Source: Gluconobacter wancherniae NBRC 103581 (lineage in GTDB: Bacteria; Pseudomonadota; Alphaproteobacteria; Acetobacterales; Acetobacteraceae). From it: DNA of 64,000 nucleotides. Where the stretch lies: positions 124,001 to 188,000 of the forward strand of contig NZ_BJUZ01000001.1 in NCBI RefSeq assembly GCF_007988885.1, given 5' to 3'. The notes beneath the pieces were generated by a model that did not search any database, was not told the origin of the DNA, and saw only the letters and a program-made list of their open reading frames with translations. The translations under genes were made by a program, and so were the position numbers. Shown here in pieces: positions 1-64,000 of the stretch; position 1 is the first letter of the stretch; each line of letters begins with the position of its first letter.

Positions 1-23
1 TAAAAATCCGGGAATGGCTATTT

Positions 24-42
24 GAGAATGATTATCAAAATT
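24..42. promoter_or_regulatory. Fur-box-like site at the left edge
   Basis: The 19 bases beginning GAGAATGATTATCAAAATT match the classical 19-bp Fur box (GATAATGATAATCATTATC) at 14 of 19 positions by eye. The convergent-type terminator at 157-190 separates it from the TBDR gene to its right. It more likely serves a gene transcribed leftwards out of the window, probably an iron-uptake gene. The assignment rests on motif similarity only. Confidence 0.45.
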
Positions 43-156
43 AATGTTTGCCTGCTCTCCGCCGAGATGTCCAGACTCTTTAATGTGTCATGTGCGGATG
101 GGCTGTTCTGGTTAGCACGTCCGCATGACGCTTTAGTTTTGATTACATTGAATACA

Positions 157-190
157 AAAACACCCACCAGAATATTCCGGTGGGTGTTTT
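157..190. terminator. Bidirectional rho-independent terminator
   Basis: An 8-bp perfect stem CACCCACC/GGTGGGTG (161-168 with 179-186) is flanked by AAAA on the left and TTTT on the right, so it can end transcription in both directions. On the minus strand it sits about 60 bp after the stop of the TBDR gene, whose transcript it probably ends. Confidence 0.8.
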
Positions 191-250
191 GCTGTGCGGT
201 CTGATTTTGTCGGGCCTCTTTCCAGCAGGAAAAAGAACTCGATTGGCGAA

Positions 251-3200
251 TTAGAAGCCGCCGACTACACCAAATTGGAAGGAGCGAAGGACAACGCCCT
301 GCTGCGCCCATGAGGAGTTATAGTTGTAGCCCGAATAGGTACCGAAATCATACGGCGCCCGGAAGCCGAGCAGGTTGTAGACGTTGGCATAAGCGGACCA
401 ACGCTTGTTGAAGGCATAGTTGAGTGTCAGGTCGACGTCCCAGAAAGCCTTGGTATGGCAGCTGAAAGGAACGAAGTTGCTGTTAGAGATTGCGTTAGAG
501 CAGCTGAAGCGTGAGTTGGAACCTGTGTAATCTTCAGCAACGTTCTTGTAGCCAGAGGTATAATATACCGTCGGCGTAACGGAGATTTTCTTCCAGGTGA
601 AGGTATTGGACCAGTTTGCGCGCCAGCGCGGTGTTCCAGAAGAGGACACTGCCTGATACGGACCAAGTGTTCCGGCGTAATGATATACGGAGCCATCTGA
701 ATTGACCAGATTGAATCGGCGAACGTATGTAGCCTGACCCTTACTGTACAGATGAATATTGTGCAGTATTCCTGGAAGGCTCGTGTTTGCATCAAGCGCC
801 AGATCAAAGCCATCAGTATACATTTTGTTGGCGTTGATATAGCCAGCTTCAATAATACCAGGCTGTGGAGCGCCACTCGGGTTCTGGGTATCGACCGGGT
901 TGGCGATAATGCCCACGTTTGCAGGGAGAGAAGCTGCTGCTGCTGCTGCTCCACCCGTCATATAAGCGTTGACCCAGTTATTTGCCCATGTGCCATAGCC
1001 GTTTGTATTCGGCGTAATGTAGTTATTCTTGCGAATATAGTAATAAGTCGCGCTGATCGTGAGCCATTTTGTAGGCGTGAAAACGGGACCAGCAGAGAAG
1101 TTGGTGGATGTTTCTGGGCGAAGGTTAGGATTGCCGGTATTTTGTAGGCCTAGATAGTAAGTCTGGGCGTAGCTGTTAGGCGTCCCGTTTGCATTCTGAT
1201 GCTCAGCAAGCCATGCGGTGTTCGTGACGGAGAAAGGCGTATAGCCGATCGTGGTGCCGCCGGTTTCTGCGAAGCTGGGGACGCGGAAGCCTTTGGAGAA
1301 AGTGCCACGCAGTGTCAGCTGGTCGAGCGGCTTGAACTGCACGCCGACTTTTGGCGAAAAGTGACTGAAACCTTCCGAATAATGGTCATAACGACCAGAA
1401 ACGTTGGCGTCCAGCATCTTGACGATTGGAGCATTGACTTCGAAGAAGCCAGATTCGACCCAGCGATGACCATAGGCGCTGACCGGGTTGATCGAGCCTG
1501 TGTACTGTGCGTCAGGGTTGTTCAAATCGTATGGATTGGCGTTCGGGTCATTGATGTATTCGTTACGAATATTGCCACCAATGGCCAGACGGGCCATGCC
1601 GCCTGGAAGCTTGAAAAGACCCTTGCTCAGCGTTGCTTCGCCGGAATATTCGCGGGAGCGTGCTGTGATGGAGTTTTTGGGCGCAATCGAGTTCAGGACG
1701 GACTGGGGGGTATCTTCAGGATTTACGAAGTCATATGTGCCATTTGCAATCGCGGCTTTAAGGCCGGAAATTGTGGGGACGCCGGTGATTGTCTGATTCA
1801 GAGAGGTCTGCATGCCTACGAAGTTGACGTCGTAGTTCCAGTCAGAGCCCCAGTTAGAGTTTAGGAAGCCACTATAGCGCACCGAACCACGGAAGTTCTG
1901 GCTGAACTCGCTTGTGTGCTGCAGCAGGTTCGGCATTGTGCCGATAACCTGTGCCTCTTCGCCCTGAGCTGCGAAGGGGTTATTCGGGTTCAGCTGGCCG
2001 TTGGGCAGCAGTACAGGCAGGTAGCTGGTCAGAGTGCTGGCAGCACGTGATTGCGAGTAAGCCCTGATTGATGCAGGGGTTCCTGTGGTCTCGGAAAGAA
2101 CCTGAGAATAGTTGAACATTGCTACAAGCTGGGACTGGTCAGATACGTTTACCGTACCATGAATTGTAGCGTTGATCCGTCGTAGCGATGGAGAGATCTG
2201 TCCGTAGCTCTGAGAATTCTGCGTGCAGGTCTGTGACTTGCCATTATCCGTCGCATTGACGGATCCGGTTACGACACCTCCAAGTGAACCGCAGCCTACG
2301 CCCTGATTGATGAGCTGATAGGCGCCGCTTGGTGTTCCAGTTGTGTTGCTTACGGGGCGAGCGATAGCATATGGCGTCGCTGTAAAGTTCTGAATAGTAC
2401 CGTTATTCAGGATATTATAGTTTCCGTTACTGCCGCCAATGCTGGTCAAGTCACCATTGTTATATGGGGCCTGTACCTGGCGATAATAAAGTGAATCGTC
2501 CTGCTGGTATTCAGAGTTGATATAGACGTTGTAGCCATCGCGGTGAAGGTCGCCGAAACCATACGTTGCGTAGAGCTTCTGGTGACCAGCATCTCCGCGC
2601 TGTGAAAGGCCGCCTTCCGCGTTTCCCTCGAAGCCCTTGATTTCCTTGCGGGTTACGTAGTTAACAACACCCGCTACAGCATCAGCGCCGTATGTTGCAG
2701 AGCCGCCATCCTGCAGAACGTCGACCGACTGCATGATGGAAGAAGGGAACCAGTTCGTATCAACGAAATTGCGTTCGCCGTCATCCGCAAGTGGGTAATA
2801 GGAAAGGCGCTGGCCGTCCATTAATACGAGGGTTGAGTCGGTGCTCAGGCCTCTCAGGGAAGGAGCAGACGCGCCTGCGGCAAAGCCACCGCCCGCCGAC
2901 CATGCGTTGGTCAGGTTTCCAGCACCGTTTGAAGACAGTAGCTGAAGGGCGTCGGTGACGTTATGAATACCGCGTTGTTGCAGGTCTGCCGCCGTGATGT
3001 GTGTGATCGGCGAGGCGCTCTTCATGTTGGGGTCACGAAAGAGTGTGCCCGTAACAACGATGCTTTCAGGCTGCGCAGTAGGTTCGACAGTCGCCGCACT
3101 CAGAACTTTACGGTTCTGTGTGGTTACCTGTGCTGCTGGCGTCGTGGGTGATGTTGTGGTTACTGAATGTCCGCTCGTAGCTACCGGCTGACTCACACGC

Positions 3201-3358
3201 TTCACTGGGCGCTTGCGGGCGTGAGAAGACTTGCTGTCAGTGGTAGTCGAGGAAGTAGCGCTCTGAGCGAAAGCACTCATTGGTTCAATCGCAAGCCAGC
3301 CTGCTGCCAGACTTGTCGACAGCAGCACCCCGTTTCGAAAACGTGATGAACGCTTCAT
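251..3358 (-). CDS. TonB-dependent outer membrane receptor (1035 aa)
   Basis: Outer-membrane active transporter of the large TBDR class that often takes up sugars or other organic ligands. Seen: a signal peptide (about residues 1-31, ending AFAQ), a Ser/Thr-rich linker to about residue 95, a plug domain starting at ESIVVTGTLF with the typical LRGLSTDSTLVLMDG and VVNYVTRK segments, and a long beta-barrel ending in Phe. The ATG at 3358 is preceded by a strong GAGGAGGG ribosome site. The ligand cannot be read from sequence. A LacI-type palindrome lies 29-46 bp upstream of the start, which points to control by a sugar-responsive LacI regulator not encoded here. There is no Fur-like box in front of it, so an iron role is less likely. 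It is the longest of the four TBDRs in the window. Confidence 0.9.
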   Translation of the reverse strand: MKRSSRFRNGVLLSTSLAAGWLAIEPMSAFAQSATSSTTTDSKSSHARKRPVKRVSQPVATSGHSVTTTSPTTPAAQVTTQNRKVLSAATVEPTAQPESIVVTGTLFRDPNMKSASPITHITAADLQQRGIHNVTDALQLLSSNGAGNLTNAWSAGGGFAAGASAPSLRGLSTDSTLVLMDGQRLSYYPLADDGERNFVDTNWFPSSIMQSVDVLQDGGSATYGADAVAGVVNYVTRKEIKGFEGNAEGGLSQRGDAGHQKLYATYGFGDLHRDGYNVYINSEYQQDDSLYYRQVQAPYNNGDLTSIGGSNGNYNILNNGTIQNFTATPYAIARPVSNTTGTPSGAYQLINQGVGCGSLGGVVTGSVNATDNGKSQTCTQNSQSYGQISPSLRRINATIHGTVNVSDQSQLVAMFNYSQVLSETTGTPASIRAYSQSRAASTLTSYLPVLLPNGQLNPNNPFAAQGEEAQVIGTMPNLLQHTSEFSQNFRGSVRYSGFLNSNWGSDWNYDVNFVGMQTSLNQTITGVPTISGLKAAIANGTYDFVNPEDTPQSVLNSIAPKNSITARSREYSGEATLSKGLFKLPGGMARLAIGGNIRNEYINDPNANPYDLNNPDAQYTGSINPVSAYGHRWVESGFFEVNAPIVKMLDANVSGRYDHYSEGFSHFSPKVGVQFKPLDQLTLRGTFSKGFRVPSFAETGGTTIGYTPFSVTNTAWLAEHQNANGTPNSYAQTYYLGLQNTGNPNLRPETSTNFSAGPVFTPTKWLTISATYYYIRKNNYITPNTNGYGTWANNWVNAYMTGGAAAAAASLPANVGIIANPVDTQNPSGAPQPGIIEAGYINANKMYTDGFDLALDANTSLPGILHNIHLYSKGQATYVRRFNLVNSDGSVYHYAGTLGPYQAVSSSGTPRWRANWSNTFTWKKISVTPTVYYTSGYKNVAEDYTGSNSRFSCSNAISNSNFVPFSCHTKAFWDVDLTLNYAFNKRWSAYANVYNLLGFRAPYDFGTYSGYNYNSSWAQQGVVLRSFQFGVVGGF

Positions 3359-3386
3359 GCAAACCCTCCTCGATACATAATGTTTT

Positions 3387-3404
3387 AACTAAAACGATTT
3401 AGTT
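3387..3404. promoter_or_regulatory. LacI-family-type operator in front of TBDR
   Basis: AACTAAAACGATTTAGTT is an 18-bp palindrome broken only at the pair next to the central CG. A palindrome of this size with a central CG is the hallmark of LacI/GalR operators. It lies just upstream of the TBDR start at 3358. No LacI-family gene occurs in the window, so the regulator must be elsewhere. Confidence 0.5.
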
Positions 3405-3740
3405 CGGTGAAATTAATACTTGAGAGTGCTGTGCATTTTGCGTGCAGGCCTACAGGCCTGTGTAACCGACCTTGGGGCCGGTTACACAGGTGCGCAGCGA
3501 TCTCAATTATATAACCCCAGACAATCTACCGTTTCATTGCTCTTCAGAACGGTCACATAACGACTTATTCAAGGCAATTCGCTTATTGCGAAACATGATG
3601 GAATTGTAATTATTGTTGCATAATCAGCACATATATTATTTGTAATAAATTAGTAATGCCCCCAGTTTTCTGCGGATAAATTCAATAATTTCAACGAGAT
3701 TATCCTATAGAAAATCGTTTAAAATAGAGACACAAACATC

Positions 3741-3884
3741 TTGTTCGGCCCTCTGGGTGAACGATTCGTAACATTGAGCGAAGGCTCCCTGGAAAGGGGG
3801 CAGGTTGTTGAGCTGCCGGAGCCCGAAGCTGCTCCAGCATGGTTTGCAGCCTTTATGGTTTGGGTTCATCATTGGGATCCGTAA
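3741..3884 (+). CDS. Possible 47-residue small protein upstream of the MauE-like gene
   Basis: An uninterrupted frame runs from a TTG at 3741 to TAA at 3882-3884 and ends 54 bp before the MauE-like gene. Its C-terminal half is acidic and then aromatic (VELPEPEAAPAWFAAF, then MVWVHHWDP). No ATG or GTG start and no convincing ribosome site is visible. It could be a small protein made with the membrane protein, the decayed end of a lost gene, or a chance frame. I do not recognise it. Confidence 0.2.
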   Translation: MFGPLGERFVTLSEGSLERGQVVELPEPEAAPAWFAAFMVWVHHWDP

Positions 3885-3938
3885 AAGTGTCTGGCGCAGG
3901 CTCTGTCACGTGCGCCGTTCTAAAAGGGACGATGCATT

Positions 3939-4469
3939 ATGACCGAACTTCTCCTGCCGCTTCTGAGCGCTATGGTGAGTGGTGCGTTCGCCACGCTGTT
4001 TCTGTTCTCGGCCGGATACCGTCTGTTCAATCTCAAGCGTGCTGTGGCAGCGGTAGGTGCCTACAGGGTGGTGCCTGCTCATTTGGCATGGCTGGTTACC
4101 TTTCTTTTGGTTCTACTCGAGATTATTGTCGGGCTCTGGCTTGTGATGGGTGTCAAGAAAGTGGGGGCGGCTGTCATGGCTGCGGGGCTTCTGGCAATTT
4201 TCGCTGGGGCAATGATTGTTAATATTGCTCGTGGTCGTCGTGACTTAAAATGTGGGTGCCTGCCAGGCCTTCATGCCACTGTTTCAGGCAGGACCGCGTG
4301 GCTGAATATTCTGTTGGCGAACATTATTCTCTATTTAGGAATGATGCCACGCCCGACCTCATTTATAGAAGACTGGATTGGCATGGCTTTAGGGGGCGTC
4401 ATTCTTCTTTTGTGTATCTCGGGGCTCTCTATGCTCCAGCAGCCTCCTGTCGATCAGGATGAAGGTTGA
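3939..4469 (+). CDS. MauE/DoxX-like integral membrane protein
   Basis: A 176-residue inner-membrane protein with four hydrophobic segments (about 5-30, 48-70, 76-96 and 120-160) and a Cys-Gly-Cys motif (Cys105, Cys107) in the loop after the third segment. MauE-family proteins carry Cys pairs in this place and are thought to help electron transfer or disulfide formation during maturation of periplasmic redox proteins. No mau structural genes are nearby, so methylamine use is not implied. The start ATG follows an AAAGGGACG ribosome site. It is followed by a TetR gene on the same strand after 221 bp. Family placement is by motif and topology and is moderately sure; the partner protein is unknown. 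Confidence 0.65.
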   Translation: MTELLLPLLSAMVSGAFATLFLFSAGYRLFNLKRAVAAVGAYRVVPAHLAWLVTFLLVLLEIIVGLWLVMGVKKVGAAVMAAGLLAIFAGAMIVNIARGRRDLKCGCLPGLHATVSGRTAWLNILLANIILYLGMMPRPTSFIEDWIGMALGGVILLLCISGLSMLQQPPVDQDEG

Positions 4470-4690
4470 GATCCAAAAATTTAGGTCTGGAAAAGTTCCA
4501 TTGGTAATAATGTAAAATATATTCCCCTTTTATTCTATTTCATAAGCTATTTTGCATGATAATGTGTCGCAATAATGCGACATATAGTAAAATTTATATA
4601 ATTATTAAAAATACCATCTATTATTTTTCTCATGTTGAGCATAGCGAAAATGGAGAATGTTTTTTTCGTTCCTGTCTAAGAGGATCAATT

Positions 4691-5353
4691 GTGTCTCAGG
4701 TCGCGTATTCTCTGGCTAGTGATGATAAACAGCCTAAGCTGGTTGAGACGCTGCGTCGTGCTCCAGGGCGCCCGATTAATCAACTGCTCAAAGATACCAT
4801 ATTGAGTGCCATTTATGATGTTCTTGCGGAAAACGGGTATCAGGAACTCACTATAAGCCGGGTGGCGCGACGTTCTGGTGTGTCTACCGCGACCGTATAT
4901 CGGCGTTGGTCCACAAAGCAGGAAATGTTCTTTGATGCTCTGCGCCTTCTGCGTCCCATGATGGCTCCGGATATTGATACTGGCAGTCTTGTCAGCGATG
5001 TAGATGCCCTGATTGATGCGCGTGTGAGATTTCTTAATACGCCACTTGGAAAATCATATGGAACATTGATTGGAGAAGCGGTCCATAATCTGGAGATGGG
5101 TGAGCTTCTGCGTGAAGTCAGCGTAGTGCCAGCACATGAGACGATGAAAATTTTTCTAAAACGCGCAGCAGAGCGGGGTGAGCGAGGTTTTCGTCATCAC
5201 CCGAGCAGTATTTTGGATATGTTATTAGGACTCATTCATTTTCGCGCTATGGATATTTTCTGGCCGGACCCGATTGATGTCGATGAAAACATCCGGGATA
5301 TACAAAAAATTTGCCATATAATGATGTTTGATACCAATTTGACTACAGTCTGA
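4691..5353 (+). CDS. TetR/AcrR family transcriptional regulator
   Basis: A repressor-type regulator of about 220 residues. The N-terminal helix-turn-helix is clear: LAENGYQELTISRVARRSGV, then STATVYRRWSTKQEMFFDAL. The C-terminal ligand domain is not recognisable further. I chose the GTG at 4691, which has an AGGA ribosome site 6 bp upstream; an ATG at 4556 would add a 45-residue AT-rich extension unlike the family. It is convergent with the symporter gene ending at 5404. The MauE-like gene upstream and the symporter downstream are the nearest candidate targets, but no operator palindrome was found beside them. A TetR-type palindrome far away at 57413 cannot be tied to it. Confidence 0.85.
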   Translation: MSQVAYSLASDDKQPKLVETLRRAPGRPINQLLKDTILSAIYDVLAENGYQELTISRVARRSGVSTATVYRRWSTKQEMFFDALRLLRPMMAPDIDTGSLVSDVDALIDARVRFLNTPLGKSYGTLIGEAVHNLEMGELLREVSVVPAHETMKIFLKRAAERGERGFRHHPSSILDMLLGLIHFRAMDIFWPDPIDVDENIRDIQKICHIMMFDTNLTTV

Positions 5354-5403
5354 TTATTACGCGTTAAATGTTCCTTTTCTGGGGTATGGAGCGAGTAAAA
5401 CGA

Positions 5404-6687
5404 TCAGTGTATGGACAAGGTCTGTTTAAGACGTTCACGATCAATGCGATTTTCCCAGGTACCGATTACGACTGGTGCAACGCAATTTCCAGCAAAATTA
5501 CCAATGGCCCGGGCAATTCCGATAAACCAGTCCACTGCCAACAGCATCACGAGGCTTGCAACAGGGATGGATGGAATTGAGGCCAGTGTTGCAGCGAGCA
5601 CCACGATGGCAACGCCCGGCACACCATGAGCACCCTTTGAGGTGAAAAGGGCGGTCACCAGCATGACGGCGATCTGGCCAATGCTCAGATGCGTGCCGGT
5701 TGCGTTCGCCAGAAAGATAAGTGCCAGCCCAAGGTAGATTGAAAGAGCATCCAGATTGAACGAATATCCTGCTGGCACGACAAGTCCTACAACGTCACGC
5801 TCCACGCCCATTTGTTCCAGCTTTTCCATAAGACTGGGAAGCACTGCATCTGATGTGGTTGTGGTTAGCACAATGGCTATTTCTTCACGGAAATAACGTG
5901 CAAAATGTATGGGATTTACACCTGAGAGCTTCAGGAAAGTGCCCAGAAAGAAAATGATGAATACTGCGATCAGAAAGTAATAAAGGGCTACGAAACCAGC
6001 AAGATGAAAGATCGTGCCCAGGCCATAGCGTGCCGTTGTGGTTGCCACGGCTCCAAATACACCCAGAGGAGCGAAACGAATGATGAACCGCATCATTCTT
6101 GAGAAAAGTGTTGAGACACTATCTATCAACTGTACGACTGGAGCGCCTGCAGGTCCAATCTGAGACAGACAGCAGCCGGTTAGGATTGCGAAGAATAGAA
6201 TCTGTAGAATGTTTCCATCCGTAAAAGCAGAAATCGGAGTTTTAGGAATTAATGACAGCAGAAAGCCGCTGATGCCGCCATCGTGTAAAAGATGTGCGTT
6301 AGTGTTGTATGCGGCGACCATCCGGGCGTCTTCGGCTGTTGGTGTGAACGACAGACCCTTTCCAACGCCAAGAAGCATTGCGGTTCCAACAGCCATAACG
6401 AGTGTAGCCGTTGTCATGGCTTCAAAATAAAGTAGTGCCTTTCCGCCCAGACGCCCTACGGTTTTCAGGGAGCCTGCTCCGACAATCCCCATTGTGATGA
6501 TGCAGAACATCAGGGGGCCGACCGCCATGATGATTAATCGGAGAAAAAGGGCTGTTGTCCAGGCAATGTCAGGAGCAAATGACGGCGTATAGATACCGAC
6601 AAGTAATCCCAGGATTGTAGCGATGACCACCTGCATGAAGAGGCCCGACATGCGGTCGGCCACAGCACCGGCTGGGGTTTCGCTCAT
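5404..6687 (-). CDS. Dicarboxylate/amino acid:cation symporter (DctA/GltP type)
   Basis: A 427-residue inner-membrane carrier of the DAACS family, which imports C4-dicarboxylates or acidic amino acids with protons or sodium. Seen: about eight hydrophobic segments, the Ser/Thr-rich re-entrant loop (here LTTTTSDAVLPSLMEKLE, where DctA has a serine-rich version), the NLD motif in VPAGYSFNLDALSIY, and SKGAHGVPG in the second hairpin. The changes in the loop and after NLD mean the substrate cannot be set as succinate or malate from sequence alone. It stands alone, convergent with the TetR gene. The ATG at 6687 is preceded by an AAGGAGC ribosome site. Confidence 0.88.
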   Translation of the reverse strand: MSETPAGAVADRMSGLFMQVVIATILGLLVGIYTPSFAPDIAWTTALFLRLIIMAVGPLMFCIITMGIVGAGSLKTVGRLGGKALLYFEAMTTATLVMAVGTAMLLGVGKGLSFTPTAEDARMVAAYNTNAHLLHDGGISGFLLSLIPKTPISAFTDGNILQILFFAILTGCCLSQIGPAGAPVVQLIDSVSTLFSRMMRFIIRFAPLGVFGAVATTTARYGLGTIFHLAGFVALYYFLIAVFIIFFLGTFLKLSGVNPIHFARYFREEIAIVLTTTTSDAVLPSLMEKLEQMGVERDVVGLVVPAGYSFNLDALSIYLGLALIFLANATGTHLSIGQIAVMLVTALFTSKGAHGVPGVAIVVLAATLASIPSIPVASLVMLLAVDWFIGIARAIGNFAGNCVAPVVIGTWENRIDRERLKQTLSIH

Positions 6688-6988
6688 GAGAACATGCTCC
6701 TTAAAACGGCTGAAAAATTAGAATTGATGAGAACATCAATTTTTCATTCGAATAAAAGCCCAAATATTTATGGGTATGTCAAACCAGTGCGAATGCGTTA
6801 CGGTTCATCTTTGGTAAAGTTTGAATATTATTGCAAAATATATCTACGTTGATTTTTCAAGCCTTTATGGCACAAACTGTAGTCGGCTCGATCTTGGAGG
6901 TTCTGCGTCGGCTGTGTCTTGAAAGGGCTTATTTATTCAGCCAGACCCTGTAAGACTGATCTCAATAAAAGGTATTTCAGGCGCTCTT
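6688..6988. other. 301-bp divergent intergenic region
   Basis: Holds the promoters of the symporter (minus) and the HAD-type gene (plus). The stretch is AT-rich around 6720-6860. I found no clear palindrome, RNA or small gene. Confidence 0.4.
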
Positions 6989-9112
6989 ATGGCTCGTATC
7001 CTCACTTCAAAAGAAGCAAAACTGTCAGTGAAAATGCTTGCTGAAATCACTGATTCTCTTCGCCATGAAATTCTTGGGAAGTGGCGGATAGATGATGAGT
7101 GGATTGAATCTTATAAGATGTCGCTTGGAGGAATTGATGTTGTCAGTATTGATGTCTTTGATACTGCGATAACGCGGCTTGTTGAAACTCCAGTAGACGT
7201 TTTCGCTCTTGTAGAACTTGTTCTTGTTGAAAAATATGGGACCAGATTTTGTGGGTTTGCCGCATTCAGAGAGCAGGCTGAACGCGGCGCACGCATCAAG
7301 GCGCGGGATCTGGGTCAGGATGAGGTAACGCTTTCTAAGGTGCTTGCTGAGTTGGCCTTGCTTTTCCCGGTTTCTAAAAAATATTCTGAAGAGATTGCAA
7401 AGATTGAGGTCGAATGTGAGGCGCAACTGACGATCCCTGTTCCAGAAATTCTGGCGGCAGTCAGGATTGCTGAGGCTGCTGCGTGTAAGGTGGTGTTCGT
7501 CTCGGACATGTATCTGCCGCATGAAGCAGTCCGTCACCTTCTTGGCATATGTGGTTATTCAGATGCCTTGCCTCTGTTGGTATCGTCTGAAACGCAATGT
7601 ACGAAATCTTCGGGTGCCCAATGGACGGTGCTACGTCAGCATGTCGAAGCCTGGTCTCGTATTCTTCATATTGGTGACAATCCTCACAGCGACAGGGACA
7701 GTCCCGCCGCATGCGGGATAAAGCCCCATCCTTTTACCCGTGTTTGTTCGTATCCGAGATCCGGCGGTCCACTCACGCCTGATATCCTTCCGTTTTCCCT
7801 TCAGGCTCGAAGCACCCAACTCGGACGAACCACCTTAAGCCTACGCACGGACGCCGCGCTCATGAGTGCGTTAGGCCGTTCATGGGGGGCAGTCGTCGTT
7901 GGAGGGTATACCAAGTGGATAGCCCGACGCGCGGAAGAGCTTGGTCTACGGCATCTCTTTTTCTGTGCGCGAGATGGGTGGTTGCCGCATGCGACCTGGG
8001 AGTGTGCGGACTTCGGTAAGCGCACTGGCATTACAACGTCTTACCTTTACGTATCGCGCCGTTCCCTGAACCTTGGCGCCGCCGCTGTGACGTCTTCTGC
8101 GGCTCAACTGGGGCAGAATGCTCTCGATGTTCTGGCTGATCGTTGTGCAGGATATACGGTCCGCCACGTTATTGAGCGCAGTGGCCTATCCGGTATCTCG
8201 CCGTTGATGGAAGAGGCGCACCAGATATTCGGGTCTCACGAGCATGTACTGGTGTCGGACGATGTCTGGAACCTCAAAGCTCTTTTCCAGCGTAACTCTG
8301 GCGACGTCTATCAGATTTTGCGCGGGGATCTTGATAATGCAGTCCAATACCTTAAGCAGGAGGGGCTTCATGAAGGTGCTGTCGGGCTTGTCGACGTCGG
8401 GTGGAATGGAACGTTACAGTCTTCGATTGCGCGTATCCTACGCCATGCCGGGTGTCAGGTCCGTATATTCGGGTTTTATTGCGGCTTGTGGAACGATGCC
8501 CAGAAAAACCGTCCTTCAGCAGGTTGGATGGAAGGAGCATTTGGAAGCGATTTCATTCATGACCCCGAACAATACGCAGTTCGCAATGCAGTGGACCTTT
8601 TGGAAAACCTCTTCGCTGCTCCAGAGGGAACCACTACGGGGTATCGTTCTGAACACGGACGCATGGTGGCCTGTGTGGCCGGTGATGGTACGGAGCAGGA
8701 CACGCATCAACGTCTCATTGCTCCTTTTCAAAAGGCTACGTTGGAAGTTTTGGAGCGTGTGTACGGGCAGGGGCGTTGTGAAGCCCTTACGCCAGAGATG
8801 ATCGAAGTCGCTCCAGCGATGGCTGCTCTGGCACGCCTTTCTCTGTCTCCGGGTAGAGGTGAAATGGAAATTCTGGGCTCTATTTTGCATTGCTCAGATT
8901 TCTCACATGCTGTGCATGTTCCCATTCTGGAAGAACTTTGGGTGGAAAACCTCGAGGAAGCGGAATGGGATATGAAATATCGTTCGTGGCCATTGGCCTC
9001 TGCTCTTGCGCTGTTATCCCGCCTAAGCGGAGAAACTCGTGCAAAATTTCTCCATACGGCGCGGGAGCAGTTCGCGCATGTTGACTCCAGAACACTCGGA
9101 CAATTGCAGTGA
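6989..9112 (+). CDS. Large HAD-superfamily protein linked to glycan synthesis
   Basis: A 707-residue cytoplasmic protein. The N-terminal third has HAD hydrolase motifs: DVFDT near residue 54 (motif I, with the usual nucleophile Asp), VSDMYLP near 170 (motif II) and HIGDNPHSDRDS near 229 (motif IV). The rest has FFCARDGWLPHATW and YLYVSRRSLNL and is typical of the large COG5610-type predicted hydrolases found in capsule, exopolysaccharide and surface glycan loci. The glycosyltransferase gene that follows overlaps its stop codon, so the two are translationally coupled and probably act on the same glycan. The exact reaction is unknown for this family. The ATG at 6989 follows a CAGG ribosome site. 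Confidence 0.75.
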   Translation: MARILTSKEAKLSVKMLAEITDSLRHEILGKWRIDDEWIESYKMSLGGIDVVSIDVFDTAITRLVETPVDVFALVELVLVEKYGTRFCGFAAFREQAERGARIKARDLGQDEVTLSKVLAELALLFPVSKKYSEEIAKIEVECEAQLTIPVPEILAAVRIAEAAACKVVFVSDMYLPHEAVRHLLGICGYSDALPLLVSSETQCTKSSGAQWTVLRQHVEAWSRILHIGDNPHSDRDSPAACGIKPHPFTRVCSYPRSGGPLTPDILPFSLQARSTQLGRTTLSLRTDAALMSALGRSWGAVVVGGYTKWIARRAEELGLRHLFFCARDGWLPHATWECADFGKRTGITTSYLYVSRRSLNLGAAAVTSSAAQLGQNALDVLADRCAGYTVRHVIERSGLSGISPLMEEAHQIFGSHEHVLVSDDVWNLKALFQRNSGDVYQILRGDLDNAVQYLKQEGLHEGAVGLVDVGWNGTLQSSIARILRHAGCQVRIFGFYCGLWNDAQKNRPSAGWMEGAFGSDFIHDPEQYAVRNAVDLLENLFAAPEGTTTGYRSEHGRMVACVAGDGTEQDTHQRLIAPFQKATLEVLERVYGQGRCEALTPEMIEVAPAMAALARLSLSPGRGEMEILGSILHCSDFSHAVHVPILEELWVENLEEAEWDMKYRSWPLASALALLSRLSGETRAKFLHTAREQFAHVDSRTLGQLQ

Positions 9113-10260
9113 CCCATCATCCCATGACGAGCAACGAGCCTGAAGATACCGTGTGTGGATCCAGCGTCGCCATTGTTACCAGAACCAAAGATCGCCCCCT
9201 CCTTCTGCCCCGCGCTCTGGCAAGTGTTCTGTCGCAGAAACATCAGAACTGGCACCTTTATCTCGTTAATGACGGAGGGGACCCGGAAGCTCTGGAGGGC
9301 ATTCTTCTGGCATACCGTCCTGTTTTTGCAGGACGCCTGACTGTCATTCATCACGAAACCAGCCAAGGTATGGAAGCTGCATCCAACTCGGCGCTCGCGC
9401 TGGTAACGGAAGATTTTTTCATCATCCATGACGATGATGATAGCTGGCATCCTGAATTTTTGAGTGCGGCCGTTTCATTTCTGAATGTGCCTGAAAACAG
9501 TCATTATCTGGCGGTCACTACGGGATGTGTTGTGATCCGCGAAATTATCGAAAACGATCAGGTTCGTCAGATTGATCGTCAGGTATGGGGGAAGCACTCA
9601 ACGGCAGATTTCGGACGTATGATTTTCGGTAATCTGTTTCCCCCCATTTGCCTCCTTTTCAGAAGCTGTGTGCTGAAAACCGTGGGGATGTTTGACGCAA
9701 CATTACCTGTGTTGGGGGACTGGGAATACAATCTGCGTCTTATGAAACACGGAGATATTGGGTTCGTCAGTAGAAAACTTGCATTTTATCATCAACGGGT
9801 CGCAGGAACTTTTTCCGCCTATAGCAACACAACTGTTGACCATAATGATGCCCACGATCTTCAGAACATATTACTCCGAAATCGCCTGCTACGGGAATGT
9901 TTTGCTGCAGAACCGCATCTCTTTGCCTTAACCCAGACATTGACCAAACGCGTTAACGATGAAGCAGAAGGGCTGCATCAGCAGGCCTTTCATCTGAAGC
10001 AGATCATCAATGAGCGCATGGATATTTTGCAGGAAACGATTATACGCCACAATGCAGATGCGCTGGCAGCACAGCTCTCTGATTTTCAGCATGAGAGTCG
10101 TTATCGTCTTGAAAAAATTGAAAAACAGTTGTGGCATCTTGAAGTGCAGATATCTCGCCTCTTTGGGCTGATAAACGCGCTGGTACGCCCGATAAGGTGG
10201 ATCTGGCGAAAGGCAGGGCCGCTTCGCAAGGTTATTGCCCGCTTGCGGGGGCGTATCTGA
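9109..10260 (+). CDS. Family 2 glycosyltransferase with C-terminal coiled coil
   Basis: A GT2-type enzyme that would transfer a sugar from a nucleotide sugar to a surface glycan. Seen: the N-terminal VTRTKDRPLLLPRAL and YLVNDGGDPEALE segments, and the metal-binding acidic cluster FIIHDDDDSWHPEFL (DxD type) near residue 107. WEYNLRLMKHGDIGFV fits the acceptor region. After about residue 285 a helical stretch with heptad-like spacing reaches a basic C-terminus, suggesting coiled-coil or membrane contact. The start is either GTG 9109, which overlaps the stop of the upstream gene as GTGA, or ATG 9124. It is convergent with the dehydrogenase gene. Confidence 0.8.
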   Translation: MTHHPMTSNEPEDTVCGSSVAIVTRTKDRPLLLPRALASVLSQKHQNWHLYLVNDGGDPEALEGILLAYRPVFAGRLTVIHHETSQGMEAASNSALALVTEDFFIIHDDDDSWHPEFLSAAVSFLNVPENSHYLAVTTGCVVIREIIENDQVRQIDRQVWGKHSTADFGRMIFGNLFPPICLLFRSCVLKTVGMFDATLPVLGDWEYNLRLMKHGDIGFVSRKLAFYHQRVAGTFSAYSNTTVDHNDAHDLQNILLRNRLLRECFAAEPHLFALTQTLTKRVNDEAEGLHQQAFHLKQIINERMDILQETIIRHNADALAAQLSDFQHESRYRLEKIEKQLWHLEVQISRLFGLINALVRPIRWIWRKAGPLRKVIARLRGRI

Positions 10261-10264
10261 GAAA

Positions 10265-10292
10265 CGGGCAGGCTGCTGTCAAACCTGCCCCG
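10265..10292. terminator. Hairpin between convergent genes
   Basis: GGGCAGG (10266-10272) pairs with CCTGCCC (10284-10290) over an 11-base loop. It lies between the glycosyltransferase stop and the dehydrogenase stop. There is no T-run on either side, so it is a weak or rho-aided terminator at best. Confidence 0.4.
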
Positions 10293-10307
10293 CATTGAGC
10301 ATCTGAC

Positions 10308-11111
10308 TTAAAGAATACCACCTGCGATCGGTAGATTTACGCCGGTCATGTAGCTGGAATCCTCGCCGAGCAGGAAAGCAACAACGCCAGGAATTTCGTT
10401 GATGTCTCCATATCGGCGCATAGGCACGCTGTTGATCATCTGGCGGCTGACTTCTTCAGGATCAGTGGAGAAATACTGACTACCCGCGCTTGCCTGAAGT
10501 TCAACCTGACGGTCCCACATGAAGCCTGGTCCCATGAAGGCGGGGCTGATGGCGTTTACACGGATGTTGTATGGTGCGAGATCCTTGGAGGCTGTCTGCG
10601 TCAGTCCTACAATGGCGAATTTGGAGGCTGCATATGCCGCCATATTGGGTGGACCCTGAACACCGGCCATGCTCGCTGTATTGACGATACGCCCAAAACG
10701 ACGGGACACCATGTGCTCGGAAACAGCCTTCATGACATTGAACGCACCACAGACATTGATCTGCATGACGCGGGCAAAATCATCTTCAGGGTAAGTATGC
10801 AGCGGTGCAAAGGAACCCTGATATCCGGCATTATTGAACAGGAAGTCTATCTTCCCGAAATCACTTATGATGGCATTGATCGTTTTGTGAACGTCCTCCA
10901 CAGACGTCACGTTGCAAACATAGCCTTTCGCAAGCGTGTCTTGTGTCCCAAGGCCTTTGCAGGCTTCTGCAAGGCGGCCTTCATCCAGATCAAGCAACGC
11001 GATAGCAGCACCCATGCCTGCCAGCCGTGAGGCTGTCGCCAGGCCGATATTGCCTGTCCCGCCCGTGATGAGAATGACTTTTCCGGCGAAGTTTCCGGTT
11101 TGATCCGACAT
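10308..11111 (-). CDS. Short-chain dehydrogenase, xylitol-dehydrogenase-like
   Basis: A 267-residue classical SDR. Seen: TGGTGNIG cofactor loop (residues 16-23), acidic Asp41 after the second strand (favours NAD over NADP), NNAG at 93-96, and the catalytic Ser147, Tyr160 and Lys164. Long stretches such as DFGKIDFLFNNAGYQG, YNIRVNAISP, QYFSTDP and the C-terminal MTGVNLPIAGG agree with the NAD-dependent xylitol dehydrogenase of Gluconobacter oxydans as I remember it. It probably oxidises a polyol to a ketose in the cytoplasm. I chose ATG 11111; a longer frame begins at 11192, but its extra 27 residues are not SDR-like. It is downstream of a TBDR on the same strand but 210 bp away. The polyol specificity is inferred. 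Confidence 0.8.
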   Translation of the reverse strand: MSDQTGNFAGKVILITGGTGNIGLATASRLAGMGAAIALLDLDEGRLAEACKGLGTQDTLAKGYVCNVTSVEDVHKTINAIISDFGKIDFLFNNAGYQGSFAPLHTYPEDDFARVMQINVCGAFNVMKAVSEHMVSRRFGRIVNTASMAGVQGPPNMAAYAASKFAIVGLTQTASKDLAPYNIRVNAISPAFMGPGFMWDRQVELQASAGSQYFSTDPEEVSRQMINSVPMRRYGDINEIPGVVAFLLGEDSSYMTGVNLPIAGGIL

Positions 11112-11321
11112 ACCTGATGATCCTGATGATGCACGCTGGGCGAGGTGCGCCCTGTCCCGGATCTCAAATCCGGCCTTGCACTTAATGGGCAATCTATCCG
11201 GAGGTTCCCCGTGAAGAAGGGCCCTAGAAAAAATGCCTTGGGCGCGGACAATAGCGCCTGATAATCAGGTTGTTGTAGTCACACTCACGTGACGTGACAC
11301 GAGTGCCCTGCAGCTCTGGAA

Positions 11322-13631
11322 TTAGAAGCCGCAGGAAACACGTCCGCCGATGAATCGGGGTGCACCGGGAATATAAAAATAGGTTGTCGTGGCTTGTCCG
11401 CTGCTTTCGAAGTACTGGCGGTTCAGAATATTTGAAGCATAGAGTGTCGCTTCCCAGTGACCGGACGTTGGTCTGAGACTTACATGCGCACCTAGAAGAA
11501 AGTAAGGCGGAAGGCGATAGAATCCTGTGCCGCCGGGCGTGATGGACTGGCTTCCGCGATAGGTCCAGTCCGGTCCGAAATCGAGGCCAAGCTGGTTTGT
11601 GAGAGACTGGCGCCATTCCGCCTGGCCATTGAGCGTCAGCTTTGGTTGCCCGTTATCAACGCCGGCAAAATTGTCATTAATGGCTTTCCAGTGACCCGTA
11701 CGTGCATAATAGGCGTTTGTGGCTGCACGGTTTACAGTTGGGAAGTTTTGAAAATTACCGCGCTGCCAGCCCAGATTTTGTGTGATGAACACATGTTTGA
11801 TCGGGTGTGCCTCAATGGTCCCCTCAAAGCCCCAGCTTTCGGATTTTGGGGCGTTTGTAAGCTGGCTGAGAGGGCCAAAATTCGGAATTAGGATGGTCCC
11901 GAGGATCTGCTGATTGTGAAAATCATTATAGAACGCAGCCGCATTGATCCGCAGTTTGTTTGCAATGATGTCGCTCTTAAAGCCGGTCTCGTAAGTTAGG
12001 ACCGTTTCTGGTGCGAATGGGAGGAGTTGGGCCTGAATCTGGGTATTGTTGGCTGTAAAGCCGCCTGGCTTAAAGCCTTTGCTCATCTTGTAATAGAGCA
12101 GTGTGCCGGGTGTCATCTGCCATGAAATTCCAACCTGGCCTGCGAACTGGTTCGCCGCTGTACTCTCCCTATGGAAAGTTGTCGTGCCGCGACCAAAAAT
12201 CTGGGACTGAAGGCCGGTAATCCCACGGTCATCCAGTTCATGGAGAAGGCCGCCGAATAGCGTCAGGTGATGTGGCAAGCGATAGCTGACATGGCCGAAT
12301 TCGGAGGTGCTTTCCTGGTTCATCCCGAAGGAAGTCGCCATCATATAGCCGCGTGCGGGGGTGTAGTCCGTATAGTCGAAAAAGAAACGCTGGTTCATCC
12401 GGCTACGCTGATAGAATGCCCCGACGACCCATTGCAGACGGTCGTTAGGCCTTGATGAGGACAGGCGCAATTCCTGTGTGAATACGTTGGCATCGACGGT
12501 TCGGTATGTGTCGGCCTGCGCTGCGGCTGTACCATCCTGATCGGTATATTCGCCTTCACGCTCTGTTTCGAAGGCCGTAATGGACGTGATTTTCGCAATG
12601 CCGAAATCGTGGTCTATATGAAGATCCCAGCCCCAGAACTGATTGTGTTCACTAGGCTTGATGCCACGTTTCCGGCCTATGAGGTCTGCAAATTGCGGGC
12701 GAGAAGACCATTCAGCCTGGCCCCAGCCCAGAGATGGCAGGGGTTGGGTTCCGATCAGCCTTTTGACCGGCACTGCAGTAACGACTTCACTATCATCTTG
12801 TACAAAATGCCCACCGAGCATAATTGTCGTCCGGCTGTCCGGGCGCCAGCGTAGCTTTCCGCGCAACGCCCAGGAATTTGCATCACCGAGATGACTGCCG
12901 TTGAGCGGGTCTGTTTGCCAGCCACCGCCCTGACGTGTCTGGCCTGCCAGACGGAAGTCGAGATTTTTTGCAATCGGGCCTGAAACATAAGCCTCGCTTC
13001 GGCTGCGGGCATATGATGCGATATCTTCGCTGGCACCGTAATGCCATGTATCTGTCGGGTCCGCCGTTTGAAGACGTACTTCGCCGCCCGTGGTGGACTG
13101 GCCGTGGGTCGTTCCCACAGGGCCGGGTGTGACGGTCGCATCAGCCAGATCGAACATCAGGCCACTGGCCATTGTAGAGTAAGCAAAAGGGACGTCATCA
13201 AAATAAGTGACGACCGGCGCCATGTTGCTTTGCGTGAAGTCGTTGAAGCCGTCACCGCGCAGATACATGTTGGTGGATGCAGTGCCATTGATGGACTGGA
13301 TCGTCAGGTTCGGCGCAACGCGCTCTATATCGCGCAGTGTAACGACACCGCGCTGGATCAGGCGCTCGGCTGTCAGTCGTGTGTCTGCATCGGGTAGATG
13401 CTGGGCGGATTGAAACATGAAGTCTGAGCGACGTCCCGCGACTTCGATGTTTTCCGGTCTGCCGCTTTGCAGAGCATGAGGGCGTGTCGTTGGGGTTTGA
13501 AGACGCTCATTTTTTGTGTGCGCTGGTGGCTGATGCGTGTGCGTGCGGTGATGGGTTGCGGAGCCCGCGGCGAAGGCGTGGCTGCATCCGAAAAGGACTG
13601 CACCAGAAAATAAAACCTTGCGGAACGACAT
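11322..13631 (-). CDS. TonB-dependent receptor with His-rich N-terminus, likely Zur-regulated
   Basis: A 769-residue outer-membrane receptor. Seen: signal peptide (about 1-21, ending AFA), then a His-rich segment (six His within the next 20 or so residues: HHRTHTHQPPAH), a plug with VAPNLTIQSINGTASTNMYLRGDGF, a barrel with KMSKGFKPGGF, and a C-terminal Phe. The frame is intact. It diverges from a second TBDR gene, and the shared promoter region has a Zur-box-like palindrome. His clusters near the mature N-terminus often bind zinc. Together these suggest zinc, or a zinc-complex, as the ligand. By barrel sequence alone it would be called a generic siderophore-type receptor, so the zinc role is inference. 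Confidence 0.85.
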   Translation of the reverse strand: MSFRKVLFSGAVLFGCSHAFAAGSATHHRTHTHQPPAHTKNERLQTPTTRPHALQSGRPENIEVAGRRSDFMFQSAQHLPDADTRLTAERLIQRGVVTLRDIERVAPNLTIQSINGTASTNMYLRGDGFNDFTQSNMAPVVTYFDDVPFAYSTMASGLMFDLADATVTPGPVGTTHGQSTTGGEVRLQTADPTDTWHYGASEDIASYARSRSEAYVSGPIAKNLDFRLAGQTRQGGGWQTDPLNGSHLGDANSWALRGKLRWRPDSRTTIMLGGHFVQDDSEVVTAVPVKRLIGTQPLPSLGWGQAEWSSRPQFADLIGRKRGIKPSEHNQFWGWDLHIDHDFGIAKITSITAFETEREGEYTDQDGTAAAQADTYRTVDANVFTQELRLSSSRPNDRLQWVVGAFYQRSRMNQRFFFDYTDYTPARGYMMATSFGMNQESTSEFGHVSYRLPHHLTLFGGLLHELDDRGITGLQSQIFGRGTTTFHRESTAANQFAGQVGISWQMTPGTLLYYKMSKGFKPGGFTANNTQIQAQLLPFAPETVLTYETGFKSDIIANKLRINAAAFYNDFHNQQILGTILIPNFGPLSQLTNAPKSESWGFEGTIEAHPIKHVFITQNLGWQRGNFQNFPTVNRAATNAYYARTGHWKAINDNFAGVDNGQPKLTLNGQAEWRQSLTNQLGLDFGPDWTYRGSQSITPGGTGFYRLPPYFLLGAHVSLRPTSGHWEATLYASNILNRQYFESSGQATTTYFYIPGAPRFIGGRVSCGF

Positions 13632-13777
13632 GGCTACGTAACTGCTTCCGGTAGGGATGGCGAAATTCCGCCTGTTTCTGAGTGGTGCCAGAGTGCGTCT
13701 CCAGCCTTACTGCGGGTTATATGCAACACTGGGGCGGGGGCAAGCACACAGAGGGTCTCCGGGTCGTTTTTCTCTAT

Positions 13778-13797
13778 TGATATGTTATAACGTATCA
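13778..13797. promoter_or_regulatory. Zur-box-like palindrome between divergent TBDR genes
   Basis: TGATATGTTATAACGTATCA is a 20-bp palindrome with a single mismatched pair and the core GTTATAAC, which is the core of known proteobacterial Zur sites (of the form ATGTTATAACAT). It lies 57 bp before the plus-strand TBDR start and about 147 bp before the minus-strand TBDR start. Zinc-bound Zur would be expected to repress one or both genes. No zur gene lies in the window. Confidence 0.65.
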
Positions 13798-13853
13798 TAT
13801 TAAAGGGCGAAACGAACTGTTTCCGACCACATTCCTCCTATTTCGGGGTCTGC

Positions 13854-16127
13854 ATGCCATCCTTCCTGTCCGCCCGTTCATTTCTGCTGCTGCTGGGGTG
13901 CACCACCGCTCTTGCCGGCCCTGCTTTCGCGCAGAGCGCGAGGACCGATACCGCGGACACAACAGCGCCTTCCAGCCGCTCTGCGTTCACGAGCACTGAC
14001 AAGAATACCCGTACGACAACGACTGTAACCGAAGCGAGCGTTCCGGGTGCAGATCATGTGATCGTTAATGCGCGTCTGGAGCAGGCACGTGCCGCGCTTC
14101 AGCCTGCGACGGGTGCAACAACCTATCGCTTTTCACGGCAGGACATCGAGACCAACCCGGGTGGTGACAACGCACCGCTGACCAGCCTGCTTTTACAGGC
14201 GCCGGGCGTGGCGCAGGACAGTTATGGCCAGATCCATGTGCGTGGAGACCATAACGAGGTCCAGTTTCGTCTGGATGGCGTTGCCCTGCCAGAGGGAATG
14301 AGTGTGTTCGGGCAGGCGCTGATGACGCGCTTTGCCCACTCTCTATCCCTCACAACGGGTGCGCTACCCAGCGAATATGGCTTTCTGCAGGCTGGTGTGA
14401 TCGATATCAACACCAAGAACGGTTACTCCGATGCAGGTGGAGACGTCTCTATTTATGGTGGTGCGCGCGACTATATGTTCCCATCGCTGCAATATGGTGG
14501 GCATCACGGTAAATGGGACTGGTTCGGTACGGCGGATTACGTCCATAACCGCGTGGGCATTGAGAACCCAACACCAAGTTTTAATGCCATCCATGATTTG
14601 AGTAACCAGTATCATTTTCTTGGCCATGCACGTTACACCGCGGACGAGAATACACGGATTAGCTTCACGGCCGGTGTTTCGAACGCTGAATACCAGTTGC
14701 CGAACAATCCGGGCCAGCAGCGCCAGTTTGCCAATCCGGACTTTCTGGGCAGTTCGCTGGCCCAGAACGTATATGGCAGTGTGGATAGCGCATCGCTGAA
14801 CGAGCACCAGAAGGAGATCACGGATTTCGGTATCCTGTCGCTGCAGAAGGAAATCGGAACTTTGAGCGTGCAGAGCTCTGCCGTTCTTCGCTATAGTTCA
14901 CTACGCTATTCTCCCGATCTTCTGGGCGATCTGGTTTATAACGGCATTGCACAGCAGGCAGCGCGATCAGTATTCTCAACGGGCAACCAGACGGATGCCA
15001 CCTGGCATGCGGCGAAGAACCATACTGTTCGTTTCGGCTATCAGATTTACGTCGAGCGCATGATTTCCAAAACGGATTCCACCGTTTACCCGCAGACGGG
15101 CGTAGATGATGCTGGGGACGCTGTTTTTGCTGACAGCCCGATGAGCATCCACGATGGAAGTGGTCGTACAGGCTGGATGTATGGCCTCTACGCACAGGAT
15201 GAGTGGCACCCGATCCGCAACCTGACCATCAATTACGGTCTACGCTTCGATGGTGTGGATGAATATACCCATTCCAAGCAGGTCAGCCCGCGGATCAATA
15301 TCGTTTACAAGCCATGGCATGGCGGGACGTTCCACGCTGGATATTCGCGCTATTTCACGCCCCCACCGTTTGAGCTGATTGGTGGCGCATCGCTCAACAA
15401 ATTCGCCAACACGTCTGCTGCGCCTGGAACATTCCAGAACAACACGGTGAAGGCTGAGCGGGATCATTATTTCGATATGGGTTTCTCGCAGGAGATCCTG
15501 CCAGGCTGGCATGCCTCGGTTGATGGATACATGAAGCTCGCTCACAATATGATCGACGAAGGGCAATTTGGATCGCCGGTCCTGCTGTCAGTGTTCAATT
15601 ACCGTCGTGGTCAGGTGCACGGATATGAGTTTGCCACGGACTACACGCGTGGCCCGCTGAGCATTTATGGCAATTTCGCCTGGTCCCGCGCCATTGGCAA
15701 AGATATTACGACCGCTCAGTGGAACTTCGATCCGGATGATCTGGCGTATATCAAAAAGCACTGGATACATCTTGACCATGACCAGCGCTGGACGGCTTCA
15801 GCAGGTGGAAGCTACACGGTTTTCCATCGTACGGGTCATCCTATGCGCCTCTCCGCAACAATGGTTTATGGTAGTGGACTGCGCTCGGACGGTGCGACAC
15901 CGAATGGCGCTTCCGTACCTCAATATGTGACGTTCAACCTCTCGCTGGTGCAGTCCTTCAAGGATCTGTTCCAGATTCCATTCCTCAAGCGCACTCAGGT
16001 TCGTCTGGACGTTACCAATCTGTTTGACCGCCGTTACGAACTTCGTGATGGCAGCGGTATTGGCGTCGGTGCACCTCAGTATGGCCTGCGCCGGACAATC
16101 CTGACGGGTATTTCGCAGAGATTCTGA
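13854..16127 (+). CDS. TonB-dependent receptor, likely Zur-regulated
   Basis: A 757-residue outer-membrane receptor. Seen: signal peptide (about 1-27, ending AFAQ), a Thr/Ser-rich linker, a plug from about residue 80 with LLLQAPGVAQDSYGQIHVRG and FRLDGVALPEG, a barrel whose C-terminal strand ends GISQRF, and an intact frame. The plug ends in an INTKNGYSDAGG segment rather than the usual NIITK form. It starts 57 bp after a Zur-box-like palindrome shared with the divergent TBDR. I infer a role in zinc acquisition. A hairpin terminator follows at 16177. The ligand cannot be derived from sequence alone. Confidence 0.87.
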   Translation: MPSFLSARSFLLLLGCTTALAGPAFAQSARTDTADTTAPSSRSAFTSTDKNTRTTTTVTEASVPGADHVIVNARLEQARAALQPATGATTYRFSRQDIETNPGGDNAPLTSLLLQAPGVAQDSYGQIHVRGDHNEVQFRLDGVALPEGMSVFGQALMTRFAHSLSLTTGALPSEYGFLQAGVIDINTKNGYSDAGGDVSIYGGARDYMFPSLQYGGHHGKWDWFGTADYVHNRVGIENPTPSFNAIHDLSNQYHFLGHARYTADENTRISFTAGVSNAEYQLPNNPGQQRQFANPDFLGSSLAQNVYGSVDSASLNEHQKEITDFGILSLQKEIGTLSVQSSAVLRYSSLRYSPDLLGDLVYNGIAQQAARSVFSTGNQTDATWHAAKNHTVRFGYQIYVERMISKTDSTVYPQTGVDDAGDAVFADSPMSIHDGSGRTGWMYGLYAQDEWHPIRNLTINYGLRFDGVDEYTHSKQVSPRINIVYKPWHGGTFHAGYSRYFTPPPFELIGGASLNKFANTSAAPGTFQNNTVKAERDHYFDMGFSQEILPGWHASVDGYMKLAHNMIDEGQFGSPVLLSVFNYRRGQVHGYEFATDYTRGPLSIYGNFAWSRAIGKDITTAQWNFDPDDLAYIKKHWIHLDHDQRWTASAGGSYTVFHRTGHPMRLSATMVYGSGLRSDGATPNGASVPQYVTFNLSLVQSFKDLFQIPFLKRTQVRLDVTNLFDRRYELRDGSGIGVGAPQYGLRRTILTGISQRF

Positions 16128-16176
16128 GCTTTAAGTTTTTTGGCTGCGGGAAATGTCTTAACAGTCTGATGAAGGG

Positions 16177-16204
16177 CCCTGAGCGCATAGCGTTCGGGGT
16201 TTTT
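16177..16204 (+). terminator. Rho-independent terminator after TBDR
   Basis: CCCTGAGCG (16177-16185) pairs, with two G-U pairs, with CGTTCGGGG (16191-16199) over a 5-base loop and is followed by five T residues. It ends the plus-strand TBDR transcript. Confidence 0.75.
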
Positions 16205-16217
16205 CCTGTTATGGGCC

Positions 16218-16430
16218 TTAGTCTTTGTCAGGCTCGAAGTGTAGTAAATCTGCGGGCTGGCAGGAAAGTGCCCTGCATATCGCGTCCAGCGTCGAGAACC
16301 GGATCGCCTTTGCTTTTCCGGTTTTGAGTATGGAGAGGTTCGCAAGTGTCAGGCCGACTCTTTCTGAGAGTTCGGTGAGCGACATGCCCCGCGCACGGAG
16401 AACGGCATCCAGATCCACACCGATCGGCAT
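16218..16430 (-). CDS. Small XRE-family DNA-binding protein
   Basis: A 70-residue Cro/CI-type regulator made almost wholly of one helix-turn-helix domain: SLTELSERVGLTLANLSILK is the HTH, followed by FSTLDAICRALSCQPADLLHF. It resembles the small YozG-like regulators that usually sit next to a membrane protein gene of the DUF2975 type, but none is present here. ATG 16428-16430 has a weak AGGCG site. A long perfect inverted repeat lies 128 bp upstream of the start and could be its operator. Confidence 0.8.
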   Translation of the reverse strand: MPIGVDLDAVLRARGMSLTELSERVGLTLANLSILKTGKAKAIRFSTLDAICRALSCQPADLLHFEPDKD

Positions 16431-16557
16431 CGCCTAGAATGCCGCGTTCAGTTCGAGGCAGGTGCACAATAACAGGGTGGCCCCGAAGGACGCTCTGAAC
16501 TGAAAGCTTTTCCGCGGCATTGTTTGATAACTCCCCTGATGGATCATGAGAGGTTTA

Positions 16558-16590
16558 TTATTGCTTTTCGATAATATCGAAAAGCAATAA
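16558..16590. repeat. 33-bp perfect inverted repeat between XRE gene and glpK
   Basis: Two perfect 15-bp arms (16558-16572 and 16576-16590; left arm TTATTGCTTTTCGAT) flank a 3-base spacer. It lies upstream of the XRE gene and after the glpK terminator, so it is not needed to end glpK. The length and perfection suit a protein-binding site (autoregulation by the XRE protein) or a strong RNA hairpin. It is AT-rich and has no T-tail beyond the arms. Confidence 0.6.
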
Positions 16591-16602
16591 GCTGCAGGTT
16601 AT

Positions 16603-16634
16603 AAAAAAGGCTGCCCAGTAATGCGGGCAGCCTT
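16603..16634 (-). terminator. Rho-independent terminator of the glp operon
   Basis: On the minus strand a 10-bp perfect stem AAGGCTGCCC/GGGCAGCCTT with an 8-base loop is followed by a run of T. It lies 25 bp after the glpK stop. Confidence 0.88.
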
Positions 16635-16658
16635 GTCGGTCATGATTTTATGTGCGGA

Positions 16659-18203
16659 TCAGGCCGCCTTGATGGCCGAGACGGTTGCGGGTGGTGTCAC
16701 AGTGGCTTCCGCTGGGCGAGGCGTCAGGGTGCGACGCACTGCGTCGTGCCAACCGTCGAGCATGACGCGTCGCTGTGCCGGGTCCATTTTCGGGGAGAAG
16801 ATGTGCTCCTGTTTCCAGGTTGCGGCGACTTCTTCCAGACTGTTCCATACGCCAGTTGATAGTCCGGCCAGGAATGCAGCGCCCAGTGCCGTGGTTTCCA
16901 GGTTGGTTGGGCGCTCCACATCTGCCTTCAGCATGCTGGACAGGAACTGTGCGAACCAGTCATTGGCTGCCATCCCACCGTCGATACGCAGGGTCTTGGC
17001 ACGCATTGCGCCGTCTTCGCGCATGGCATGCGCCAGATCGTAGGTCTGGAATGCAACGGATTCCAGTGCGGCGCGGGCAATGTGTGCCTGTGTTGAGCCC
17101 AGCGTCAGTCCACAGATCAGTCCGCGTGCATCAGGGTCCCAGTGAGGAGCGCCAAGGCCCACGAAACCCGGCACCATGTAGACGCCGTGGCTGTCTGGAA
17201 TGCGTGTCGCCATGTCATCTGTCTGGGAGGCATGAGTGATCAGGTGCAGTCCGTCACGCAGCCATTTGATGCCTGCACCGGCGACGAAGATCGATCCTTC
17301 AAGAGCGTAGGTCGTCTTGTTGTTGATCCGGTAGCCAATCGTGGTCAGCAGGCGGTTCTGCGACATGATGGGCTTGTCGCCAGTGTTGAGCAGCATAAAG
17401 CAGCCGGTGCCATAGGTCGATTTGGCCATGCCTTCTTCGAAGCATGCCTGACCGATCATCGCCGCGTGCTGGTCTCCAGCCATGCCGCCAATGATGAGAG
17501 GTTCTCCGAACAACTCACGGTCCGTCTCGCCAAAGCGCGTGCTGTTGTCACATACTTCGGGGAGAAGCTTTTCTGGCACATTGAAGGTGTTCAGCAGATC
17601 TGCATCCCACTGCTGTGTATGGATGTTGAACAGTGCTGTCCGGCAGGCATTGGTAATGTCTGTTGCATGCACGCGGCCACCGGTCAGGCGCCACAGCAGA
17701 AAGCTGTCGATCGTGCCTGCTGCCAGTTCACCAGCCTCGGCACGGGTCCGTGCGCCGGGCACGTTGTCTAGAATCCATGCGATCTTGCTGCCCGAGAAAT
17801 ACGGGTCCAGCATCAGGCCGGTCCGCGAACGGACCAAGGGCTCTGCACCTTCCTGCTTCAGGCGATTGCAAACCTGAGCCGTGCGACGATCCTGCCAGAC
17901 GATCGCGCGATGGATCGGCTTGCCGGTCGAGCGCTCCCAGATGACGGTTGTCTCGCGCTGGTTGGTGATGCCAATGCCTGCAACACGCGATGTCCCGCCA
18001 GCGTCTGCCAGAGCCTCGCGGGCCGTATCAAGCACATCTTTCCAGATTTCCTCGGCGTCATGCTCCACCCATCCTGGCTCCGGATAGTATTGGGGAAACT
18101 CGCGACGAGCGATGGAGAGCATCTTGGTCGTGCTGTCGAAGACGATGCTGCGCGTCGAGGTAGTGCCCTGGTCGATGGCGAGGATGCAGTCTCTTGTGGT
18201 CAT
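16659..18203 (-). CDS. glpK: Glycerol kinase
   Basis: A 514-residue FGGY-family kinase that phosphorylates glycerol to sn-glycerol 3-phosphate with ATP in the cytoplasm. Seen: N-terminal [17 protein letters not shown], the substrate-binding [38 protein letters not shown], and the C-terminal ATP site with [15 protein letters not shown]. The length fits the family. I chose ATG 18203; the frame is open for 34 more codons upstream but those are not conserved in the family and would run into glpF. It is last in glpD-glpF-glpK, 25 bp after glpF, and is followed by a clear terminator. Confidence 0.97.
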
Positions 18204-18228
18204 GGTTCTTACTCCAGCAACGGTGGGA

Positions 18229-19119
18229 TCAGGAGGCGTGATGGGTAATGGTGGACGTATCAGGGTTGGAAACGACCAGGACGGGTTCGGCCAGATTGAT
18301 CCCATCAGTCATCGGGGCGATCTGCTGGGGTACAACATTCGGCATGAACGGGCGGAGGCCGTAGTGATAGACGGCTGCACCAATGGGGCCACCGATCAAC
18401 GGAGCCACGATCGGAACCCACCAGTAACCCGAGGGAGCAGGGATTGCGGCCTGTCCCCAGCCTGCCAGGAAGCAGAACACACGAGGACCGAAGTCACGGG
18501 CAGGATTGATGGCCCATGCATCGAGGTAACCACAGGATGCACCGATCGCTGCCACCAGAAGGCCGATAATGAGCGCACTGGAGTTGGCCTGTGGTGCCTG
18601 TGTATTGTACTGGCAGGTAATCGCGAAAATACCGAAAACCAGCACTGCCGTGAGGACTAGCTCGTCCCAGAAAGCATGTGAAACCGTAACGAAGTCTCCC
18701 GGATGCGTGAAGAATACACCCGAAGAGCCGCCATCAATGGCACGGCTCAGGCCATGTATTGCATTGTAATGGTCGATGACTGGCACATACAGCGAGTAGA
18801 CGAGTGCGGCTCCAGCGAGGCCGCCCAGAACCTGGGCTCCCATGTAGGGCAAAACTTTTTTCCACGAAAATCCGCGGAACATCGCGAGGGCGAGCGTCAC
18901 AGCCGGATTGGCATGCGTGCCGCTGATGGCGCCAGTCGCATAGATTGCGATGGTAACGCCCAAACCCCAGACGATACACACGCCCCAATAGGCCGTTTTG
19001 TACGGGCTGGGATCGTACAGGGAATACATGGCAGCCACACCATCTCCAAAGAGGATGATGATGGCGACTGCGAAGAACTCTGAAATGAGTTCACCAATGT
19101 AGCGTTTAGTCTCTGACAT
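18229..19119 (-). CDS. glpF: Glycerol uptake facilitator (aquaglyceroporin)
   Basis: A 296-residue MIP-family channel for glycerol diffusion across the inner membrane. Seen: six hydrophobic segments and both pore motifs, NPA in [12 protein letters not shown] and NPAR in [14 protein letters not shown]. Asp after the second motif is the mark of glycerol channels, as against water channels. The C-terminus is somewhat longer than in E. coli GlpF. ATG 19119 is 39 bp after glpD, so the genes are co-transcribed. Confidence 0.96.
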
Positions 19120-19158
19120 GACCTTTGTCCGCCATGAGAAGTTTCGGGAAGAGAGTGC

Positions 19159-20739
19159 TCAGGCGACGTTCTGCTGCCAGCCTGAGCGGTCCTCGAATAC
19201 GGGTGACTTTGCCGCGTGCAGACGATCTTCGACATATGTCTGAAGGGCGGCCTGTCCTGCGTCGTCGATGAAGAGTCCAAGTTTGGAACGGCGCCACAGA
19301 ATGTCCTGTGCCGATCGTGCCCATTCACGTTCGATCAGATAGTCCACTTCGCGCGCGCTCAGACCTTTGCCGAACATCTGGCCCATTTCGCCCGCTGATG
19401 GTGTTGCGATTTCGAAGGCGCACAGACCGTAATTCCGCATGAGGCGCCAAGCATTGTCCTGCGTCAGATGAGGCGCGTACGTCCGGAGGCGGCTGACCTG
19501 CGCATCGAACTCCGATGGTGCGAAGCCGCCGCCAGGAAGGGCCGCATCTGCCGTCCATTCTGGTGCCTTCAGAATGCTGACATGAGGCGCCAGTTTCTCG
19601 ATGGCATGCTCTGCCAGTTTGCGGAACGTTGTGATCTTTCCGCCGAACACAGACAGGATGGGCGCTGCAGTCGCGTCTACATCCAGAACATAATCACGCG
19701 TTACGGCAGACGCATTTCCGGAGTTGTCGTCATATAGCGGGCGCACACCCGCATAGCTCCAGACAACGTCATCCGGTGAAATGCCCTGCTTGAAGTAGCG
19801 GTTTACACTCTCGCACAGGTAGTTGATCTCCTCAGGGGAGATGCTCACTTCGCCTGCGTCTTTTTCCCAAGGCACATCAGTGGTGCCAATGAGTGTGAAG
19901 TCATGTTCGTAAGGGATGGCAAAGACGATCCGCTTGTCCGGGTTTTGCAGGATGTAAGCCTGTTTGCTTTCGAACATGCGGGGCACCACGATATGGCTTC
20001 CCTTCACAAGACGAACGCGGTTCTGACTTGTCACCTTCAGGCGATCGTGGAGCAGTTCCGCAACCCAGGGGCCAGCGGCATTGACGATTGCCCGCGCCTT
20101 GATCGTCTGCGTGGCGCCAGTGTCTTTGTTCTGGATGGTGGCAGTCCAGAAATTGGGGCCACGCTCAGCTTTGACCAGTCGCGTGCGCGTCCGAACATCC
20201 GCACCGCGGCGGGCCGCGTCCATGGCGTTCAGTACCACCAGACGGCTGTCCTGAACCCAGCCGTCTGAATATTCGAACCCGCGAACATATTCGGATCTCA
20301 GTGGCTTGCCGGTAATGTCCGTGCGCAGATTGAGAGCGCGTGTCTTGGGCAGCGTCATGTGCGTGCACAAATGATCGTACAGAAACAGCCCCGTGCGCAG
20401 CAACCAGGCTGGGCGCAGCATTTTGGAATGCGGCAACACGAACCGCATGGGCCAGATGATGTGCGGGGCAATCTTCAGCAGGCGTTCACGCTCGATCAGC
20501 GCTTCGCGGACGAGCCGGAATTCATAATATTCGAGGTAGCGCAATCCGCCGTGGATAAGCTTCGTGCTGGCCGATGATGTATGGCTGGCCAGGTCGTCCT
20601 GTTCCACGAGGAGTACGCTCGCACCTCGTCCGACGCAGTCGCGGGCAATACCGCAGCCGTTGATACCGCCGCCAACGACCAGAAGGTCATAGGGCGTCGC
20701 TGCTTCGGCCGGGGTCGAAATCTCTCGAATCGATGACAT
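19159..20739 (-). CDS. glpD: Aerobic glycerol-3-phosphate dehydrogenase
   Basis: A 526-residue FAD enzyme that oxidises glycerol 3-phosphate to dihydroxyacetone phosphate and passes electrons to the quinone pool at the inner membrane. Seen: N-terminal FAD-binding DLLVVGGGINGCGIARD, then SSASTKLIHGGLRYLE typical of GlpD, and the FGGKITTFRKLAE segment. Length is normal. It is the first gene of glpDFK. GlpR-like operators lie in the 121-bp gap in front of it, so glycerol 3-phosphate induction is likely. Confidence 0.97.
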   Translation of the reverse strand: MSSIREISTPAEAATPYDLLVVGGGINGCGIARDCVGRGASVLLVEQDDLASHTSSASTKLIHGGLRYLEYYEFRLVREALIERERLLKIAPHIIWPMRFVLPHSKMLRPAWLLRTGLFLYDHLCTHMTLPKTRALNLRTDITGKPLRSEYVRGFEYSDGWVQDSRLVVLNAMDAARRGADVRTRTRLVKAERGPNFWTATIQNKDTGATQTIKARAIVNAAGPWVAELLHDRLKVTSQNRVRLVKGSHIVVPRMFESKQAYILQNPDKRIVFAIPYEHDFTLIGTTDVPWEKDAGEVSISPEEINYLCESVNRYFKQGISPDDVVWSYAGVRPLYDDNSGNASAVTRDYVLDVDATAAPILSVFGGKITTFRKLAEHAIEKLAPHVSILKAPEWTADAALPGGGFAPSEFDAQVSRLRTYAPHLTQDNAWRLMRNYGLCAFEIATPSAGEMGQMFGKGLSAREVDYLIEREWARSAQDILWRRSKLGLFIDDAGQAALQTYVEDRLHAAKSPVFEDRSGWQQNVA

Positions 20740-20756
20740 AATTTTCTCCTGTCACC

Positions 20757-20804
20757 ATGTTCTAAAGCGAACATCTTGGGTTCGTATACGAGCGTATCGA
20801 ACAT
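20757..20804 (-). promoter_or_regulatory. GlpR-like operator(s) upstream of glpD
   Basis: ATGTTCTAAAGCGAACAT (20757-20774) is an inverted repeat of ATGTTC with a 6-base spacer and matches the half-sites ATGTTCG/CGAACAT known for E. coli GlpR. A second CGAACAT at 20798-20804 stands exactly 30 bp from the first one. It lies 18-65 bp upstream of the glpD start, as expected for a repressor site. Confidence 0.7.
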
Positions 20805-20860
20805 TCGGAAAGAGAATTATGTGATAGATAACAGTAAAGTGTTATTTTTATCGCGAGATG

Positions 20861-21640
20861 TCAGCCGGTGGCGATATGAAGCGTGACGCCTGCATTGGTA
20901 AGATGTTCCTGAAATTCTGCAGAAACAGGGCGATCTGTTATGAGATCGTCGATATCGGAAAGATCTCCCACACGCCCCATCGGGTGGCGGCTGAATTTCG
21001 TGTGGTCCGCCAGCAGCAGGACACGGCGGGAATGGCGGATGATCGCCCGTGCGCACTGAATTTCGTCGAGATCAAAATCGAGAAGCGTGCCGTCTTCTTC
21101 AATCCCGCTAATGCCAATAACGCCAAACTCCGCCCTGAAAGCGGCAAGGGAATCAATGGCGCCAGCGCCCACGATGGCCCCGTCCTGAGGACGGACCTGC
21201 CCACCTGCGATTATGGTCTTGAAGTCGGTACGTCCTGAGATCAGAGATGCCACATGCAAATTGTTCGTAATCACGCGAAGATCACGATGTGTGGATAGTG
21301 CGCGCGCAAATGATTCTGTGGTGGTGCCGATGTTGATGAACAGCGATGATCTGTCTGGGATCAGGGCAGCAGCGTACCGCCCGATGGCTTCCTTGGCATT
21401 GAAGTTGAGGATCTGACGTTCGTTATAGGCAATGTTCTCAACTGTCGAAACGGGGGTTGCGCCGCCGTGATGTCGGCATAGGAAGCCCTTATCCGCAAGA
21501 AAGCCCACATCCCTGCGAATGGTCTGAACAGCCACGTTGAAATGCTGTGCCAGATCCTCATTCGACATATAACCGTTGGTGCGTACCAGCGTGACGATAT
21601 GTTCCTGACGGGGGCTGATCTGCGGTAGTGGCGTGATCAT
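20861..21640 (-). CDS. glpR: DeoR-family repressor of the glycerol regulon
   Basis: A 259-residue DeoR-type regulator. Seen: N-terminal winged helix SPRQEHIVTLVRTNGYMSNEDLAQHF, VAVQTIRRDVGFLADKGF and the signature HHGGA, followed by a sugar-phosphate isomerase-like sensing domain (FINIGTTTESFARAL). Glycerol 3-phosphate is the inducer in this family. It sits directly upstream of glpDFK on the same strand. I chose ATG 21640, which matches the E. coli GlpR N-terminus; a GTG at 21691 would add 17 residues and overlaps a GlpR-like half-site. Confidence 0.9.
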   Translation of the reverse strand: MITPLPQISPRQEHIVTLVRTNGYMSNEDLAQHFNVAVQTIRRDVGFLADKGFLCRHHGGATPVSTVENIAYNERQILNFNAKEAIGRYAAALIPDRSSLFINIGTTTESFARALSTHRDLRVITNNLHVASLISGRTDFKTIIAGGQVRPQDGAIVGAGAIDSLAAFRAEFGVIGISGIEEDGTLLDFDLDEIQCARAIIRHSRRVLLLADHTKFSRHPMGRVGDLSDIDDLITDRPVSAEFQEHLTNAGVTLHIATG

Positions 21641-21671
21641 GTGAATTTTCCCAAGACGCGTACGGATGCCT

Positions 21672-21722
21672 GAATGTTCGGAAATGCTCACATTCGTGCG
21701 AGTGAGGCAATCTGGACGTTCG
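21672..21722 (-). promoter_or_regulatory. Possible GlpR half-sites in front of glpR
   Basis: ATGTTCG (21674-21680) and ACGTTCG (21716-21722) resemble the GlpR half-site. GAATGT and ACATTC (21672-21695) form an imperfect inverted repeat. They suggest weak autoregulation; the evidence is only motif similarity. Confidence 0.3.
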
Positions 21723-21883
21723 TTTTACTGAGGCAGCATCACTCCAAAAACACGATCCTCACGATGAAACAATCATGCCGATAGAGGGTTAGGAGATGAA
21801 TGAAGCGCGGGGTGGGCCTATTTGTCTCCTGCACCACCTAAAGTTCTGATTGGGCAGATACCTCTTCAGAGAAGGAAAACCTC

Positions 21884-22087
21884 ATGAAACATGCACTCAG
21901 AAGCCTCGTTGCGTTCGGCTATATCTGCGCCATTTCGGCCTGCAGCTCAGGGCCAGTCCCGACGACAGGCCCTGCAGGTGGCCCCGGCGGTCCCATTGGG
22001 CAAAGCGAGCAGCAGGAGGGGCCGCCTGCAAGCGCGCACAGTTCGCTCTCTGGAGAAATACCGGCAACGCACACAGGTGGTCTCTGA
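21884..22087 (+). CDS. Small predicted lipoprotein
   Basis: A 67-residue protein with a lipoprotein signal peptide: basic start MKHALRS, a hydrophobic core and the lipobox ISAC with Cys20. The mature part is about 48 residues, rich in Gly, Pro and Ser with no fold apparent. An AAGGA ribosome site lies 9 bp before the ATG, so translation is likely. No function can be assigned. It diverges from glpR. Confidence 0.6.
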   Translation: MKHALRSLVAFGYICAISACSSGPVPTTGPAGGPGGPIGQSEQQEGPPASAHSSLSGEIPATHTGGL

Positions 22088-22519
22088 ATTATGGTGCTGA
22101 AATTCAGGATATAGGCACGCGCATTAATGAGCACCGCGTCCTATTCCTGATCAGGCGCGTAATCAGAATGATCTCTGAAAAAGACGCGGCATACTCGCGG
22201 ATTTTTTATATTTAGCGCGAAACAACATCTGATTTTGTAATCCAGTCACTTTATTTCTGGTGCCAGGACGCCAAAATGTGGATTTTTGGTATCTCGAATT
22301 CGAAATGATATTTTTTGAAATATTAAAAAGACTGGCCTTTTTCCTGACTTTTTGAGCCATGCAGGACAGCTCTGCGCGTTGGAGGGCTGTCATATTATTG
22401 CAATATTTTACTCTGCCTAGTACGAATTCAGTCTTAAGTAAGTGCGTGATTATATATCTCCTCCGGCTGTTTTTGCCCACCGGAGAGACTGGCGCGTCGG
22501 AAGGAATACAGGCAGATCT
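22088..22519. other. 432-bp AT-rich region without a clear gene
   Basis: Composition is much more AT-rich than the flanks, mainly 22200-22440. It should contain the promoter of the tandem kinase genes. I see no RNA gene, repeat or credible small gene. Confidence 0.4.
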
Positions 22520-23245
22520 ATGCACCTGGTTGGTAGCGCCCGCAGAAAGACGAAACACCCGGCTCCGCTGATTGCGATTGTCGGTTCGGATGGCAGCGGA
22601 AAATCTACGGTTGGACTGGCATTGCTGGCCTGGATGCAGACGCAGCGCCCAACAGCTTTCTGTCATCTCGGAAAGCAGACCGGCAATATAGGTCGCGCGA
22701 TCGCGAGGTTGCCTTTCGTTGGTGCGAGTGCAGACAGAAAGATCGTCAGCCGTTCCTCGAAGGCGCGGGATGAGAAAGGCGCGGGTGCGCTTGTGTCTTT
22801 GATTATTTTCGTCCTGTCCATGCGGCGTGTTTTCCGGTTTTTGCGGATGCGCAGACTGCATCGGAAAGGAATCGCTATTCTGACGGATCGTTATCCGCAG
22901 GCAGGCATACCCGGCCCGATGGATGGCCCGGGTCTGGTCGCGCGGAATCCTTCCGGCTTTATCGCTCGTTTCCTGACGCGCCGGGAGCAGGGGCTTTATG
23001 ACTGGATGTCAGAATATGTTCCGGATCTGGTTATTCGCCTGAACATCGACCTTGAGACGGCTCTCTTGCGGAAGCCGGACCATAGATACGAGTCCTTGCA
23101 ACGTAAAATATCCGACGTCCCGAAGCTTACCTTCAATGGTGCTCCGGTTCTGGAGCTGGATTCAACCGAGCCTCTTGAAACCGTTCTTGAAAAAGCACGG
23201 ATCGCGATTTCGGACGTGCTCAAACAATATCATGAGGTGCTGTAA
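22520..23245 (+). CDS. Thymidylate-kinase-like P-loop protein, first of tandem pair
   Basis: A P-loop kinase of about 241 residues resembling thymidylate kinases. Seen: Walker A GSDGSGKST (residues 22-30), DRYPQAG in ITDRYPQ (the DR(Y/F) base and phosphate motif of dTMP kinases), and a C-terminal PDLVIRLNIDLETALLRKPDH. It is about 42% identical by eye to the gene that follows, so the two arose by duplication. True tmk is normally a single housekeeping gene, so this pair likely phosphorylates another small molecule or a glycan precursor. The start is uncertain: ATG 22520 gives the best family fit, while ATG 22442 would add 26 residues. The stop overlaps the next start (TAATG). Confidence 0.65.
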   Translation: MHLVGSARRKTKHPAPLIAIVGSDGSGKSTVGLALLAWMQTQRPTAFCHLGKQTGNIGRAIARLPFVGASADRKIVSRSSKARDEKGAGALVSLIIFVLSMRRVFRFLRMRRLHRKGIAILTDRYPQAGIPGPMDGPGLVARNPSGFIARFLTRREQGLYDWMSEYVPDLVIRLNIDLETALLRKPDHRYESLQRKISDVPKLTFNGAPVLELDSTEPLETVLEKARIAISDVLKQYHEVL

Positions 23246-24000
23246 TGGACGCTGCAACGCTGTCAGTCGATCTGTCTGGGCTCGTCTCGGGAAAAGTAGC
23301 TCCATGCGCTCCTAAAAAGGGCGCGTTGATTGCGCTTATTGGATGTGATGGATCTGGAAAATCGAGCCTCAGTGCGGACCTTGTCAAAACACTCAGGCGT
23401 ACGAACCTTGCCACCTATGCCTATCTGGGTCTGGGATCGGGAGATATTGGCCGCAAGATCGGGCGACTGCCTCTGGTTGGTCCGGTTCTGGAAAAGGTTT
23501 TGACCAGCAAAGCCAAGAAGACCAGAACGAAGGGCGAAAAAATCCCTGGCGTGATGACCGCTCTTGTCGTGTTTGGTTTCTCACTTCTGCGCTTCCGCCG
23601 TTTTCAACACATGATGCGCGCGCGGAGGGATGGGGTGATCGTGATTACCGATCGTTATCCGCAAGCTGAAATAGCAGGCCAGTGTGACGGACCGGGCCTC
23701 TCCGCAGCCAGAGCTGGAAATGCGTTTGTGGCATGGTTAGCACGAGCAGAATATCGCCTTTACCAGCGCATGGCACAGACAACACCCGATCTGGTTATCC
23801 GTCTGGACGTGGACGCCGAAACTGCGCATTCGCGCAAGCCCGACCACGATATCGAGGCTTTACGCACAAAGATCGCGCTCACACCACGCCTTAAGTTTAA
23901 TGGTGCGGCATTGCGAACAGTCGACGCGCGCCAGTCATATGAAAATGTTCGTTCACAGACGATGGGTCTGGTGTGCGATGTCATGCGAAAAAAGGCCTGA
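23245..24000 (+). CDS. Thymidylate-kinase-like P-loop protein, second of tandem pair
   Basis: A 251-residue paralogue of the preceding gene. Seen: Walker A GCDGSGKSS (33-41), ITDRYPQAEIAGQCDGPGLS, and PDLVIRLDVDAETAHSRKPDHD. It starts within the stop of the first gene (TAATG), so expression is coupled and the products may form a heteromer. The convergent genes on the other side encode an unknown protein and a polysaccharide flippase, which hints at surface glycan metabolism. The substrate is unknown. Confidence 0.65.
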   Translation: MDAATLSVDLSGLVSGKVAPCAPKKGALIALIGCDGSGKSSLSADLVKTLRRTNLATYAYLGLGSGDIGRKIGRLPLVGPVLEKVLTSKAKKTRTKGEKIPGVMTALVVFGFSLLRFRRFQHMMRARRDGVIVITDRYPQAEIAGQCDGPGLSAARAGNAFVAWLARAEYRLYQRMAQTTPDLVIRLDVDAETAHSRKPDHDIEALRTKIALTPRLKFNGAALRTVDARQSYENVRSQTMGLVCDVMRKKA

Positions 24001-24046
24001 GAGTTCTGCCTGCTCCGCAGTCTAGGGCAGGCGGCCCTTTCCCAGA

Positions 24047-24895
24047 TTATGCTTTATCGGTTTGAGTGACGAAAATTCGGAGCCGGAGCGCAATTTCAGC
24101 GGGTAGTGGAAAACGGTCCTGATAATAATCCTGAGTTTTCTGGACTTTCATTTCCACCAGTCGGTCATGCATATCTCCCATCAGCCCATTTATCGTTGCG
24201 AGATAAAGTGAGATGCGATCATTATGCTCGGATGGGCTAACCGTGCGAAGCGTATCGTTGAATGCAATGCGGCGGCTGATGATCTTGCGAATTTCGTGAA
24301 ATTCCTTGCCAGTTACTTGATCACCTTCCAGAGCCCGAGCGATACGGCGATTTTCAGATTGGAAATATGCCCGCACATCAGAGGGCGTTGCGGGTAGAAA
24401 ATCAGCCATTTGACGACGTACGATCAGATAAGGAAGTTTCTGCATCGACAGCCATAAAACAATGCCCCACCCTGTTGTGCGCAGTTTCTGACCGTTTTTA
24501 AACGCATCCTGCATATGGCCCATGAGGCTGGTCACAAAATTCAGAGACCATGGGTATCTATGGCGTTTATCGAGGTTCGCGCAGGCAAAACGGAAATGCT
24601 TGAATTTTGCTCTGGCATTTTTAAACAGGGGTCGGTCGCGTTCTGTGGCGTGCTGTTGAAGTGCAATTCTGGCAATCAACCGGCGAAAAGACCGTATATC
24701 CACGCCTCTATCCAGTAATTGCCAGCATAACCTGTAACAGGCGATCAAATCTTCTTGCGCATAGTCCAGTGTGACGTGTGCAGGCAGAAGCGCATCGGGG
24801 TGGGCCACATCGTCTTGCAGGACATTCCCAAAAAGAGCCTCGAGCTGCTGATCTGAAAACTTTGGCCTGTTAAGGGGCGTAATGTTCTTTTTCAT
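24047..24895 (-). CDS. Protein of unknown function, possibly CHAD-like
   Basis: A 282-residue soluble protein I do not recognise with confidence. It is rich in His and Arg and strongly helical. The segments FRRLIARIALQQ, KFKHFRFACANL and EFHEIRKIISRRIAFNDTL recall the HxxRxxxRR patterns of CHAD domains, which bind polyphosphate, but the match is loose. ATG 24895 has an AGG site 5 bp upstream; a GTG at 24913 is an alternative start. It lies 25 bp after the flippase gene on the same strand and is probably in its operon, which may tie it to glycan assembly. Confidence 0.4.
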   Translation of the reverse strand: MKKNITPLNRPKFSDQQLEALFGNVLQDDVAHPDALLPAHVTLDYAQEDLIACYRLCWQLLDRGVDIRSFRRLIARIALQQHATERDRPLFKNARAKFKHFRFACANLDKRHRYPWSLNFVTSLMGHMQDAFKNGQKLRTTGWGIVLWLSMQKLPYLIVRRQMADFLPATPSDVRAYFQSENRRIARALEGDQVTGKEFHEIRKIISRRIAFNDTLRTVSPSEHNDRISLYLATINGLMGDMHDRLVEMKVQKTQDYYQDRFPLPAEIALRLRIFVTQTDKA

Positions 24896-24920
24896 GAAAA
24901 CCTGCTGCTTCACGTGAGGT

Positions 24921-26276
24921 TCAGTTGCCGGAAGATGACGGGACGCCCTTGGCCGTCGCGATCGTTGGAGACACGATGTGCTGCCTGCGAACGTAGCTGA
25001 GAATTGTGGGGATAAGCGACAGCAGAGTGAGCAGGAATGTACCCGCTACATACGCTATTCCCGCCCCATATAGCCCAAACGTCTGTGCCATGATGACCAG
25101 CGTGCCCATATAGAGCGTTACGGAAATAACCTGCGCGATTAGAACGGCCTTGAGGCGGCCTGCCATATACAGGAGTGATTCCAGCGGAAATCCTGTCATG
25201 GAAATGACCAGTGCTGGAGACATGATTGCCATCAGTGTGGCTGCTGCTGCATAGCGCGGACCAAACAGGCCGATGAATGGCTGTCCGCCGATCAGAATAA
25301 CAAGAACGACGCCAAGCCCGATCGCTCCTGAAAGAAGGCCTGTCCGCAGGGCAAGCTGCCAGGGTTGACGGCTGCTTGGGTCAAGCCGCATGATTTCCGG
25401 ATAAAACCCCTTTTCAAGCATGCGGGCAGGTTTGACTGCTGAATCCAGAAGCGTACTGGAAATTTTATACAGGCCTGCTGCACTTGGGCCGAGCATACCA
25501 CCTACGATGAGGTTTCCGACCGGAGACCAGCACGCATCAAGAGTTGTGTTGAGGTTCGTGAGCCAGACGAAATTCCATACGCCCGGAAGTTTTGCGGGAG
25601 CTTCTATCAAGCTCGGGCGCAGGGCTTTCAGCATTTTATGCTGGCGCAGTTCCTGTGCCGTCAGAACCCACAGGATCATATCTCCCATAATGTCTGCGAT
25701 GTACCAGGACAGCACAAAAAACGGGAAACCAAGCGAGAACGCCCACGAAACCACAGCACCGACTGCACGTAGCAGGGGGGTGACAATCTGCTGCCCCGCG
25801 ATGAGATCAAACCTGTCCATAAGGCGTAGAACGCCGGTGGGCGTGGCGCAGGACATGGTCGGGATCAGGGTGCAGTAGGCAAGTGCAATCAATGTGTGAT
25901 TTTGCGTAATGCCAAACCAATGCCCGAAAAACGGTAGGACGATCATTGCAAGCGTCATGCCGATTGTGCCCGACGCGATATCAAGCCCAAAACCAAATCT
26001 TATTGCGGCTTCAGGAAGTTTCCAGTCTCCGCGTTGTAAAGCCGGGGCTCCATAACGCAGGATCATTTGCCAGCTCTGGAATTTCGTCAGGGCACCTGCA
26101 CCCAGGGCATAGGTGTGAATGAGCATCAGGGTGCCGAATTCGGCTGTCGTCATTCCACGGCCAGCGCAGATTAGCGCTCCAAGCCCCAGAACGGCACCGA
26201 TCAGCTTTGTCGAACCCAGATAGCCTGCATTACGCAGAACCGCCCGCAGGACACCATCTTTGAACCAGCTTTTCAT
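24921..26276 (-). CDS. Polysaccharide flippase-type membrane protein
   Basis: A 451-residue protein with about twelve hydrophobic segments, of the MOP/Wzx type that moves lipid-linked glycans across the inner membrane. Seen: an N-terminal NAGYLGSTKLIGAVLGLGALI segment, then GRGMTTAEFGTL (typical of the family), a LARKG-type region at residues 280-300 (VKPARMLEKGFYPEIMRL) and repeated membrane pairs. It is the first gene of a minus-strand pair with the unknown protein. No polymerase or glycosyltransferase is adjacent, so the glycan is not defined. Confidence 0.78.
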   Translation of the reverse strand: MKSWFKDGVLRAVLRNAGYLGSTKLIGAVLGLGALICAGRGMTTAEFGTLMLIHTYALGAGALTKFQSWQMILRYGAPALQRGDWKLPEAAIRFGFGLDIASGTIGMTLAMIVLPFFGHWFGITQNHTLIALAYCTLIPTMSCATPTGVLRLMDRFDLIAGQQIVTPLLRAVGAVVSWAFSLGFPFFVLSWYIADIMGDMILWVLTAQELRQHKMLKALRPSLIEAPAKLPGVWNFVWLTNLNTTLDACWSPVGNLIVGGMLGPSAAGLYKISSTLLDSAVKPARMLEKGFYPEIMRLDPSSRQPWQLALRTGLLSGAIGLGVVLVILIGGQPFIGLFGPRYAAAATLMAIMSPALVISMTGFPLESLLYMAGRLKAVLIAQVISVTLYMGTLVIMAQTFGLYGAGIAYVAGTFLLTLLSLIPTILSYVRRQHIVSPTIATAKGVPSSSGN

Positions 26277-26649
26277 GCGGCGGTGCTTACGCGAAATTCG
26301 CTGTAAATGCTGCGGGGCAGCGGATCGAATGCGACAGACATGGTTGCGGGTGAGACCATGTTTTCCGGTCGGTGTCGATAGGATGGAGCCAATAAGTCAT
26401 CAGTAAATTACTTACAAAGTCTTTCCTGTGAGCTCTGAGTGCAATTCAGGCAGAGAGCTACTCCGATCTCTTCGCGCAGGCACAACTTCTTTGACGTACT
26501 ATCAAATGAGGCACGGTCGTAGAGATTATACTCGGGTTGAAGCATGATGTGGCGACGCAAATTGCCTGCATGGCGCATTTCGGCTGTGGGCTTGCAGCGA
26601 AAGACATCCCGCCTGCACATAGGCGCATTATTTTTCTGGAGATGTTTTG
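26277..26649. other. 373-bp divergent intergenic region
   Basis: Lies between the flippase (minus) and pepT (plus) and should hold both promoters. No palindrome, RNA or credible small gene was seen. Confidence 0.4.
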
Positions 26650-27873
26650 ATGAGTGCCATTCTCGCTGACCGTCTGGTCGACCGCTTCTTTCGTTATGTC
26701 GCGGTTACGAGCCAGAGTGACGGGCACTCCACAATCGTACCATCCACCCCCGGCCAATGGGATGTTGCACGCCTTTTGAAGGCTGAACTCGAGGCCCTGG
26801 GTCTGAGTGATGTGCATCTGGATGAAAACGCCATCCTTACGGCGCACCTACCGGCAACCGTCGCAGGGCAGCCGAAGATCGGCTTTTGCGCGCATATGGA
26901 CACCGTGGATGTTGGCCTGAGCGCCGAAATCAGGCCACGCAAAATCCATTTTGAGGGCACGGATGTCTGTTTGAATGCAAAGACGGATTTCTGGGTTCGT
27001 GTTGCCGAGCGTCCCGAATTTTTGCCGTATGCCGGGCAGGATATCATTGTGGGCGATGGAACGAGTGTGCTGGGGGCGGATAACAAGGCAGCGGTCGCGG
27101 TTGTTATGGAGCTGCTGGCCGAACTGGTGCGCGAAAAGCCAGATCATGGGGATGTTTATGTCTCGTTTGTCCCTGACGAGGAAATCGGATTGCGTGGTGC
27201 CAAGATCATGGATCTGGAGCGTTTTCCCGTTGACTGGGCTTATACAATCGATGCCTGTGCGCTGGGTGAGTTCGTGTATGAGACATTTAATGCAGCGCAG
27301 GTCAGCGTGCTGATTGAGGGTGTCACTGCGCATCCGATTTCAGCGAAAAATGTGCTGGTGAACCCAATACTCGTGGCACAGGATCTTATCGCCCGGTTTG
27401 ATCCCTTGCAGACGCCTGAGCACACGGAAGAGCGCGAGGGATATGTTTGGGTAAATGGCATGGAAGCAGGGCAGGCGACGGCGCGGCTTAGTATTTCCAT
27501 CCGTGATTTTGATGCTGCCAATTTTGCTGCACGCAAGGATGAGGTCCGGAACTGCGTTGCGGCAACGCAGGCTGCTTTCCCAAGAGCGACACTCACCTGC
27601 GAAATCAGCGATGCATATGCCAATATCGCATCTTGCATGGGCAATGACCGTCGTAGCGTTGCGCTGCTTGAGGAAGCCTTTACGAAGGCTGGCGTGGAGC
27701 CTCGGGTGCTACCGATGCGCGGCGGAACAGATGGATCGGCGTTGTCGGCTCGGGGAATCCCAACGCCTAATTTCTTTACAGGCGGTTTGAATTTCCATTC
27801 CCCATTCGAATTTTTGCCTGTGCCATCTTTTGTCAAAGCGTACGAAGTGGCGCGCGCATTGCTGGTTCGCTAA
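26650..27873 (+). CDS. pepT: Peptidase T (aminotripeptidase)
   Basis: A 407-residue M20B zinc peptidase that removes N-terminal residues from tripeptides in the cytoplasm. Seen: the first metal motif CAHMDT (His82, Asp84), GDGTSVLGADNKAAVAVVM with the bridging Asp, PDEEIGLRGA with the catalytic and metal Glu pair, and GGTDGSALSARG near the C-terminus. The length is normal. ATG 26650 has a GGAG site 7 bp upstream. It forms a single-gene unit. Confidence 0.93.
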   Translation: MSAILADRLVDRFFRYVAVTSQSDGHSTIVPSTPGQWDVARLLKAELEALGLSDVHLDENAILTAHLPATVAGQPKIGFCAHMDTVDVGLSAEIRPRKIHFEGTDVCLNAKTDFWVRVAERPEFLPYAGQDIIVGDGTSVLGADNKAAVAVVMELLAELVREKPDHGDVYVSFVPDEEIGLRGAKIMDLERFPVDWAYTIDACALGEFVYETFNAAQVSVLIEGVTAHPISAKNVLVNPILVAQDLIARFDPLQTPEHTEEREGYVWVNGMEAGQATARLSISIRDFDAANFAARKDEVRNCVAATQAAFPRATLTCEISDAYANIASCMGNDRRSVALLEEAFTKAGVEPRVLPMRGGTDGSALSARGIPTPNFFTGGLNFHSPFEFLPVPSFVKAYEVARALLVR

Positions 27874-27944
27874 CGGTTTGGGGCTGTCTTCTTCATGGAG
27901 ACAGCCCAAGGGATACGAAAAAAATCGTGATTCGGCGTTCAGTT

Positions 27945-27963
27945 GCGAACGAATATCAATTTC
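27945..27963 (+). promoter_or_regulatory. Fur-box-like site upstream of bfd
   Basis: GCGAACGAATATCAATTTC matches the 19-bp Fur consensus at 13 of 19 positions by eye and lies 54 bp before the bfd start. Iron repression of bfd is well known in other proteobacteria, which supports the call. Confidence 0.5.
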
Positions 27964-28016
27964 AATATAGAGAAGGATCGATAACAGCCATCAAGCCGGG
28001 TACGGAAGCTCTCTGA

Positions 28017-28265
28017 ATGATTGTCTGCTCATGCAACGCGCTGTCTCACAAGGATGTGGAAGCCGCGATCGATAGTGGTGCGTCACGTCCGGCCGAAATC
28101 TATTCGGCCAGGCGCTGCAAAGCTCAGTGCGGGAACTGTGTTCCGGGAATGCTGTGTATGCTTAGAAGCGCTCTGCGGGATCGTGATCCTGCGGCTGCAG
28201 CGGCTTCAGAAAGAGCCGGGGGCGGCTGCCTTCTGGCAGATACCGACCGGATGTCGATGTCCTGA
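28017..28265 (+). CDS. bfd: Bacterioferritin-associated ferredoxin
   Basis: An 82-residue [2Fe-2S] protein that delivers electrons to bacterioferritin to release stored iron. Seen: Cys4 and Cys6 in MIVCSCNAL and the second pair in KAQCGNCVPGM, the four cluster ligands of the BFD fold. It has a C-terminal tail of about 15 residues beyond the usual length. It is convergent with bfr, 45 bp apart, and preceded by a Fur-like box. Iron starvation would raise Bfd and mobilise the store. Confidence 0.92.
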   Translation: MIVCSCNALSHKDVEAAIDSGASRPAEIYSARRCKAQCGNCVPGMLCMLRSALRDRDPAAAAASERAGGGCLLADTDRMSMS

Positions 28266-28272
28266 TGGAAAT

Positions 28273-28301
28273 CCCTGTGCCTGCGTGGTGCGGGCACAGG
28301 G
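28273..28301. terminator. Hairpin between convergent bfd and bfr
   Basis: CCCTGTGCC (28273-28281) pairs perfectly with GGCACAGGG (28293-28301). The place, between two convergent stops, suits a shared terminator, but there is no T-run on either side. Confidence 0.45.
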
Positions 28302-28310
28302 GGAAGTGCT

Positions 28311-28799
28311 TCAGGCCGGGTCGGAAGCTGGGCCGGAGTTCAGGGCAATGTAGCGCTCGATGCCCATTTGCTTGATGAGGTCGAACTGGCGGTCGATAAA
28401 GTCCTCGTGCTCTTCTTCGTCGCTCAGGATCTTGAGCAGCAGATCGCGTGACACGTAGTCACGAACGCTTTCGCAATACGCAACGCCTTCACGCAGATCT
28501 TCGAGGGCCTTGGCTTCAAGCTTCAGGTCGCATTCAAGAATTTCCTGAACGTCCTGACCGATCATGATCGTGTTCAGACGCTGGACGTTGGGCAGGCCCC
28601 CAAGAAAGAGAATGCGCTCGATCAGCCAGTCGGCGTGACGCATTTCTTCGATCGATTCTTCATATTCTTTCTTGCCAAGAAGCGTAACGCCCCAATGACG
28701 CAGGGTGCGTGCATGCAGGAAATACTGATTAATTGCAGTAAGCTCGTTGGTAAGCTGAATATTGAGATGCTCGATAACTTTAGGGTCTTTGAGAGCCAT
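28311..28799 (-). CDS. bfr: Bacterioferritin
   Basis: A 162-residue subunit of the 24-mer haem-containing iron store. All diiron ligands of the E. coli protein have equivalents: Glu19, Glu52, His55, Glu95, Glu128 and His131. The haem-ligating Met is present at 53 (EEMRHAD). Segments NELTAINQYFLHAR and YVSRDLLLKILSDEEEH match closely. A weak Fur-like site lies about 100 bp upstream. It pairs with the convergent bfd. Confidence 0.96.
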   Translation of the reverse strand: MALKDPKVIEHLNIQLTNELTAINQYFLHARTLRHWGVTLLGKKEYEESIEEMRHADWLIERILFLGGLPNVQRLNTIMIGQDVQEILECDLKLEAKALEDLREGVAYCESVRDYVSRDLLLKILSDEEEHEDFIDRQFDLIKQMGIERYIALNSGPASDPA

Positions 28800-28894
28800 G
28801 ATGAATTTCCTATGACAGCGTTTGTATAAGGAAATTTATCGCAAACAATATCCTGATGTAAATCAAAAAAAACTTGATGTTTTCAAGAAAATAA

Positions 28895-28913
28895 GCAGAT
28901 GATTATCACTCTT
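28895..28913 (-). promoter_or_regulatory. Weak Fur-like site upstream of bfr
   Basis: The stretch contains ATGATTATCA and matches the Fur consensus at about 12 of 19 positions. It is 96 bp upstream of bfr. Its score is low, and the effect of iron on bfr can be positive or negative. Confidence 0.3.
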
Positions 28914-29007
28914 AATACTCTGTTTGTCGCATTCCTGTTACATGCATCTTCATTTTGAGTAGCCTTCATGCGAAGCGCTATTGCGCCATCGCATGAAGGT
29001 TGCGAAC

Positions 29008-30546
29008 TCAGAGCAGTGGGGCCTTCTGCGGAGCTGAAGCCGTGAGCGGGTATGCCTGTTCCCAGCCCCCGCCCAGGGCACGATAGAGATGGGCTACACT
29101 TTCTGAAACGGATGCTGTTGCCTGCACAAGCTCGCTCTGTGTGGCGAGAAGCGCGTTCTGCATGGTGAGCACATGAAGGAAGTCTCCTGCGCCCTCGGCA
29201 TATTGGCGGCGTGCGATATCCACGGCGACCCTGTTTTCTGATACCGCCGCCTGCAGGCGATCTCTTCGGGTCTGCGCTGCGCTCAGATCGGCAATAGAGT
29301 CATCGATTTCCTGCCATGCTTTGAGAACTGTGCGCTGAAGATCGATGGCGGCTTCCTTTTCCTGCATGCGCCGAAGTTTCAGCTGCCCGCGAAGACGGCC
29401 ACCTTCGAAGAGCGGTATGGTTGCCGTTGGCCCAAAGCCATATTGCCGCGAAGCCCAGCTTCCCAGGCCGCTGAACTGAAGGGCCTGAATATCCAGGCTT
29501 CCAGAGAGCGTGATGCGGGGCAGGAAGTCCGCGATTGCAACGCCTACGCTTGCTGTTGCGGCGTGGAGCTTTTCTTCTGCCATGCGGATGTCGGGCCGAC
29601 GCTCTGCCAGCTCTGAGGGCAGACCGGTGGGGATGGTGTGCGGTACTGGCGGAATGTCCCCTGCCTCACCGAGCTCGGTTTTGAGGGAGCCGGGCGGCTT
29701 CGCGACTAGAAAGCAGAGCGCGTTTACGAGATGGACTTCCTGGCTCTGCAGGACGGGTAAGCGGGCTTCGAACGAATGGTACTGGCCTGTTGCATCTGCC
29801 ACGTCGAGGCGCGTTGCAGCGCCCTGCGAAAAGCGAAGCTGCGTCAGCCTCACGCTGTCACGGGCGATATCCAGATTTTGCCGGGTGATGGCTATCTGAG
29901 CCTGAACGCCTCTCAGGGCGATATAGTCCTGTGCGGTTTCGGCCATCAGGGACACGAGCACATTGCGGCGCATATCTTCCTGTGCCTGCATTGCGGCAGT
30001 TGCGGCTTCAACCTGCCGTCGGACGTGGCCCCAGAAATCGACTTCCCATGAGGCACTCATGCCATATTGAGGCAGGTTGAACGCATTACTGCCTGAGCTT
30101 CCGGGAAGTCTGGCCGGTCCGAACCCCTGCTCGCCATTTGCGATGGTGCCAGCGCCCTGTTCTTCCATTGTGCCCAGAAGCCCAAGGACACCATTCGGGC
30201 TGGCGCGTTCGCGGGCATAGGAGGCGGCGAGTTCTGAATGAGGAAGCTGGGCGGCTTTTGCGATGGCGCGCTCGGCCACGCTCTCGCCGAAGCGTTCGCT
30301 GGCGATGCGTAGATCAAGATTGGCCTGTGCCACGTTCTGCTCAAGCTTCGTCAGGATCGGATCGTTATAGAGCGTCCACCATGAGGGCGCAGCACCTGTC
30401 TCAACAATATGGCTCTGCGCGGCGGCAAGGCTCTGGTGCCATGTTGACGGGGCAGTGCTGACAGACTGATGATAATCAGGGCCAACGGTACATCCTGCGA
30501 GAGAGAGCAGGGCAGCGCTGATCGTAAGGCTTTTAGCGCCACGCAT
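29008..30546 (-). CDS. Outer membrane efflux lipoprotein (NodT/OprM type)
   Basis: A 512-residue TolC-like channel of tripartite pumps. Seen: lipoprotein signal with LAGC (Cys19), then TVGPDYH, the usual N-terminal motif of NodT-type channels, and two internally repeated helical hairpins (QDYIALRGVQAQIAITRQNLDIA and WQEIDDSIADLSAAQTRRD). ATG 30546 has GGAGGA 8 bp upstream and overlaps the end of the HlyD gene by 14 bp, so translation is coupled. It completes the pump of the two upstream genes. Confidence 0.92.
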   Translation of the reverse strand: MRGAKSLTISAALLSLAGCTVGPDYHQSVSTAPSTWHQSLAAAQSHIVETGAAPSWWTLYNDPILTKLEQNVAQANLDLRIASERFGESVAERAIAKAAQLPHSELAASYARERASPNGVLGLLGTMEEQGAGTIANGEQGFGPARLPGSSGSNAFNLPQYGMSASWEVDFWGHVRRQVEAATAAMQAQEDMRRNVLVSLMAETAQDYIALRGVQAQIAITRQNLDIARDSVRLTQLRFSQGAATRLDVADATGQYHSFEARLPVLQSQEVHLVNALCFLVAKPPGSLKTELGEAGDIPPVPHTIPTGLPSELAERRPDIRMAEEKLHAATASVGVAIADFLPRITLSGSLDIQALQFSGLGSWASRQYGFGPTATIPLFEGGRLRGQLKLRRMQEKEAAIDLQRTVLKAWQEIDDSIADLSAAQTRRDRLQAAVSENRVAVDIARRQYAEGAGDFLHVLTMQNALLATQSELVQATASVSESVAHLYRALGGGWEQAYPLTASAPQKAPLL

Positions 30547-31609
30547 AACGGGCGTCCTCCGCATGGGGACCAGATGGCTTGGATCCTGTGTCAACACTGG
30601 CCTCAACGGACATGCCAACACGCAGCTTTGCCGAGAGTGGTTGGCCTGGGTCGATCGTCAGCTTGACCGGCACACGCTGCACGACTTTCGTGAAATTGCC
30701 CGTGGCATTGTCTGGCTGGATGGCTGCAAATGCGACACCTGTTGCGGGAGCCACGCTGTCCACGTGGGCCTTGAATTTATGTCCTAGGAATGTGTCGACT
30801 TCCACTGTTGCGCTCTGGCCCGTCTGGATATGGGTCAGTTGCGTTTCCTGGAAATTGGCCAGCACATAAGCAGCCTGTGTCGGGACGACCGCCAGCAGTG
30901 CAGTGCCCGGGTGCACATACGCACCGACGCGCACGCCACGCTCACCGATAATGCCTTCAACAGGTGCAGGAATGGTGCAATATGATAGGTTAAGGGATGC
31001 TTGATGTTCCTCTCCCTGCGCGCGCAAGAGATTGCCCTGTGCCCGCTGTAATTGGGCTTTGAGGACGTCGATTTCGCTTCGTGCCGTTTCGAGCGCTGCC
31101 ATGTCGCGGGCGCGGGCGGCTGTAGCCTCGCGCTCTTGCGCTTCTGCGCCCTGGCGCTGCTCTGTCGTGCTGGCGCCGCCGGCCGCAAGGTTGCGATAAC
31201 GGGTAGTATTCTGTGTGGCGAAGGTCAGGGCTGCATCGTCAGAGTTGATCGTTGCCTGAGCGCTGCTGATGACTGAGGCCTGCCGCCTGAGTTCGGCTTC
31301 GAGATTGGCGATATCACCTTCCATCGCGGCGACATTGCCATGGGCAACCGCGAGGGCTGCGCGATAGTCGTCGTCTTCGATATGGGCGAGTTCATCCCCG
31401 GCTTTGACGTGTTCATTGTCTTCGGCAAGAACGCGGTCGATCCGGCCGCCAACTTTGGGGGCAACGGCGGTGAAATCGGCAGTGACGTAGGCGTCATTGG
31501 TATATTCGTGCACGCCATCGCCCGAGACGTAGCGATCAGCCGTCCAGGCGAGACCGGCGAGCGCTACGGTTGCGCATCCGGCGATGAGGAGTGGTTTGGC
31601 ATAAGGCAT
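30533..31609 (-). CDS. HlyD/EmrA-type membrane fusion protein
   Basis: A 358-residue periplasmic adaptor. Seen: one N-terminal membrane anchor (residues 5-25), the first half of the lipoyl domain (TAVAPKVGGRIDRVLAEDNEHVKAGDELAHI), a long coiled coil (about 85-190) and the second lipoyl half (IPAPVEGIIGERGVRVGAYVHPG). It links the inner-membrane MFS pump to the outer-membrane channel. It starts 16 bp after the pump gene. Confidence 0.93.
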   Translation of the reverse strand: MPYAKPLLIAGCATVALAGLAWTADRYVSGDGVHEYTNDAYVTADFTAVAPKVGGRIDRVLAEDNEHVKAGDELAHIEDDDYRAALAVAHGNVAAMEGDIANLEAELRRQASVISSAQATINSDDAALTFATQNTTRYRNLAAGGASTTEQRQGAEAQEREATAARARDMAALETARSEIDVLKAQLQRAQGNLLRAQGEEHQASLNLSYCTIPAPVEGIIGERGVRVGAYVHPGTALLAVVPTQAAYVLANFQETQLTHIQTGQSATVEVDTFLGHKFKAHVDSVAPATGVAFAAIQPDNATGNFTKVVQRVPVKLTIDPGQPLSAKLRVGMSVEASVDTGSKPSGPHAEDARYAWR

Positions 31610-31625
31610 TGCGGGATCCAGATAT

Positions 31626-33257
31626 TCAGGAAGCAGACGGGAGAGGCTTCGGGGCGCTCGGTGGATAGACGCGCCCTGGGAGGATTGCGGTCAGGACGAC
31701 GAAGAAGATGCAGATCCACATGATGACAACGTAGATGTCAGCCAGTGCGAGGACGGTGGATTGCTCGTGGAGGAAGGTGTGAAACACCTCCAGGGTATTG
31801 CGGCCGACATGCGCACTGTCAGGTGAGGTTCCGGCAAGCTGCCCCCCGATGGGATTGCCGAAGCCCTGAAGCGAGGTCGCATTGTCGCCATGGCGTTCCA
31901 GCAGCATCGCTGAATGGAATTGCTCGCGGCGACGCAGCAGGATGGCGAAAAGTGCCGCTGCAATGGCGTTGGCCATACCCTTGAGCATATTTACCATGCC
32001 CGAGATCAGAGGGCCGTCCGCCGGGCCGAGAGCCATGGTGGCCAGCATCAGGACCGGAATCACAACTGTTGGCTGACCGATCGCCTGCAGGATCTGGATG
32101 ATGTAGAAATTGTCTCGTACCCAGTCCGGGGTGAGCCAGCTTCCGAGCCATGCTGCGAGCGCCATGCACGACATGCCGAATGCAAGAATATAGCGGCAGT
32201 CCACGCGACGGATGTTGCACAGGGCAGCTGTCAACGGCAGCAGCGCGAGTTGGGGGAGGGCCACGATCAGCGAGATCGGAGCCGCCTGAACGGGCCGGTA
32301 ACCACGGATTTCCATAAGATACGCGCTAGGAATTTCCGCCATCAGCCCACAGATCATAAGGGTTGCGACCAGCGTTATCATTGACATTGCAATGTTACGG
32401 TTGCCCCAGAACTGGATCCGGAAAAACGGGCTGTGATGGAACCATTCATGGACCAGAAAGCCGATGAACAGTGCGCCACCCCAGAATGTGAGATGGGTAA
32501 TGAGGGGGGAGCGGAACCAGTCGAGGCGGTCACCGTGATAGAGAACGGTTACGACACATACGATAGACGGTACGCCCAGCAGAAAGCCCCGCCAGTTGAA
32601 ATTGCGAAAGCGCGCCATGTTCATGGGATCACGCGGCAGGCCATAGGCGATCATTCCGAGAGCGACCGCGGCGAGGGGCAGGACTTCCCAGTACAGCCAT
32701 TGCCAACCTACATGCTCGAACCACAGTGCTTCCAGAGGACCGCCGAGATTGGGGCCAAAAGTGGCACTCATTGCATACCCACCCACTCCGAAGACGCGGA
32801 TGGGGGCAGGCAGATATTTGAGCATGACCGTCATGAGGATGGGTGGCAGGCACCCTGCGCTCAGGCCCTGTACGGCACGCAGCACATAAACTGCCGTGAG
32901 ATCGTGCATGAACGGCAATGGAATGGCGAGCATGGCCATGAGTGCCGTGACGAACAACGAGAAGCGATAGAGTGAAAATGTGACATAGAACCATGGCGTG
33001 AAGGCCATGGAAGCAATGTTGAACGCCTCGTAGATGGAGGTGAACCACAGACTTTCGTCATGGCCCATATGCATCTCGCCCCGAAGGTCGGCGAGGCCGA
33101 TTTCGGTGATGTGTTCGTTGAATCCCACGACATGCACTGCGAGCAGGACACCAAGACAGCCCACGATCGTACGCATGCCGAATGGCGGGATGTAGGAAGG
33201 GGCGTGTGGGGCAGCCGGACTGGCCGCTGCCGCGCTTGTTTGAACAGCTTGCGTCAT
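31626..33257 (-). CDS. DHA2-family MFS drug exporter (EmrB type)
   Basis: A 543-residue inner-membrane proton antiporter with 14 predicted segments. Seen: N-terminal MRTIVGCLGVLLAV, the QGLSAGCLPPIL segment of motif C type, and the late segment AIAAALFAILLRRREQFHS. The long loop after segment 13 (residues 465-500) fits EmrB proteins that work with an HlyD adaptor. I chose ATG 33257 because the 29 codons upstream have no family match. It is first of the three-gene pump operon and divergent from a LysR gene 119 bp away, which probably controls it. Confidence 0.9.
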   Translation of the reverse strand: MTQAVQTSAAAASPAAPHAPSYIPPFGMRTIVGCLGVLLAVHVVGFNEHITEIGLADLRGEMHMGHDESLWFTSIYEAFNIASMAFTPWFYVTFSLYRFSLFVTALMAMLAIPLPFMHDLTAVYVLRAVQGLSAGCLPPILMTVMLKYLPAPIRVFGVGGYAMSATFGPNLGGPLEALWFEHVGWQWLYWEVLPLAAVALGMIAYGLPRDPMNMARFRNFNWRGFLLGVPSIVCVVTVLYHGDRLDWFRSPLITHLTFWGGALFIGFLVHEWFHHSPFFRIQFWGNRNIAMSMITLVATLMICGLMAEIPSAYLMEIRGYRPVQAAPISLIVALPQLALLPLTAALCNIRRVDCRYILAFGMSCMALAAWLGSWLTPDWVRDNFYIIQILQAIGQPTVVIPVLMLATMALGPADGPLISGMVNMLKGMANAIAAALFAILLRRREQFHSAMLLERHGDNATSLQGFGNPIGGQLAGTSPDSAHVGRNTLEVFHTFLHEQSTVLALADIYVVIMWICIFFVVLTAILPGRVYPPSAPKPLPSAS

Positions 33258-33376
33258 CAGGGCCGGATATTCGCCGCAAGCTTCGTGCAGAAAAAGCCAC
33301 GTTATTGCCAGTTGTGGATTCCACTTTTCGGATAGATTATCCAAAATGGTTCCGGTTTTTTGAGATGGAGAGCGCG

Positions 33377-34336
33377 ATGCGTGGGTATGATCTGGATCTC
33401 CTGCGTTACCTTCAGGTGCTGCTGGAAGAAGAGAGCGTATCGTCTGCGGCGAAGCGCCTGAATATCAGCGAGCCTGCGATGAGCCGGAATCTTGCCAAGC
33501 TGAGAGCTGTTTTCGGAGATCCGATCCTGATCCAGTCTGGCCGCAGAATGACGGCATCATCCTTTGCAATCAGCCTGCGTGACCGTGTTCAGATGGTCGT
33601 GCGGGATGCTGATCGCCTGATCGAGGCGCGTGCGGTTACGGATCTGAGCAAACTCTCTTTGCGCTTCACGATCCGTGCGAATGATCTGATCGTAGCAACT
33701 CTGGGGCGGCCTTTGCTCAAGGCCCTGCGAGAGGAATGCCCGAACTGCACGCTGACATTTGCACCGGAAATAGATGACCCTGCCAACGATGCTCTGCGTC
33801 GTGATACGATTGATCTCTATATCGGAGCGACAGACTCCCTGACGTCTGAGATTCGCCGTCAGACCCTGTTTCGCGATCAGATGCGTGGCCTTGTGCGGCA
33901 GGACCATCCGATTTTCGATACGCCGATCACCCCCAATACACTGACACAGTATAACTACATCAGTGTGTCACGCCGTGGTCGCGCGCGCGGACCAATCGAT
34001 GCCGTGCTCAAGGAAACCTATGGGCTGACGCGCAATGTGGTTCTGACCGTGCCGACATATCATGCGATGATCGAGAACATGCGCGAGACGGATATGATCT
34101 TGCCTCTGCCTGGCATTGTTCTGGACCATATCTCGGTGCGTAAGCTGGGACTGGCAGTTTTCGATTTTCCGTTTCTCCTGCCGCCCATCACGGCCTATCA
34201 GGCGTGGCATCCGCGATGGGATACGGAGCCGACCCATCGCTGGATGCGAGAGACGCTTTTCAGGGTGGCCAAGCAGTGCTGGGGGAAAGACCGCGTGGTG
34301 CCGGAAGATTACATTGAGCCAGCGTTCAGACCGTGA
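33377..34336 (+). CDS. LysR-family regulator of the efflux operon
   Basis: A 319-residue LysR protein. Seen: N-terminal HTH (SSAAKRLNISEPAMSRNLAKLRAVFGDPILIQSGRRM) and an effector domain to the end. The DPILIQSGRRM form and the late RWDTEPTHRWMRETLF are typical of the NodD/LinR-like branch that often senses aromatics. I chose ATG 33377 with GGAG 6 bp upstream; ATG 33365 is possible. It diverges from the EmrB-type gene, the usual layout for a regulator and its target. Confidence 0.88.
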   Translation: MRGYDLDLLRYLQVLLEEESVSSAAKRLNISEPAMSRNLAKLRAVFGDPILIQSGRRMTASSFAISLRDRVQMVVRDADRLIEARAVTDLSKLSLRFTIRANDLIVATLGRPLLKALREECPNCTLTFAPEIDDPANDALRRDTIDLYIGATDSLTSEIRRQTLFRDQMRGLVRQDHPIFDTPITPNTLTQYNYISVSRRGRARGPIDAVLKETYGLTRNVVLTVPTYHAMIENMRETDMILPLPGIVLDHISVRKLGLAVFDFPFLLPPITAYQAWHPRWDTEPTHRWMRETLFRVAKQCWGKDRVVPEDYIEPAFRP

Positions 34337-34916
34337 TGCTGTTGATCAACAGACGGACGATGCTTTCAAGCATGATCTGATCTTCTTGGGAAAAGCGGTT
34401 CTTGATCGGGCTATCGATGTCTAGAACGCCGATGAAACGGTCTTTTACCAGTATCGGCAGGACGATTTCGGATTCAGATGCGGCATCGCACGCAATATGG
34501 CCCGGAAAGAGATGTACGTCCGGTACGACCAGTGTTTTGTGTTCGGTCGCGACTGTTCCGCATACACCTTTTCCTGCTGGTATCCGCGTGCAGGCCAGTC
34601 GCCCCTGAAACGGGCCCAGCACGAGTTCACCATCTTTCCACAGATAAAATCCGGCCCAGTTGATTTCTGGGAGTGCCTCGAAAAGCAGGGCAGCGACATT
34701 TGCCATGTTGGCGATGAGATCCGTTTCTGAAGAGAGAACGGATTCCACGGTTGGCAGCAGATCCTCGACGGTGAGGTAATGAACAGGAGCACTCAAGGGG
34801 GGATGCTTTCGGATAGAGGGAATGGTGAGAACCCTAAATCCGCAAAGAAATCTGGTCCAGAAGCAGTTTCTTGTCTCTCCCCGTGGCAGAGCAGGGCTCG
34901 TGACAGGGAGAGACAC
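34326..34916 (-). CDS. msrC: Free methionine-(R)-sulfoxide reductase (GAF domain)
   Basis: A GAF-domain enzyme that repairs free L-methionine (R)-sulfoxide with thioredoxin in the cytoplasm. Seen: NWAGFYL, then GPFQGRLACTRIPAGKGVCG and FPGHIACDAASESEIVLPI, which carry the three Cys of the fRMsr active site. From about residue 45 it aligns with E. coli YebR. The reading starts at GTG 34916, which makes the N-terminus about 30-40 residues longer than usual. The real start may be a TTG near 34796, as no ATG is available. The 3' end overlaps the convergent LysR gene by 11 bp. Confidence 0.88.
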   Translation of the reverse strand: MSLPVTSPALPRGETRNCFWTRFLCGFRVLTIPSIRKHPPLSAPVHYLTVEDLLPTVESVLSSETDLIANMANVAALLFEALPEINWAGFYLWKDGELVLGPFQGRLACTRIPAGKGVCGTVATEHKTLVVPDVHLFPGHIACDAASESEIVLPILVKDRFIGVLDIDSPIKNRFSQEDQIMLESIVRLLINSITV

Positions 34917-34947
34917 ATATATCGGTGGTTGGACCGTTATGTGGTGC

Positions 34948-36156
34948 TTATTTCGCGACGGGTGAGCACTGCGGGGTCAGGGTTTCGCCGTTCATGACGG
35001 CCTTGGTGAAGATTTCGGAATCGGGCAGGGATGTCAGCACTGCGCCGGAGTGATCCTTGCCTTTGTAGAGATGGGCCTGAACCAGTGTCCCGGCAGCACA
35101 GGCATCATGTACGAGAGCGAGCTGCCCTGCCGTTGCGACGTCCACATCTGCTGTGCCTGTGCCCACGAAGAGTGGCTGGCTCAGTTTGAGAGTAGGGTAC
35201 ATCATTGTTTTGAGAGCGGGTGTAAGGACCTTTGCCATGTCTGGACGGAACGCATTACGCTGCGTCAGGTGATCCTTTTTGACCTCATCCAGAAGGGGCG
35301 TCAGGCAGACCTTGGAGGCAGCATTATAGGCGTTCATGGCTTTTGGTGTGAACGCTGTTGCAGGGTCGAAGCTGGAATTGATACCACCATAAGACGCGCC
35401 GATAAGAAGGCCATATGCCACGACGGGATCAACAGACGCTGCCTGTTTGGTCTTGGGTGATTTCTTCTGGTTTGAGGCCATCATGGCCTGTACGATCTGC
35501 GGGCTCATATAAGGAATGCCCGTGGCCACAGTGCCGCGGATATTCAGGTCCGGTGCGTATTGAGGGGCGAAAGCTGCTGCGGCAAATGCGGCACCGGCTC
35601 CCTGCGACTGGCCGACAATCATCACCTTGTTGCTCAGGCCCGGAACGCCCTTCAGAGCGGCGCGCACTGAATCCAGGACGTTGTAAGCCTCGGCCCGGGT
35701 GTTCAGGTAGGGGTGAACGCCGGAAGTGCCCAGACCCTGATAGTCAGTGGCGACGATGGCAAAGCCACGTTTGATCCACTCGGAAAGATAGGCCGAGTTG
35801 CGCGGCGTATAAGGATTAAGTGAAGGGGCGCACTGCGATGCAATTCCGACTGTGCCATGAGCCCAGGCGACAATTGGCCATCCTCCTGCGGGAGCCTGTC
35901 CCGGGGGCAGAATCACTTCGGCCGTTACGGGGATGGTGCCGCTTCCGGTAATGCCGTTGGTGGACAGATAGGTCATGCTCAGTGACGTGCCAGCATTAGG
36001 CAGGGCCAGCTTTCCGTCCAACGGCGCAGATTTCACAAGATCTCCGGCTGCCGGAAGAGGAATGGCTGGCGAGGGCGGCAGGGTCGTGGCGCAGGCGCTC
36101 AGGGCCAGTGTTCCCAGTGTGATGGCAGCGCATCGCGCAAGCTTTGTGGTGTTCAT
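34948..36156 (-). CDS. Secretory-lipase-type alpha/beta hydrolase lipoprotein
   Basis: A 402-residue esterase of the secretory lipase (LIP) family. Seen: lipoprotein signal with LSAC (Cys22), the oxyanion region PIVAWAHGTVG (94-104), ATDYQGLGTSG, the nucleophile elbow GQSQGAG with Ser184, and a C-terminal GKDHSGAV that may supply the His. It should be anchored in the envelope and cleave acyl esters; substrates are unknown. It is alone, and a LysR gene lies 540 bp away on the opposite strand. Confidence 0.82.
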   Translation of the reverse strand: MNTTKLARCAAITLGTLALSACATTLPPSPAIPLPAAGDLVKSAPLDGKLALPNAGTSLSMTYLSTNGITGSGTIPVTAEVILPPGQAPAGGWPIVAWAHGTVGIASQCAPSLNPYTPRNSAYLSEWIKRGFAIVATDYQGLGTSGVHPYLNTRAEAYNVLDSVRAALKGVPGLSNKVMIVGQSQGAGAAFAAAAFAPQYAPDLNIRGTVATGIPYMSPQIVQAMMASNQKKSPKTKQAASVDPVVAYGLLIGASYGGINSSFDPATAFTPKAMNAYNAASKVCLTPLLDEVKKDHLTQRNAFRPDMAKVLTPALKTMMYPTLKLSQPLFVGTGTADVDVATAGQLALVHDACAAGTLVQAHLYKGKDHSGAVLTSLPDSEIFTKAVMNGETLTPQCSPVAK

Positions 36157-36695
36157 CGTCTCGGCCCTGTCTGTGCATGTGAATGTCGCGAAGACACTGC
36201 CACCATGACGTTTCCGGAGAAAGGAAATATTCGATTGGTCCGTTTGTGTAAGAACGCGCAGATTACCTTTGGTCTTGGGGGATTATCAGAGTGCGGTCAT
36301 AAAAGCTTAACATCACAGATGTAGAGCGGATTATGTAATGGTGCCCGAAACCTTGGTTCAGGCAGTATTCGGACTTTGGCGTGGCTGGAGCAGGATGTGA
36401 AAAGCCGCGCCAAAGGGTCCATCTGTCATCGTGTCTGTTCGTATGGCATTGCTGACAGAGCTGGATGATGATGCGTCACCGTCGGAAATTGCGCCGGTCA
36501 GGCAGTCCCAGCGCGTCAAGAGTGCCTGGAATAATGTCCTCACATTACTGGCTGTGCGGTAAGCGGAAACTGATGGTATGGCTGAAGAAAGTGAAAATGA
36601 TCCCTGGCTTTCATGGCTTTTTCTGCGTGCATAACACTTGATTAGCGGAGGCCACTCCCCAAAAGCGTGTGAATCAGTTTCATAGATGAGATGTC
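36157..36695. other. 539-bp intergenic region
   Basis: Between the lipase (minus) and a LysR gene (plus). The centre holds a 74-codon plus-strand frame broken by one TGA (listed as a possible pseudogene). No RNA or repeat was seen. Confidence 0.4.
36338..36562 (+). pseudogene. Possible small gene interrupted by one TGA
   Basis: Read from ATG 36338, one frame runs 20 codons to a TGA at 36398-36400 and then continues in the same frame for 53 codons to TAA at 36560-36562. The second part (KAAPKGPSVIV, later MALLTELDDDASPSEIAP) has codon use like the neighbouring genes. A GAGCGGA element lies upstream of the ATG. It may be a decayed gene, a gene that really starts at ATG 36443, or chance. I do not recognise the product, and an antisense frame of similar length exists. 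Confidence 0.2.
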
Positions 36696-37598
36696 ATGGA
36701 TAATCGTGTTGGCGAGATGCAGATTTTTCTGCGTGTGGTGGAAAGCGGGAGTTTTTCGGAGGCGGCACGCCTTTCCATGACGACGCCTTCAACGGTCAGC
36801 AAGTTAATTGCGCGGATTGAAGGGCGTTTGGGGGTAAGGCTAGTCGAGCGTTCGACCCGGCGTCTGACCATCACACCGGAAGGGCAGCTTTATTATGAGC
36901 GTGCACAGGTATTGCTGTCAGAACTGGACGATATCGAGCGTTCTGTTTCGCAGGGGTCTGCACAGCCCAAGGGTATAGTGCGGGTCAATGCTTCTGTCGC
37001 GTTTGGTGCGCTCGGGCTCGAGCCACTTTTGCCAGCATTCTGGGAGGCGCATCCGGAAATTGTCGTGGATTTGTCTCTGTCAGACGAAATGGTGGATCTG
37101 TATCTGGACAGGACGGATGTTGCACTTCGGGTTGGACCGCTGCCTGACTCTACGCTGACAGCGTGGCGCATCGGGGCGGCACGACGGGTGATTGTCGCCT
37201 CTCCGGACTATCTGGCGCGGAAAGGAACACCGCGCATTGTGGCAGACCTCGATCATCATCAATGTCTGGGATTCAATTTCCGCCGGGCGGCCCCTGTGTG
37301 GCCGTTTCAGGAAGGGGGGCGGATCGTAGACCGGATGGTGAGCGGGCCATTACTGGCCAATAATGGTGAAACCGTACGTCGGATGGCGCTCTGGGGCGGT
37401 GGGCTTGCGCGTCTGGGGCAGTATCATGTGCGCGAGGATCTGCGATCTGGTGCGCTGGTCGAAGTTCTGTCCGAAGCGCGGCTGGACGATGTGGAGGCGA
37501 TCCATGCGCTGTATCACGGGGGCCATCAGGCACCACAGCGTGTGAGGGCTTTTCTGGAGTTTGTTGTGCCCAGACTACAATCCTATCTGATGGGCTGA
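36696..37598 (+). CDS. LysR-family transcriptional regulator
   Basis: A 300-residue LysR protein. Seen: HTH at FSEAARLSMTTPSTVSKLIARIEGRLGVRLVERSTRRL, followed by an effector domain with RVNASVAFGALGLEPLLPAFW and DVALRVGPLPDS. The form is that of the common DsdC/AaeR-like branch. It stands alone; the divergent lipase and the convergent lrp gene are its neighbours, so the target is unknown. Confidence 0.9.
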   Translation: MDNRVGEMQIFLRVVESGSFSEAARLSMTTPSTVSKLIARIEGRLGVRLVERSTRRLTITPEGQLYYERAQVLLSELDDIERSVSQGSAQPKGIVRVNASVAFGALGLEPLLPAFWEAHPEIVVDLSLSDEMVDLYLDRTDVALRVGPLPDSTLTAWRIGAARRVIVASPDYLARKGTPRIVADLDHHQCLGFNFRRAAPVWPFQEGGRIVDRMVSGPLLANNGETVRRMALWGGGLARLGQYHVREDLRSGALVEVLSEARLDDVEAIHALYHGGHQAPQRVRAFLEFVVPRLQSYLMG

Positions 37599-37616
37599 CC
37601 GGGCTTCGGGAAGACT

Positions 37617-38036
37617 TTAGATCGTGCTGAGCATCAGGCTGGTTTCCGAGTTTAATACGCCGTCAATCATTCTTACCTCCCGCAGTACCCTATCGAAATT
37701 TTCAAGCGTGTCGGTACGTATTTCTGCAATGAGATCCCATGCGCCGTTTGTTGTATGCAGTGCGTGCAGTTCGGGCACGGCTCGGAGAGATCTGATGACC
37801 GTTGTGGTGGATTTTCCTGCCACCTCAATCAGCATAATGGCGCGGATGGTATCGTGGTTTTCACGGGCGCGCACCGTAAACCCCAGAATGGCTCCGCTCT
37901 CCAGCAAGCGGTCCAGCCGAAGCTGAACAGTGCCTCGGGACACGCCGATTGCAGCAGCAAGTTTCGCGACCGGTGCCCGGCCATCCTGACGAAGTATGGC
38001 GAGCAACTGCCGGTCCAGCTTATCGAAAATATGCAT
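37617..38036 (-). CDS. Lrp/AsnC regulator divergent from ocd-ctlX
   Basis: A 139-residue feast/famine regulator. Seen: HTH (LDRQLLAILRQDGRAPVAKLAAAIGVSRGTVQLRLDRLLESG) and the RAM ligand domain (LHALHTTNGAWDLIAEIRTDTLENFDRVL). It is divergent from the ornithine cyclodeaminase gene over 126 bp that carry an inverted repeat and repeated ATAATCAT elements. By layout it controls ocd-ctlX, with an amino acid such as ornithine, citrulline or arginine as likely ligand. Confidence 0.92.
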   Translation of the reverse strand: MHIFDKLDRQLLAILRQDGRAPVAKLAAAIGVSRGTVQLRLDRLLESGAILGFTVRARENHDTIRAIMLIEVAGKSTTTVIRSLRAVPELHALHTTNGAWDLIAEIRTDTLENFDRVLREVRMIDGVLNSETSLMLSTI

Positions 38037-38061
38037 CTGACGATATGTACCTTATAGGGTA

Positions 38062-38121
38062 GCAATATGATCAAATTATCATAATAATATAATCATATTG
38101 CCAGTTAAAATAATCATTTTG
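38062..38121. promoter_or_regulatory. Lrp-type operator region between lrp and ocd
   Basis: GCAATATGAT (38062-38071) and ATCATATTGC (38092-38101) are perfect 10-bp inverted arms with a 20-base AT-rich spacer. The right arm is part of ATAATCATATTG, which recurs as ATAATCATTTTG 21 bp later (38110-38121), and a related ATTATCATAATA lies at 38075. Helically phased AT-rich repeats are typical of Lrp-family binding regions. Confidence 0.6.
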
Positions 38122-38162
38122 TTTGCGGATAATTCCTGCACGAACAAGGCAGGGGTGAGATT

Positions 38163-39179
38163 ATGGTCCAGTATGTTGGTGTGGAAAATCTTGTACGACT
38201 GGTTCGGCATGTCGGCATAAAAACATTTCTGCAGGAACTTGCAGGCTATATTGAGGATGATTTCCGCCGTTGGCCTGAGTTTGAGAAGGTTTCACGTATT
38301 GCCAGTCATTCCAGTGATGGTGTGATTGAACTGATGCCTACTGCGGATAGTGTTTTGTATGGCTTCAAATACGTCAATGGCCACCCGAAAAACACGCGTG
38401 AAGGTTTGCAGACAGTCACTGCTTTTGGCGTTCTATCTGATGTAAATACCGGCTATCCGCTCCTACTTTCCGAAATGACACTTCTTACAGCACTGCGAAC
38501 GGCAGCGACGTCCGCTGTTGCAGCGCGGCATCTGGCGCGATCTGACAGCCGTGTCATGGCGATTATTGGTCTGGGCGCGCAGTCCGAATTTCAGGCAACG
38601 GCTTTTCAGGCTCTTCTGGGGATTACGCATCTTCGTGTTTATGACGTGGACCCCGATGCTGCCCGCAAATTCTGTGCAAATATGAACGACAGCGGCTTGG
38701 TAATTGCGGTGGCCGGAAGCAGCCATGAAGCTGTTCAGGGTGCTGATATCATCACCACAGTCACGGCCGACAAGCTTAAGGCCACCATTTTGACGGACAA
38801 CATGATTGGTGCTGGTGTTCACATCAATGCTGTTGGCGGCGATTGCCCCGGAAAAACGGAGCTTCATGCTGATATTCTAAGCCGTGGACGGGTCTTCGTG
38901 GAATTTCCGGAACAGACCCGGATTGAAGGCGAAATCCAGCAGATGCCGGAAGATTTCCCGGTAACTGAACTCTGGCACGTCATGACCGGTGAGGCGCCTG
39001 GACGTCGCACTGAGCAGGACATCACGATTTTTGATTCCGTGGGATTTGCCACGGAAGATTTTTCGGCGTTGCGATATCTGCGAGACAAAGTGCGGGATAC
39101 GGATTTTCAGGTTGAAATAGACCTTGTTGCAGAACCCAAGGATCCCCGTGATCTGTTTGGTCTGCTGACGCGGTACTGA
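38163..39179 (+). CDS. ocd: Ornithine cyclodeaminase
   Basis: A 338-residue enzyme of the OCD/mu-crystallin family that converts L-ornithine to L-proline and ammonia with NAD. Seen: SDGVIELMPTADSVLYGFKYVNGHPKN with the substrate Lys and Arg region, LLSEMTLLTALRTAATSAVAA, the Rossmann motif IIGLGAQSEFQ (about 137-147), and NAVGGDCPGKTELH with the catalytic Asp. The full-length VNGHPKN...GFGVLSD style fits true cyclodeaminases rather than ketimine reductases. ATG 38163 follows a GGGGTGAG site. ctlX follows after 30 bp on the same strand. Confidence 0.9.
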   Translation: MVQYVGVENLVRLVRHVGIKTFLQELAGYIEDDFRRWPEFEKVSRIASHSSDGVIELMPTADSVLYGFKYVNGHPKNTREGLQTVTAFGVLSDVNTGYPLLLSEMTLLTALRTAATSAVAARHLARSDSRVMAIIGLGAQSEFQATAFQALLGITHLRVYDVDPDAARKFCANMNDSGLVIAVAGSSHEAVQGADIITTVTADKLKATILTDNMIGAGVHINAVGGDCPGKTELHADILSRGRVFVEFPEQTRIEGEIQQMPEDFPVTELWHVMTGEAPGRRTEQDITIFDSVGFATEDFSALRYLRDKVRDTDFQVEIDLVAEPKDPRDLFGLLTRY

Positions 39180-39209
39180 TTTTTTCTGTTTGGATAGGAC
39201 ATATTTGGC

Positions 39210-40145
39210 ATGACGTCTTTTTCAGTGCAGGCCCCCAAAGCAGTGGTCATGATCCGGCCGCATCATTTTTATCCAAACCCGGAAACCGAACAGGACAATG
39301 TGTTCCAGAAGCGTGATGGAACACGCACTGCTCAGGCCATCGCCGAGCAGGCTTATGCAGAAGTGACACAGGCTGCGGAAAAACTGGAAGCCGCAGGTGT
39401 TGTCGTTCACATGTTCGAAGACGAGAGCAGAAAAACGCCGGACTCGGTTTTCCCGAATAACTGGTTTTCGACGCATGCGGGTGGTCATGTTGCGCTGTAC
39501 CCGATGTTTTCGCCAAATCGTCGCCTTGAGCGCCGTTCGGATGTGATCGAGATGCTTAAGCACAATTACCGTGTGCAGGATGTCATTGATTATTCGGGGC
39601 TGGAGCAGGACGGACTCTCGCTTGAGGGCACAGGGGCCATGGTGTTCGATCATATCAGCAGGATCGCTTATGCGGCAAAATCCAACCGCACCAATGAAGT
39701 GGCGATGGAACGCTTCTGCACGCATTTCAATTTTGAGCCGATTGTTTTCGATGCAGCGGATGAGGCCGGACAGCTCATCTATCATACCAATGTGCTGATG
39801 TGCGTTGGAACAGATTTTGCCCTGATCGGGCTTGATACGATCACCAACCCACGCAGGCGGGCAGAAATCCGCGATCGTTTGAGTGAGAATGGTCGCGAAA
39901 TCATTGATCTGTCTTTCTCCCAGATCAATGATTTTTCTGGAAACGCGCTTGAGCTTTCGGGATCGCAGGGGCGTGTACTCGCCTTTTCGCGTCGCGCTTT
40001 CAGGGCGTTGAGCGTCGAGCAGAAGCGGGCGATCGAGCGCTCTGCGACGTTATTGCCGCTGGAAGTGCCAACAATCGAGCTCGCGGGGGGATCGGTTCGC
40101 TGCATGATGGCGGGGGTGCATCTGACCCCACGGCCCGGTGCTTGA
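39210..40145 (+). CDS. ctlX: CtlX-type citrulline/arginine hydrolase
   Basis: A 311-residue member of the guanidino-group modifying superfamily, of the type called citrulline utilisation hydrolase CtlX, which gives ornithine. Seen: MIRPHHFYPNPETEQDN, the PDSVFPNNWFSTH signature, LEGTGAMVFDH, the catalytic His in IYHTNVLM and the C-terminal nucleophile in GGSVRCMMAG (Cys298). The pairing with ornithine cyclodeaminase predicts citrulline (or arginine) to ornithine to proline. The related cyanobacterial AgrE fuses an arginine dihydrolase domain to such a cyclodeaminase domain. Which guanidino or ureido substrate is used here cannot be told from sequence. Confidence 0.85.
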   Translation: MTSFSVQAPKAVVMIRPHHFYPNPETEQDNVFQKRDGTRTAQAIAEQAYAEVTQAAEKLEAAGVVVHMFEDESRKTPDSVFPNNWFSTHAGGHVALYPMFSPNRRLERRSDVIEMLKHNYRVQDVIDYSGLEQDGLSLEGTGAMVFDHISRIAYAAKSNRTNEVAMERFCTHFNFEPIVFDAADEAGQLIYHTNVLMCVGTDFALIGLDTITNPRRRAEIRDRLSENGREIIDLSFSQINDFSGNALELSGSQGRVLAFSRRAFRALSVEQKRAIERSATLLPLEVPTIELAGGSVRCMMAGVHLTPRPGA

Positions 40146-40153
40146 AAAGTACT

Positions 40154-40705
40154 TTATTCGGCGTTCTGGTAAGGTGGAAGAACGTGAAAATTACGATCAA
40201 ACCAAGCGAGCCCAGCGCCTATCTGGTTTGAATTCATAATGTTTTCGACCGTACAGTATAGAACGGAGTGCGTTCCGATTTCATGCATGTTGTTGATGCT
40301 GCAGACCAGTGTTGTGATTGCATCTGCAAGCACAGGCGCATGATTATGGGCGCGATGCCAGCTCCCGGATGCAAAGCGCTCCTCCATGGTCTTGCGGCTG
40401 CTGGCAAACAGCATCGCAATATCCTGATGCTCATGGCCCAAAATATTGATTGCGAGCGTCCCGTGTTCCCGCAACACGTCGTGAGAGCGTGTGGAGCGAT
40501 TGACGCAAACCAGCACAGTGGCTGGCGTGTCTGTCACGCTACAGACAGCTGATGCCGTCATTCCATGCGGCCCCAGCGGGCCATCGGTTGTGACGATCGT
40601 AACGGCTGCACTCAGACGCGACATGGCCTGACGAAAGTCATTGGCTGTGACGGCATTTCGTAAGTTGTTTGAAGGTGGAGCGTCCAGAAGTGTTTCTGAT
40701 GTCAT
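40154..40705 (-). CDS. Flavin reductase of the organosulfur operon
   Basis: A 183-residue member of the flavin-reductase-like family that makes free FMNH2 from NAD(P)H for two-component monooxygenases. Seen: FRQAMSRLSAAVTIVTTDGPLGPHGMTASAVCSVTDTPATVLVCVN (the usual N-terminal half) and the FASGSWHRAH segment. ATG 40705 lies 28 bp after the TauD-type gene. It is the last of six genes and most likely serves the two flavin monooxygenases at the head of the operon. It converges on ctlX with 8 bp between stops. Confidence 0.88.
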   Translation of the reverse strand: MTSETLLDAPPSNNLRNAVTANDFRQAMSRLSAAVTIVTTDGPLGPHGMTASAVCSVTDTPATVLVCVNRSTRSHDVLREHGTLAINILGHEHQDIAMLFASSRKTMEERFASGSWHRAHNHAPVLADAITTLVCSINNMHEIGTHSVLYCTVENIMNSNQIGAGLAWFDRNFHVLPPYQNAE

Positions 40706-40733
40706 GATGGTTCTCTGATTTCCTTTGGAGCTG

Positions 40734-41645
40734 TCAGTGGTCCAGCGCTTCACCTGAGTCTGGCCCGACGAGGAGGCGGCTTTTACGCCCGTCAACACTG
40801 ATGGGTGTGTCACCTTTCACGGTGATGCGGCGGAGTTCTCGTCTGTGTGTATCGAAATCTGCTACGGCGTAATGCTGGGTGGCGCGGTTGTCCCAGATTG
40901 CGATGTCACCCGGTGCCCAGCTCCAACGCACGGTGTTTTCAATCTGCGTGATGTAGGACTGGAAAATCTCGATGATCTTGTTTGCATCAAGGGTAGGCAA
41001 GCCTGACAGCCCTTTGACGAAATGTCCCAGGATAAGTGTTTTTTCGCCCGTCTCCGGATGGATGCGAACCACGGGATGTTCGGTTTCATAGATCTTGGAG
41101 ACGAAAGCTGCTCTGAATTCAGCAATTTCGTGTTTGTTGGCGTCGAATTTATAATAATTGGTGTCGTAATCGTTCCCGTGGATGGCCCACAGGGTGTCTG
41201 CAAGCAGCTTCAGAGGCTCTGGCAGGTCATCATATGCCGTGGCGGTATTGGCCCATGTGGTGCTGCCACCATAGGGCGGAATGACCAGCGCGCGGAGGAT
41301 TGAAGCCTTGGGGTATGCGGGCACGAATGTGACGTCCGTGTGCCATGAATCCGTTGATCTGCCGTTCTTGGATTTTAGCTCGAAGGTATATTTCGTACCT
41401 GTGGGAGCAGCGATTGTAGGGTGGAGGATTGGCTCCCCGAAAATGCGGCTGAATTTTTCGTGCTGCTCATCGTCCAGATGCTGATCACGCAGGAACAGGA
41501 CTTTGTGGCGGGCCAGCGCCTCTCGGAGATAGGTTTGCTGATCGGGCGGAAGATCGACGGAGGCGTCCACGCCATGGATGATGGCGCCGATGCGGGCTGT
41601 TACTTTTTCGGCGGAAAGGGCCGGATGTGAAAGCCGGTCGGACAT
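40734..41645 (-). CDS. TauD-family 2-oxoglutarate-dependent sulfonate/sulfate-ester dioxygenase
   Basis: A 303-residue Fe(II)/2-oxoglutarate enzyme that hydroxylates a carbon next to sulfur so that sulfite or sulfate is released. Seen: the iron ligands in SWHTDVTF (His102, Asp104) and NRATQHYAV (His258), and the oxoglutarate-binding Arg region THRRELRR (268-272). RIHPETGEKTLILGHFVKG is typical of the TauD/AtsK group. The length is slightly above TauD and fits the sulfate-ester enzyme AtsK equally well. It is the fifth gene of the sulfur operon. Taurine, alkanesulfonates and alkyl sulfates are all possible substrates. Confidence 0.9.
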   Translation of the reverse strand: MSDRLSHPALSAEKVTARIGAIIHGVDASVDLPPDQQTYLREALARHKVLFLRDQHLDDEQHEKFSRIFGEPILHPTIAAPTGTKYTFELKSKNGRSTDSWHTDVTFVPAYPKASILRALVIPPYGGSTTWANTATAYDDLPEPLKLLADTLWAIHGNDYDTNYYKFDANKHEIAEFRAAFVSKIYETEHPVVRIHPETGEKTLILGHFVKGLSGLPTLDANKIIEIFQSYITQIENTVRWSWAPGDIAIWDNRATQHYAVADFDTHRRELRRITVKGDTPISVDGRKSRLLVGPDSGEALDH

Positions 41646-41680
41646 GAGAACATTTCCTTCAGGGACGGGCAGTGTGCCTG

Positions 41681-42967
41681 TTATGCGGTTGCTGGCTGGA
41701 GTTTTTGGGGAAGTCTGATGAAGGCGGTCAGGAGCGCGCTGAGCAGAAACAGGCCCGCATAGATGTAGATGATGCCGATGGTCCCGACCGATGATTTGAA
41801 AAGATAGACAATGAACGGGCCAATCCAGGCACTGCTTCCTGCACCAAGATTGAGCAGAGACATCGCAATCCCCTGATTTTCAGGAAGGAGGGAGGGTGTC
41901 AGGGCAGAAAGTGGTACGTACCCGGCCAGTGTCATCCCAAACAGGGCTGCAGAGAGGTAAACGAGCGGAAGGCTGGTATGGGCATAAAGTGCAGGGAGCC
42001 AGTACATTCCAACGCAGGTCAGAGCGCTGCCGATACCACCAAACCAGATGATGGTTTTGCGCCAGGAAATGAAATCACTGACAAAGCCGATCACGAGATT
42101 GAAGATAATATTGCTTCCGAAAATGATTTCGAGAAAGCGGATCCAGTTGCCCGAAGTGAGGCCGAGCGTTGTTGTAAAATAGAACGGCATGAACACGATG
42201 ATGCCGTGTGCCGCGCTGGAATTGATGGCCCGTACCACGCAGGCCAGCCCCAGAGAGGGATTTTTGCGGACGAGCACGAGTGTGAGACCAAGGGTATCGC
42301 GAACGTCGTTCCAGCCAGCAGATGTGATGGCGGATTGATGACGCGTATGCCCCATATTGCTGAGGGCGATCACACCGCCGCTGGCTACGGCGAGCAGTGC
42401 AATCCACAGCGTGACGTATTGCCCGTAATGAGGCAGGAGCATTTCAGCGACAACCGATCCGAGCGTCGGTAGGCCGCAGGTAAAGCAGAACCAGAACAGC
42501 CCTACAGCCAGACCCAGACGTTTTTTCTCCACCGATTTTACGAGCAGTGTCAGTAGCCCGTATGCAAATAGTGGATATCCGGCACCTCGCAGCCCGTATG
42601 TCAGAAGCAGAAGGGCGTCTGAGTGCGATGGGATGGCGATGGAAAGGAAAAGAATCTGCGGCACCACCCATAAGGTGAGACCAGCCGTCATTATGGTTCT
42701 GCTGCTGAAAACATCGCAGAGCAGGCCCGAAAACCATGCACCGATGGCGGCAACGAGCCCATAGACCGTGAACATTAGAGCTACGAAATGTTCGGTCTGT
42801 CCAGCCGAGACGAGAAAGGGGGACAGGTAGCCAATCTCGACGCCATCTCCGATCATGAAGATTAGCAGCCCTAGATACTGCGCTGTAAATGTCTGGGGCC
42901 GGTAGCCTACCAAGGGTGGCACCAATTCTGGCGCCGGGGTGGAGAGGTGTTGGATCTGCTCTGACAT
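41681..42967 (-). CDS. MFS importer of the organosulfur operon
   Basis: A 428-residue inner-membrane carrier with twelve predicted segments. Motif A is seen as WFSGLLCDVFSSRTIM (after segment 2). RGAGYPLFAYGLLTLL recalls polyol permeases of the RbtT/DalT type. I chose ATG 42967; the first 24 codons of the longer frame run into the TBDR gene. The start is 4 bp after the TBDR stop, and the dioxygenase follows after 35 bp. By position it carries the compound that the TBDR brings into the periplasm, a job done in other sulfonate systems by the ABC importers SsuABC or TauABC. The substrate is inferred. Confidence 0.85.
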   Translation of the reverse strand: MSEQIQHLSTPAPELVPPLVGYRPQTFTAQYLGLLIFMIGDGVEIGYLSPFLVSAGQTEHFVALMFTVYGLVAAIGAWFSGLLCDVFSSRTIMTAGLTLWVVPQILFLSIAIPSHSDALLLLTYGLRGAGYPLFAYGLLTLLVKSVEKKRLGLAVGLFWFCFTCGLPTLGSVVAEMLLPHYGQYVTLWIALLAVASGGVIALSNMGHTRHQSAITSAGWNDVRDTLGLTLVLVRKNPSLGLACVVRAINSSAAHGIIVFMPFYFTTTLGLTSGNWIRFLEIIFGSNIIFNLVIGFVSDFISWRKTIIWFGGIGSALTCVGMYWLPALYAHTSLPLVYLSAALFGMTLAGYVPLSALTPSLLPENQGIAMSLLNLGAGSSAWIGPFIVYLFKSSVGTIGIIYIYAGLFLLSALLTAFIRLPQKLQPATA

Positions 42968-42971
42968 GGGA

Positions 42972-45389
42972 TCAGAAATCCGCGTGTACGGAGCCGAAAT
43001 ACTGCCGGGGAGCACCAAGCACGATGGACTGGTAATCACCGCTCATCGGATAGCCGTTCTGGCCCATCGTCGAGATGTATTTGACGTTCGTAACGTTATA
43101 GACGTTGAAATCTATGGACAGGTTATGGACAAAGCTGCTTGGGCTGAAACGGTGCAGCGTTTTAGTTAGGTCGTATCGGGCGCCTAGATTGGTCAGCCAG
43201 TAAGCCGGTACTTTCGTATCGCCGGTGTAGCTGAGGTTACGTTTGCCGACATATTGCGTTTCGATATGTGCGGAAGCGTCATGCCAGGTATAGGAAAGCT
43301 GTCCGCGATACATGAGTTGCGGATAAGCAACGACCTGCTGCCCCTTGATGTGATAGATGATCTGCTGCCCGTTGACGGTTGCAGGGACGTTGTCGCTGTA
43401 AGTCGCGTGGTTATAGCTGATGCTGTTGCTCAGGCTGAGGCCATGGATCGGAGTCAGTGTCAGTCCGGCATCCACACCATTCATCGCAACGCCGCCGACG
43501 TTTTTGATCGTGGTGTATGGGTTGGTGGTCGGGCCTGTGGAAATACGTTGCAGCCGGTTCGAGAAATCCGTGCGGTAAGCATAGAGCGAGCCGGAAACGA
43601 CTTTCCCCAGATAGCGATATCCGACGGCGTAGTTCCAGTCTGTTTCTGGTTGCAGACTGTTCCGCGAGGCTTCGAAAGCTGCTTGTGTGGTCGAAAGGGG
43701 AGACGTGCCGCTGTTGTACCCGGAAACCGGGTAGACTTTTACGTTCTCGGCAATATCGAAATAGAGTTGATGCCCTCTCGCAAAGCGCCATTCGCCACTG
43801 AAATGTGGAAGAAAGGGCTTACTGACGGACAGTGAATTTCCGCCCGAGAGTGCGGTCGTGCGTGTGTAAGGTTCCCAGTTGGCGAGAACGCCAACACGCG
43901 TGGTGTTCAGAACGGACCTGAACCCGGCATGCAGCGCGATGGTGTTTGTGATGTGGTACGTGTCCTGCACGTATCCTACGAACGTATTGGTGTTGAATAC
44001 CTGCTCGTACATGCGTTGGAAGGGCGTGCCCAGATTGCTCAGGCCGTTGACGGGCGTTGCCGTCCCGTTGAGCACATCTGCCAGAAGTGGCTCGGAATAC
44101 GCCAGTTTGTTGACGTCAAAATGGGTGTTTTCATACCAGACGCCCGCGTTGAGGGCATGTCGGGCAATTGTGTAGGATAGCGAGGAGCGCAGGCCGAAGC
44201 GGTTTGTATCGGGCTGGGTCACCTGATCGATCAGCGGCGCGCCGGTTGGAGAGTCCAGAAGCGGGCTTGCGACTGATCCACGCTGGAAAGAGCGATGCCC
44301 ATAAAATGTGGACTGCCAGCGCAGGCGATCTGTCAGTGCGAGGTCGGATGTAACACCGCCCATGTAAGAATGCTGAAGCTGGGCGCCTTCGTAATAGGAC
44401 GCGGTGTAAGGGCTTTTGAGTTTTGCATATGCCGCAGGTACTTCCCCGCCGGGAAGACCACGCTCCGCCAGTGCAATGCGATAGGCCGTTTCGTAACCGT
44501 TCTTTGTGCCGATCAGGTTATCGATGGCGTAACCACCGTTGTTGAACATATCGAGGCTGTAATCCTGATAGTTCTGCATCTCCAGATCCGCATAATCGAA
44601 GAAGCCGGTAATTTTGCTGCTTTCTCCGATGGGGTGCAGGATTTTGGCATTCACCTGCTGCATGAACTGGTCCTGCCCGCCGCGCCACTTATCTGTGTCG
44701 TTGCGTGCGTAGGAGACATAAAAGCGGGTGCCCTGCTTATTCAGGTCACCGCTGTCTACGCGCACAAACGTCCGATACATGGAATTGCTGCCAAATGTCT
44801 GGTTTATGGTGCCACCGCGATGGTGCGAGGGATCGCGTGAGACGAACTGGACGGTGCCACCGAGATTGGACGTGCTGGCCACGCTTTCGGAGCCTGTGGA
44901 GGCCGAAACATCTATGCGGTCAATATTCTCGGACGAAATGGCGGATGTGGGGCTGAGGCCATTGACGTTGCTGAATTGCTGGTCGCCAAGAGGCATGCCG
45001 TCGAGCGTCATTCCGATCTGGCTCTGGTCGAAACCATGCATCAGAAACGAGTTCTGCCAGGTGTTGACGCCCTGTGGATCACCGGAATTAAATAGAACGC
45101 CAGGCAGTGTTGTCAGCGCTTTCAGCGCATTAGTTCCCGCGACGTAATTCTGGATGGTTTGCGCTGATACGGGGTTGGAGACCCAGTTTGCCTGACGGCG
45201 CCCTTCGACCCCGATCGTTTCCGCCCCCTGCGCACGAACGTGCAGGGGATGGTGGCGCGCAACGGACTTTTTTACGGCCGTTTCATCGATATTTTTTGCG
45301 GGTGCTGCAACGGCAATGCCAAATGAGAGGGACGCGGCAACGGTGAAGGAGACGCCATAGCTACGCGCTCGGAAAGTGGAACGGTTCAT
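42972..45389 (-). CDS. TonB-dependent receptor of the organosulfur operon
   Basis: An 805-residue outer-membrane receptor. Seen: signal peptide (about 1-29), a plug from about residue 60 (GVEGRRQANWVSNPVSAQTIQNYVAG and FDQSQIGMTLDGMPLGD), a barrel with YNVTNVKY near the end and a C-terminal aromatic (HADF). It is third in an operon with desulfurisation enzymes: 49 bp after the DszA-type gene and 4 bp before the MFS gene. Active outer-membrane import suggests a ligand too large or too scarce for porins, for example an aryl or alkyl sulfate or sulfonate. No iron genes are in the unit. TBDRs in sulfur-starvation operons are known in pseudomonads and xanthomonads. Confidence 0.9.
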   Translation of the reverse strand: MNRSTFRARSYGVSFTVAASLSFGIAVAAPAKNIDETAVKKSVARHHPLHVRAQGAETIGVEGRRQANWVSNPVSAQTIQNYVAGTNALKALTTLPGVLFNSGDPQGVNTWQNSFLMHGFDQSQIGMTLDGMPLGDQQFSNVNGLSPTSAISSENIDRIDVSASTGSESVASTSNLGGTVQFVSRDPSHHRGGTINQTFGSNSMYRTFVRVDSGDLNKQGTRFYVSYARNDTDKWRGGQDQFMQQVNAKILHPIGESSKITGFFDYADLEMQNYQDYSLDMFNNGGYAIDNLIGTKNGYETAYRIALAERGLPGGEVPAAYAKLKSPYTASYYEGAQLQHSYMGGVTSDLALTDRLRWQSTFYGHRSFQRGSVASPLLDSPTGAPLIDQVTQPDTNRFGLRSSLSYTIARHALNAGVWYENTHFDVNKLAYSEPLLADVLNGTATPVNGLSNLGTPFQRMYEQVFNTNTFVGYVQDTYHITNTIALHAGFRSVLNTTRVGVLANWEPYTRTTALSGGNSLSVSKPFLPHFSGEWRFARGHQLYFDIAENVKVYPVSGYNSGTSPLSTTQAAFEASRNSLQPETDWNYAVGYRYLGKVVSGSLYAYRTDFSNRLQRISTGPTTNPYTTIKNVGGVAMNGVDAGLTLTPIHGLSLSNSISYNHATYSDNVPATVNGQQIIYHIKGQQVVAYPQLMYRGQLSYTWHDASAHIETQYVGKRNLSYTGDTKVPAYWLTNLGARYDLTKTLHRFSPSSFVHNLSIDFNVYNVTNVKYISTMGQNGYPMSGDYQSIVLGAPRQYFGSVHADF

Positions 45390-45438
45390 TGGTTTTAACC
45401 CGAAAAGACAGTGTTAATTGGAGGCAGGTCTTTTTGAT

Positions 45439-46848
45439 TTACGAGTTCGGGCAACAGCGTGATGGATGGCTTGTGGCTGGAATTCCGGAGGCCAGCCCGG
45501 GGAATAAATTCTGGCGTAACGTGCCCGCTGCCTGCGGACGGATGCGCCCACGGCTGCGCAGTTCTGGAAGAACGAGGCGGGCAAAATCCAGATAGCTGTC
45601 TGGATTGACAATCTGGATCAGGTTGATGCCATCGGTTTCCGAAGCTTCGAGCCAGCTTTCGATCTGGTCAGCAACGGCTTTCGCATCGCCCACGAATGTC
45701 CGTGCACGCCCAAAGCCTTCCTTGGGGCTTGTCGCTTCCGCAAGCGTCCAGGAGCGCCCGCTTTTGGCAGGATCGAACTGGCTAAGCACGGACTGGCTTG
45801 CTTCGGTCTGGCGGTATGTGACGACATTGTCTGTTGGCGTCTGCGAAAAATCTACACCCGTCATGGAGGAGTAGTGGATGATCGAGCCGATCGGATCATA
45901 CCAGGTCTTGTAATCCCGGAATTTTTCCAGCGCCTCGGCTTCGGTTTCACCCACGACCACCGCTGCAGCTGAAATGAATTTCAGGGACGCAGGATCACGG
46001 CCGAGCTTTTCGGCTTCCTCGCGGATCTTGCGGACATTGGCTTTTGTTCCGGCAGCATCCGCGCCGACTACAAATATAACTTCGGCGTGTCGTGCGGCGA
46101 AGTCTATGCCGCGCGCTGATGCGCCTGCCTGTAGAATGACCGGAACGCGCTGGGGGCTGGGCTCCGAAACATGGGCGTCCGGTACGCGGAAATATTTGCC
46201 GTCGTGGTGGATCGGGTGAACCTTGCCGGGGTCTGTATAAACCCAGTTTCCGCTGCCAGCGGGGGACTGATCACGGATAACCGCGTCATTTTCCCACGAA
46301 TTCATCCAGAGTTTGTAAACAACGTCCATGAATTCATCGGCGCGTTCGTAACGTTCGTCATGCGGAATCTGGCGTTCGAGGCCGAGATTGCGCGCAGCAC
46401 TTTCCTGCTGGGACGTAACAACATTCCAGCCCATGCGGCCCTTCGTCAGATGGTCCAGCGTCGTGAGTTTTCGGGCCAATTGATAGGGGTGTTCGTAGGT
46501 GGTGGAAAGTGTGATGCCAAAACCTAGAGACTTTGTCGCAGCTGCCATTGCCGAGACCAGCATCAGTGGATCGATCAATGGCGATTGGATGCCATGCTTC
46601 AGTGCTGGAGCCGGGCTGTTGCCATAAACATCGATCTGTCCCAGCGCATCTGCGATGAACAGGCAGTCAAACCCCTCCCGGTCCAGAAGCTTGGCAAGAT
46701 CAACCCAGTAATCGACATCTTTGTATCTGTGGGTTTGGTCGGCCGGGTGTCGCCACAGGCCGTAATTGAGGTGCGAAACAGTGGCCATGGTGAATGCATT
46801 GAGCACCATGTATCGATCACGCGATGTGTTCGGAGTGGGGGAAGTCAT
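45439..46848 (-). CDS. DszA/NtaA-type FMNH2-dependent monooxygenase
   Basis: A 469-residue bacterial-luciferase-like enzyme of the NtaA/SnaA/DszA family. Seen: YWVDLAKLLDREGFDCLFIADALG, TTYEHPYQLARKLTTLDHLTKGRMGWNVVTS (the family core), ARNLGL, ERYERADEFMDVVYKLW and GASARGIDFAARHAEVIFV. Such enzymes use FMNH2 and oxygen to cleave C-S or C-N bonds (DszA opens dibenzothiophene sulfone). I chose ATG 46848, which is 13 bp after the stop of the DszC-type gene. It works with the flavin reductase at the operon end. The real substrate is unknown. Confidence 0.88.
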   Translation of the reverse strand: MTSPTPNTSRDRYMVLNAFTMATVSHLNYGLWRHPADQTHRYKDVDYWVDLAKLLDREGFDCLFIADALGQIDVYGNSPAPALKHGIQSPLIDPLMLVSAMAAATKSLGFGITLSTTYEHPYQLARKLTTLDHLTKGRMGWNVVTSQQESAARNLGLERQIPHDERYERADEFMDVVYKLWMNSWENDAVIRDQSPAGSGNWVYTDPGKVHPIHHDGKYFRVPDAHVSEPSPQRVPVILQAGASARGIDFAARHAEVIFVVGADAAGTKANVRKIREEAEKLGRDPASLKFISAAAVVVGETEAEALEKFRDYKTWYDPIGSIIHYSSMTGVDFSQTPTDNVVTYRQTEASQSVLSQFDPAKSGRSWTLAEATSPKEGFGRARTFVGDAKAVADQIESWLEASETDGINLIQIVNPDSYLDFARLVLPELRSRGRIRPQAAGTLRQNLFPGLASGIPATSHPSRCCPNS

Positions 46849-46861
46849 CGTGCGGATGCCC

Positions 46862-48097
46862 TTACGAAGACAGGCCAACGCGCCACTGTTCGGGCGGAGG
46901 CGTTCCATTGACAGCGTAATCACCCACTACGCGCGTGCGATAAACGCGAGGGTTGTGCCCTGCAATTGTGCGGACGTTGCGCCAATGTCGATCAAGCCCG
47001 GCTGAACGAAGCGTCGCAGCGCCGCTCAGTGCGTCGAACAGCAGGCTGGCTGCATTGAGAACCAACGGCAGAACCTGATCCTGAGCCTGCCAGACTTCAA
47101 GCTCTGCACGTACCACAGCATTTTCGCGCTCGTCTTCGGTGCTGTCATAAACGGCCTGCAAGGCGCATGATGCACTGGAGACAACGGCCCCCGCGACATA
47201 CGCGCTGCTGCAAACACGCCCTACGATCTCCAGGATCTGTGGGTCCTGTGCGGGAAGATCGGCGTTTCCGTGGCTAAAGCCGCGTTTGCGGCGCTTGACT
47301 GCTTCGGAAATATCCGTGGCGGCAGCGCGGGCAATGCCTGCCACGGTAGCCAGATGATAAAGCTGGAAGAAAGCCTGCGAATATGGGAACGCGACGTTGC
47401 CAAAGCGGATGTCGTCGCTATCTGCCAGAACGTTCCGGAAGTGTGCGGTGCCGCTTGCGGTCAGCCGCTGTCCCACACCGTCCCAGTCATCTACGATATC
47501 CAGACCTGGGTCACGGCGTGCTGCGAGGCATTTCGCGGTCTGACCGTCATGGGTGGTTGCTGTGACGGTCAACCAGTCCGCATAGAGCGATCCTGTTGTG
47601 AAGAACTTGCTACCGTTGATGACCCAGCGACCGTCCTTTTCTTCAAGGATGGTGCTGAACTGATCACGTTTCGAACCGCCTCCTTCTGCCGCCGCCGCAC
47701 CGGCAGTTTCTCCCGCTCCCAGACGGATAAGCCATTTTGTGCGATAGGCGCTTTCCGGTTCGGAAAGGAGATGCTCAACGAAGCCGAAATGCGCACGGAG
47801 CGCCTGTGCAACGTTGGAATCTGCCGAACCGAGTTCTGTAATGAGCGCCAGAAGCTCTGTCAGTGTTGCGCCACTGCCACCAAATTCGACAGGAACGCGA
47901 AGGGCCGTGAAGCCTGCGTCCTTGAGGGCCTGTAGAGGCACGAAAGGCAGAACGCGGTTGAGCTCTGCATCCAGGGCATTGTCGCGGATCTTTTGGAACA
48001 GTGCCGCGTAAGTGGCCCTGAGCTGAGGATAGCGCGCAGTTGGCCCTGCACCCCAGAGGCTTTCGAGCTTCTGGGATCGTAGAGAAATATTGGACAT
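46862..48097 (-). CDS. DszC/SfnB-type acyl-CoA-dehydrogenase-fold monooxygenase
   Basis: A 411-residue flavoprotein with the acyl-CoA dehydrogenase fold, of the group that includes DszC and SfnB, used in sulfur acquisition. Seen: FTALRVPVEFGGSGATLTELLALI, WVINGSKFFTTGSLYADWLTV, and the C-terminal HNPRVYRTRVVGDYAVNG, which is characteristic of these monooxygenases; fatty acid enzymes have a catalytic Glu there. It oxygenates sulfur or a carbon next to it with FMNH2. It is the first gene of the six-gene operon. Confidence 0.88.
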   Translation of the reverse strand: MSNISLRSQKLESLWGAGPTARYPQLRATYAALFQKIRDNALDAELNRVLPFVPLQALKDAGFTALRVPVEFGGSGATLTELLALITELGSADSNVAQALRAHFGFVEHLLSEPESAYRTKWLIRLGAGETAGAAAAEGGGSKRDQFSTILEEKDGRWVINGSKFFTTGSLYADWLTVTATTHDGQTAKCLAARRDPGLDIVDDWDGVGQRLTASGTAHFRNVLADSDDIRFGNVAFPYSQAFFQLYHLATVAGIARAAATDISEAVKRRKRGFSHGNADLPAQDPQILEIVGRVCSSAYVAGAVVSSASCALQAVYDSTEDERENAVVRAELEVWQAQDQVLPLVLNAASLLFDALSGAATLRSAGLDRHWRNVRTIAGHNPRVYRTRVVGDYAVNGTPPPEQWRVGLSS

Positions 48098-48529
48098 TTC
48101 AGATAGCCTGCAGGCAGCACCTTGTTCCCGAAGGAAAAGAGCAAACCGGTTTTTGAAAGCACGCCGGGGCGCAACGAGTGTCAGGTTAGGCAGGACAAGA
48201 CATTAAACTATCTTTGGTGGTTATTAATAGAACATTGACACTCTAGTATGGTATTTTTCGGAAATACAATATGATTCGATATTAAATAAAATAACGAAGT
48301 AAATTAGTTTAATAATGAGCGAAACCTGCGTTCCTATGTGGCAAGCGGATCAGCTTTGTAGGAGGCGCTGACGCAGGGTAATATCATAGGCATATAAATA
48401 AAGTCCCTTGATCCTTCAGGTGAGAGGGACTTTCTGCACCAGAAGCTATCGGGCAGCGCTTGTTTCCGCAGGTATCATGGGTCCTTTATAAAGAGATATA
48501 GAATTCAATAATAATTTGATGTATTTGAT
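48098..48529. other. 432-bp region upstream of the organosulfur operon
   Basis: Holds the promoter and leader of the sulfur operon (minus) and the terminator of the downstream-reading lrp gene. An inverted repeat GTATTT-N5-AAATAC lies at 48251-48267, about 155 bp before the first gene, and could be a regulator site. I checked for a SAM-type riboswitch and saw no convincing one. Confidence 0.4.
48400..48433 (-). terminator. Rho-independent terminator of the second lrp gene
   Basis: A 9-bp perfect stem (AAAGTCCCT at 48400-48408 with AGGGACTTT at 48425-48433) is followed, on the minus strand, by the T-rich ATTTATAT. It lies about 100 bp after the lrp stop and separates that gene from the sulfur operon. 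Confidence 0.65.
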
Positions 48530-48982
48530 CTATAAAGGAAGTTCATTGTTTGACTTTACTTCTTCCATCACTGTGTAGGTATGAGTTTGTCGAATACCAG
48601 GCAAACGCGTAAGCGTTTTGCCAAGGAAATTGCGATAGGCATTCATATCGCGCACGCGTGCCTTGATGAGGTAGTCGAACCCCCCTGCCACCATGTGGCA
48701 TTCGCTGATCTGGGGAATGGATTTTATGGCTTTTGAAAAGTCATCGAAAATTCCCGGGCTTGTCCTGTCGAGGGTCACTTGCACAAACACGAGCAGACCT
48801 AATTGAAGGGCGTCTGGGTCCAGCTTGGCCATGTATCCGCGGATGATACCTGTCTGTTCAAGCTTGCGAACGCGCTCAAGTGTGGCGGCTGGGCTAAGAT
48901 GGATCAGGCGGGAAAGTTCCAGGTTCGTGATCCTTCCATCCTGTTGTAAACGAACGAGAATTTTTTTATCGACGTCGTCCAT
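48530..48982 (-). CDS. Lrp/AsnC regulator divergent from putA (PutR-like)
   Basis: A 150-residue feast/famine regulator. Seen: VDKKILVRLQQDGRITNLELSRLIHLSPAATLERVRKLEQTG (HTH) and the RAM domain with CHMVAGGFDYLIKARVRDM. ATG 48982 has GAGGG 6 bp upstream; an ATG at 49048 would add 22 residues encoded by the operator region. It diverges from putA, and in alphaproteobacteria PutR of this family activates putA when proline is present. Two identical palindromes lie in the gap. Confidence 0.92.
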   Translation of the reverse strand: MDDVDKKILVRLQQDGRITNLELSRLIHLSPAATLERVRKLEQTGIIRGYMAKLDPDALQLGLLVFVQVTLDRTSPGIFDDFSKAIKSIPQISECHMVAGGFDYLIKARVRDMNAYRNFLGKTLTRLPGIRQTHTYTVMEEVKSNNELPL

Positions 48983-48998
48983 GAGTGCCCTCAGTGCA

Positions 48999-49040
48999 GA
49001 ATTTAATTCGAAAAAATACGAGGTTACTGAATTTAATTCG
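48999..49040. promoter_or_regulatory. Twin GAATTTAATTC palindromes between lrp and putA
   Basis: GAATTTAATTCG occurs at 48999-49010 and again at 49029-49040. Each is a perfect 11-bp palindrome around a single base, and their centres are exactly 30 bp apart, close to three helical turns. They lie between the two divergent starts and are the obvious candidate binding sites of the Lrp-type regulator. Confidence 0.65.
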
Positions 49041-49122
49041 TTCATCATAATGATATTCGATGTTTAATTTTTCATAAGTCACGATAGAGCGGAGATGAAA
49101 ATTTTTCCCGGATCGATCTGTA

Positions 49123-52100
49123 ATGACACAGCCTTTTTCGACCTTGCAGACTGCGGTGCCTGCGCGTTCCTCTCTTCGTCAGACCATTACGGCAAACACG
49201 CGCGTTCCTGAGGCGTCGCGTGTTGTAGCACTCGCGTTGGAGGCGACGCTTCCGGTTGAATCCGTTCGTAATGTAAAGAACACGGCGCGCCATCTGGTGA
49301 AATCGCTCCGCACTGCCGGGGACACGGGATTGGTTCAGGGGCTCGTGCGTGAGTACGATCTTTCGACGCAGGAAGGTATTGCCCTGATGTGTCTGGCGGA
49401 AGCTTTGCTTCGCATTCCAGATATAGCCACACGGGACGCGCTAATTCGCGACAAGATAGGAGGCGCCAACTGGCGTGAGCATCTGGGTGCCGACAGTACA
49501 TTTTTTGTAAATGCTGCCACATGGGGGCTGGTTTTCTCCGGGCGTCTGCTTTCATCTCATGAACTGGACGGCGTTTCGGGGGCGCTGACAGGCCTGCTCG
49601 TGCGTTGCGGTGAGCCGTTGATCCGTCGTGGCGTCGATATGGCCATGCGTCTGATGGGCGAGCAGTTCGTTACTGGACAGACAATCGAACATGCTCTGAA
49701 GAATAGTCGGAAGTTCAATGAAAAAGGCTTCCGCTATTCATACGATATGCTTGGTGAAGCCGCGACGACAGCAGAAGATGCCGAGCGCTATTATCGTGAT
49801 TATGAGCAGGCAATTCACGCAATTGGTAAGGCGTCTGCGGGGCAGGGCGTTTATCGTGGACCAGGCATTTCGGTAAAGCTTTCAGCTCTGCACCCGCGCT
49901 ATAGTCGGCTTCAGCGTGCGCGTGTTCTAGAGGAACTTCTGCCCAGAGTTACCGAGCTTGCGCGTCTGGCTTGTGGCTATGACATCGGCTTCAATATTGA
50001 TGCCGAGGAGACGGACCGTCTGGAACTGTCTCTCGATCTTCTGGAGGCCCTTTGCTTTGATGAAGCGTTGCGGGGCTGGAAAGGCATTGGCTTCGTAGTT
50101 CAGGCTTACCAGAAGCGTGCACCATTTGTACTGGACTGGGTGATTGATCTCGCCCGGCGCAGCGACCATCGTCTGATGGTTAGATTGGTGAAGGGGGCTT
50201 ACTGGGATAGCGAAATCAAGCGCGCGCAGACGGACGGTCTAAGCGATTTTCCAGTATTTACGGTCAAAAACCATACCGACATTTCGTATATCGCCTGTGC
50301 CCGCAAACTTCTGTCTGTCCCACAGCAGATATTTCCACAATTCGCGACGCATAATGCCCAGACACTTGCGACGATCTACACGATTGCAGGTCCGGATTTT
50401 ACGGATGAAAGTTATGAGTTCCAGTGTCTGCATGGGATGGGTGAGGCGCTTTATCAGGAGGTCGTTGGCCCTGAAAAGATGAACCGCCCGGTTCGGGTTT
50501 ATGCACCTGTGGGGACACATGAAACGTTGCTCGCCTATCTGGTGCGCCGCCTGCTGGAAAACGGTGCCAATTCATCTTTTGTAAATCGTATTCAGGACGA
50601 GAACGTCCCCGTCGATACACTCATAGAAGATCCCGTTATGCTTGCCGGAGATTGCGCGGGCAATCCGTCCATCAGTCTGCCCGGAAACCTTTATCAGCCT
50701 GAGCGGTCCAACTCTCAGGGTTTGGATCTGGCGGATGAAGCCACGCTCCACGCCCTTGCGGATGTGCTTTCGGCTTCTCGTACATGGGGGGGTGAGGGCG
50801 ATCACGCTGTTCTTAATCCCGCTAATTTGCAGGATGTCGTGGGGCATATCGTGTTTGCCTCCGCGGAAAGCGTGGCAGAAGCAATCAGCACGGCAGAAAT
50901 AGCCTCGACGGAGTGGGGGGTGCTTTCGGCGGATCAGCGTGCGCTGTGTCTGGAAAAGGCAGCGGATGTTCTTGAGGACGAGATGCAGCCTCTCATGGGG
51001 CTGATCATTCGGGAGGCGGGAAAATCCTATGCCAATGCGGTAGCGGAAATCCGCGAGGCTGTTGATTTTCTGCGTTATTACGCGGCGCGCTCACGAGAGG
51101 TATTTTCTGAGCCCACATCGAAGCCTCTGGGCGTTGTGGCGTGCATCAGCCCCTGGAATTTCCCGCTGGCTATTTTTCTGGGGCAGGTTGCCGCCGCGCT
51201 GGCAGCGGGCAATGTGGTGCTGGCAAAGCCTGCCGAGGAGACACCACTCATTGCTCAGGAGGCTGTACGGATCCTGCATGAAGCTGGTGTTCCGGAATTT
51301 GCGGTGCAGCTTGTGGCGGGTGCTGGAAACGTAGGGGCACAACTCGTGCGTGATCCTCGGGTGGCGGGTGTTCTGTTTACCGGGTCTACAGAGGTTGCAC
51401 GCCTTATTCAGAAGCAGCTTGCTGACCGGCTTAATCCGGATGGAACTCCGGTTCCCCTAATTGCCGAAACAGGTGGCCAGAATGCCCTGATCGTGGATAG
51501 CTCGGCACTCTCCGAGCAGGTTGTCGCAGATACACTTTCCTCGGCTTTCGATAGTGCAGGTCAACGATGTAGCGCGTTGCGCCTGCTGTGTTTGCAGGAA
51601 GAAAGCGCGGATCGCGTGCTGACGATGCTCAAGGGCGCCATGACAGAGCTGAGCACTGGCAATCCGCAGCTTCTGTCGACTGATATCGGACCGGTTATTT
51701 CGTCTGAAGCACAGGCAGGCATCCTTCGTCATATCGAAGAGATGAGGGCCAAGGGCTATCGCGTGTATCAGGCTCCGCTGTCCGCGGGCTGTGAGGAAGG
51801 GATGTTCGTACCGCCCACACTCATTGAAATTCCGTCCATCGCTGTCCTGAAGCGGGAAATCTTCGGTCCGGTTCTGCATGTGGTGCGCTACCCACGTGCG
51901 GGGTTGGATCGTCTTATGGATGATATCAACGCGACGGGTTATGCGCTGACATTTGGTGTACATACCCGGATCGACAGGACCATCGCCCGCGTTACGGAGC
52001 GCACGCATGCTGGCAACGTTTATGTGAACCGTAATCTGGTCGGAGCTGTTGTGGGCGTTCAGCCCTTTGGTGGTCATGGGCTTTCAGGCACGGGCCCCAA

Positions 52101-52695
52101 GGCAGGTGGCCCGCTATATCTGAGGCGTCTTCTGGGCGTCTCTCCTCCGTTGCCGCTATCTCTGCGCCAGCCCCTGCCGTCCATTATGAGCATTTATACT
52201 GCGTGGATGCGGGAGCGTGAGGTCAGACCGTCTGCACCGGCGCTGACGAGCACGCCTTTAGGCACGGAGCTGACTCTTCCTGGTCCTGTCGGCGAGAAAA
52301 ACCTGTACAGTCTGTTGCCTCGGGGAAATGTTCTTTGTGCGGGTGGCTCTGCTGCATCGCTGTTGAGTCAGGCTGCGGCGGCACTTGCTACGGGCAACAG
52401 GGTGCTTGTGCTTCCGGAAATGTTTGACGCTTTTCCCAACCTCCCGGCGACACTTTCGGAGTGGATCCGTCCATTTGATCTGGCGGACCATATTGATGTC
52501 GCTCTGTGTTCACATGATGCGCCGGATTTACTGGCTCTGGGAAAAGTGCTTGCAAAGCGTACCGGACAGATCGTTACGCTGCATACCAACGATGATGGTG
52601 GTTCATATCGTCTGGAGGCTCTCGTTCTTGAACGTTGTGTCAGTACGAACACGACGGCGGCTGGCGGTAATGCCGCTCTGATGATGGTCTCATAG
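49123..52695 (+). CDS. putA: Bifunctional proline dehydrogenase / P5C dehydrogenase
   Basis: A 1190-residue PutA that oxidises proline to glutamate in two steps with substrate channelling, feeding electrons to quinones and NADH. Seen: PRODH barrel with [31 protein letters not shown] and [16 protein letters not shown] (about 354-369); aldehyde dehydrogenase domain with [13 protein letters not shown], the general base in [12 protein letters not shown] (Glu782) and the nucleophile in GQRCSALR (Cys816). A further 180 or so residues after the dehydrogenase correspond to the C-terminal domain of type B PutA proteins. There is no N-terminal ribbon-helix-helix domain, so it cannot repress itself as in E. 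coli; the divergent Lrp-type gene is the likely regulator. Confidence 0.96.
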
Positions 52696-52703
52696 CGTCT
52701 TTA

Positions 52704-52725
52704 TCGGGGCGTTTGTTCGCCCCGA
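52704..52725 (+). terminator. Hairpin after putA
   Basis: TCGGGGCG (52704-52711) pairs perfectly with CGCCCCGA (52718-52725) over TTTGTT. It is 8 bp after the putA stop. The lack of a T-run leaves doubt about intrinsic termination. Confidence 0.5.
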
Positions 52726-52932
52726 ATACCCGCACGATAGTGACCTGAATGGATCTTCAGCGTGTCTGTAAGCATGGTCATCGTTGTGGCTCGGCCATTG
52801 ATCGCTTGATCAAAATCCATCTGAAAGCCGTGGCATCCAGTCTTTTACACCTGCCATATTCGGGCGAGGCAGAAGTTTTTCTTTCGTCGCACTGCTGCTA
52901 GTTTCGGTGGCTATGTCAGTTGGAAGAAGCAG

Positions 52933-53877
52933 ATGACGTCAATCACAACCATCATTGAAGATATTGCCGAAGAAATGCGCGGTGTCTCCGAGCGTGGGGC
53001 TGTCGCGGATTATATTCCGCCTCTGGCGTGTGTTGATCCTGCAAAATTCGGTATGGCGGTTATCGAGGCAGATGGCCAGGTACATACGGTCGGGGATGCG
53101 AACGAGGCCTTTTCTATCCAGAGTGTCTCGAAAATATTCGGCTTCACGCTGGCGCTTGACCTGCTGGGTGATGATCTTTGGCAGCGCGTACGGCAGGAGC
53201 CGTCAGGCAGCGCTTTCAATTCCATTGTGCAGCTTGAAAGCGAACTCGGCATTCCCCGCAATCCTTTCATTAACGCGGGGGCCATCGTGGTCTCTGATGT
53301 GCTGGTCTCGCATTATGGTGTTGAAGGCGCACAGCAGAAAATTCTGGATCTTGTGCGCCCTCTTGTGAGCGATAAGAGCGGTATCACGATTGATCGGAAT
53401 GTAGCGCTTCAGGAAAAAGAGACTGGTTTTCGAAATGCTGCTCTTGCGAATTACATGCGTAATTTCGGGAATATTCATAATTTGGTTCCTGATACCCTTG
53501 ATCTCTACTTCCATCAGTGTGCCCTGACAATGAACTGCCAGCAGCTGGCAGAAACAGGCACTTATCTGATGACGGGCGGACGCAATCCCATGACGGGACA
53601 GGCGGTAATTTCACCGCGTAATGCCCGGACCATTATGGCGCTGATGATGATGTGTGGCCATTATGATGGCTCGGGTGCATTCGCCATTCGTGTTGGATTG
53701 CCGGGGAAATCAGGTGTGGGTGGTGGCATTCTGGCTATTGCGCCTGGCATTGCTTCTGTCGCGGTCTGGTCGCCGGGTTTGAACCGACATGGCAATTCGC
53801 TGCTTGGTACCCGTGCGCTGGAACGCCTCGTTCAGCGCACGGGGTGGTCAGTTTTCAATGCACATCACCCAAGTTGA
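52933..53877 (+). CDS. glsA: Glutaminase A
   Basis: A 314-residue serine-dependent beta-lactamase-fold glutaminase that hydrolyses glutamine to glutamate and ammonia. Seen: [10 protein letters not shown] with Ser64 and Lys67 (the SxxK pair), [24 protein letters not shown] and [16 protein letters not shown] near the end. Length is normal. ATG 52933 has GGAAG upstream. It follows putA by 237 bp on the same strand, with a hairpin between, so it is probably a separate unit but part of the same glutamate-yielding neighbourhood. Confidence 0.96.
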
Positions 53878-53884
53878 GTGGCCC

Positions 53885-54454
53885 TCAGGGTGTTGTGGTT
53901 TGTGCAATCCTTGAAGCAAGCTGCTCAAGCAAGTTGCGTGTGAGAGCCGCGTTACCCGTATCGGTCGAAACATTGCCGTGTGTGGTGAAGACTGCACGCT
54001 GGTGTTTGATAGGCAGGTGTTCGTCGCGGGGGATAATAGCCCAGTCTGCCTCAAGCGTTCCCTGACCGTCATGCGTGATGTCGAGGCGACTTACATTCAC
54101 GGAGAGCCGGTTGTCCGGTGTTCCGCTCTGGGGTTGAGTGGTCACGAATACAGAGGGCCAGCTTTGTGCAAGACGTGCGGCCAGAAGGTCCGTGGCGCCC
54201 TGTGAAAGTCTGCTTGCCCAGCGACCATTCGGGCTTCGGTCAATCTGGTCTCCGTCACGTACTACAATATCCTGCGTGTCCAGATAATCCGGCAGGGTGA
54301 TGCGCGTGACGGCCATCACGTGCGTTGTAGCGGAAAGGGAAGGGGCAACACCCGGTACCGCTGGGGCTCCGAGCGTATAAAAATGTATCGGCGGGGATGC
54401 ACATCCGCTGAACAGAAGTGTGGCAATTGCCAGCGAGGCGGAGGAAAATTTCAT
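53885..54454 (-). CDS. PqiC-like ABC-transport auxiliary lipoprotein
   Basis: A 189-residue lipoprotein. Seen: signal with FSGC (Cys18), then PPIHFYTLG, the usual start of PqiC-type proteins, and VNVSRLDITHDGQGTLEADWAI. Such lipoproteins sit in the outer membrane and work with MCE-type lipid transport systems. It overlaps the stop of the MCE gene by 4 bp and ends the operon. The 3' end is 7 bp from the glsA stop (convergent). Confidence 0.85.
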   Translation of the reverse strand: MKFSSASLAIATLLFSGCASPPIHFYTLGAPAVPGVAPSLSATTHVMAVTRITLPDYLDTQDIVVRDGDQIDRSPNGRWASRLSQGATDLLAARLAQSWPSVFVTTQPQSGTPDNRLSVNVSRLDITHDGQGTLEADWAIIPRDEHLPIKHQRAVFTTHGNVSTDTGNAALTRNLLEQLASRIAQTTTP

Positions 54455-55416
54455 TGGCGGCGTCCCGTCAGCAACAGTTGCGGATTGCGCTCGACGTCTC
54501 CGGCAAAGCCACGCAGTGCTGATGCCGCAGCGGCCAGATCGCGGAGGCTGGCCTCCAGATTAACGCGTTCTGCAGAGCGCGGTGATGTCATGCTGTCGAT
54601 ATTGTTCAGGCTTTTGCCTGCTCTGGCGATGGTGTCATTGCTGGTCTGGAGCAGGGTATGGAGCTCTTTGCCACGTGCGTCGAGTTGGTCCGTGCCAGCA
54701 TTGGCCAGACGGTCCACGCTCTGGAGGGTGCGCATGAGTTCAGGCTGAAGTTTTTCGACAAGGTCCCGGGTCGCCATAATCATTGCCTGGCTTTGGTCCG
54801 ATGTCTCATGAACACTTTTCACAAGCGGGGGAAGGTCTCGGTCAAGCTGCTCCGAAAGTTCCTGAATTGCGATCATCGCGGTGTTTGCGTTGTCACCAAG
54901 CTGTTTGATGGGCAGGTCCTGCAAAGTCTGCGTCATGGCCTGAATGGTAGATTGCTTGGTGGGGATTTCGGTCACAGTCGCGATGTCAGGGTGCAGGACG
55001 GCCGGTGTGCCGGGTGCAAAATCCAGATCGATTTCAGATGAGCCCGTTACAAAACTGCGCAGGTTCATTTCTCCACGCAGCCCCTGTGCAACCAGATCCC
55101 GCAGGTGTGGCATGCTGGCTTTATTGCTTCCTGCGAGAACAATGTTGTCTGGGCGCATGGTGATATAAACTGGGATGAAGGCTTTCTTTGTGTTCGCATC
55201 ATATTCGATGACGACGCGGTCCACCGCTCCAACCTGAACGCCCCGGAACGTCACGGGTGCGCCAACAGAGAGGCCTGATGATGCTCCGTTGAACACCAGA
55301 ACTGCTTTTTCGGTGCGGGTGAATGGATGGAAGTTTCCAAATAGCACGAACGCCGCAACGAGCAGTGCGATCCCCCCGAGAACGAACGCGCCAACAAGGG
55401 CTTGCCTGTTCATCAA
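54451..55416 (-). CDS. mlaD: MlaD-like MCE-domain protein
   Basis: A 321-residue periplasmic protein anchored by one N-terminal segment (about 8-27). Seen: the MCE domain (residues 35-115; SSGLSVGAPVTFRGVQVGAVDRVVI) and a long helical C-terminal part with LEKLQPELMRTLQSVDRLA. MCE proteins form hexameric rings that pass phospholipids between the membranes. It overlaps the ATPase gene by 4 bp. The long helical tail makes it closer to the Mla/PqiB-mixed forms than to short E. coli MlaD. Confidence 0.88.
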   Translation of the reverse strand: MMNRQALVGAFVLGGIALLVAAFVLFGNFHPFTRTEKAVLVFNGASSGLSVGAPVTFRGVQVGAVDRVVIEYDANTKKAFIPVYITMRPDNIVLAGSNKASMPHLRDLVAQGLRGEMNLRSFVTGSSEIDLDFAPGTPAVLHPDIATVTEIPTKQSTIQAMTQTLQDLPIKQLGDNANTAMIAIQELSEQLDRDLPPLVKSVHETSDQSQAMIMATRDLVEKLQPELMRTLQSVDRLANAGTDQLDARGKELHTLLQTSNDTIARAGKSLNNIDSMTSPRSAERVNLEASLRDLAAAASALRGFAGDVERNPQLLLTGRRQ

Positions 55417-56180
55417 TTGCTTCCTTTTTCGTCGCGTTCACGATGCATGAAGGCATGCACCTGAGGTTCATCGCAATGGTCACGCAGGTCTCTCGGAGAG
55501 CCATGAGCGATCGGAATCTTGGTTTTGGCATCCAGGAAAATGCCATCGTCGGCGATGCTGAAAAGGCTGGAAAGCTCATGGCTTACGATGACGATCGTAG
55601 CACCCAGGCCGTCGCGCAGATTCAGAATCAGATCATCAAGCCTTGCAGACGTAATCGGGTCGAGCCCTGCTGAAGGCTCGTCGAAAAACAGGATGTCGGG
55701 ATCAAGCGCCATGGCACGTGCCAGGCCAGCCCGTTTGCGCATGCCGCCACTGATTTCGGAAGGGTAGAGGTCTATGGCCTGAAGCATGCCAACAAAACCA
55801 AGCTTGAGTTCGACCAGACGACGAATGACTGGCGGTTTGAGGTCCGTAAACATCTGCAAAGGCAGAGCGACATTCTCGCCGATGGTCATGGAACTCCATA
55901 ATGCGCCGCTCTGAAACAACACACCAAATCTGTGATTGACTTCCGTCCGCTCGGCTTCGGTACCGCTCCAGTAATTATCGCCCTGAACGTGATAAGCACC
56001 CGTTGTGGGGCGCAGTAGGCCAATCATGCTTTTGAGCAATGTGCTCTTGCCGCAGCCAGATCCACCCATAACCGCGAAAATACTGCCCTTGCGGACGTTC
56101 AGCGTTATGTTTTTCTGGATGATTTTGGGGCCGAACGCGAGTGTTACGTCTTGCATGGAGAGGATGGGCTGATCGGTCAT
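55413..56180 (-). CDS. mlaF: MlaF-like ABC transporter ATPase
   Basis: A 255-residue ABC ATPase for the lipid transport complex. Seen: Walker A GGSGCGKSTLLKS, Q-loop region HRFGVLFQSGALWSSMTIGENVALPL (as in MlaF), signature SGGMRKRAGLARA, Walker B PDILFFDEPSAGLDPI and the switch His in VIVSHEL. I chose ATG 56180, since the longer frame runs into the permease gene. It starts 4 bp after the permease stop. Confidence 0.93.
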   Translation of the reverse strand: MTDQPILSMQDVTLAFGPKIIQKNITLNVRKGSIFAVMGGSGCGKSTLLKSMIGLLRPTTGAYHVQGDNYWSGTEAERTEVNHRFGVLFQSGALWSSMTIGENVALPLQMFTDLKPPVIRRLVELKLGFVGMLQAIDLYPSEISGGMRKRAGLARAMALDPDILFFDEPSAGLDPITSARLDDLILNLRDGLGATIVIVSHELSSLFSIADDGIFLDAKTKIPIAHGSPRDLRDHCDEPQVHAFMHRERDEKGSN

Positions 56181-56184
56181 GTTC

Positions 56185-57339
56185 TTAAATCCCGATGACA
56201 TCGGCCAGAACCGCAAAAATGGCATCAATGGCGATGACACCCACAATCCCCACAACGACCGCCCGGGTGGCGGCAATTCCGACATCCGCAGCAGATCGTC
56301 CGGCCTTCAGGCCTATCCGGCAACTCGTGAGGCCGATGAACGCTCCAAAGACAATACTTTTGACGAAGCCAAATACGAACTGGCCCACACCAAATGAAAT
56401 GAACGTCTGATGGAAATATCCCGCAGGTGTGAGGTCCAGCATGGAGATTGACACGATAAAGCCGCCGAGAATGCCTATCAGGCATCCATACAGATATAGG
56501 AACGGCATGGTGATCACGAGCGACAGGACTGCAGGCAGGATCAGATAGGTTGAAGGCGTAATGCCGAACACGTTCAAGGCATCAATTTCTTCGTTGCCCT
56601 GCATGGTGGAAATGCGTGCGGCGTAGGAACCTCCGGTGCGGCCAGCCATGATGATGGCCGTCATGACCGCTGCCATTTCACGAACCATCGCAATCCCAAC
56701 GAGGCTTGCGACATAAACGCCAGCTGCGAATTTCTGAAGTTCAACAGCGCCTACGAATGCCAGAATTGCGCCAATCAGGAAATTCACGACGCCAACAATC
56801 AGCAGGGCGTAGGGGCCTGCATCTGCAGTGTTCGCCAGAATGTCCACAAAGCGCATCCGGCTGCGCCCGCGGACTGCCTGAAAAGCGCCTTTGGCTGTCA
56901 GCGCTGCGAGTTCGGATACGGTGCCGACTTCCTCCAGACTACTGATGCTGCTTTGCCCGATTTTTTCCAGAACAGGCATGCGCTTTGCATGTGGTGCTGG
57001 CGCGTCCTGCGGCGCATCAGGCAGGAGTTGCAACAACTGCCGGACAGGAGCAGGCAGGGACTGCATGTCCAGAGCGATGTCCGCATCATGCCCTACGCGC
57101 TTCAGGTCCCATAAAAATGCGATCAGACCAGTATCCCAGTCTGTTATGTGCGCGGTATCGAACGAAAGCTGGGTGCCCTTGTGTGCCTTGGCGAGGCCGT
57201 TCTCGGGGAATGCAGGAATATTACCAGTTCGAGCAAGCCATGTGCCGCTCAGGGTCAGAATGCTCGCATTGTCGCGTGTATCAAGCTGCCATTGTGGCGC
57301 CGCCTGTGTTTCTGGTCCTGATACCCGTGACTGTTGCAA
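56185..57339 (-). CDS. mlaE: MlaE-like permease with N-terminal STAS domain
   Basis: A 384-residue inner-membrane permease. Residues 15-105 form a STAS-like domain (WQLDTRDNASILTLSGTW and HITDWDTGLIAFLWDL); in E. coli the STAS part is the separate protein MlaB. The rest is MlaE: VGIAMVREMAAVMTAIIMAGRTGGSYAARI and MQGNEEIDALNVFGITPSTYLILP. The only fitting start is TTG at 57339, since a stop lies 9 codons upstream in frame. It is first of a four-gene operon permease-ATPase-MCE-lipoprotein, which keeps outer-membrane lipid asymmetry in known systems. Confidence 0.9.
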   Translation of the reverse strand: MQQSRVSGPETQAAPQWQLDTRDNASILTLSGTWLARTGNIPAFPENGLAKAHKGTQLSFDTAHITDWDTGLIAFLWDLKRVGHDADIALDMQSLPAPVRQLLQLLPDAPQDAPAPHAKRMPVLEKIGQSSISSLEEVGTVSELAALTAKGAFQAVRGRSRMRFVDILANTADAGPYALLIVGVVNFLIGAILAFVGAVELQKFAAGVYVASLVGIAMVREMAAVMTAIIMAGRTGGSYAARISTMQGNEEIDALNVFGITPSTYLILPAVLSLVITMPFLYLYGCLIGILGGFIVSISMLDLTPAGYFHQTFISFGVGQFVFGFVKSIVFGAFIGLTSCRIGLKAGRSAADVGIAATRAVVVGIVGVIAIDAIFAVLADVIGI

Positions 57340-57648
57340 GCGTCGTCTCGCTTTCTCAGATCGTCATTACTCATTGTGTATGGCGGAATGCCTCTCAGGG
57401 GAAGAGTAAGAATGACCGATCGGTCAGCGCCGTAAAACAAGCATCCTGTAAAGAGTCTCGACACTGCCTGTTCTATTATTGTCGAGCGTTCGTCTCTGGA
57501 TCGTGAAGCTTTAAAGCTCCTGCTGCGTCTTTGTCCCGACTCCTTTGGCTTTGCAACAATAGTATAAGGTTTCGTTTGTATTGAGCTATGTTAAACGACG
57601 CGCGTCGCAGGCATCGTGGTGCGGCTCAACACGGAAATACTTGTGAAT
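57340..57648. other. 309-bp divergent promoter region
   Basis: Separates the Mla-like operon (minus) from an MFS exporter (plus). It carries the perfect 14-bp palindrome at 57413-57426 (listed) and otherwise no RNA, repeat or gene that I could see. Confidence 0.5.
57413..57426. promoter_or_regulatory. TetR-type operator palindrome
   Basis: TGACCGATCGGTCA is a perfect 14-bp palindrome. GACCG-N2-CGGTC forms are common among operators of TetR/AcrR regulators of efflux or lipid genes. It lies 74 bp upstream of the Mla-like operon and about 220 bp upstream of the MFS gene. No TetR gene is adjacent; the nearest in the window is at 4691, with no known link. Confidence 0.45.
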
Positions 57649-58869
57649 ATGGAAAACACTCACTTGCCCGGCGATCTTACGCGCTCGGTGGCGCCTCACG
57701 GTGTCGGCGCGGCCATGATGACGCTGATGGCCTGCACTTTCGTTGTAGGGACCGGCGAATTCGCAATCATGGGCATGTTGCCGCAATTTGCCAGTTCAAT
57801 GAGTGTGACCCCTGCGTCCGCAGGGTACGCCATTTCGGCGTATGCGCTGGGTGTTGTGCTCGGTGCGCCAGCCTTCGCGATCGTGGGGTCAGCTCTGCCG
57901 AAGCGGAGTTTGCTCCTCATTTTGATCTCTCTGTTCTGCATCGGTAATTTTATGACGGTCGTGATGCCGAGCATGGGGCTTGTCGAACTGGCGCGTTTCA
58001 TAACGGGACTTCCACATGGCGCGCTGTTCGGTGTCTCCGCGCTTGTGGCGGCTTCGCTCGTGGAACGTGCGCGGCGTGGGCGTGCGGTAGGGCGTGTTCT
58101 GTCCGGGATTGCAATGTCCACAGTGATCGGGGCGCCTTTTTCGACTTTTGCGGCCATCCATCTGGGCTGGCGGACAGCATACCTTCTCATAGGTCTTGCT
58201 GGTTGCGTGATTTTCGCGGGGCTCTGGCGCTATCTGCCTTCTGATCCGCCCCGTGCAGGGCGGAGCGCATTGAGCGAACTTACGGCATTTCGGCGTCCAC
58301 AGGTTCTGCTGACACTGCTCACATGCGCTGTAGGTTTCGGTGGCATGTTTGGTGCTTACACTTTCCTCACCGCAATTCTCACGCATGTCCTGCATTTGCC
58401 CGGTTGGGCCGTGATGGCATACATGATCGTCTGGGGTTGCGGGATGCTGGCCGGAACGCATATCGGCGCCTTCATGGTCGATCGTAATCTTGATCTAACG
58501 GCAATAGGTGCTTTGGTGGGGACGACGTTTGCCATGATGGCCTTTGCCGGGCTGGTCAATCACCCGTGGGGATTGCTGGTAGACGTTTTTGTCCTGCCGG
58601 CCTTCATGATTGCTCTCGGGCCTGCAATGCAGACACGGCTGATGGATGTGGCGGGAGATGCACAGACACTGGCAGCATCGCTGAATCACTCCGCTTTCAA
58701 CACGGCCAACGCAGTTGGTGCAGCGCTGGGCAGCGTTCTGCTGGAGGCGGGTTATGGGTATAGTGCGATCGGGTGGAGCGGTGCAGCGCTCTCTGTCGCG
58801 GGTCTATGCGTTTTTCTTTTTACGATTTCTCTTGCCCGGAGAGAGGCAGCTTCAGCGTCATTGCGCTAA
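57649..58869 (+). CDS. DHA1-family MFS exporter (AraJ/sugar-efflux type)
   Basis: A 406-residue inner-membrane proton-coupled exporter with twelve segments. Seen: FVVGTGEFAIMGMLPQFA (segment 1, typical of the AraJ/YdhP group), SAYALGVVLGAPAFAIVGSALPKRSLLL with the motif A region, and FITGLPHGALFGVSALVAASLV (motif C). The substrate may be sugars, purines or drugs. ATG 57649 is chosen; in-frame GTG codons at 57643 and 57616 are possible starts, and 57643 has the better ribosome spacing. Confidence 0.85.
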   Translation: MENTHLPGDLTRSVAPHGVGAAMMTLMACTFVVGTGEFAIMGMLPQFASSMSVTPASAGYAISAYALGVVLGAPAFAIVGSALPKRSLLLILISLFCIGNFMTVVMPSMGLVELARFITGLPHGALFGVSALVAASLVERARRGRAVGRVLSGIAMSTVIGAPFSTFAAIHLGWRTAYLLIGLAGCVIFAGLWRYLPSDPPRAGRSALSELTAFRRPQVLLTLLTCAVGFGGMFGAYTFLTAILTHVLHLPGWAVMAYMIVWGCGMLAGTHIGAFMVDRNLDLTAIGALVGTTFAMMAFAGLVNHPWGLLVDVFVLPAFMIALGPAMQTRLMDVAGDAQTLAASLNHSAFNTANAVGAALGSVLLEAGYGYSAIGWSGAALSVAGLCVFLFTISLARREAASASLR

Positions 58870-58931
58870 GCGGAGCGCGTCCTTGTTTAAAGACTAGCCC
58901 GAGTGAGCCGTCAAGACAGGTGTAAATGGTG

Positions 58932-58962
58932 GCGGCAGGACATGCGAATGTTTTCCTGCCGC
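58932..58962. terminator. Hairpin between MFS exporter and ABC-F gene
   Basis: GCGGCAGGA (58932-58940) pairs perfectly with TCCTGCCGC (58954-58962). It lies between two convergent stops. No T-run follows on either side. Confidence 0.45.
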
Positions 58963-58996
58963 TATCCAATGTCCGTTCTGAAACAGAACAGAACTT

Positions 58997-60628
58997 TTAT
59001 TTCTTATTTTTCTTTTTGCGCTTTTCTTTAGAGGCCGCCTGAGAAGGAGCGGATGTGCCACCTTTAGCGCGATCCAGCACAAAGCGGGCGTAGTCGTCCA
59101 TATCGCCCTCAAATGGTACAATCTGGTTGTCAGATGCGAGCCATAGACGGTCGGCAACCAGTTCCATCAGCGAGCGATCATGAGTGATGAGAATGACGGC
59201 TCCCTCATACTCATTCAGCGCATCCAGCAATGCGCGACGACTGTCGATATCAAGATGGTTTGTCGGCTCATCGAGAATTAGCAGATGGGGGGCGGCCATC
59301 GCGACGATATTGAGCAGCAGACGCGCGCGCTCGCCGCCCGAAAGGGCCTCAACCTTGGTGCCCTGCTTTTCAAAATGGATGCCAAACTGCGCCAGACGTG
59401 AGCGATGTGATTGATCGCTATCGGTGGGGCGAGCTTCACGCATGATGTCGAGTGGAGTTTGGTTGGGGTCCAGCGCTTCGATCTGATGCTGATGAAACCA
59501 GCCGACTTCCAGGCGCGGAGAGCGCGAAACATGACCCGAGCGCGCCTGCAGAGCGCCAGCGACCATCTTCGCGAATGTGGATTTACCCGCGCCGTTCACG
59601 CCCAGAAGACCGATACGATCATCTACATCGAGGCGCAGATCGAGATTTCGCAGGATGGCCGGATCATCGCCGTAACCAACATCTACATTTTCCAGACGCA
59701 GAAGCGGTGGAGCCAGCGGGCGCACGGGAGATGGCAAAAGAAACGGCGAAACCTGTGCTTCAATGGTGGTTTCGATCGGTGCCAGCTTGGCCAGTCTCTT
59801 AACGCGGCTCTGAGCCTGAGCCGCCTTCGCAGCAGACGCTTTGAAGCGATCCACGAACGATTGCAGATGGGCGCGCTCGGCTTCCTGCTTTGCTTTCGTC
59901 GCGCTCTGGAGGCGGATTTTTTCGGCACGTTGACGTTCGAAATCATCATAGCCGCCGGTGTAGAGCTCCAGCTTTCCTTCTGAAACATGTAGCGTGAACC
60001 CAACGGAATTGTTGAGCAACTCACGATCATGGCTGATGATGAGGGCAGAATGCGGATAACGCTCAAGGCGTGCCTCGAGCCATAATGCCCCTTCAAGATC
60101 GAGGTAGTTCGTGGGCTCATCGAGAAGAAGCAGATCGGGCTCGGAGAACAGGGCCGCAGCAAGGGCAACGCGCATACGCCAGCCACCCGAGAACTCTGCC
60201 ATCGGTCGTTCCAGGTCGGCTGTGGAGAAGCCCAGACCACTCAGAATTTCAGCCGCGCGGGAAGGGGCGCTGTCTGCGTCAATCTCGATCAGGCGCATCC
60301 AGATATCGCCCATGCGATCCGGATCAGCAGTCTCAAGCTCGGCCATGAGAGCGGCGCGCTCCAGATCAGCGGCCAGAATGGTGTCGATAAGGCTGATGGG
60401 TGTCGCGGGATGTTCCTGATCAACGGCCGCAACGCGTGCAGCTTTGGGGATCGAGATTTCACCTGAATCTGGCTGAAGCTCACCCTTGATCAGTTTGAAC
60501 AACGTCGATTTTCCAACGCCGTTCCGTCCGACAAGAGATACCTTGGATGGGTTGGGAAGCGTCACGCTGGCACGGTTGAAGAACTGGCGTCCCCAGGCGT
60601 TAAAAACGAGACTGTCGATCTGAAGCAT
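58997..60628 (-). CDS. ABC-F family ATPase (YheS-like)
   Basis: A 543-residue soluble protein with two ABC domains and no membrane part; ABC-F proteins bind the ribosome and help translation or antibiotic resistance. Seen: first Walker A GRNGVGKSTLF, signature FSGGWRMR, DEPTNYLDLEGALWLE; linker with SFVDRFKASAAKAAQAQSRVKRL; second Walker A GVNGAGKSTF, LSGGERARL and DEPTNHLDID; a very Lys-rich C-terminus (KEKRKKKNKK). The linker matches YheS more than EttA or Uup. I chose ATG 60628; the longer frame from 60685 is not conserved. Confidence 0.92.
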   Translation of the reverse strand: MLQIDSLVFNAWGRQFFNRASVTLPNPSKVSLVGRNGVGKSTLFKLIKGELQPDSGEISIPKAARVAAVDQEHPATPISLIDTILAADLERAALMAELETADPDRMGDIWMRLIEIDADSAPSRAAEILSGLGFSTADLERPMAEFSGGWRMRVALAAALFSEPDLLLLDEPTNYLDLEGALWLEARLERYPHSALIISHDRELLNNSVGFTLHVSEGKLELYTGGYDDFERQRAEKIRLQSATKAKQEAERAHLQSFVDRFKASAAKAAQAQSRVKRLAKLAPIETTIEAQVSPFLLPSPVRPLAPPLLRLENVDVGYGDDPAILRNLDLRLDVDDRIGLLGVNGAGKSTFAKMVAGALQARSGHVSRSPRLEVGWFHQHQIEALDPNQTPLDIMREARPTDSDQSHRSRLAQFGIHFEKQGTKVEALSGGERARLLLNIVAMAAPHLLILDEPTNHLDIDSRRALLDALNEYEGAVILITHDRSLMELVADRLWLASDNQIVPFEGDMDDYARFVLDRAKGGTSAPSQAASKEKRKKKNKK

Positions 60629-60847
60629 GTGGCGGGTAAGTCCAATTTCGGAAGGAGGTGGCTGCGCCTCTCTACAACACTTCAAAGCATACCGATATCG
60701 GGAGTGGTGGAAGTGCCTTGCGAATTTGTTGTGTTGTGGCCCCCCTCGCGATACACCCCTTCGAAAGGTTCGGAAGTCTGGCTGCCTCTGTCTGTCGGTG
60801 TTTATTTCCTGAGTGGAAATGTTGATTGCCAGTGGGGGAAGTCATTC

Positions 60848-61129
60848 ATGATCAGGAAACATGCAGACATGAGCACACCTCAACAAGCTCGCTGGAGCGT
60901 TTCAGAAGCGCTTTATCAGATGAATAATGAGCGTGGGCTCGTCGGTAATATACTCGGACTTTTCTGTGCGGCATGTATGCTGGGTCTTGGCAATATGCTG
61001 GCAAACTCTTTCCTGAAAGTGGATATGGGGTGGCTTCTTAAAGTACTTCTCGTCTGCGAGATTGCCTATTTCTTCATCCCTTACCTGATCCTCAAGATTA
61101 TTCTGAGACAGCCCATCTCAAGGTCCTGA
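60848..61129 (+). CDS. Small two-segment membrane protein
   Basis: A 93-residue protein of unknown function. Seen: a polar N-terminus (SVSEALYQMNNERG), two hydrophobic segments (about 35-55 and 64-85) and a basic end. ATG 60848 has GGGGGAAG 6 bp upstream, so translation is credible; a longer frame reaching back to 60629 would overlap the ABC-F start region and is not needed. No family was recognised. Confidence 0.55.
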   Translation: MIRKHADMSTPQQARWSVSEALYQMNNERGLVGNILGLFCAACMLGLGNMLANSFLKVDMGWLLKVLLVCEIAYFFIPYLILKIILRQPISRS

Positions 61130-61459
61130 ACTGGTATTTCGGGAAACGTTGGCATAGCTGAGAGCAGAGATATTAGGGCGCAGGCTTGAGCTGCAATCCA
61201 GTGTATGAAAAACGCAGTGGCATTGAGTGTCAGCGTCAGAGCCACGATATTGTCCGCACTACTCTCTGAGGCGGGGTCCGTTTGGGCCCATGAAGCCAGC
61301 GTGCCCAGATTACTGGTCCAGAAAGGCGCGTAGTGTAACCATCCAAGCTTAAAGCATGGGTAATTTATCGAACTGAGTTCGGATCTATCGCTGTGATTTT
61401 GGATTTTTGAGACTTCAACAAGCCATTGCAGAAATTATGACAATATCAAAAAATCTCAA
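61130..61459. other. 330-bp region without an assigned gene
   Basis: Between the small membrane protein and tRNA-Glu. The minus strand is open for about 115 codons but has no usual start codon and no family match, so I do not call it. No repeat or integration site was seen beside the tRNA. Confidence 0.4.
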
Positions 61460-61535
61460 TGGTGTCCCATAGGGGATTCGAACCCCTGTTGCCGCCGTGA
61501 GAGGGCAGTGTCCTAGGCCTCTAGACGAATGGGAC
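61460..61535 (-). tRNA. tRNA-Glu (anticodon CTC)
   Basis: On the minus strand a 76-base cloverleaf is seen. The acceptor stem is GTCCCAT paired with ATGGGAC and the CCA is encoded. The D arm contains TCTAGAGGCCTAGGA, the anticodon arm has loop CTCTCAC with anticodon CTC, and the T arm reads CAGGGGTTCGAATCCCCT. The body matches bacterial tRNA-Glu. CTC reads GAG codons and is the second Glu isoacceptor beside the usual TTC. Confidence 0.96.
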
Positions 61536-61586
61536 TAGAGCGAGGCCGTTCTTAGAAGACCTCATTCCTGTTGGCAAGTATTATTA

Positions 61587-61955
61587 TCAGGAATTTTTCA
61601 CGAGGAGTGGACCGAGCTTTGTGCCTCCGAAAAGATGCACATGGAAATGCGGAACTTCCTGTCCTGAATTGGAGCCAGAATTGCTGATCAGGCGGAAGCC
61701 GTCCTGTGTCAGGCCTTCCTGCTCCGCTACCTTCGAGACTGCGCGCCAGAAGCCTGCAATCTCATCTGAAGGTGCTGTTGCGCCAAAATCGGCGATGGAA
61801 ATGTATGGCCCCTTGGGAATTACGAGGACATGCTTTGGCGCCTGTGGCGCGATATCGTGGAAGGCGAGGGCGAAGTCATCTTCATAGACGGTTCGCGCTG
61901 GAATTTCCTTCCGCAGGATACGGGCAAAGATATTGCTGCTGTCATACGCCATCAT
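61587..61955 (-). CDS. HIT-family (HINT-like) nucleotide hydrolase
   Basis: A 122-residue histidine-triad protein. Seen: IFARILRKEIPARTVYEDDFALAFHDIAPQAPKHVLVIPKG and the catalytic HFHVHLFGG. HINT enzymes cleave nucleoside phosphoramidates. Either of two adjacent ATG codons (61955 or 61952) may start it. It follows hisE by 11 bp, a gene order common in alphaproteobacteria, so it is co-transcribed with the his genes, though no histidine role is proven. Confidence 0.93.
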   Translation of the reverse strand: MMAYDSSNIFARILRKEIPARTVYEDDFALAFHDIAPQAPKHVLVIPKGPYISIADFGATAPSDEIAGFWRAVSKVAEQEGLTQDGFRLISNSGSNSGQEVPHFHVHLFGGTKLGPLLVKNS

Positions 61956-61966
61956 AGGGTTCCTGC

Positions 61967-62356
61967 TCAGCCGATCTTTTCTTTAGGGCGGGCAGCCTTC
62001 TCGGCAATCCCGCTGGTGCCCTCACGGCGCTGAAGTTCGTTCCAGACTTCTTCAGGGGTTACGCCTGAATCTACCCACATGACGATCAGGTGGTAGAGGA
62101 CGTCAGCGCTCTCACCGATGAGTTCCTTGTGGTTGCCGTTTACAGCTTCAATCAGGCATTCGACGGCTTCTTCGCCAAATTTTTGCGCGATTTTGTTGCG
62201 GCCCCGGGCCATCAGGCGTGCAGAATGGCTCAGGCTGGGATCTGTGCCGCGACGCGATAGGACGGTATCGAACAGCCGCTGCAGTACGCGTGCATCGACT
62301 GTTGCCTCTGCTGGGGTTTCCTTGGCGACAGATGCGCGTTTTGCCGGTTTACCCAT
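61967..62356 (-). CDS. hisE: Phosphoribosyl-ATP pyrophosphatase
   Basis: A 129-residue enzyme for the second step of histidine synthesis, hydrolysing phosphoribosyl-ATP to phosphoribosyl-AMP. Seen: the MazG-like metal site [37 protein letters not shown] at the C-terminus, and a basic Ala/Lys-rich N-terminal extension of about 25 residues. It is 5 bp after hisF. Confidence 0.94.
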
Positions 62357-62361
62357 GGTCT

Positions 62362-63123
62362 TTATTCCCCAAGCCTGACCGGTAGACCGGCCTCATTTAG
62401 TGCAGCTTTGACCTCTCCCACCTGGAATTGGCCAAAATGGAAGACGCTGGCAGCCAGAAGCCCGCTGGCACCTGCTTTTGCACCTTCCACAAAATGTTCA
62501 AGTTCGCCAACACCACCGGAAGCGATCACGGGGATCGTCACGGCGGCGCAAACAGCGTCGAGAAGATCCAGGTCAAAGCCGGAGCGGGTTCCGTCTCGAT
62601 CCATGCTGGTGAGGAGGATTTCGCCTGCGCCAAGATCCTGCATCTTTCTGGCCCATGTAATGGCATCAAGGCCGGTGGGCTCTCGGCCCCCTTTGGCATA
62701 GACTTCCCAGCCGCCACGCTCGTTTGAGCGCGCGTCGATGGCTACCACGACGCATTGGCTTCCAAATCGCTCAGCCGCTTCAGCAATCAGTTCCGGACGC
62801 TTTATCGCGGCGGAATTGACGGCGCATTTGTCTGCACCTGCCAGCAGCAGGCGGCGCATGTCATCGCAGGTTCTGACACCACCGCCAACGGTTAGCGGCA
62901 GGCATATGGCTTCTGCAGTGCGGCGGACGACATCCAGAATGGTATCGCGGTTTTCAACGCTCGCCGTGATGTCCAGAAATGTCAGTTCGTCTGCGCCCGC
63001 CGCATCATAGAGTTTTGCCTGTTCGACAGGATCACCGGCGTCACGCAGGGAAACGAAGTTCACGCCTTTGACCACGCGCCCGTCCTTGACGTCCAGGCAG
63101 GGGATGACGCGGAGCTTCAGCAT
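62362..63123 (-). CDS. hisF: Imidazole glycerol phosphate synthase cyclase subunit
   Basis: A 253-residue TIM barrel that, with HisH, makes imidazole glycerol phosphate and AICAR. Seen: [19 protein letters not shown] with the catalytic Asp11, [17 protein letters not shown] phosphate site ([12 protein letters not shown]), [20 protein letters not shown] with the second catalytic Asp and [12 protein letters not shown]. Its ATG lies within the last codons of hisA (ATGCTGA overlap). Confidence 0.97.
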
Positions 63124-63980
63124 GAGCCAAGCACATTCAGGGCGTCTTCAAGGGAGATCCGTCCGTCATACAGGGCACGTCCTACAATAACGCCTGTGAT
63201 ACCTGGAACATCACGGGCAATGTTGCGCAGAGCCTGAAGGTGCGACAGTTCGCCCACGCCTCCAGAGGCAATGACGGGGATGGAGAGGCGCCGTGCGAGA
63301 TCGGCCGTCTGGTCCAGATCGAGGCCGGCGAGCATGCCATCACGGGTGATTTCCGTGAAGATTACGGCGGCAACGCCGGCATCTTCCATGCGCAACGCGA
63401 GATCGGTCGCTTCTAGTTCGGATACTTCGGCCCAGCCCTCGGTTGCGACACGGCCCATGCGCGCATCGATGCCTGCGACGATGCGCCCGGGATATGCACG
63501 CGCGGCCTGACGCACGAGGTCCGGGTCTTTTACGGCGACAGATCCGAGGATAACGCGTGACACGCCAGCCTCAAGCCAGCGGTCAATGGCTGCCATGTCA
63601 CGGATACCGCCGCCCAACTGAACGGGAAGATTTGTTGCCGCGACAATGGCCTCGATAGCCGGAATATTGGTGGAACGGCCAGCAAAGGCCCCGTTCAGGT
63701 CCACGACGTGCAGATGGCGGCAGCCTGCCTCTTCGAACATCCGTGCCTGAGCGGCGGGATCATCGGAATAATGCGTGGCATCTTCCATTTCGCCGCGGCG
63801 CAGGCGCACACAGGCGCCATCTTTCAGGTCGATCGCAGGATAGAGGGTCAGGCCTGCGTCTTGGCTAGCAGCAGGAGCTGGTGCCGGGGAGCTTCCAGAG
63901 TCCGGTAGTGCGATATTGGACTGCCAGCGGGCTGCTTCGTGCTCGCCAGCGAGTAGCTTTGACAGGAAAAGTCCGCGCAC
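63117..63980 (-). CDS. hisA: Phosphoribosylformimino-AICAR phosphate isomerase, N-terminally extended
   Basis: A TIM-barrel isomerase for the fourth step of histidine synthesis. Seen: [20 protein letters not shown] with the catalytic Asp, [27 protein letters not shown] with the second Asp, and [12 protein letters not shown]. HisA proteins are about 245 residues; here GTG 63980, with a perfect GGAGG site 7 bp upstream, gives 287. The extra 42 residues end in an Ala/Pro-rich linker, and no ATG or GTG is available nearer the barrel, so the extension seems real. The end overlaps hisF by 7 bp. Confidence 0.92.
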
Positions 63981-64000
63981 TGTCTGGCCTCCGATCCGTG

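What the first reader, a model, noticed from the sequence alone, without database searches (positions are those of the whole stretch)
40154..48097. Six-gene organosulfur scavenging operon with TBDR and MFS carrier in place of an ABC importer
Seen: six minus-strand genes with gaps of 4-49 bp, in the order DszC/SfnB-type monooxygenase, DszA/NtaA-type monooxygenase, TBDR, MFS carrier, TauD/AtsK-type dioxygenase, flavin reductase. Known: these enzyme families release sulfite or sulfate from organosulfur compounds, and the flavin reductase supplies FMNH2. Inference: a self-contained route from outer membrane to sulfite that uses no SsuABC/TauABC-type importer. The combination of two different chemistries (flavin and 2-oxoglutarate) suggests either one complex substrate attacked twice or two substrate classes. 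I cannot name the substrate.
Basis: partly seen in the sequence, partly recalled or inferred. Interest (0 to 1): 0.85.

Follow-up and report, generated by a model that had tools for sequence, protein, structure and literature searches.

The report
Sulfur-scavenging operon without ABC importer
A Gluconobacter-type acetic acid bacterium carries a conserved gene set that most likely takes up an organic sulfur compound through an outer-membrane gate and a converted sugar-alcohol carrier and then strips the sulfur off with oxygenases; the parts are known, the combination looks new, and the compound is unknown.

Summary
Their five-gene core (SfnB-like, NtaA/DmoA-like, TBDR, MFS, TauD/AtsK-like) is found together in 16 distinct loci of Gluconobacter, Acetobacter and two further unnamed genera of the family, in two arrangements. 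Organosulfur scavenging is well supported. The dioxygenase keeps the iron, 2-oxoglutarate and sulfo-group residues of TauD/AtsK but not the taurine-amine ones in 14 of 14 cassettes aligned. Relatives of the SfnB-like gene sit near ABC importers in 6 of 6 regions read. The carrier belongs to the polyol family RbtT/DalT/CsbX, with residues fixed in 15 of 15 cassettes and absent from 74 non-cassette relatives. The genome has no SsuA-family binding protein, but has other ABC importers beside other flavin monooxygenases and one ABC system without a binding protein. Most likely mechanism: TonB/MFS uptake, then a flavin, flavin and 2-oxoglutarate relay to sulfite. Substrate, transport direction, step order and regulation are inferred. 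New variant of a known kind.

The parts
46862..48097 (-). [quoted passage not shown]
   Evidence: Acyl-CoA_dh domains; SfnB model 247 bits, below its cut-off 430.9; nearest solved structures a probable monooxygenase (8cda), DszC and methanesulfinate monooxygenase; motif RTxxxHNPR in 15 of 15 cassettes
45439..46848 (-). NtaA/DmoA-family FMN-dependent group C (TIM-barrel) monooxygenase
   Evidence: TIGR03860 489 bits, cut-off 279.7; nearest solved structures dimethyl-sulfide monooxygenase and LadA
42972..45389 (-). TonB-dependent receptor
   Evidence: Plug and beta-barrel domains; at 66% identity or more in 8 of 397 family genomes, all carriers of the cassette (two candidates scored per genome)
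41681..42967 (-). MFS carrier of the RbtT/DalT/CsbX (polyol permease) family
   Evidence: TIGR00897 416.8 bits, cut-off 375; cassette-specific residues such as H254 and E280; model with mean pLDDT 86
40734..41645 (-). TauD/AtsK-like Fe(II)/2-oxoglutarate dioxygenase
   Evidence: TauD domain; best solved match AtsK E 1e-98; catalytic and sulfo-group residues kept, taurine-amine residues not
40154..40705 (-). flavin reductase (RutF/HpaC-like), probable FMNH2 supply
   Evidence: Flavin_Reduct domain; RutF 180.5 and HpaC 170.8 bits, both below cut-offs; same place after the dioxygenase in L208
48098..48529 (.). 432-bp gap between the operon and the upstream Lrp-type gene, presumably with the promoter
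   Evidence: Position only; promoter-like sites not above shuffled expectation; no 7-mer shared by 12 or more of 15 upstream regions

Best explanation
An organosulfur uptake-and-desulfurisation operon. The TBDR brings an organic sulfur compound through the outer membrane, and the MFS carrier, derived from polyol permeases, carries it through the inner membrane. The flavin reductase (its own or another of the cell) supplies FMNH2. The group D and group C flavin monooxygenases oxidise the sulfur and cleave a C-S bond, and the AtsK/TauD-like dioxygenase releases sulfite (or sulfate) from the sulfonated or sulfated product, which enters cysteine synthesis. Shown here: gene content, conserved core, family assignments, active-site residues of the dioxygenase, the carrier's family and its cassette-specific residues, no SsuA-family binding protein in the genome, and genes of sulfite and sulfate assimilation. 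Inferred: import direction of the MFS, the order of steps (most likely sulfide or sulfone to sulfinate to sulfonate to sulfite, on one substrate), the substrate, and induction by sulfur limitation.
For: Five-gene core in 16 distinct loci in two arrangements. SfnB-like protein at 60% or more in 5 of 299 and TBDR at 66% or more in 8 of 397 family genomes, in carriers only. Pairwise distances of the five proteins correlate at 0.95-0.99 (no species-tree control). Dioxygenase: Fe, 2OG and sulfo-group residues in 14 of 14 cassettes aligned (residue roles recalled). Relatives of the SfnB-like gene at 48-51% have NtaA/LLM monooxygenases and an ABC substrate-binding protein nearby in 6 of 6 regions read, with ssuD, cysE, msuE, a sulfonate-binding protein or a TauD-family gene in several. 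NIR_SIR, PAPS_reduct and SulP genes in the genome. No SsuA-family binding protein. A group D + group C + SsuD relay fed by one reductase is shown experimentally for dimethyl sulfide in Acinetobacter baylyi (PMC13352529, sections 18, 22, 29).
Against: No expression, growth or enzyme data. No sulfur-specific regulator or promoter was found. In the genus the cassette does not replace SsuA: an over-cut-off SsuA is in 2 of 8 carriers and 5 of 18 non-carriers. TBDR relatives at 32-56% sit with varied genes such as hut, bet, phospholipase and choline-sulfatase-like genes, which gives no sulfur-specific signal. Non-cassette relatives of the carrier sit by polyol genes. NtaA-family enzymes near this one include ones not acting on sulfur (LadA, hexachlorobenzene dehalogenase, riboflavin lyase). 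An ABC system without binding protein could import sulfonates.
Confidence: 0.75

Rival explanations
1. Two substrate classes under one promoter: the flavin monooxygenases desulfurise thioethers or sulfones, and the AtsK-like dioxygenase independently desulfates alkyl sulfate esters. This differs from the best explanation only in the wiring.
For: The dioxygenase is closer to the alkylsulfatase AtsK (52.3%) than to TauD (36.1%). In Pseudomonas sp. UW4 atsK sits with a TBDR in a sulfate-ester cluster without these flavin enzymes (PMC3596284, one passage).
Against: The three oxygenases, one TBDR and one MFS stay together in 16 distinct loci in two arrangements; two unrelated substrates would need one importer pair with broad specificity. 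Cassette dioxygenases differ from AtsK at pocket positions (S and T for R103 and A104, T for Y168).
Confidence: 0.3
2. The MFS is not the importer but exports a product (the desulfurised carbon remnant, or excess sulfite or sulfonate); the inner-membrane importer is encoded elsewhere.
For: MFS proteins can export sulfonates: YihP exports dihydroxypropanesulfonate (PMC12890257, one passage). The genome has an ABC system without a binding protein. In L005 and L207 (the same contig as L006) a TBDR with an ABC ATPase and permease lies beside the cassette.
Against: The family's named members are sugar-alcohol permeases, taken as importers from recall; the family fit is over the cut-off. The TBDR and MFS genes adjoin in the 8 loci with the Gluconobacter arrangement.
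Confidence: 0.15
3. Chelator or siderophore use: the TBDR takes up a metal chelate and the NtaA-like enzyme degrades the chelator, as in nitrilotriacetate or EDTA degradation.
For: The NtaA family includes such enzymes; the TBDR has a weak match to the siderophore receptor model (97.5 bits, cut-off 223.5).
Against: Nitrilotriacetate and EDTA monooxygenases are the more distant solved relatives (E 4e-56 and 2.5e-45 against 2e-123 for dimethyl-sulfide monooxygenase). The SfnB-like and AtsK-like enzymes have no place in that pathway.
Confidence: 0.04
4. Oxidation of a compound without sulfur for carbon, for example an alkane, haloaromatic or flavin-like compound.
For: LadA, hexachlorobenzene dehalogenase and riboflavin lyase are among the nearest solved relatives of the NtaA-like protein.
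Against: Three families that all have organosulfur members are joined in one cassette, and the dioxygenase keeps the sulfo-group residues.
Confidence: 0.06

Closest known systems
Pseudomonas ats/sft sulfate-ester cluster (atsACBR-sftR-atsK-sftP)
   Same: AtsK-type dioxygenase with a TonB-dependent receptor (SftP) in one organosulfur cluster (PMC3596284, one passage).
   Different: It has an ABC importer, an arylsulfatase and a LysR regulator; the passage names no MFS and none of these flavin monooxygenases.
Dimethyl sulfide/sulfone assimilation (Dms1-3, SfnG, MsuC, SsuD, MsuE) in Acinetobacter and Pseudomonas
   Same: Series of group D and group C two-component flavin monooxygenases fed by one reductase, ending in sulfite (PMC13352529; abstract, passages and sections 18, 22, 29).
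   Different: Sulfite is released by SsuD, a flavin enzyme; ABC genes ssuABC are shown in its gene map (legend); the word TonB does not occur in its main text. Here a 2OG dioxygenase stands in the place of SsuD.
Dsz (4S) desulfurisation, DszC and DszA
   Same: One group D and one NtaA-family group C monooxygenase acting on sulfur (passage for DszC; pairing with DszA recalled).
   Different: No desulfinase gene here; only distant similarity (DszC E 1.8e-28 to 3e-24; DszA 8e-70).
Sulfoquinovose dioxygenase (sulfo-ASDO) pathway, SqoD
   Same: Iron/2OG dioxygenase that releases sulfite from a sugar sulfonate (PMC12890257, one passage).
   Different: No flavin monooxygenases in that pathway as described there, and no sugar reductase gene in this operon.
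RbtT/DalT/CsbX polyol permeases
   Same: The carrier scores over the curated cut-off; 40-52% identity to relatives near polyol genes.
   Different: It sits with oxygenases and not with polyol enzymes, has H254 and E280 (15 of 15) where 0 of 74 relatives have a basic or acidic residue, and lacks R/K238 (74 of 74 relatives) and the near-fixed W141 and P147 (73 of 74 each).

Membership tests
AtsK/TauD-type Fe(II)/2OG sulfo-group dioxygenase | HxD...H iron ligands and 2OG-binding Arg/Thr | tested here: met
   H99, D101, H255, R266, T126 (TauD numbers) in 14 of 14 cassettes aligned
AtsK/TauD-type Fe(II)/2OG sulfo-group dioxygenase | Sulfo-group residues H70, V102, R270 (roles recalled) | tested here: met
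   All three in 14 of 14 cassettes aligned
Taurine dioxygenase TauD | Taurine-amine residues Y73, D94, N95 (roles recalled); NCBIfam taurine dioxygenase cut-off | tested here: not met
   I, S and T in 14 of 14; 221.3 bits against a cut-off of 313
AtsK/TauD-type Fe(II)/2OG sulfo-group dioxygenase | Release of sulfate or sulfite from a sulfate ester or sulfonate | not testable with these tools
   Needs enzyme assay
SfnB | NCBIfam SfnB equivalog cut-off | tested here: not met
   247 of 430.9 bits
SfnB | RTHTLHDP C-terminal motif of the SfnB-annotated proteins seen here | tested here: not met
   RT[IL]xxHNPR in 15 of 15 cassettes; RTHTLHDP in the SfnB-annotated proteins of L116 and L117 (annotation)
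NtaA/DmoA family FMN-dependent monooxygenase (TIGR03860) | Curated cut-off | tested here: met
   489 against 279.7 bits
RbtT/DalT/CsbX family MFS carrier | Curated cut-off | tested here: met
   416.8 against 375 bits
RbtT/DalT/CsbX family MFS carrier | Transports a polyol | not testable with these tools
   Context and cassette-specific residues suggest a changed substrate
Ssu/Tau sulfonate scavenging system | ABC importer with an SsuA/TauA binding protein | tested here: not met
   None in the operon; SsuA_fam 0 matches in the genome
Ssu/Tau-like sulfur-starvation regulon | Induced when sulfate is limiting | not testable with these tools
   No expression data

The most novel reading that the evidence does not exclude
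The cassette is a complete one-substrate desulfurisation line: a polyol carrier that evolved into an importer of a hydroxylated organosulfur compound (for example a thioether, sulfone or sulfo-derivative of a sugar alcohol from plants), followed by group D S-oxygenation, group C C-S cleavage to a sulfinate, oxidation to a sulfonate, and release of sulfite by a 2OG dioxygenase in place of SsuD. That would be a TonB/MFS replacement for the ABC-fed Ssu/Msu systems and a hybrid flavin/2OG sulfur-release pathway.
Probability: 0.35. Interest if true: 0.7.

Novelty: new variant of a known kind. Interest (0 to 1): 0.5.

Why it matters
Sulfonate and sulfone scavenging is usually described with ABC importers and a flavin enzyme as the sulfite-releasing step. 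A conserved cassette that pairs a TBDR with a re-purposed sugar-alcohol carrier and, if the relay reading holds, ends in a 2-oxoglutarate enzyme would show another way to build the pathway, in bacteria that live on plant sugars. It gives a defined gene set and defined residues (H254 and E280 in the carrier, the I/S/T pocket in the dioxygenase) with which to look for the compound.

Tried and rejected
Rejected: taurine as the dioxygenase's substrate; SfnB proper; chelator degradation as the main role. The idea that the cassette compensates for a lost SsuABC is not supported within the genus: over-cut-off SsuA is in 2 of 8 carrier and 5 of 18 non-carrier genomes. The promoter and terminator scan gave nothing above chance (7 promoter-like sites, expected 5.8; 3 terminator-like, expected 9.6). 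No 7-mer is shared by 12 or more of 15 upstream regions. G+C is 0.54-0.59 inside the operon and 0.47-0.52 in the kilobases next to it, which decides nothing. Sequence searches of solved structures gave no match at E <= 0.001 for TBDR or MFS. The TBDR model failed (mean pLDDT 41.5) and was not used. The MFS model (mean pLDDT 86.1) gave only general MFS matches among the 50 rows listed; no model file was in the Python box, so whether H254 and E280 line the cavity is untested. Empty-site test: Ocd-CtlX-Lrp occurs in 3 other Gluconobacter genomes with no cassette gene or PutA match in the 16 kb fetched from each, so the cassette's place varies, but no exact empty site was found. A class-wide search (385 genomes, E <= 1e-90) found the carrier only in the own genome; this is a sparse sample with a strict threshold. 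Literature: searches listed no paper that by title, abstract start or opened passages treats such a cassette; several lists were cut (for example 10 of 388 papers), one search returned 0, and the library lacks most subscription journals.
Full report
OBSERVATION. The six genes exist as described: collinear on the minus strand at 40154-48097, no internal stops, gaps of 13, 49, 4, 35 and 28 bp when downstream in-frame ATGs are taken as starts. Pfam gives acyl-CoA dehydrogenase domains, Bac_luciferase, TonB receptor, MFS_1, TauD and Flavin_Reduct. The window lies in a 2.78 Mb genome of 9 contigs. Of the genomes in its genus (26 with it), two have contigs as long as named Gluconobacter records: L207 from G302 and L006, 180871 bases; L209 from G311 and L008, 279113 bases. 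So I take it as Gluconobacter in the GTDB sense; the species is unknown.

CONSERVATION. A scan of named genomes with the carrier kept the best 80 of 401 relatives. The 12 best (Gluconobacter L004-L009, Acetobacter L010-L015; 55-69% identity) all hold SfnB-like, NtaA-like, TBDR, MFS and TauD-like genes next to each other; the other 68 (52% or less) show no SfnB-like or NtaA-like gene at E <= 1e-8 in the DNA held, and some of these loci are short. With the window that is 16 distinct loci. In 8 (window, L004-L009, L208) the TBDR gene lies inside the row; in 8 (L010-L015, L150, L153) it is divergent. The flavin reductase is not part of the core: I found it joined in 5 of 16 (window and L208 after the dioxygenase; L011, L013 and L014 beside the TBDR) and on the opposite strand in L150; some loci end near the cassette, so this is a lower bound. 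Among 299 family genomes the SfnB-like protein at 60% or more occurs in 5, all carriers. Among 397 the TBDR at 66% or more occurs in 8, all carriers, and the next match is at 56%; only two candidates per genome were scored. Pairwise distances of the five proteins correlate at 0.95-0.99 over 105 pairs of loci, with no control for the species tree. In the genus 8 of 26 genomes have the cassette carrier at 69% or more. The window's Ocd-CtlX-Lrp neighbours occur in three other genus genomes with no cassette gene in the fetched 16 kb; two of these three have the cassette carrier on another contig. So the cassette's place varies.

CHEMISTRY. The dioxygenase is 52.3% identical to AtsK (residues as printed) and 36.1% to E. 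coli TauD. Iron ligands, 2OG residues and the sulfo-group residues H70, V102 and R270 (TauD numbers; roles recalled) are kept in 14 of 14 cassettes aligned; L013, whose gene runs to the contig end, was not in that set, nor was L208. The amine-binding Y73, D94 and N95 are I, S and T in 14 of 14. It should act on a sulfonate or sulfate ester other than taurine. The NtaA-like protein is nearest to dimethyl-sulfide monooxygenase and LadA among solved structures. The first protein is a sister of SfnB: 247 bits against a cut-off of 430.9, and RT[IL]xxHNPR in 15 of 15 cassettes; relatives at 46-53% have RTxxxHNP, while two SfnB-annotated proteins have RTHTLHDP and the DszC chains RTH(T/S)LHDP. The pattern matched nothing in 14 of the 68 rows, all distant. 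Six annotated plasmid regions with a 48-51% relative, chosen from the top ten of 606 matching records (Pantoea, Caballeronia, Shinella, Pararhizobium, Methylobacterium, Variovorax), have an ABC substrate-binding protein and NtaA/LLM monooxygenases nearby in 6 of 6, and in several also ssuD, cysE, msuE, MetQ-type, sulfonate-binding or TauD-family genes.

TRANSPORT. The carrier is over the cut-off of the RbtT/DalT/CsbX family. Of ten neighbouring ORFs of non-cassette relatives, three match xylulokinase, one transketolase, one glycerol-3-phosphate dehydrogenase and one SAM hydrolase models; four have no match at E <= 1e-30. Two annotated plasmid regions show an alcohol dehydrogenase with dihydroxyacetone kinase, and two FGGY kinases. 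Compared with 74 non-cassette relatives, the 15 cassette carriers share H254 and E280 (15 of 15; among relatives 0 of 74 basic and 0 of 74 acidic), lack R/K238 (74 of 74 relatives), have L for W141 (73 of 74 relatives) and R, H or E for P147 (73 of 74). In the model H254 lies in helix 237-267 and E280 in helix 272-296. The own genome has a second family member (37%), and all 26 genus genomes have at least one match, so the cassette carrier is an extra paralog. TBDR relatives outside cassettes sit with varied genes, so the receptor gives no substrate.

THE GENOME. There is no SsuA-family binding protein. Sixteen ABC permease domains were found; I read the regions by ORF and scanned ten proteins. 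Among them are a MetNIQ-like system (MetI and MetQ below cut-offs) beside an MsnO8-type monooxygenase (L163), a Dpp-type system beside an NtaA-family paralog (L165), an amino-acid system (L169) and a tandem permease without a binding protein whose ATPase resembles SaoA, NitT, PhnT and TauB ATPases, all below cut-offs (L170). The last is the main caveat to 'no ABC importer'. Two PAPS_reduct-family ORFs, one NIR_SIR gene and one SulP gene are present, so sulfite and sulfate can probably both be used. In the genus the cassette and an over-cut-off SsuA are not exclusive: 2 of 8 carriers and 5 of 18 non-carriers.

MECHANISM. Best reading: uptake by TBDR and MFS, then oxidation by the flavin pair and release of sulfite or sulfate by the dioxygenase. 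The work on dimethyl sulfide in Acinetobacter baylyi (PMC13352529; abstract, passages and sections 18, 22 and 29) shows such a series: group D enzymes make sulfoxide and sulfone, a group C enzyme makes the sulfinate, MsuC can make the sulfonate (its deletion had no clear effect, and FMNH2 alone can do the step), and SsuD releases sulfite, all fed by one reductase. Our core has one group D and one group C enzyme and a 2OG dioxygenase where SsuD would be; release of sulfite from a sulfonate by a 2OG enzyme is known for SqoD (PMC12890257, one passage). That study's shared reductase also fits the reductase being the dispensable part here. The hybrid relay itself is inference.

COMPARISON. The nearest described cluster is ats/sft of Pseudomonas, with AtsK and the TBDR SftP but with an ABC importer (PMC3596284, one passage). 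The sulfur-starvation systems named for P. aeruginosa include ABC transporters (PMC12581299, passages). A Novosphingobium survey reports tauD in all strains without the taurine transport system (PMC5443232, passages), so such dioxygenases without their own ABC importer are not unique. An MFS carrier of a sulfonate is known in the export direction (YihP). My literature searches listed no paper on this cassette (limits in Tried and rejected).

VERDICT. Real, conserved, most likely an organosulfur cassette, and a new variant of a known kind. The surprising parts are the re-purposed polyol-family carrier and the mixed flavin/2OG chemistry; the missing part is the substrate.

Noticed in passing
L163:12273-15978 (own genome C1, about 950.3-954.0 kb): MetNIQ-like ABC importer next to an MsnO8-type LLM monooxygenase: a possible second organosulfur locus of the same genome.
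   Followed up: partly
L165:3300-9549 (own genome C4, about 111.3-117.5 kb): An NtaA-family paralog (533 bits) starts a row with a Dpp/NikA-like binding protein and ABC genes: another possible flavin-dependent salvage locus, with an ABC importer.
   Followed up: partly
L170:1839-4792 (own genome C1, about 1.228-1.231 Mb): Tandem ABC permease of 548 aa with a long ATPase (436 aa) and no binding protein seen beside it; its substrate is unknown.
   Followed up: partly
L207:5165-9094 and L005:9441-13364: Beside the cassette of two Gluconobacter species lies another row of a TBDR, an ABC ATPase and an ABC permease, so TBDR-fed uptake islands cluster there.
   Followed up: no
L210:3504-12355: A 53% relative of the TBDR lies between a phospholipase C-like gene, an X-Pro peptidase-like gene and a sulfatase with a choline-sulfatase C-terminal domain.
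   Followed up: no
L202, L203, L204, L205: TBDR relatives of 54-55% lie near a HutD gene (Pfam match in L204; similar by eye in the others), and in L202 beside a purine/cytosine-permease-family gene, which suggests TonB-dependent uptake linked to histidine use.
   Followed up: no
37617-40145: Ornithine cyclodeaminase and CtlX-type citrulline hydrolase genes with an Lrp-type gene on the other strand form a unit found in 4 of 26 Gluconobacter genomes; elsewhere it is not next to PutA or the cassette.
   Followed up: partly
L161:7870-16910 and L162:9030-15547: Two genomes of the same genus have other SfnB-like/NtaA-like rows (34-36% and 40-44% identity); the L161 row ends with an over-cut-off SsuA-family binding protein.
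   Followed up: no
48530-52695: An Lrp-type regulator gene divergent from a 1190-aa PutA-like proline utilisation gene directly upstream of the operon; probably not its regulator.
   Followed up: no
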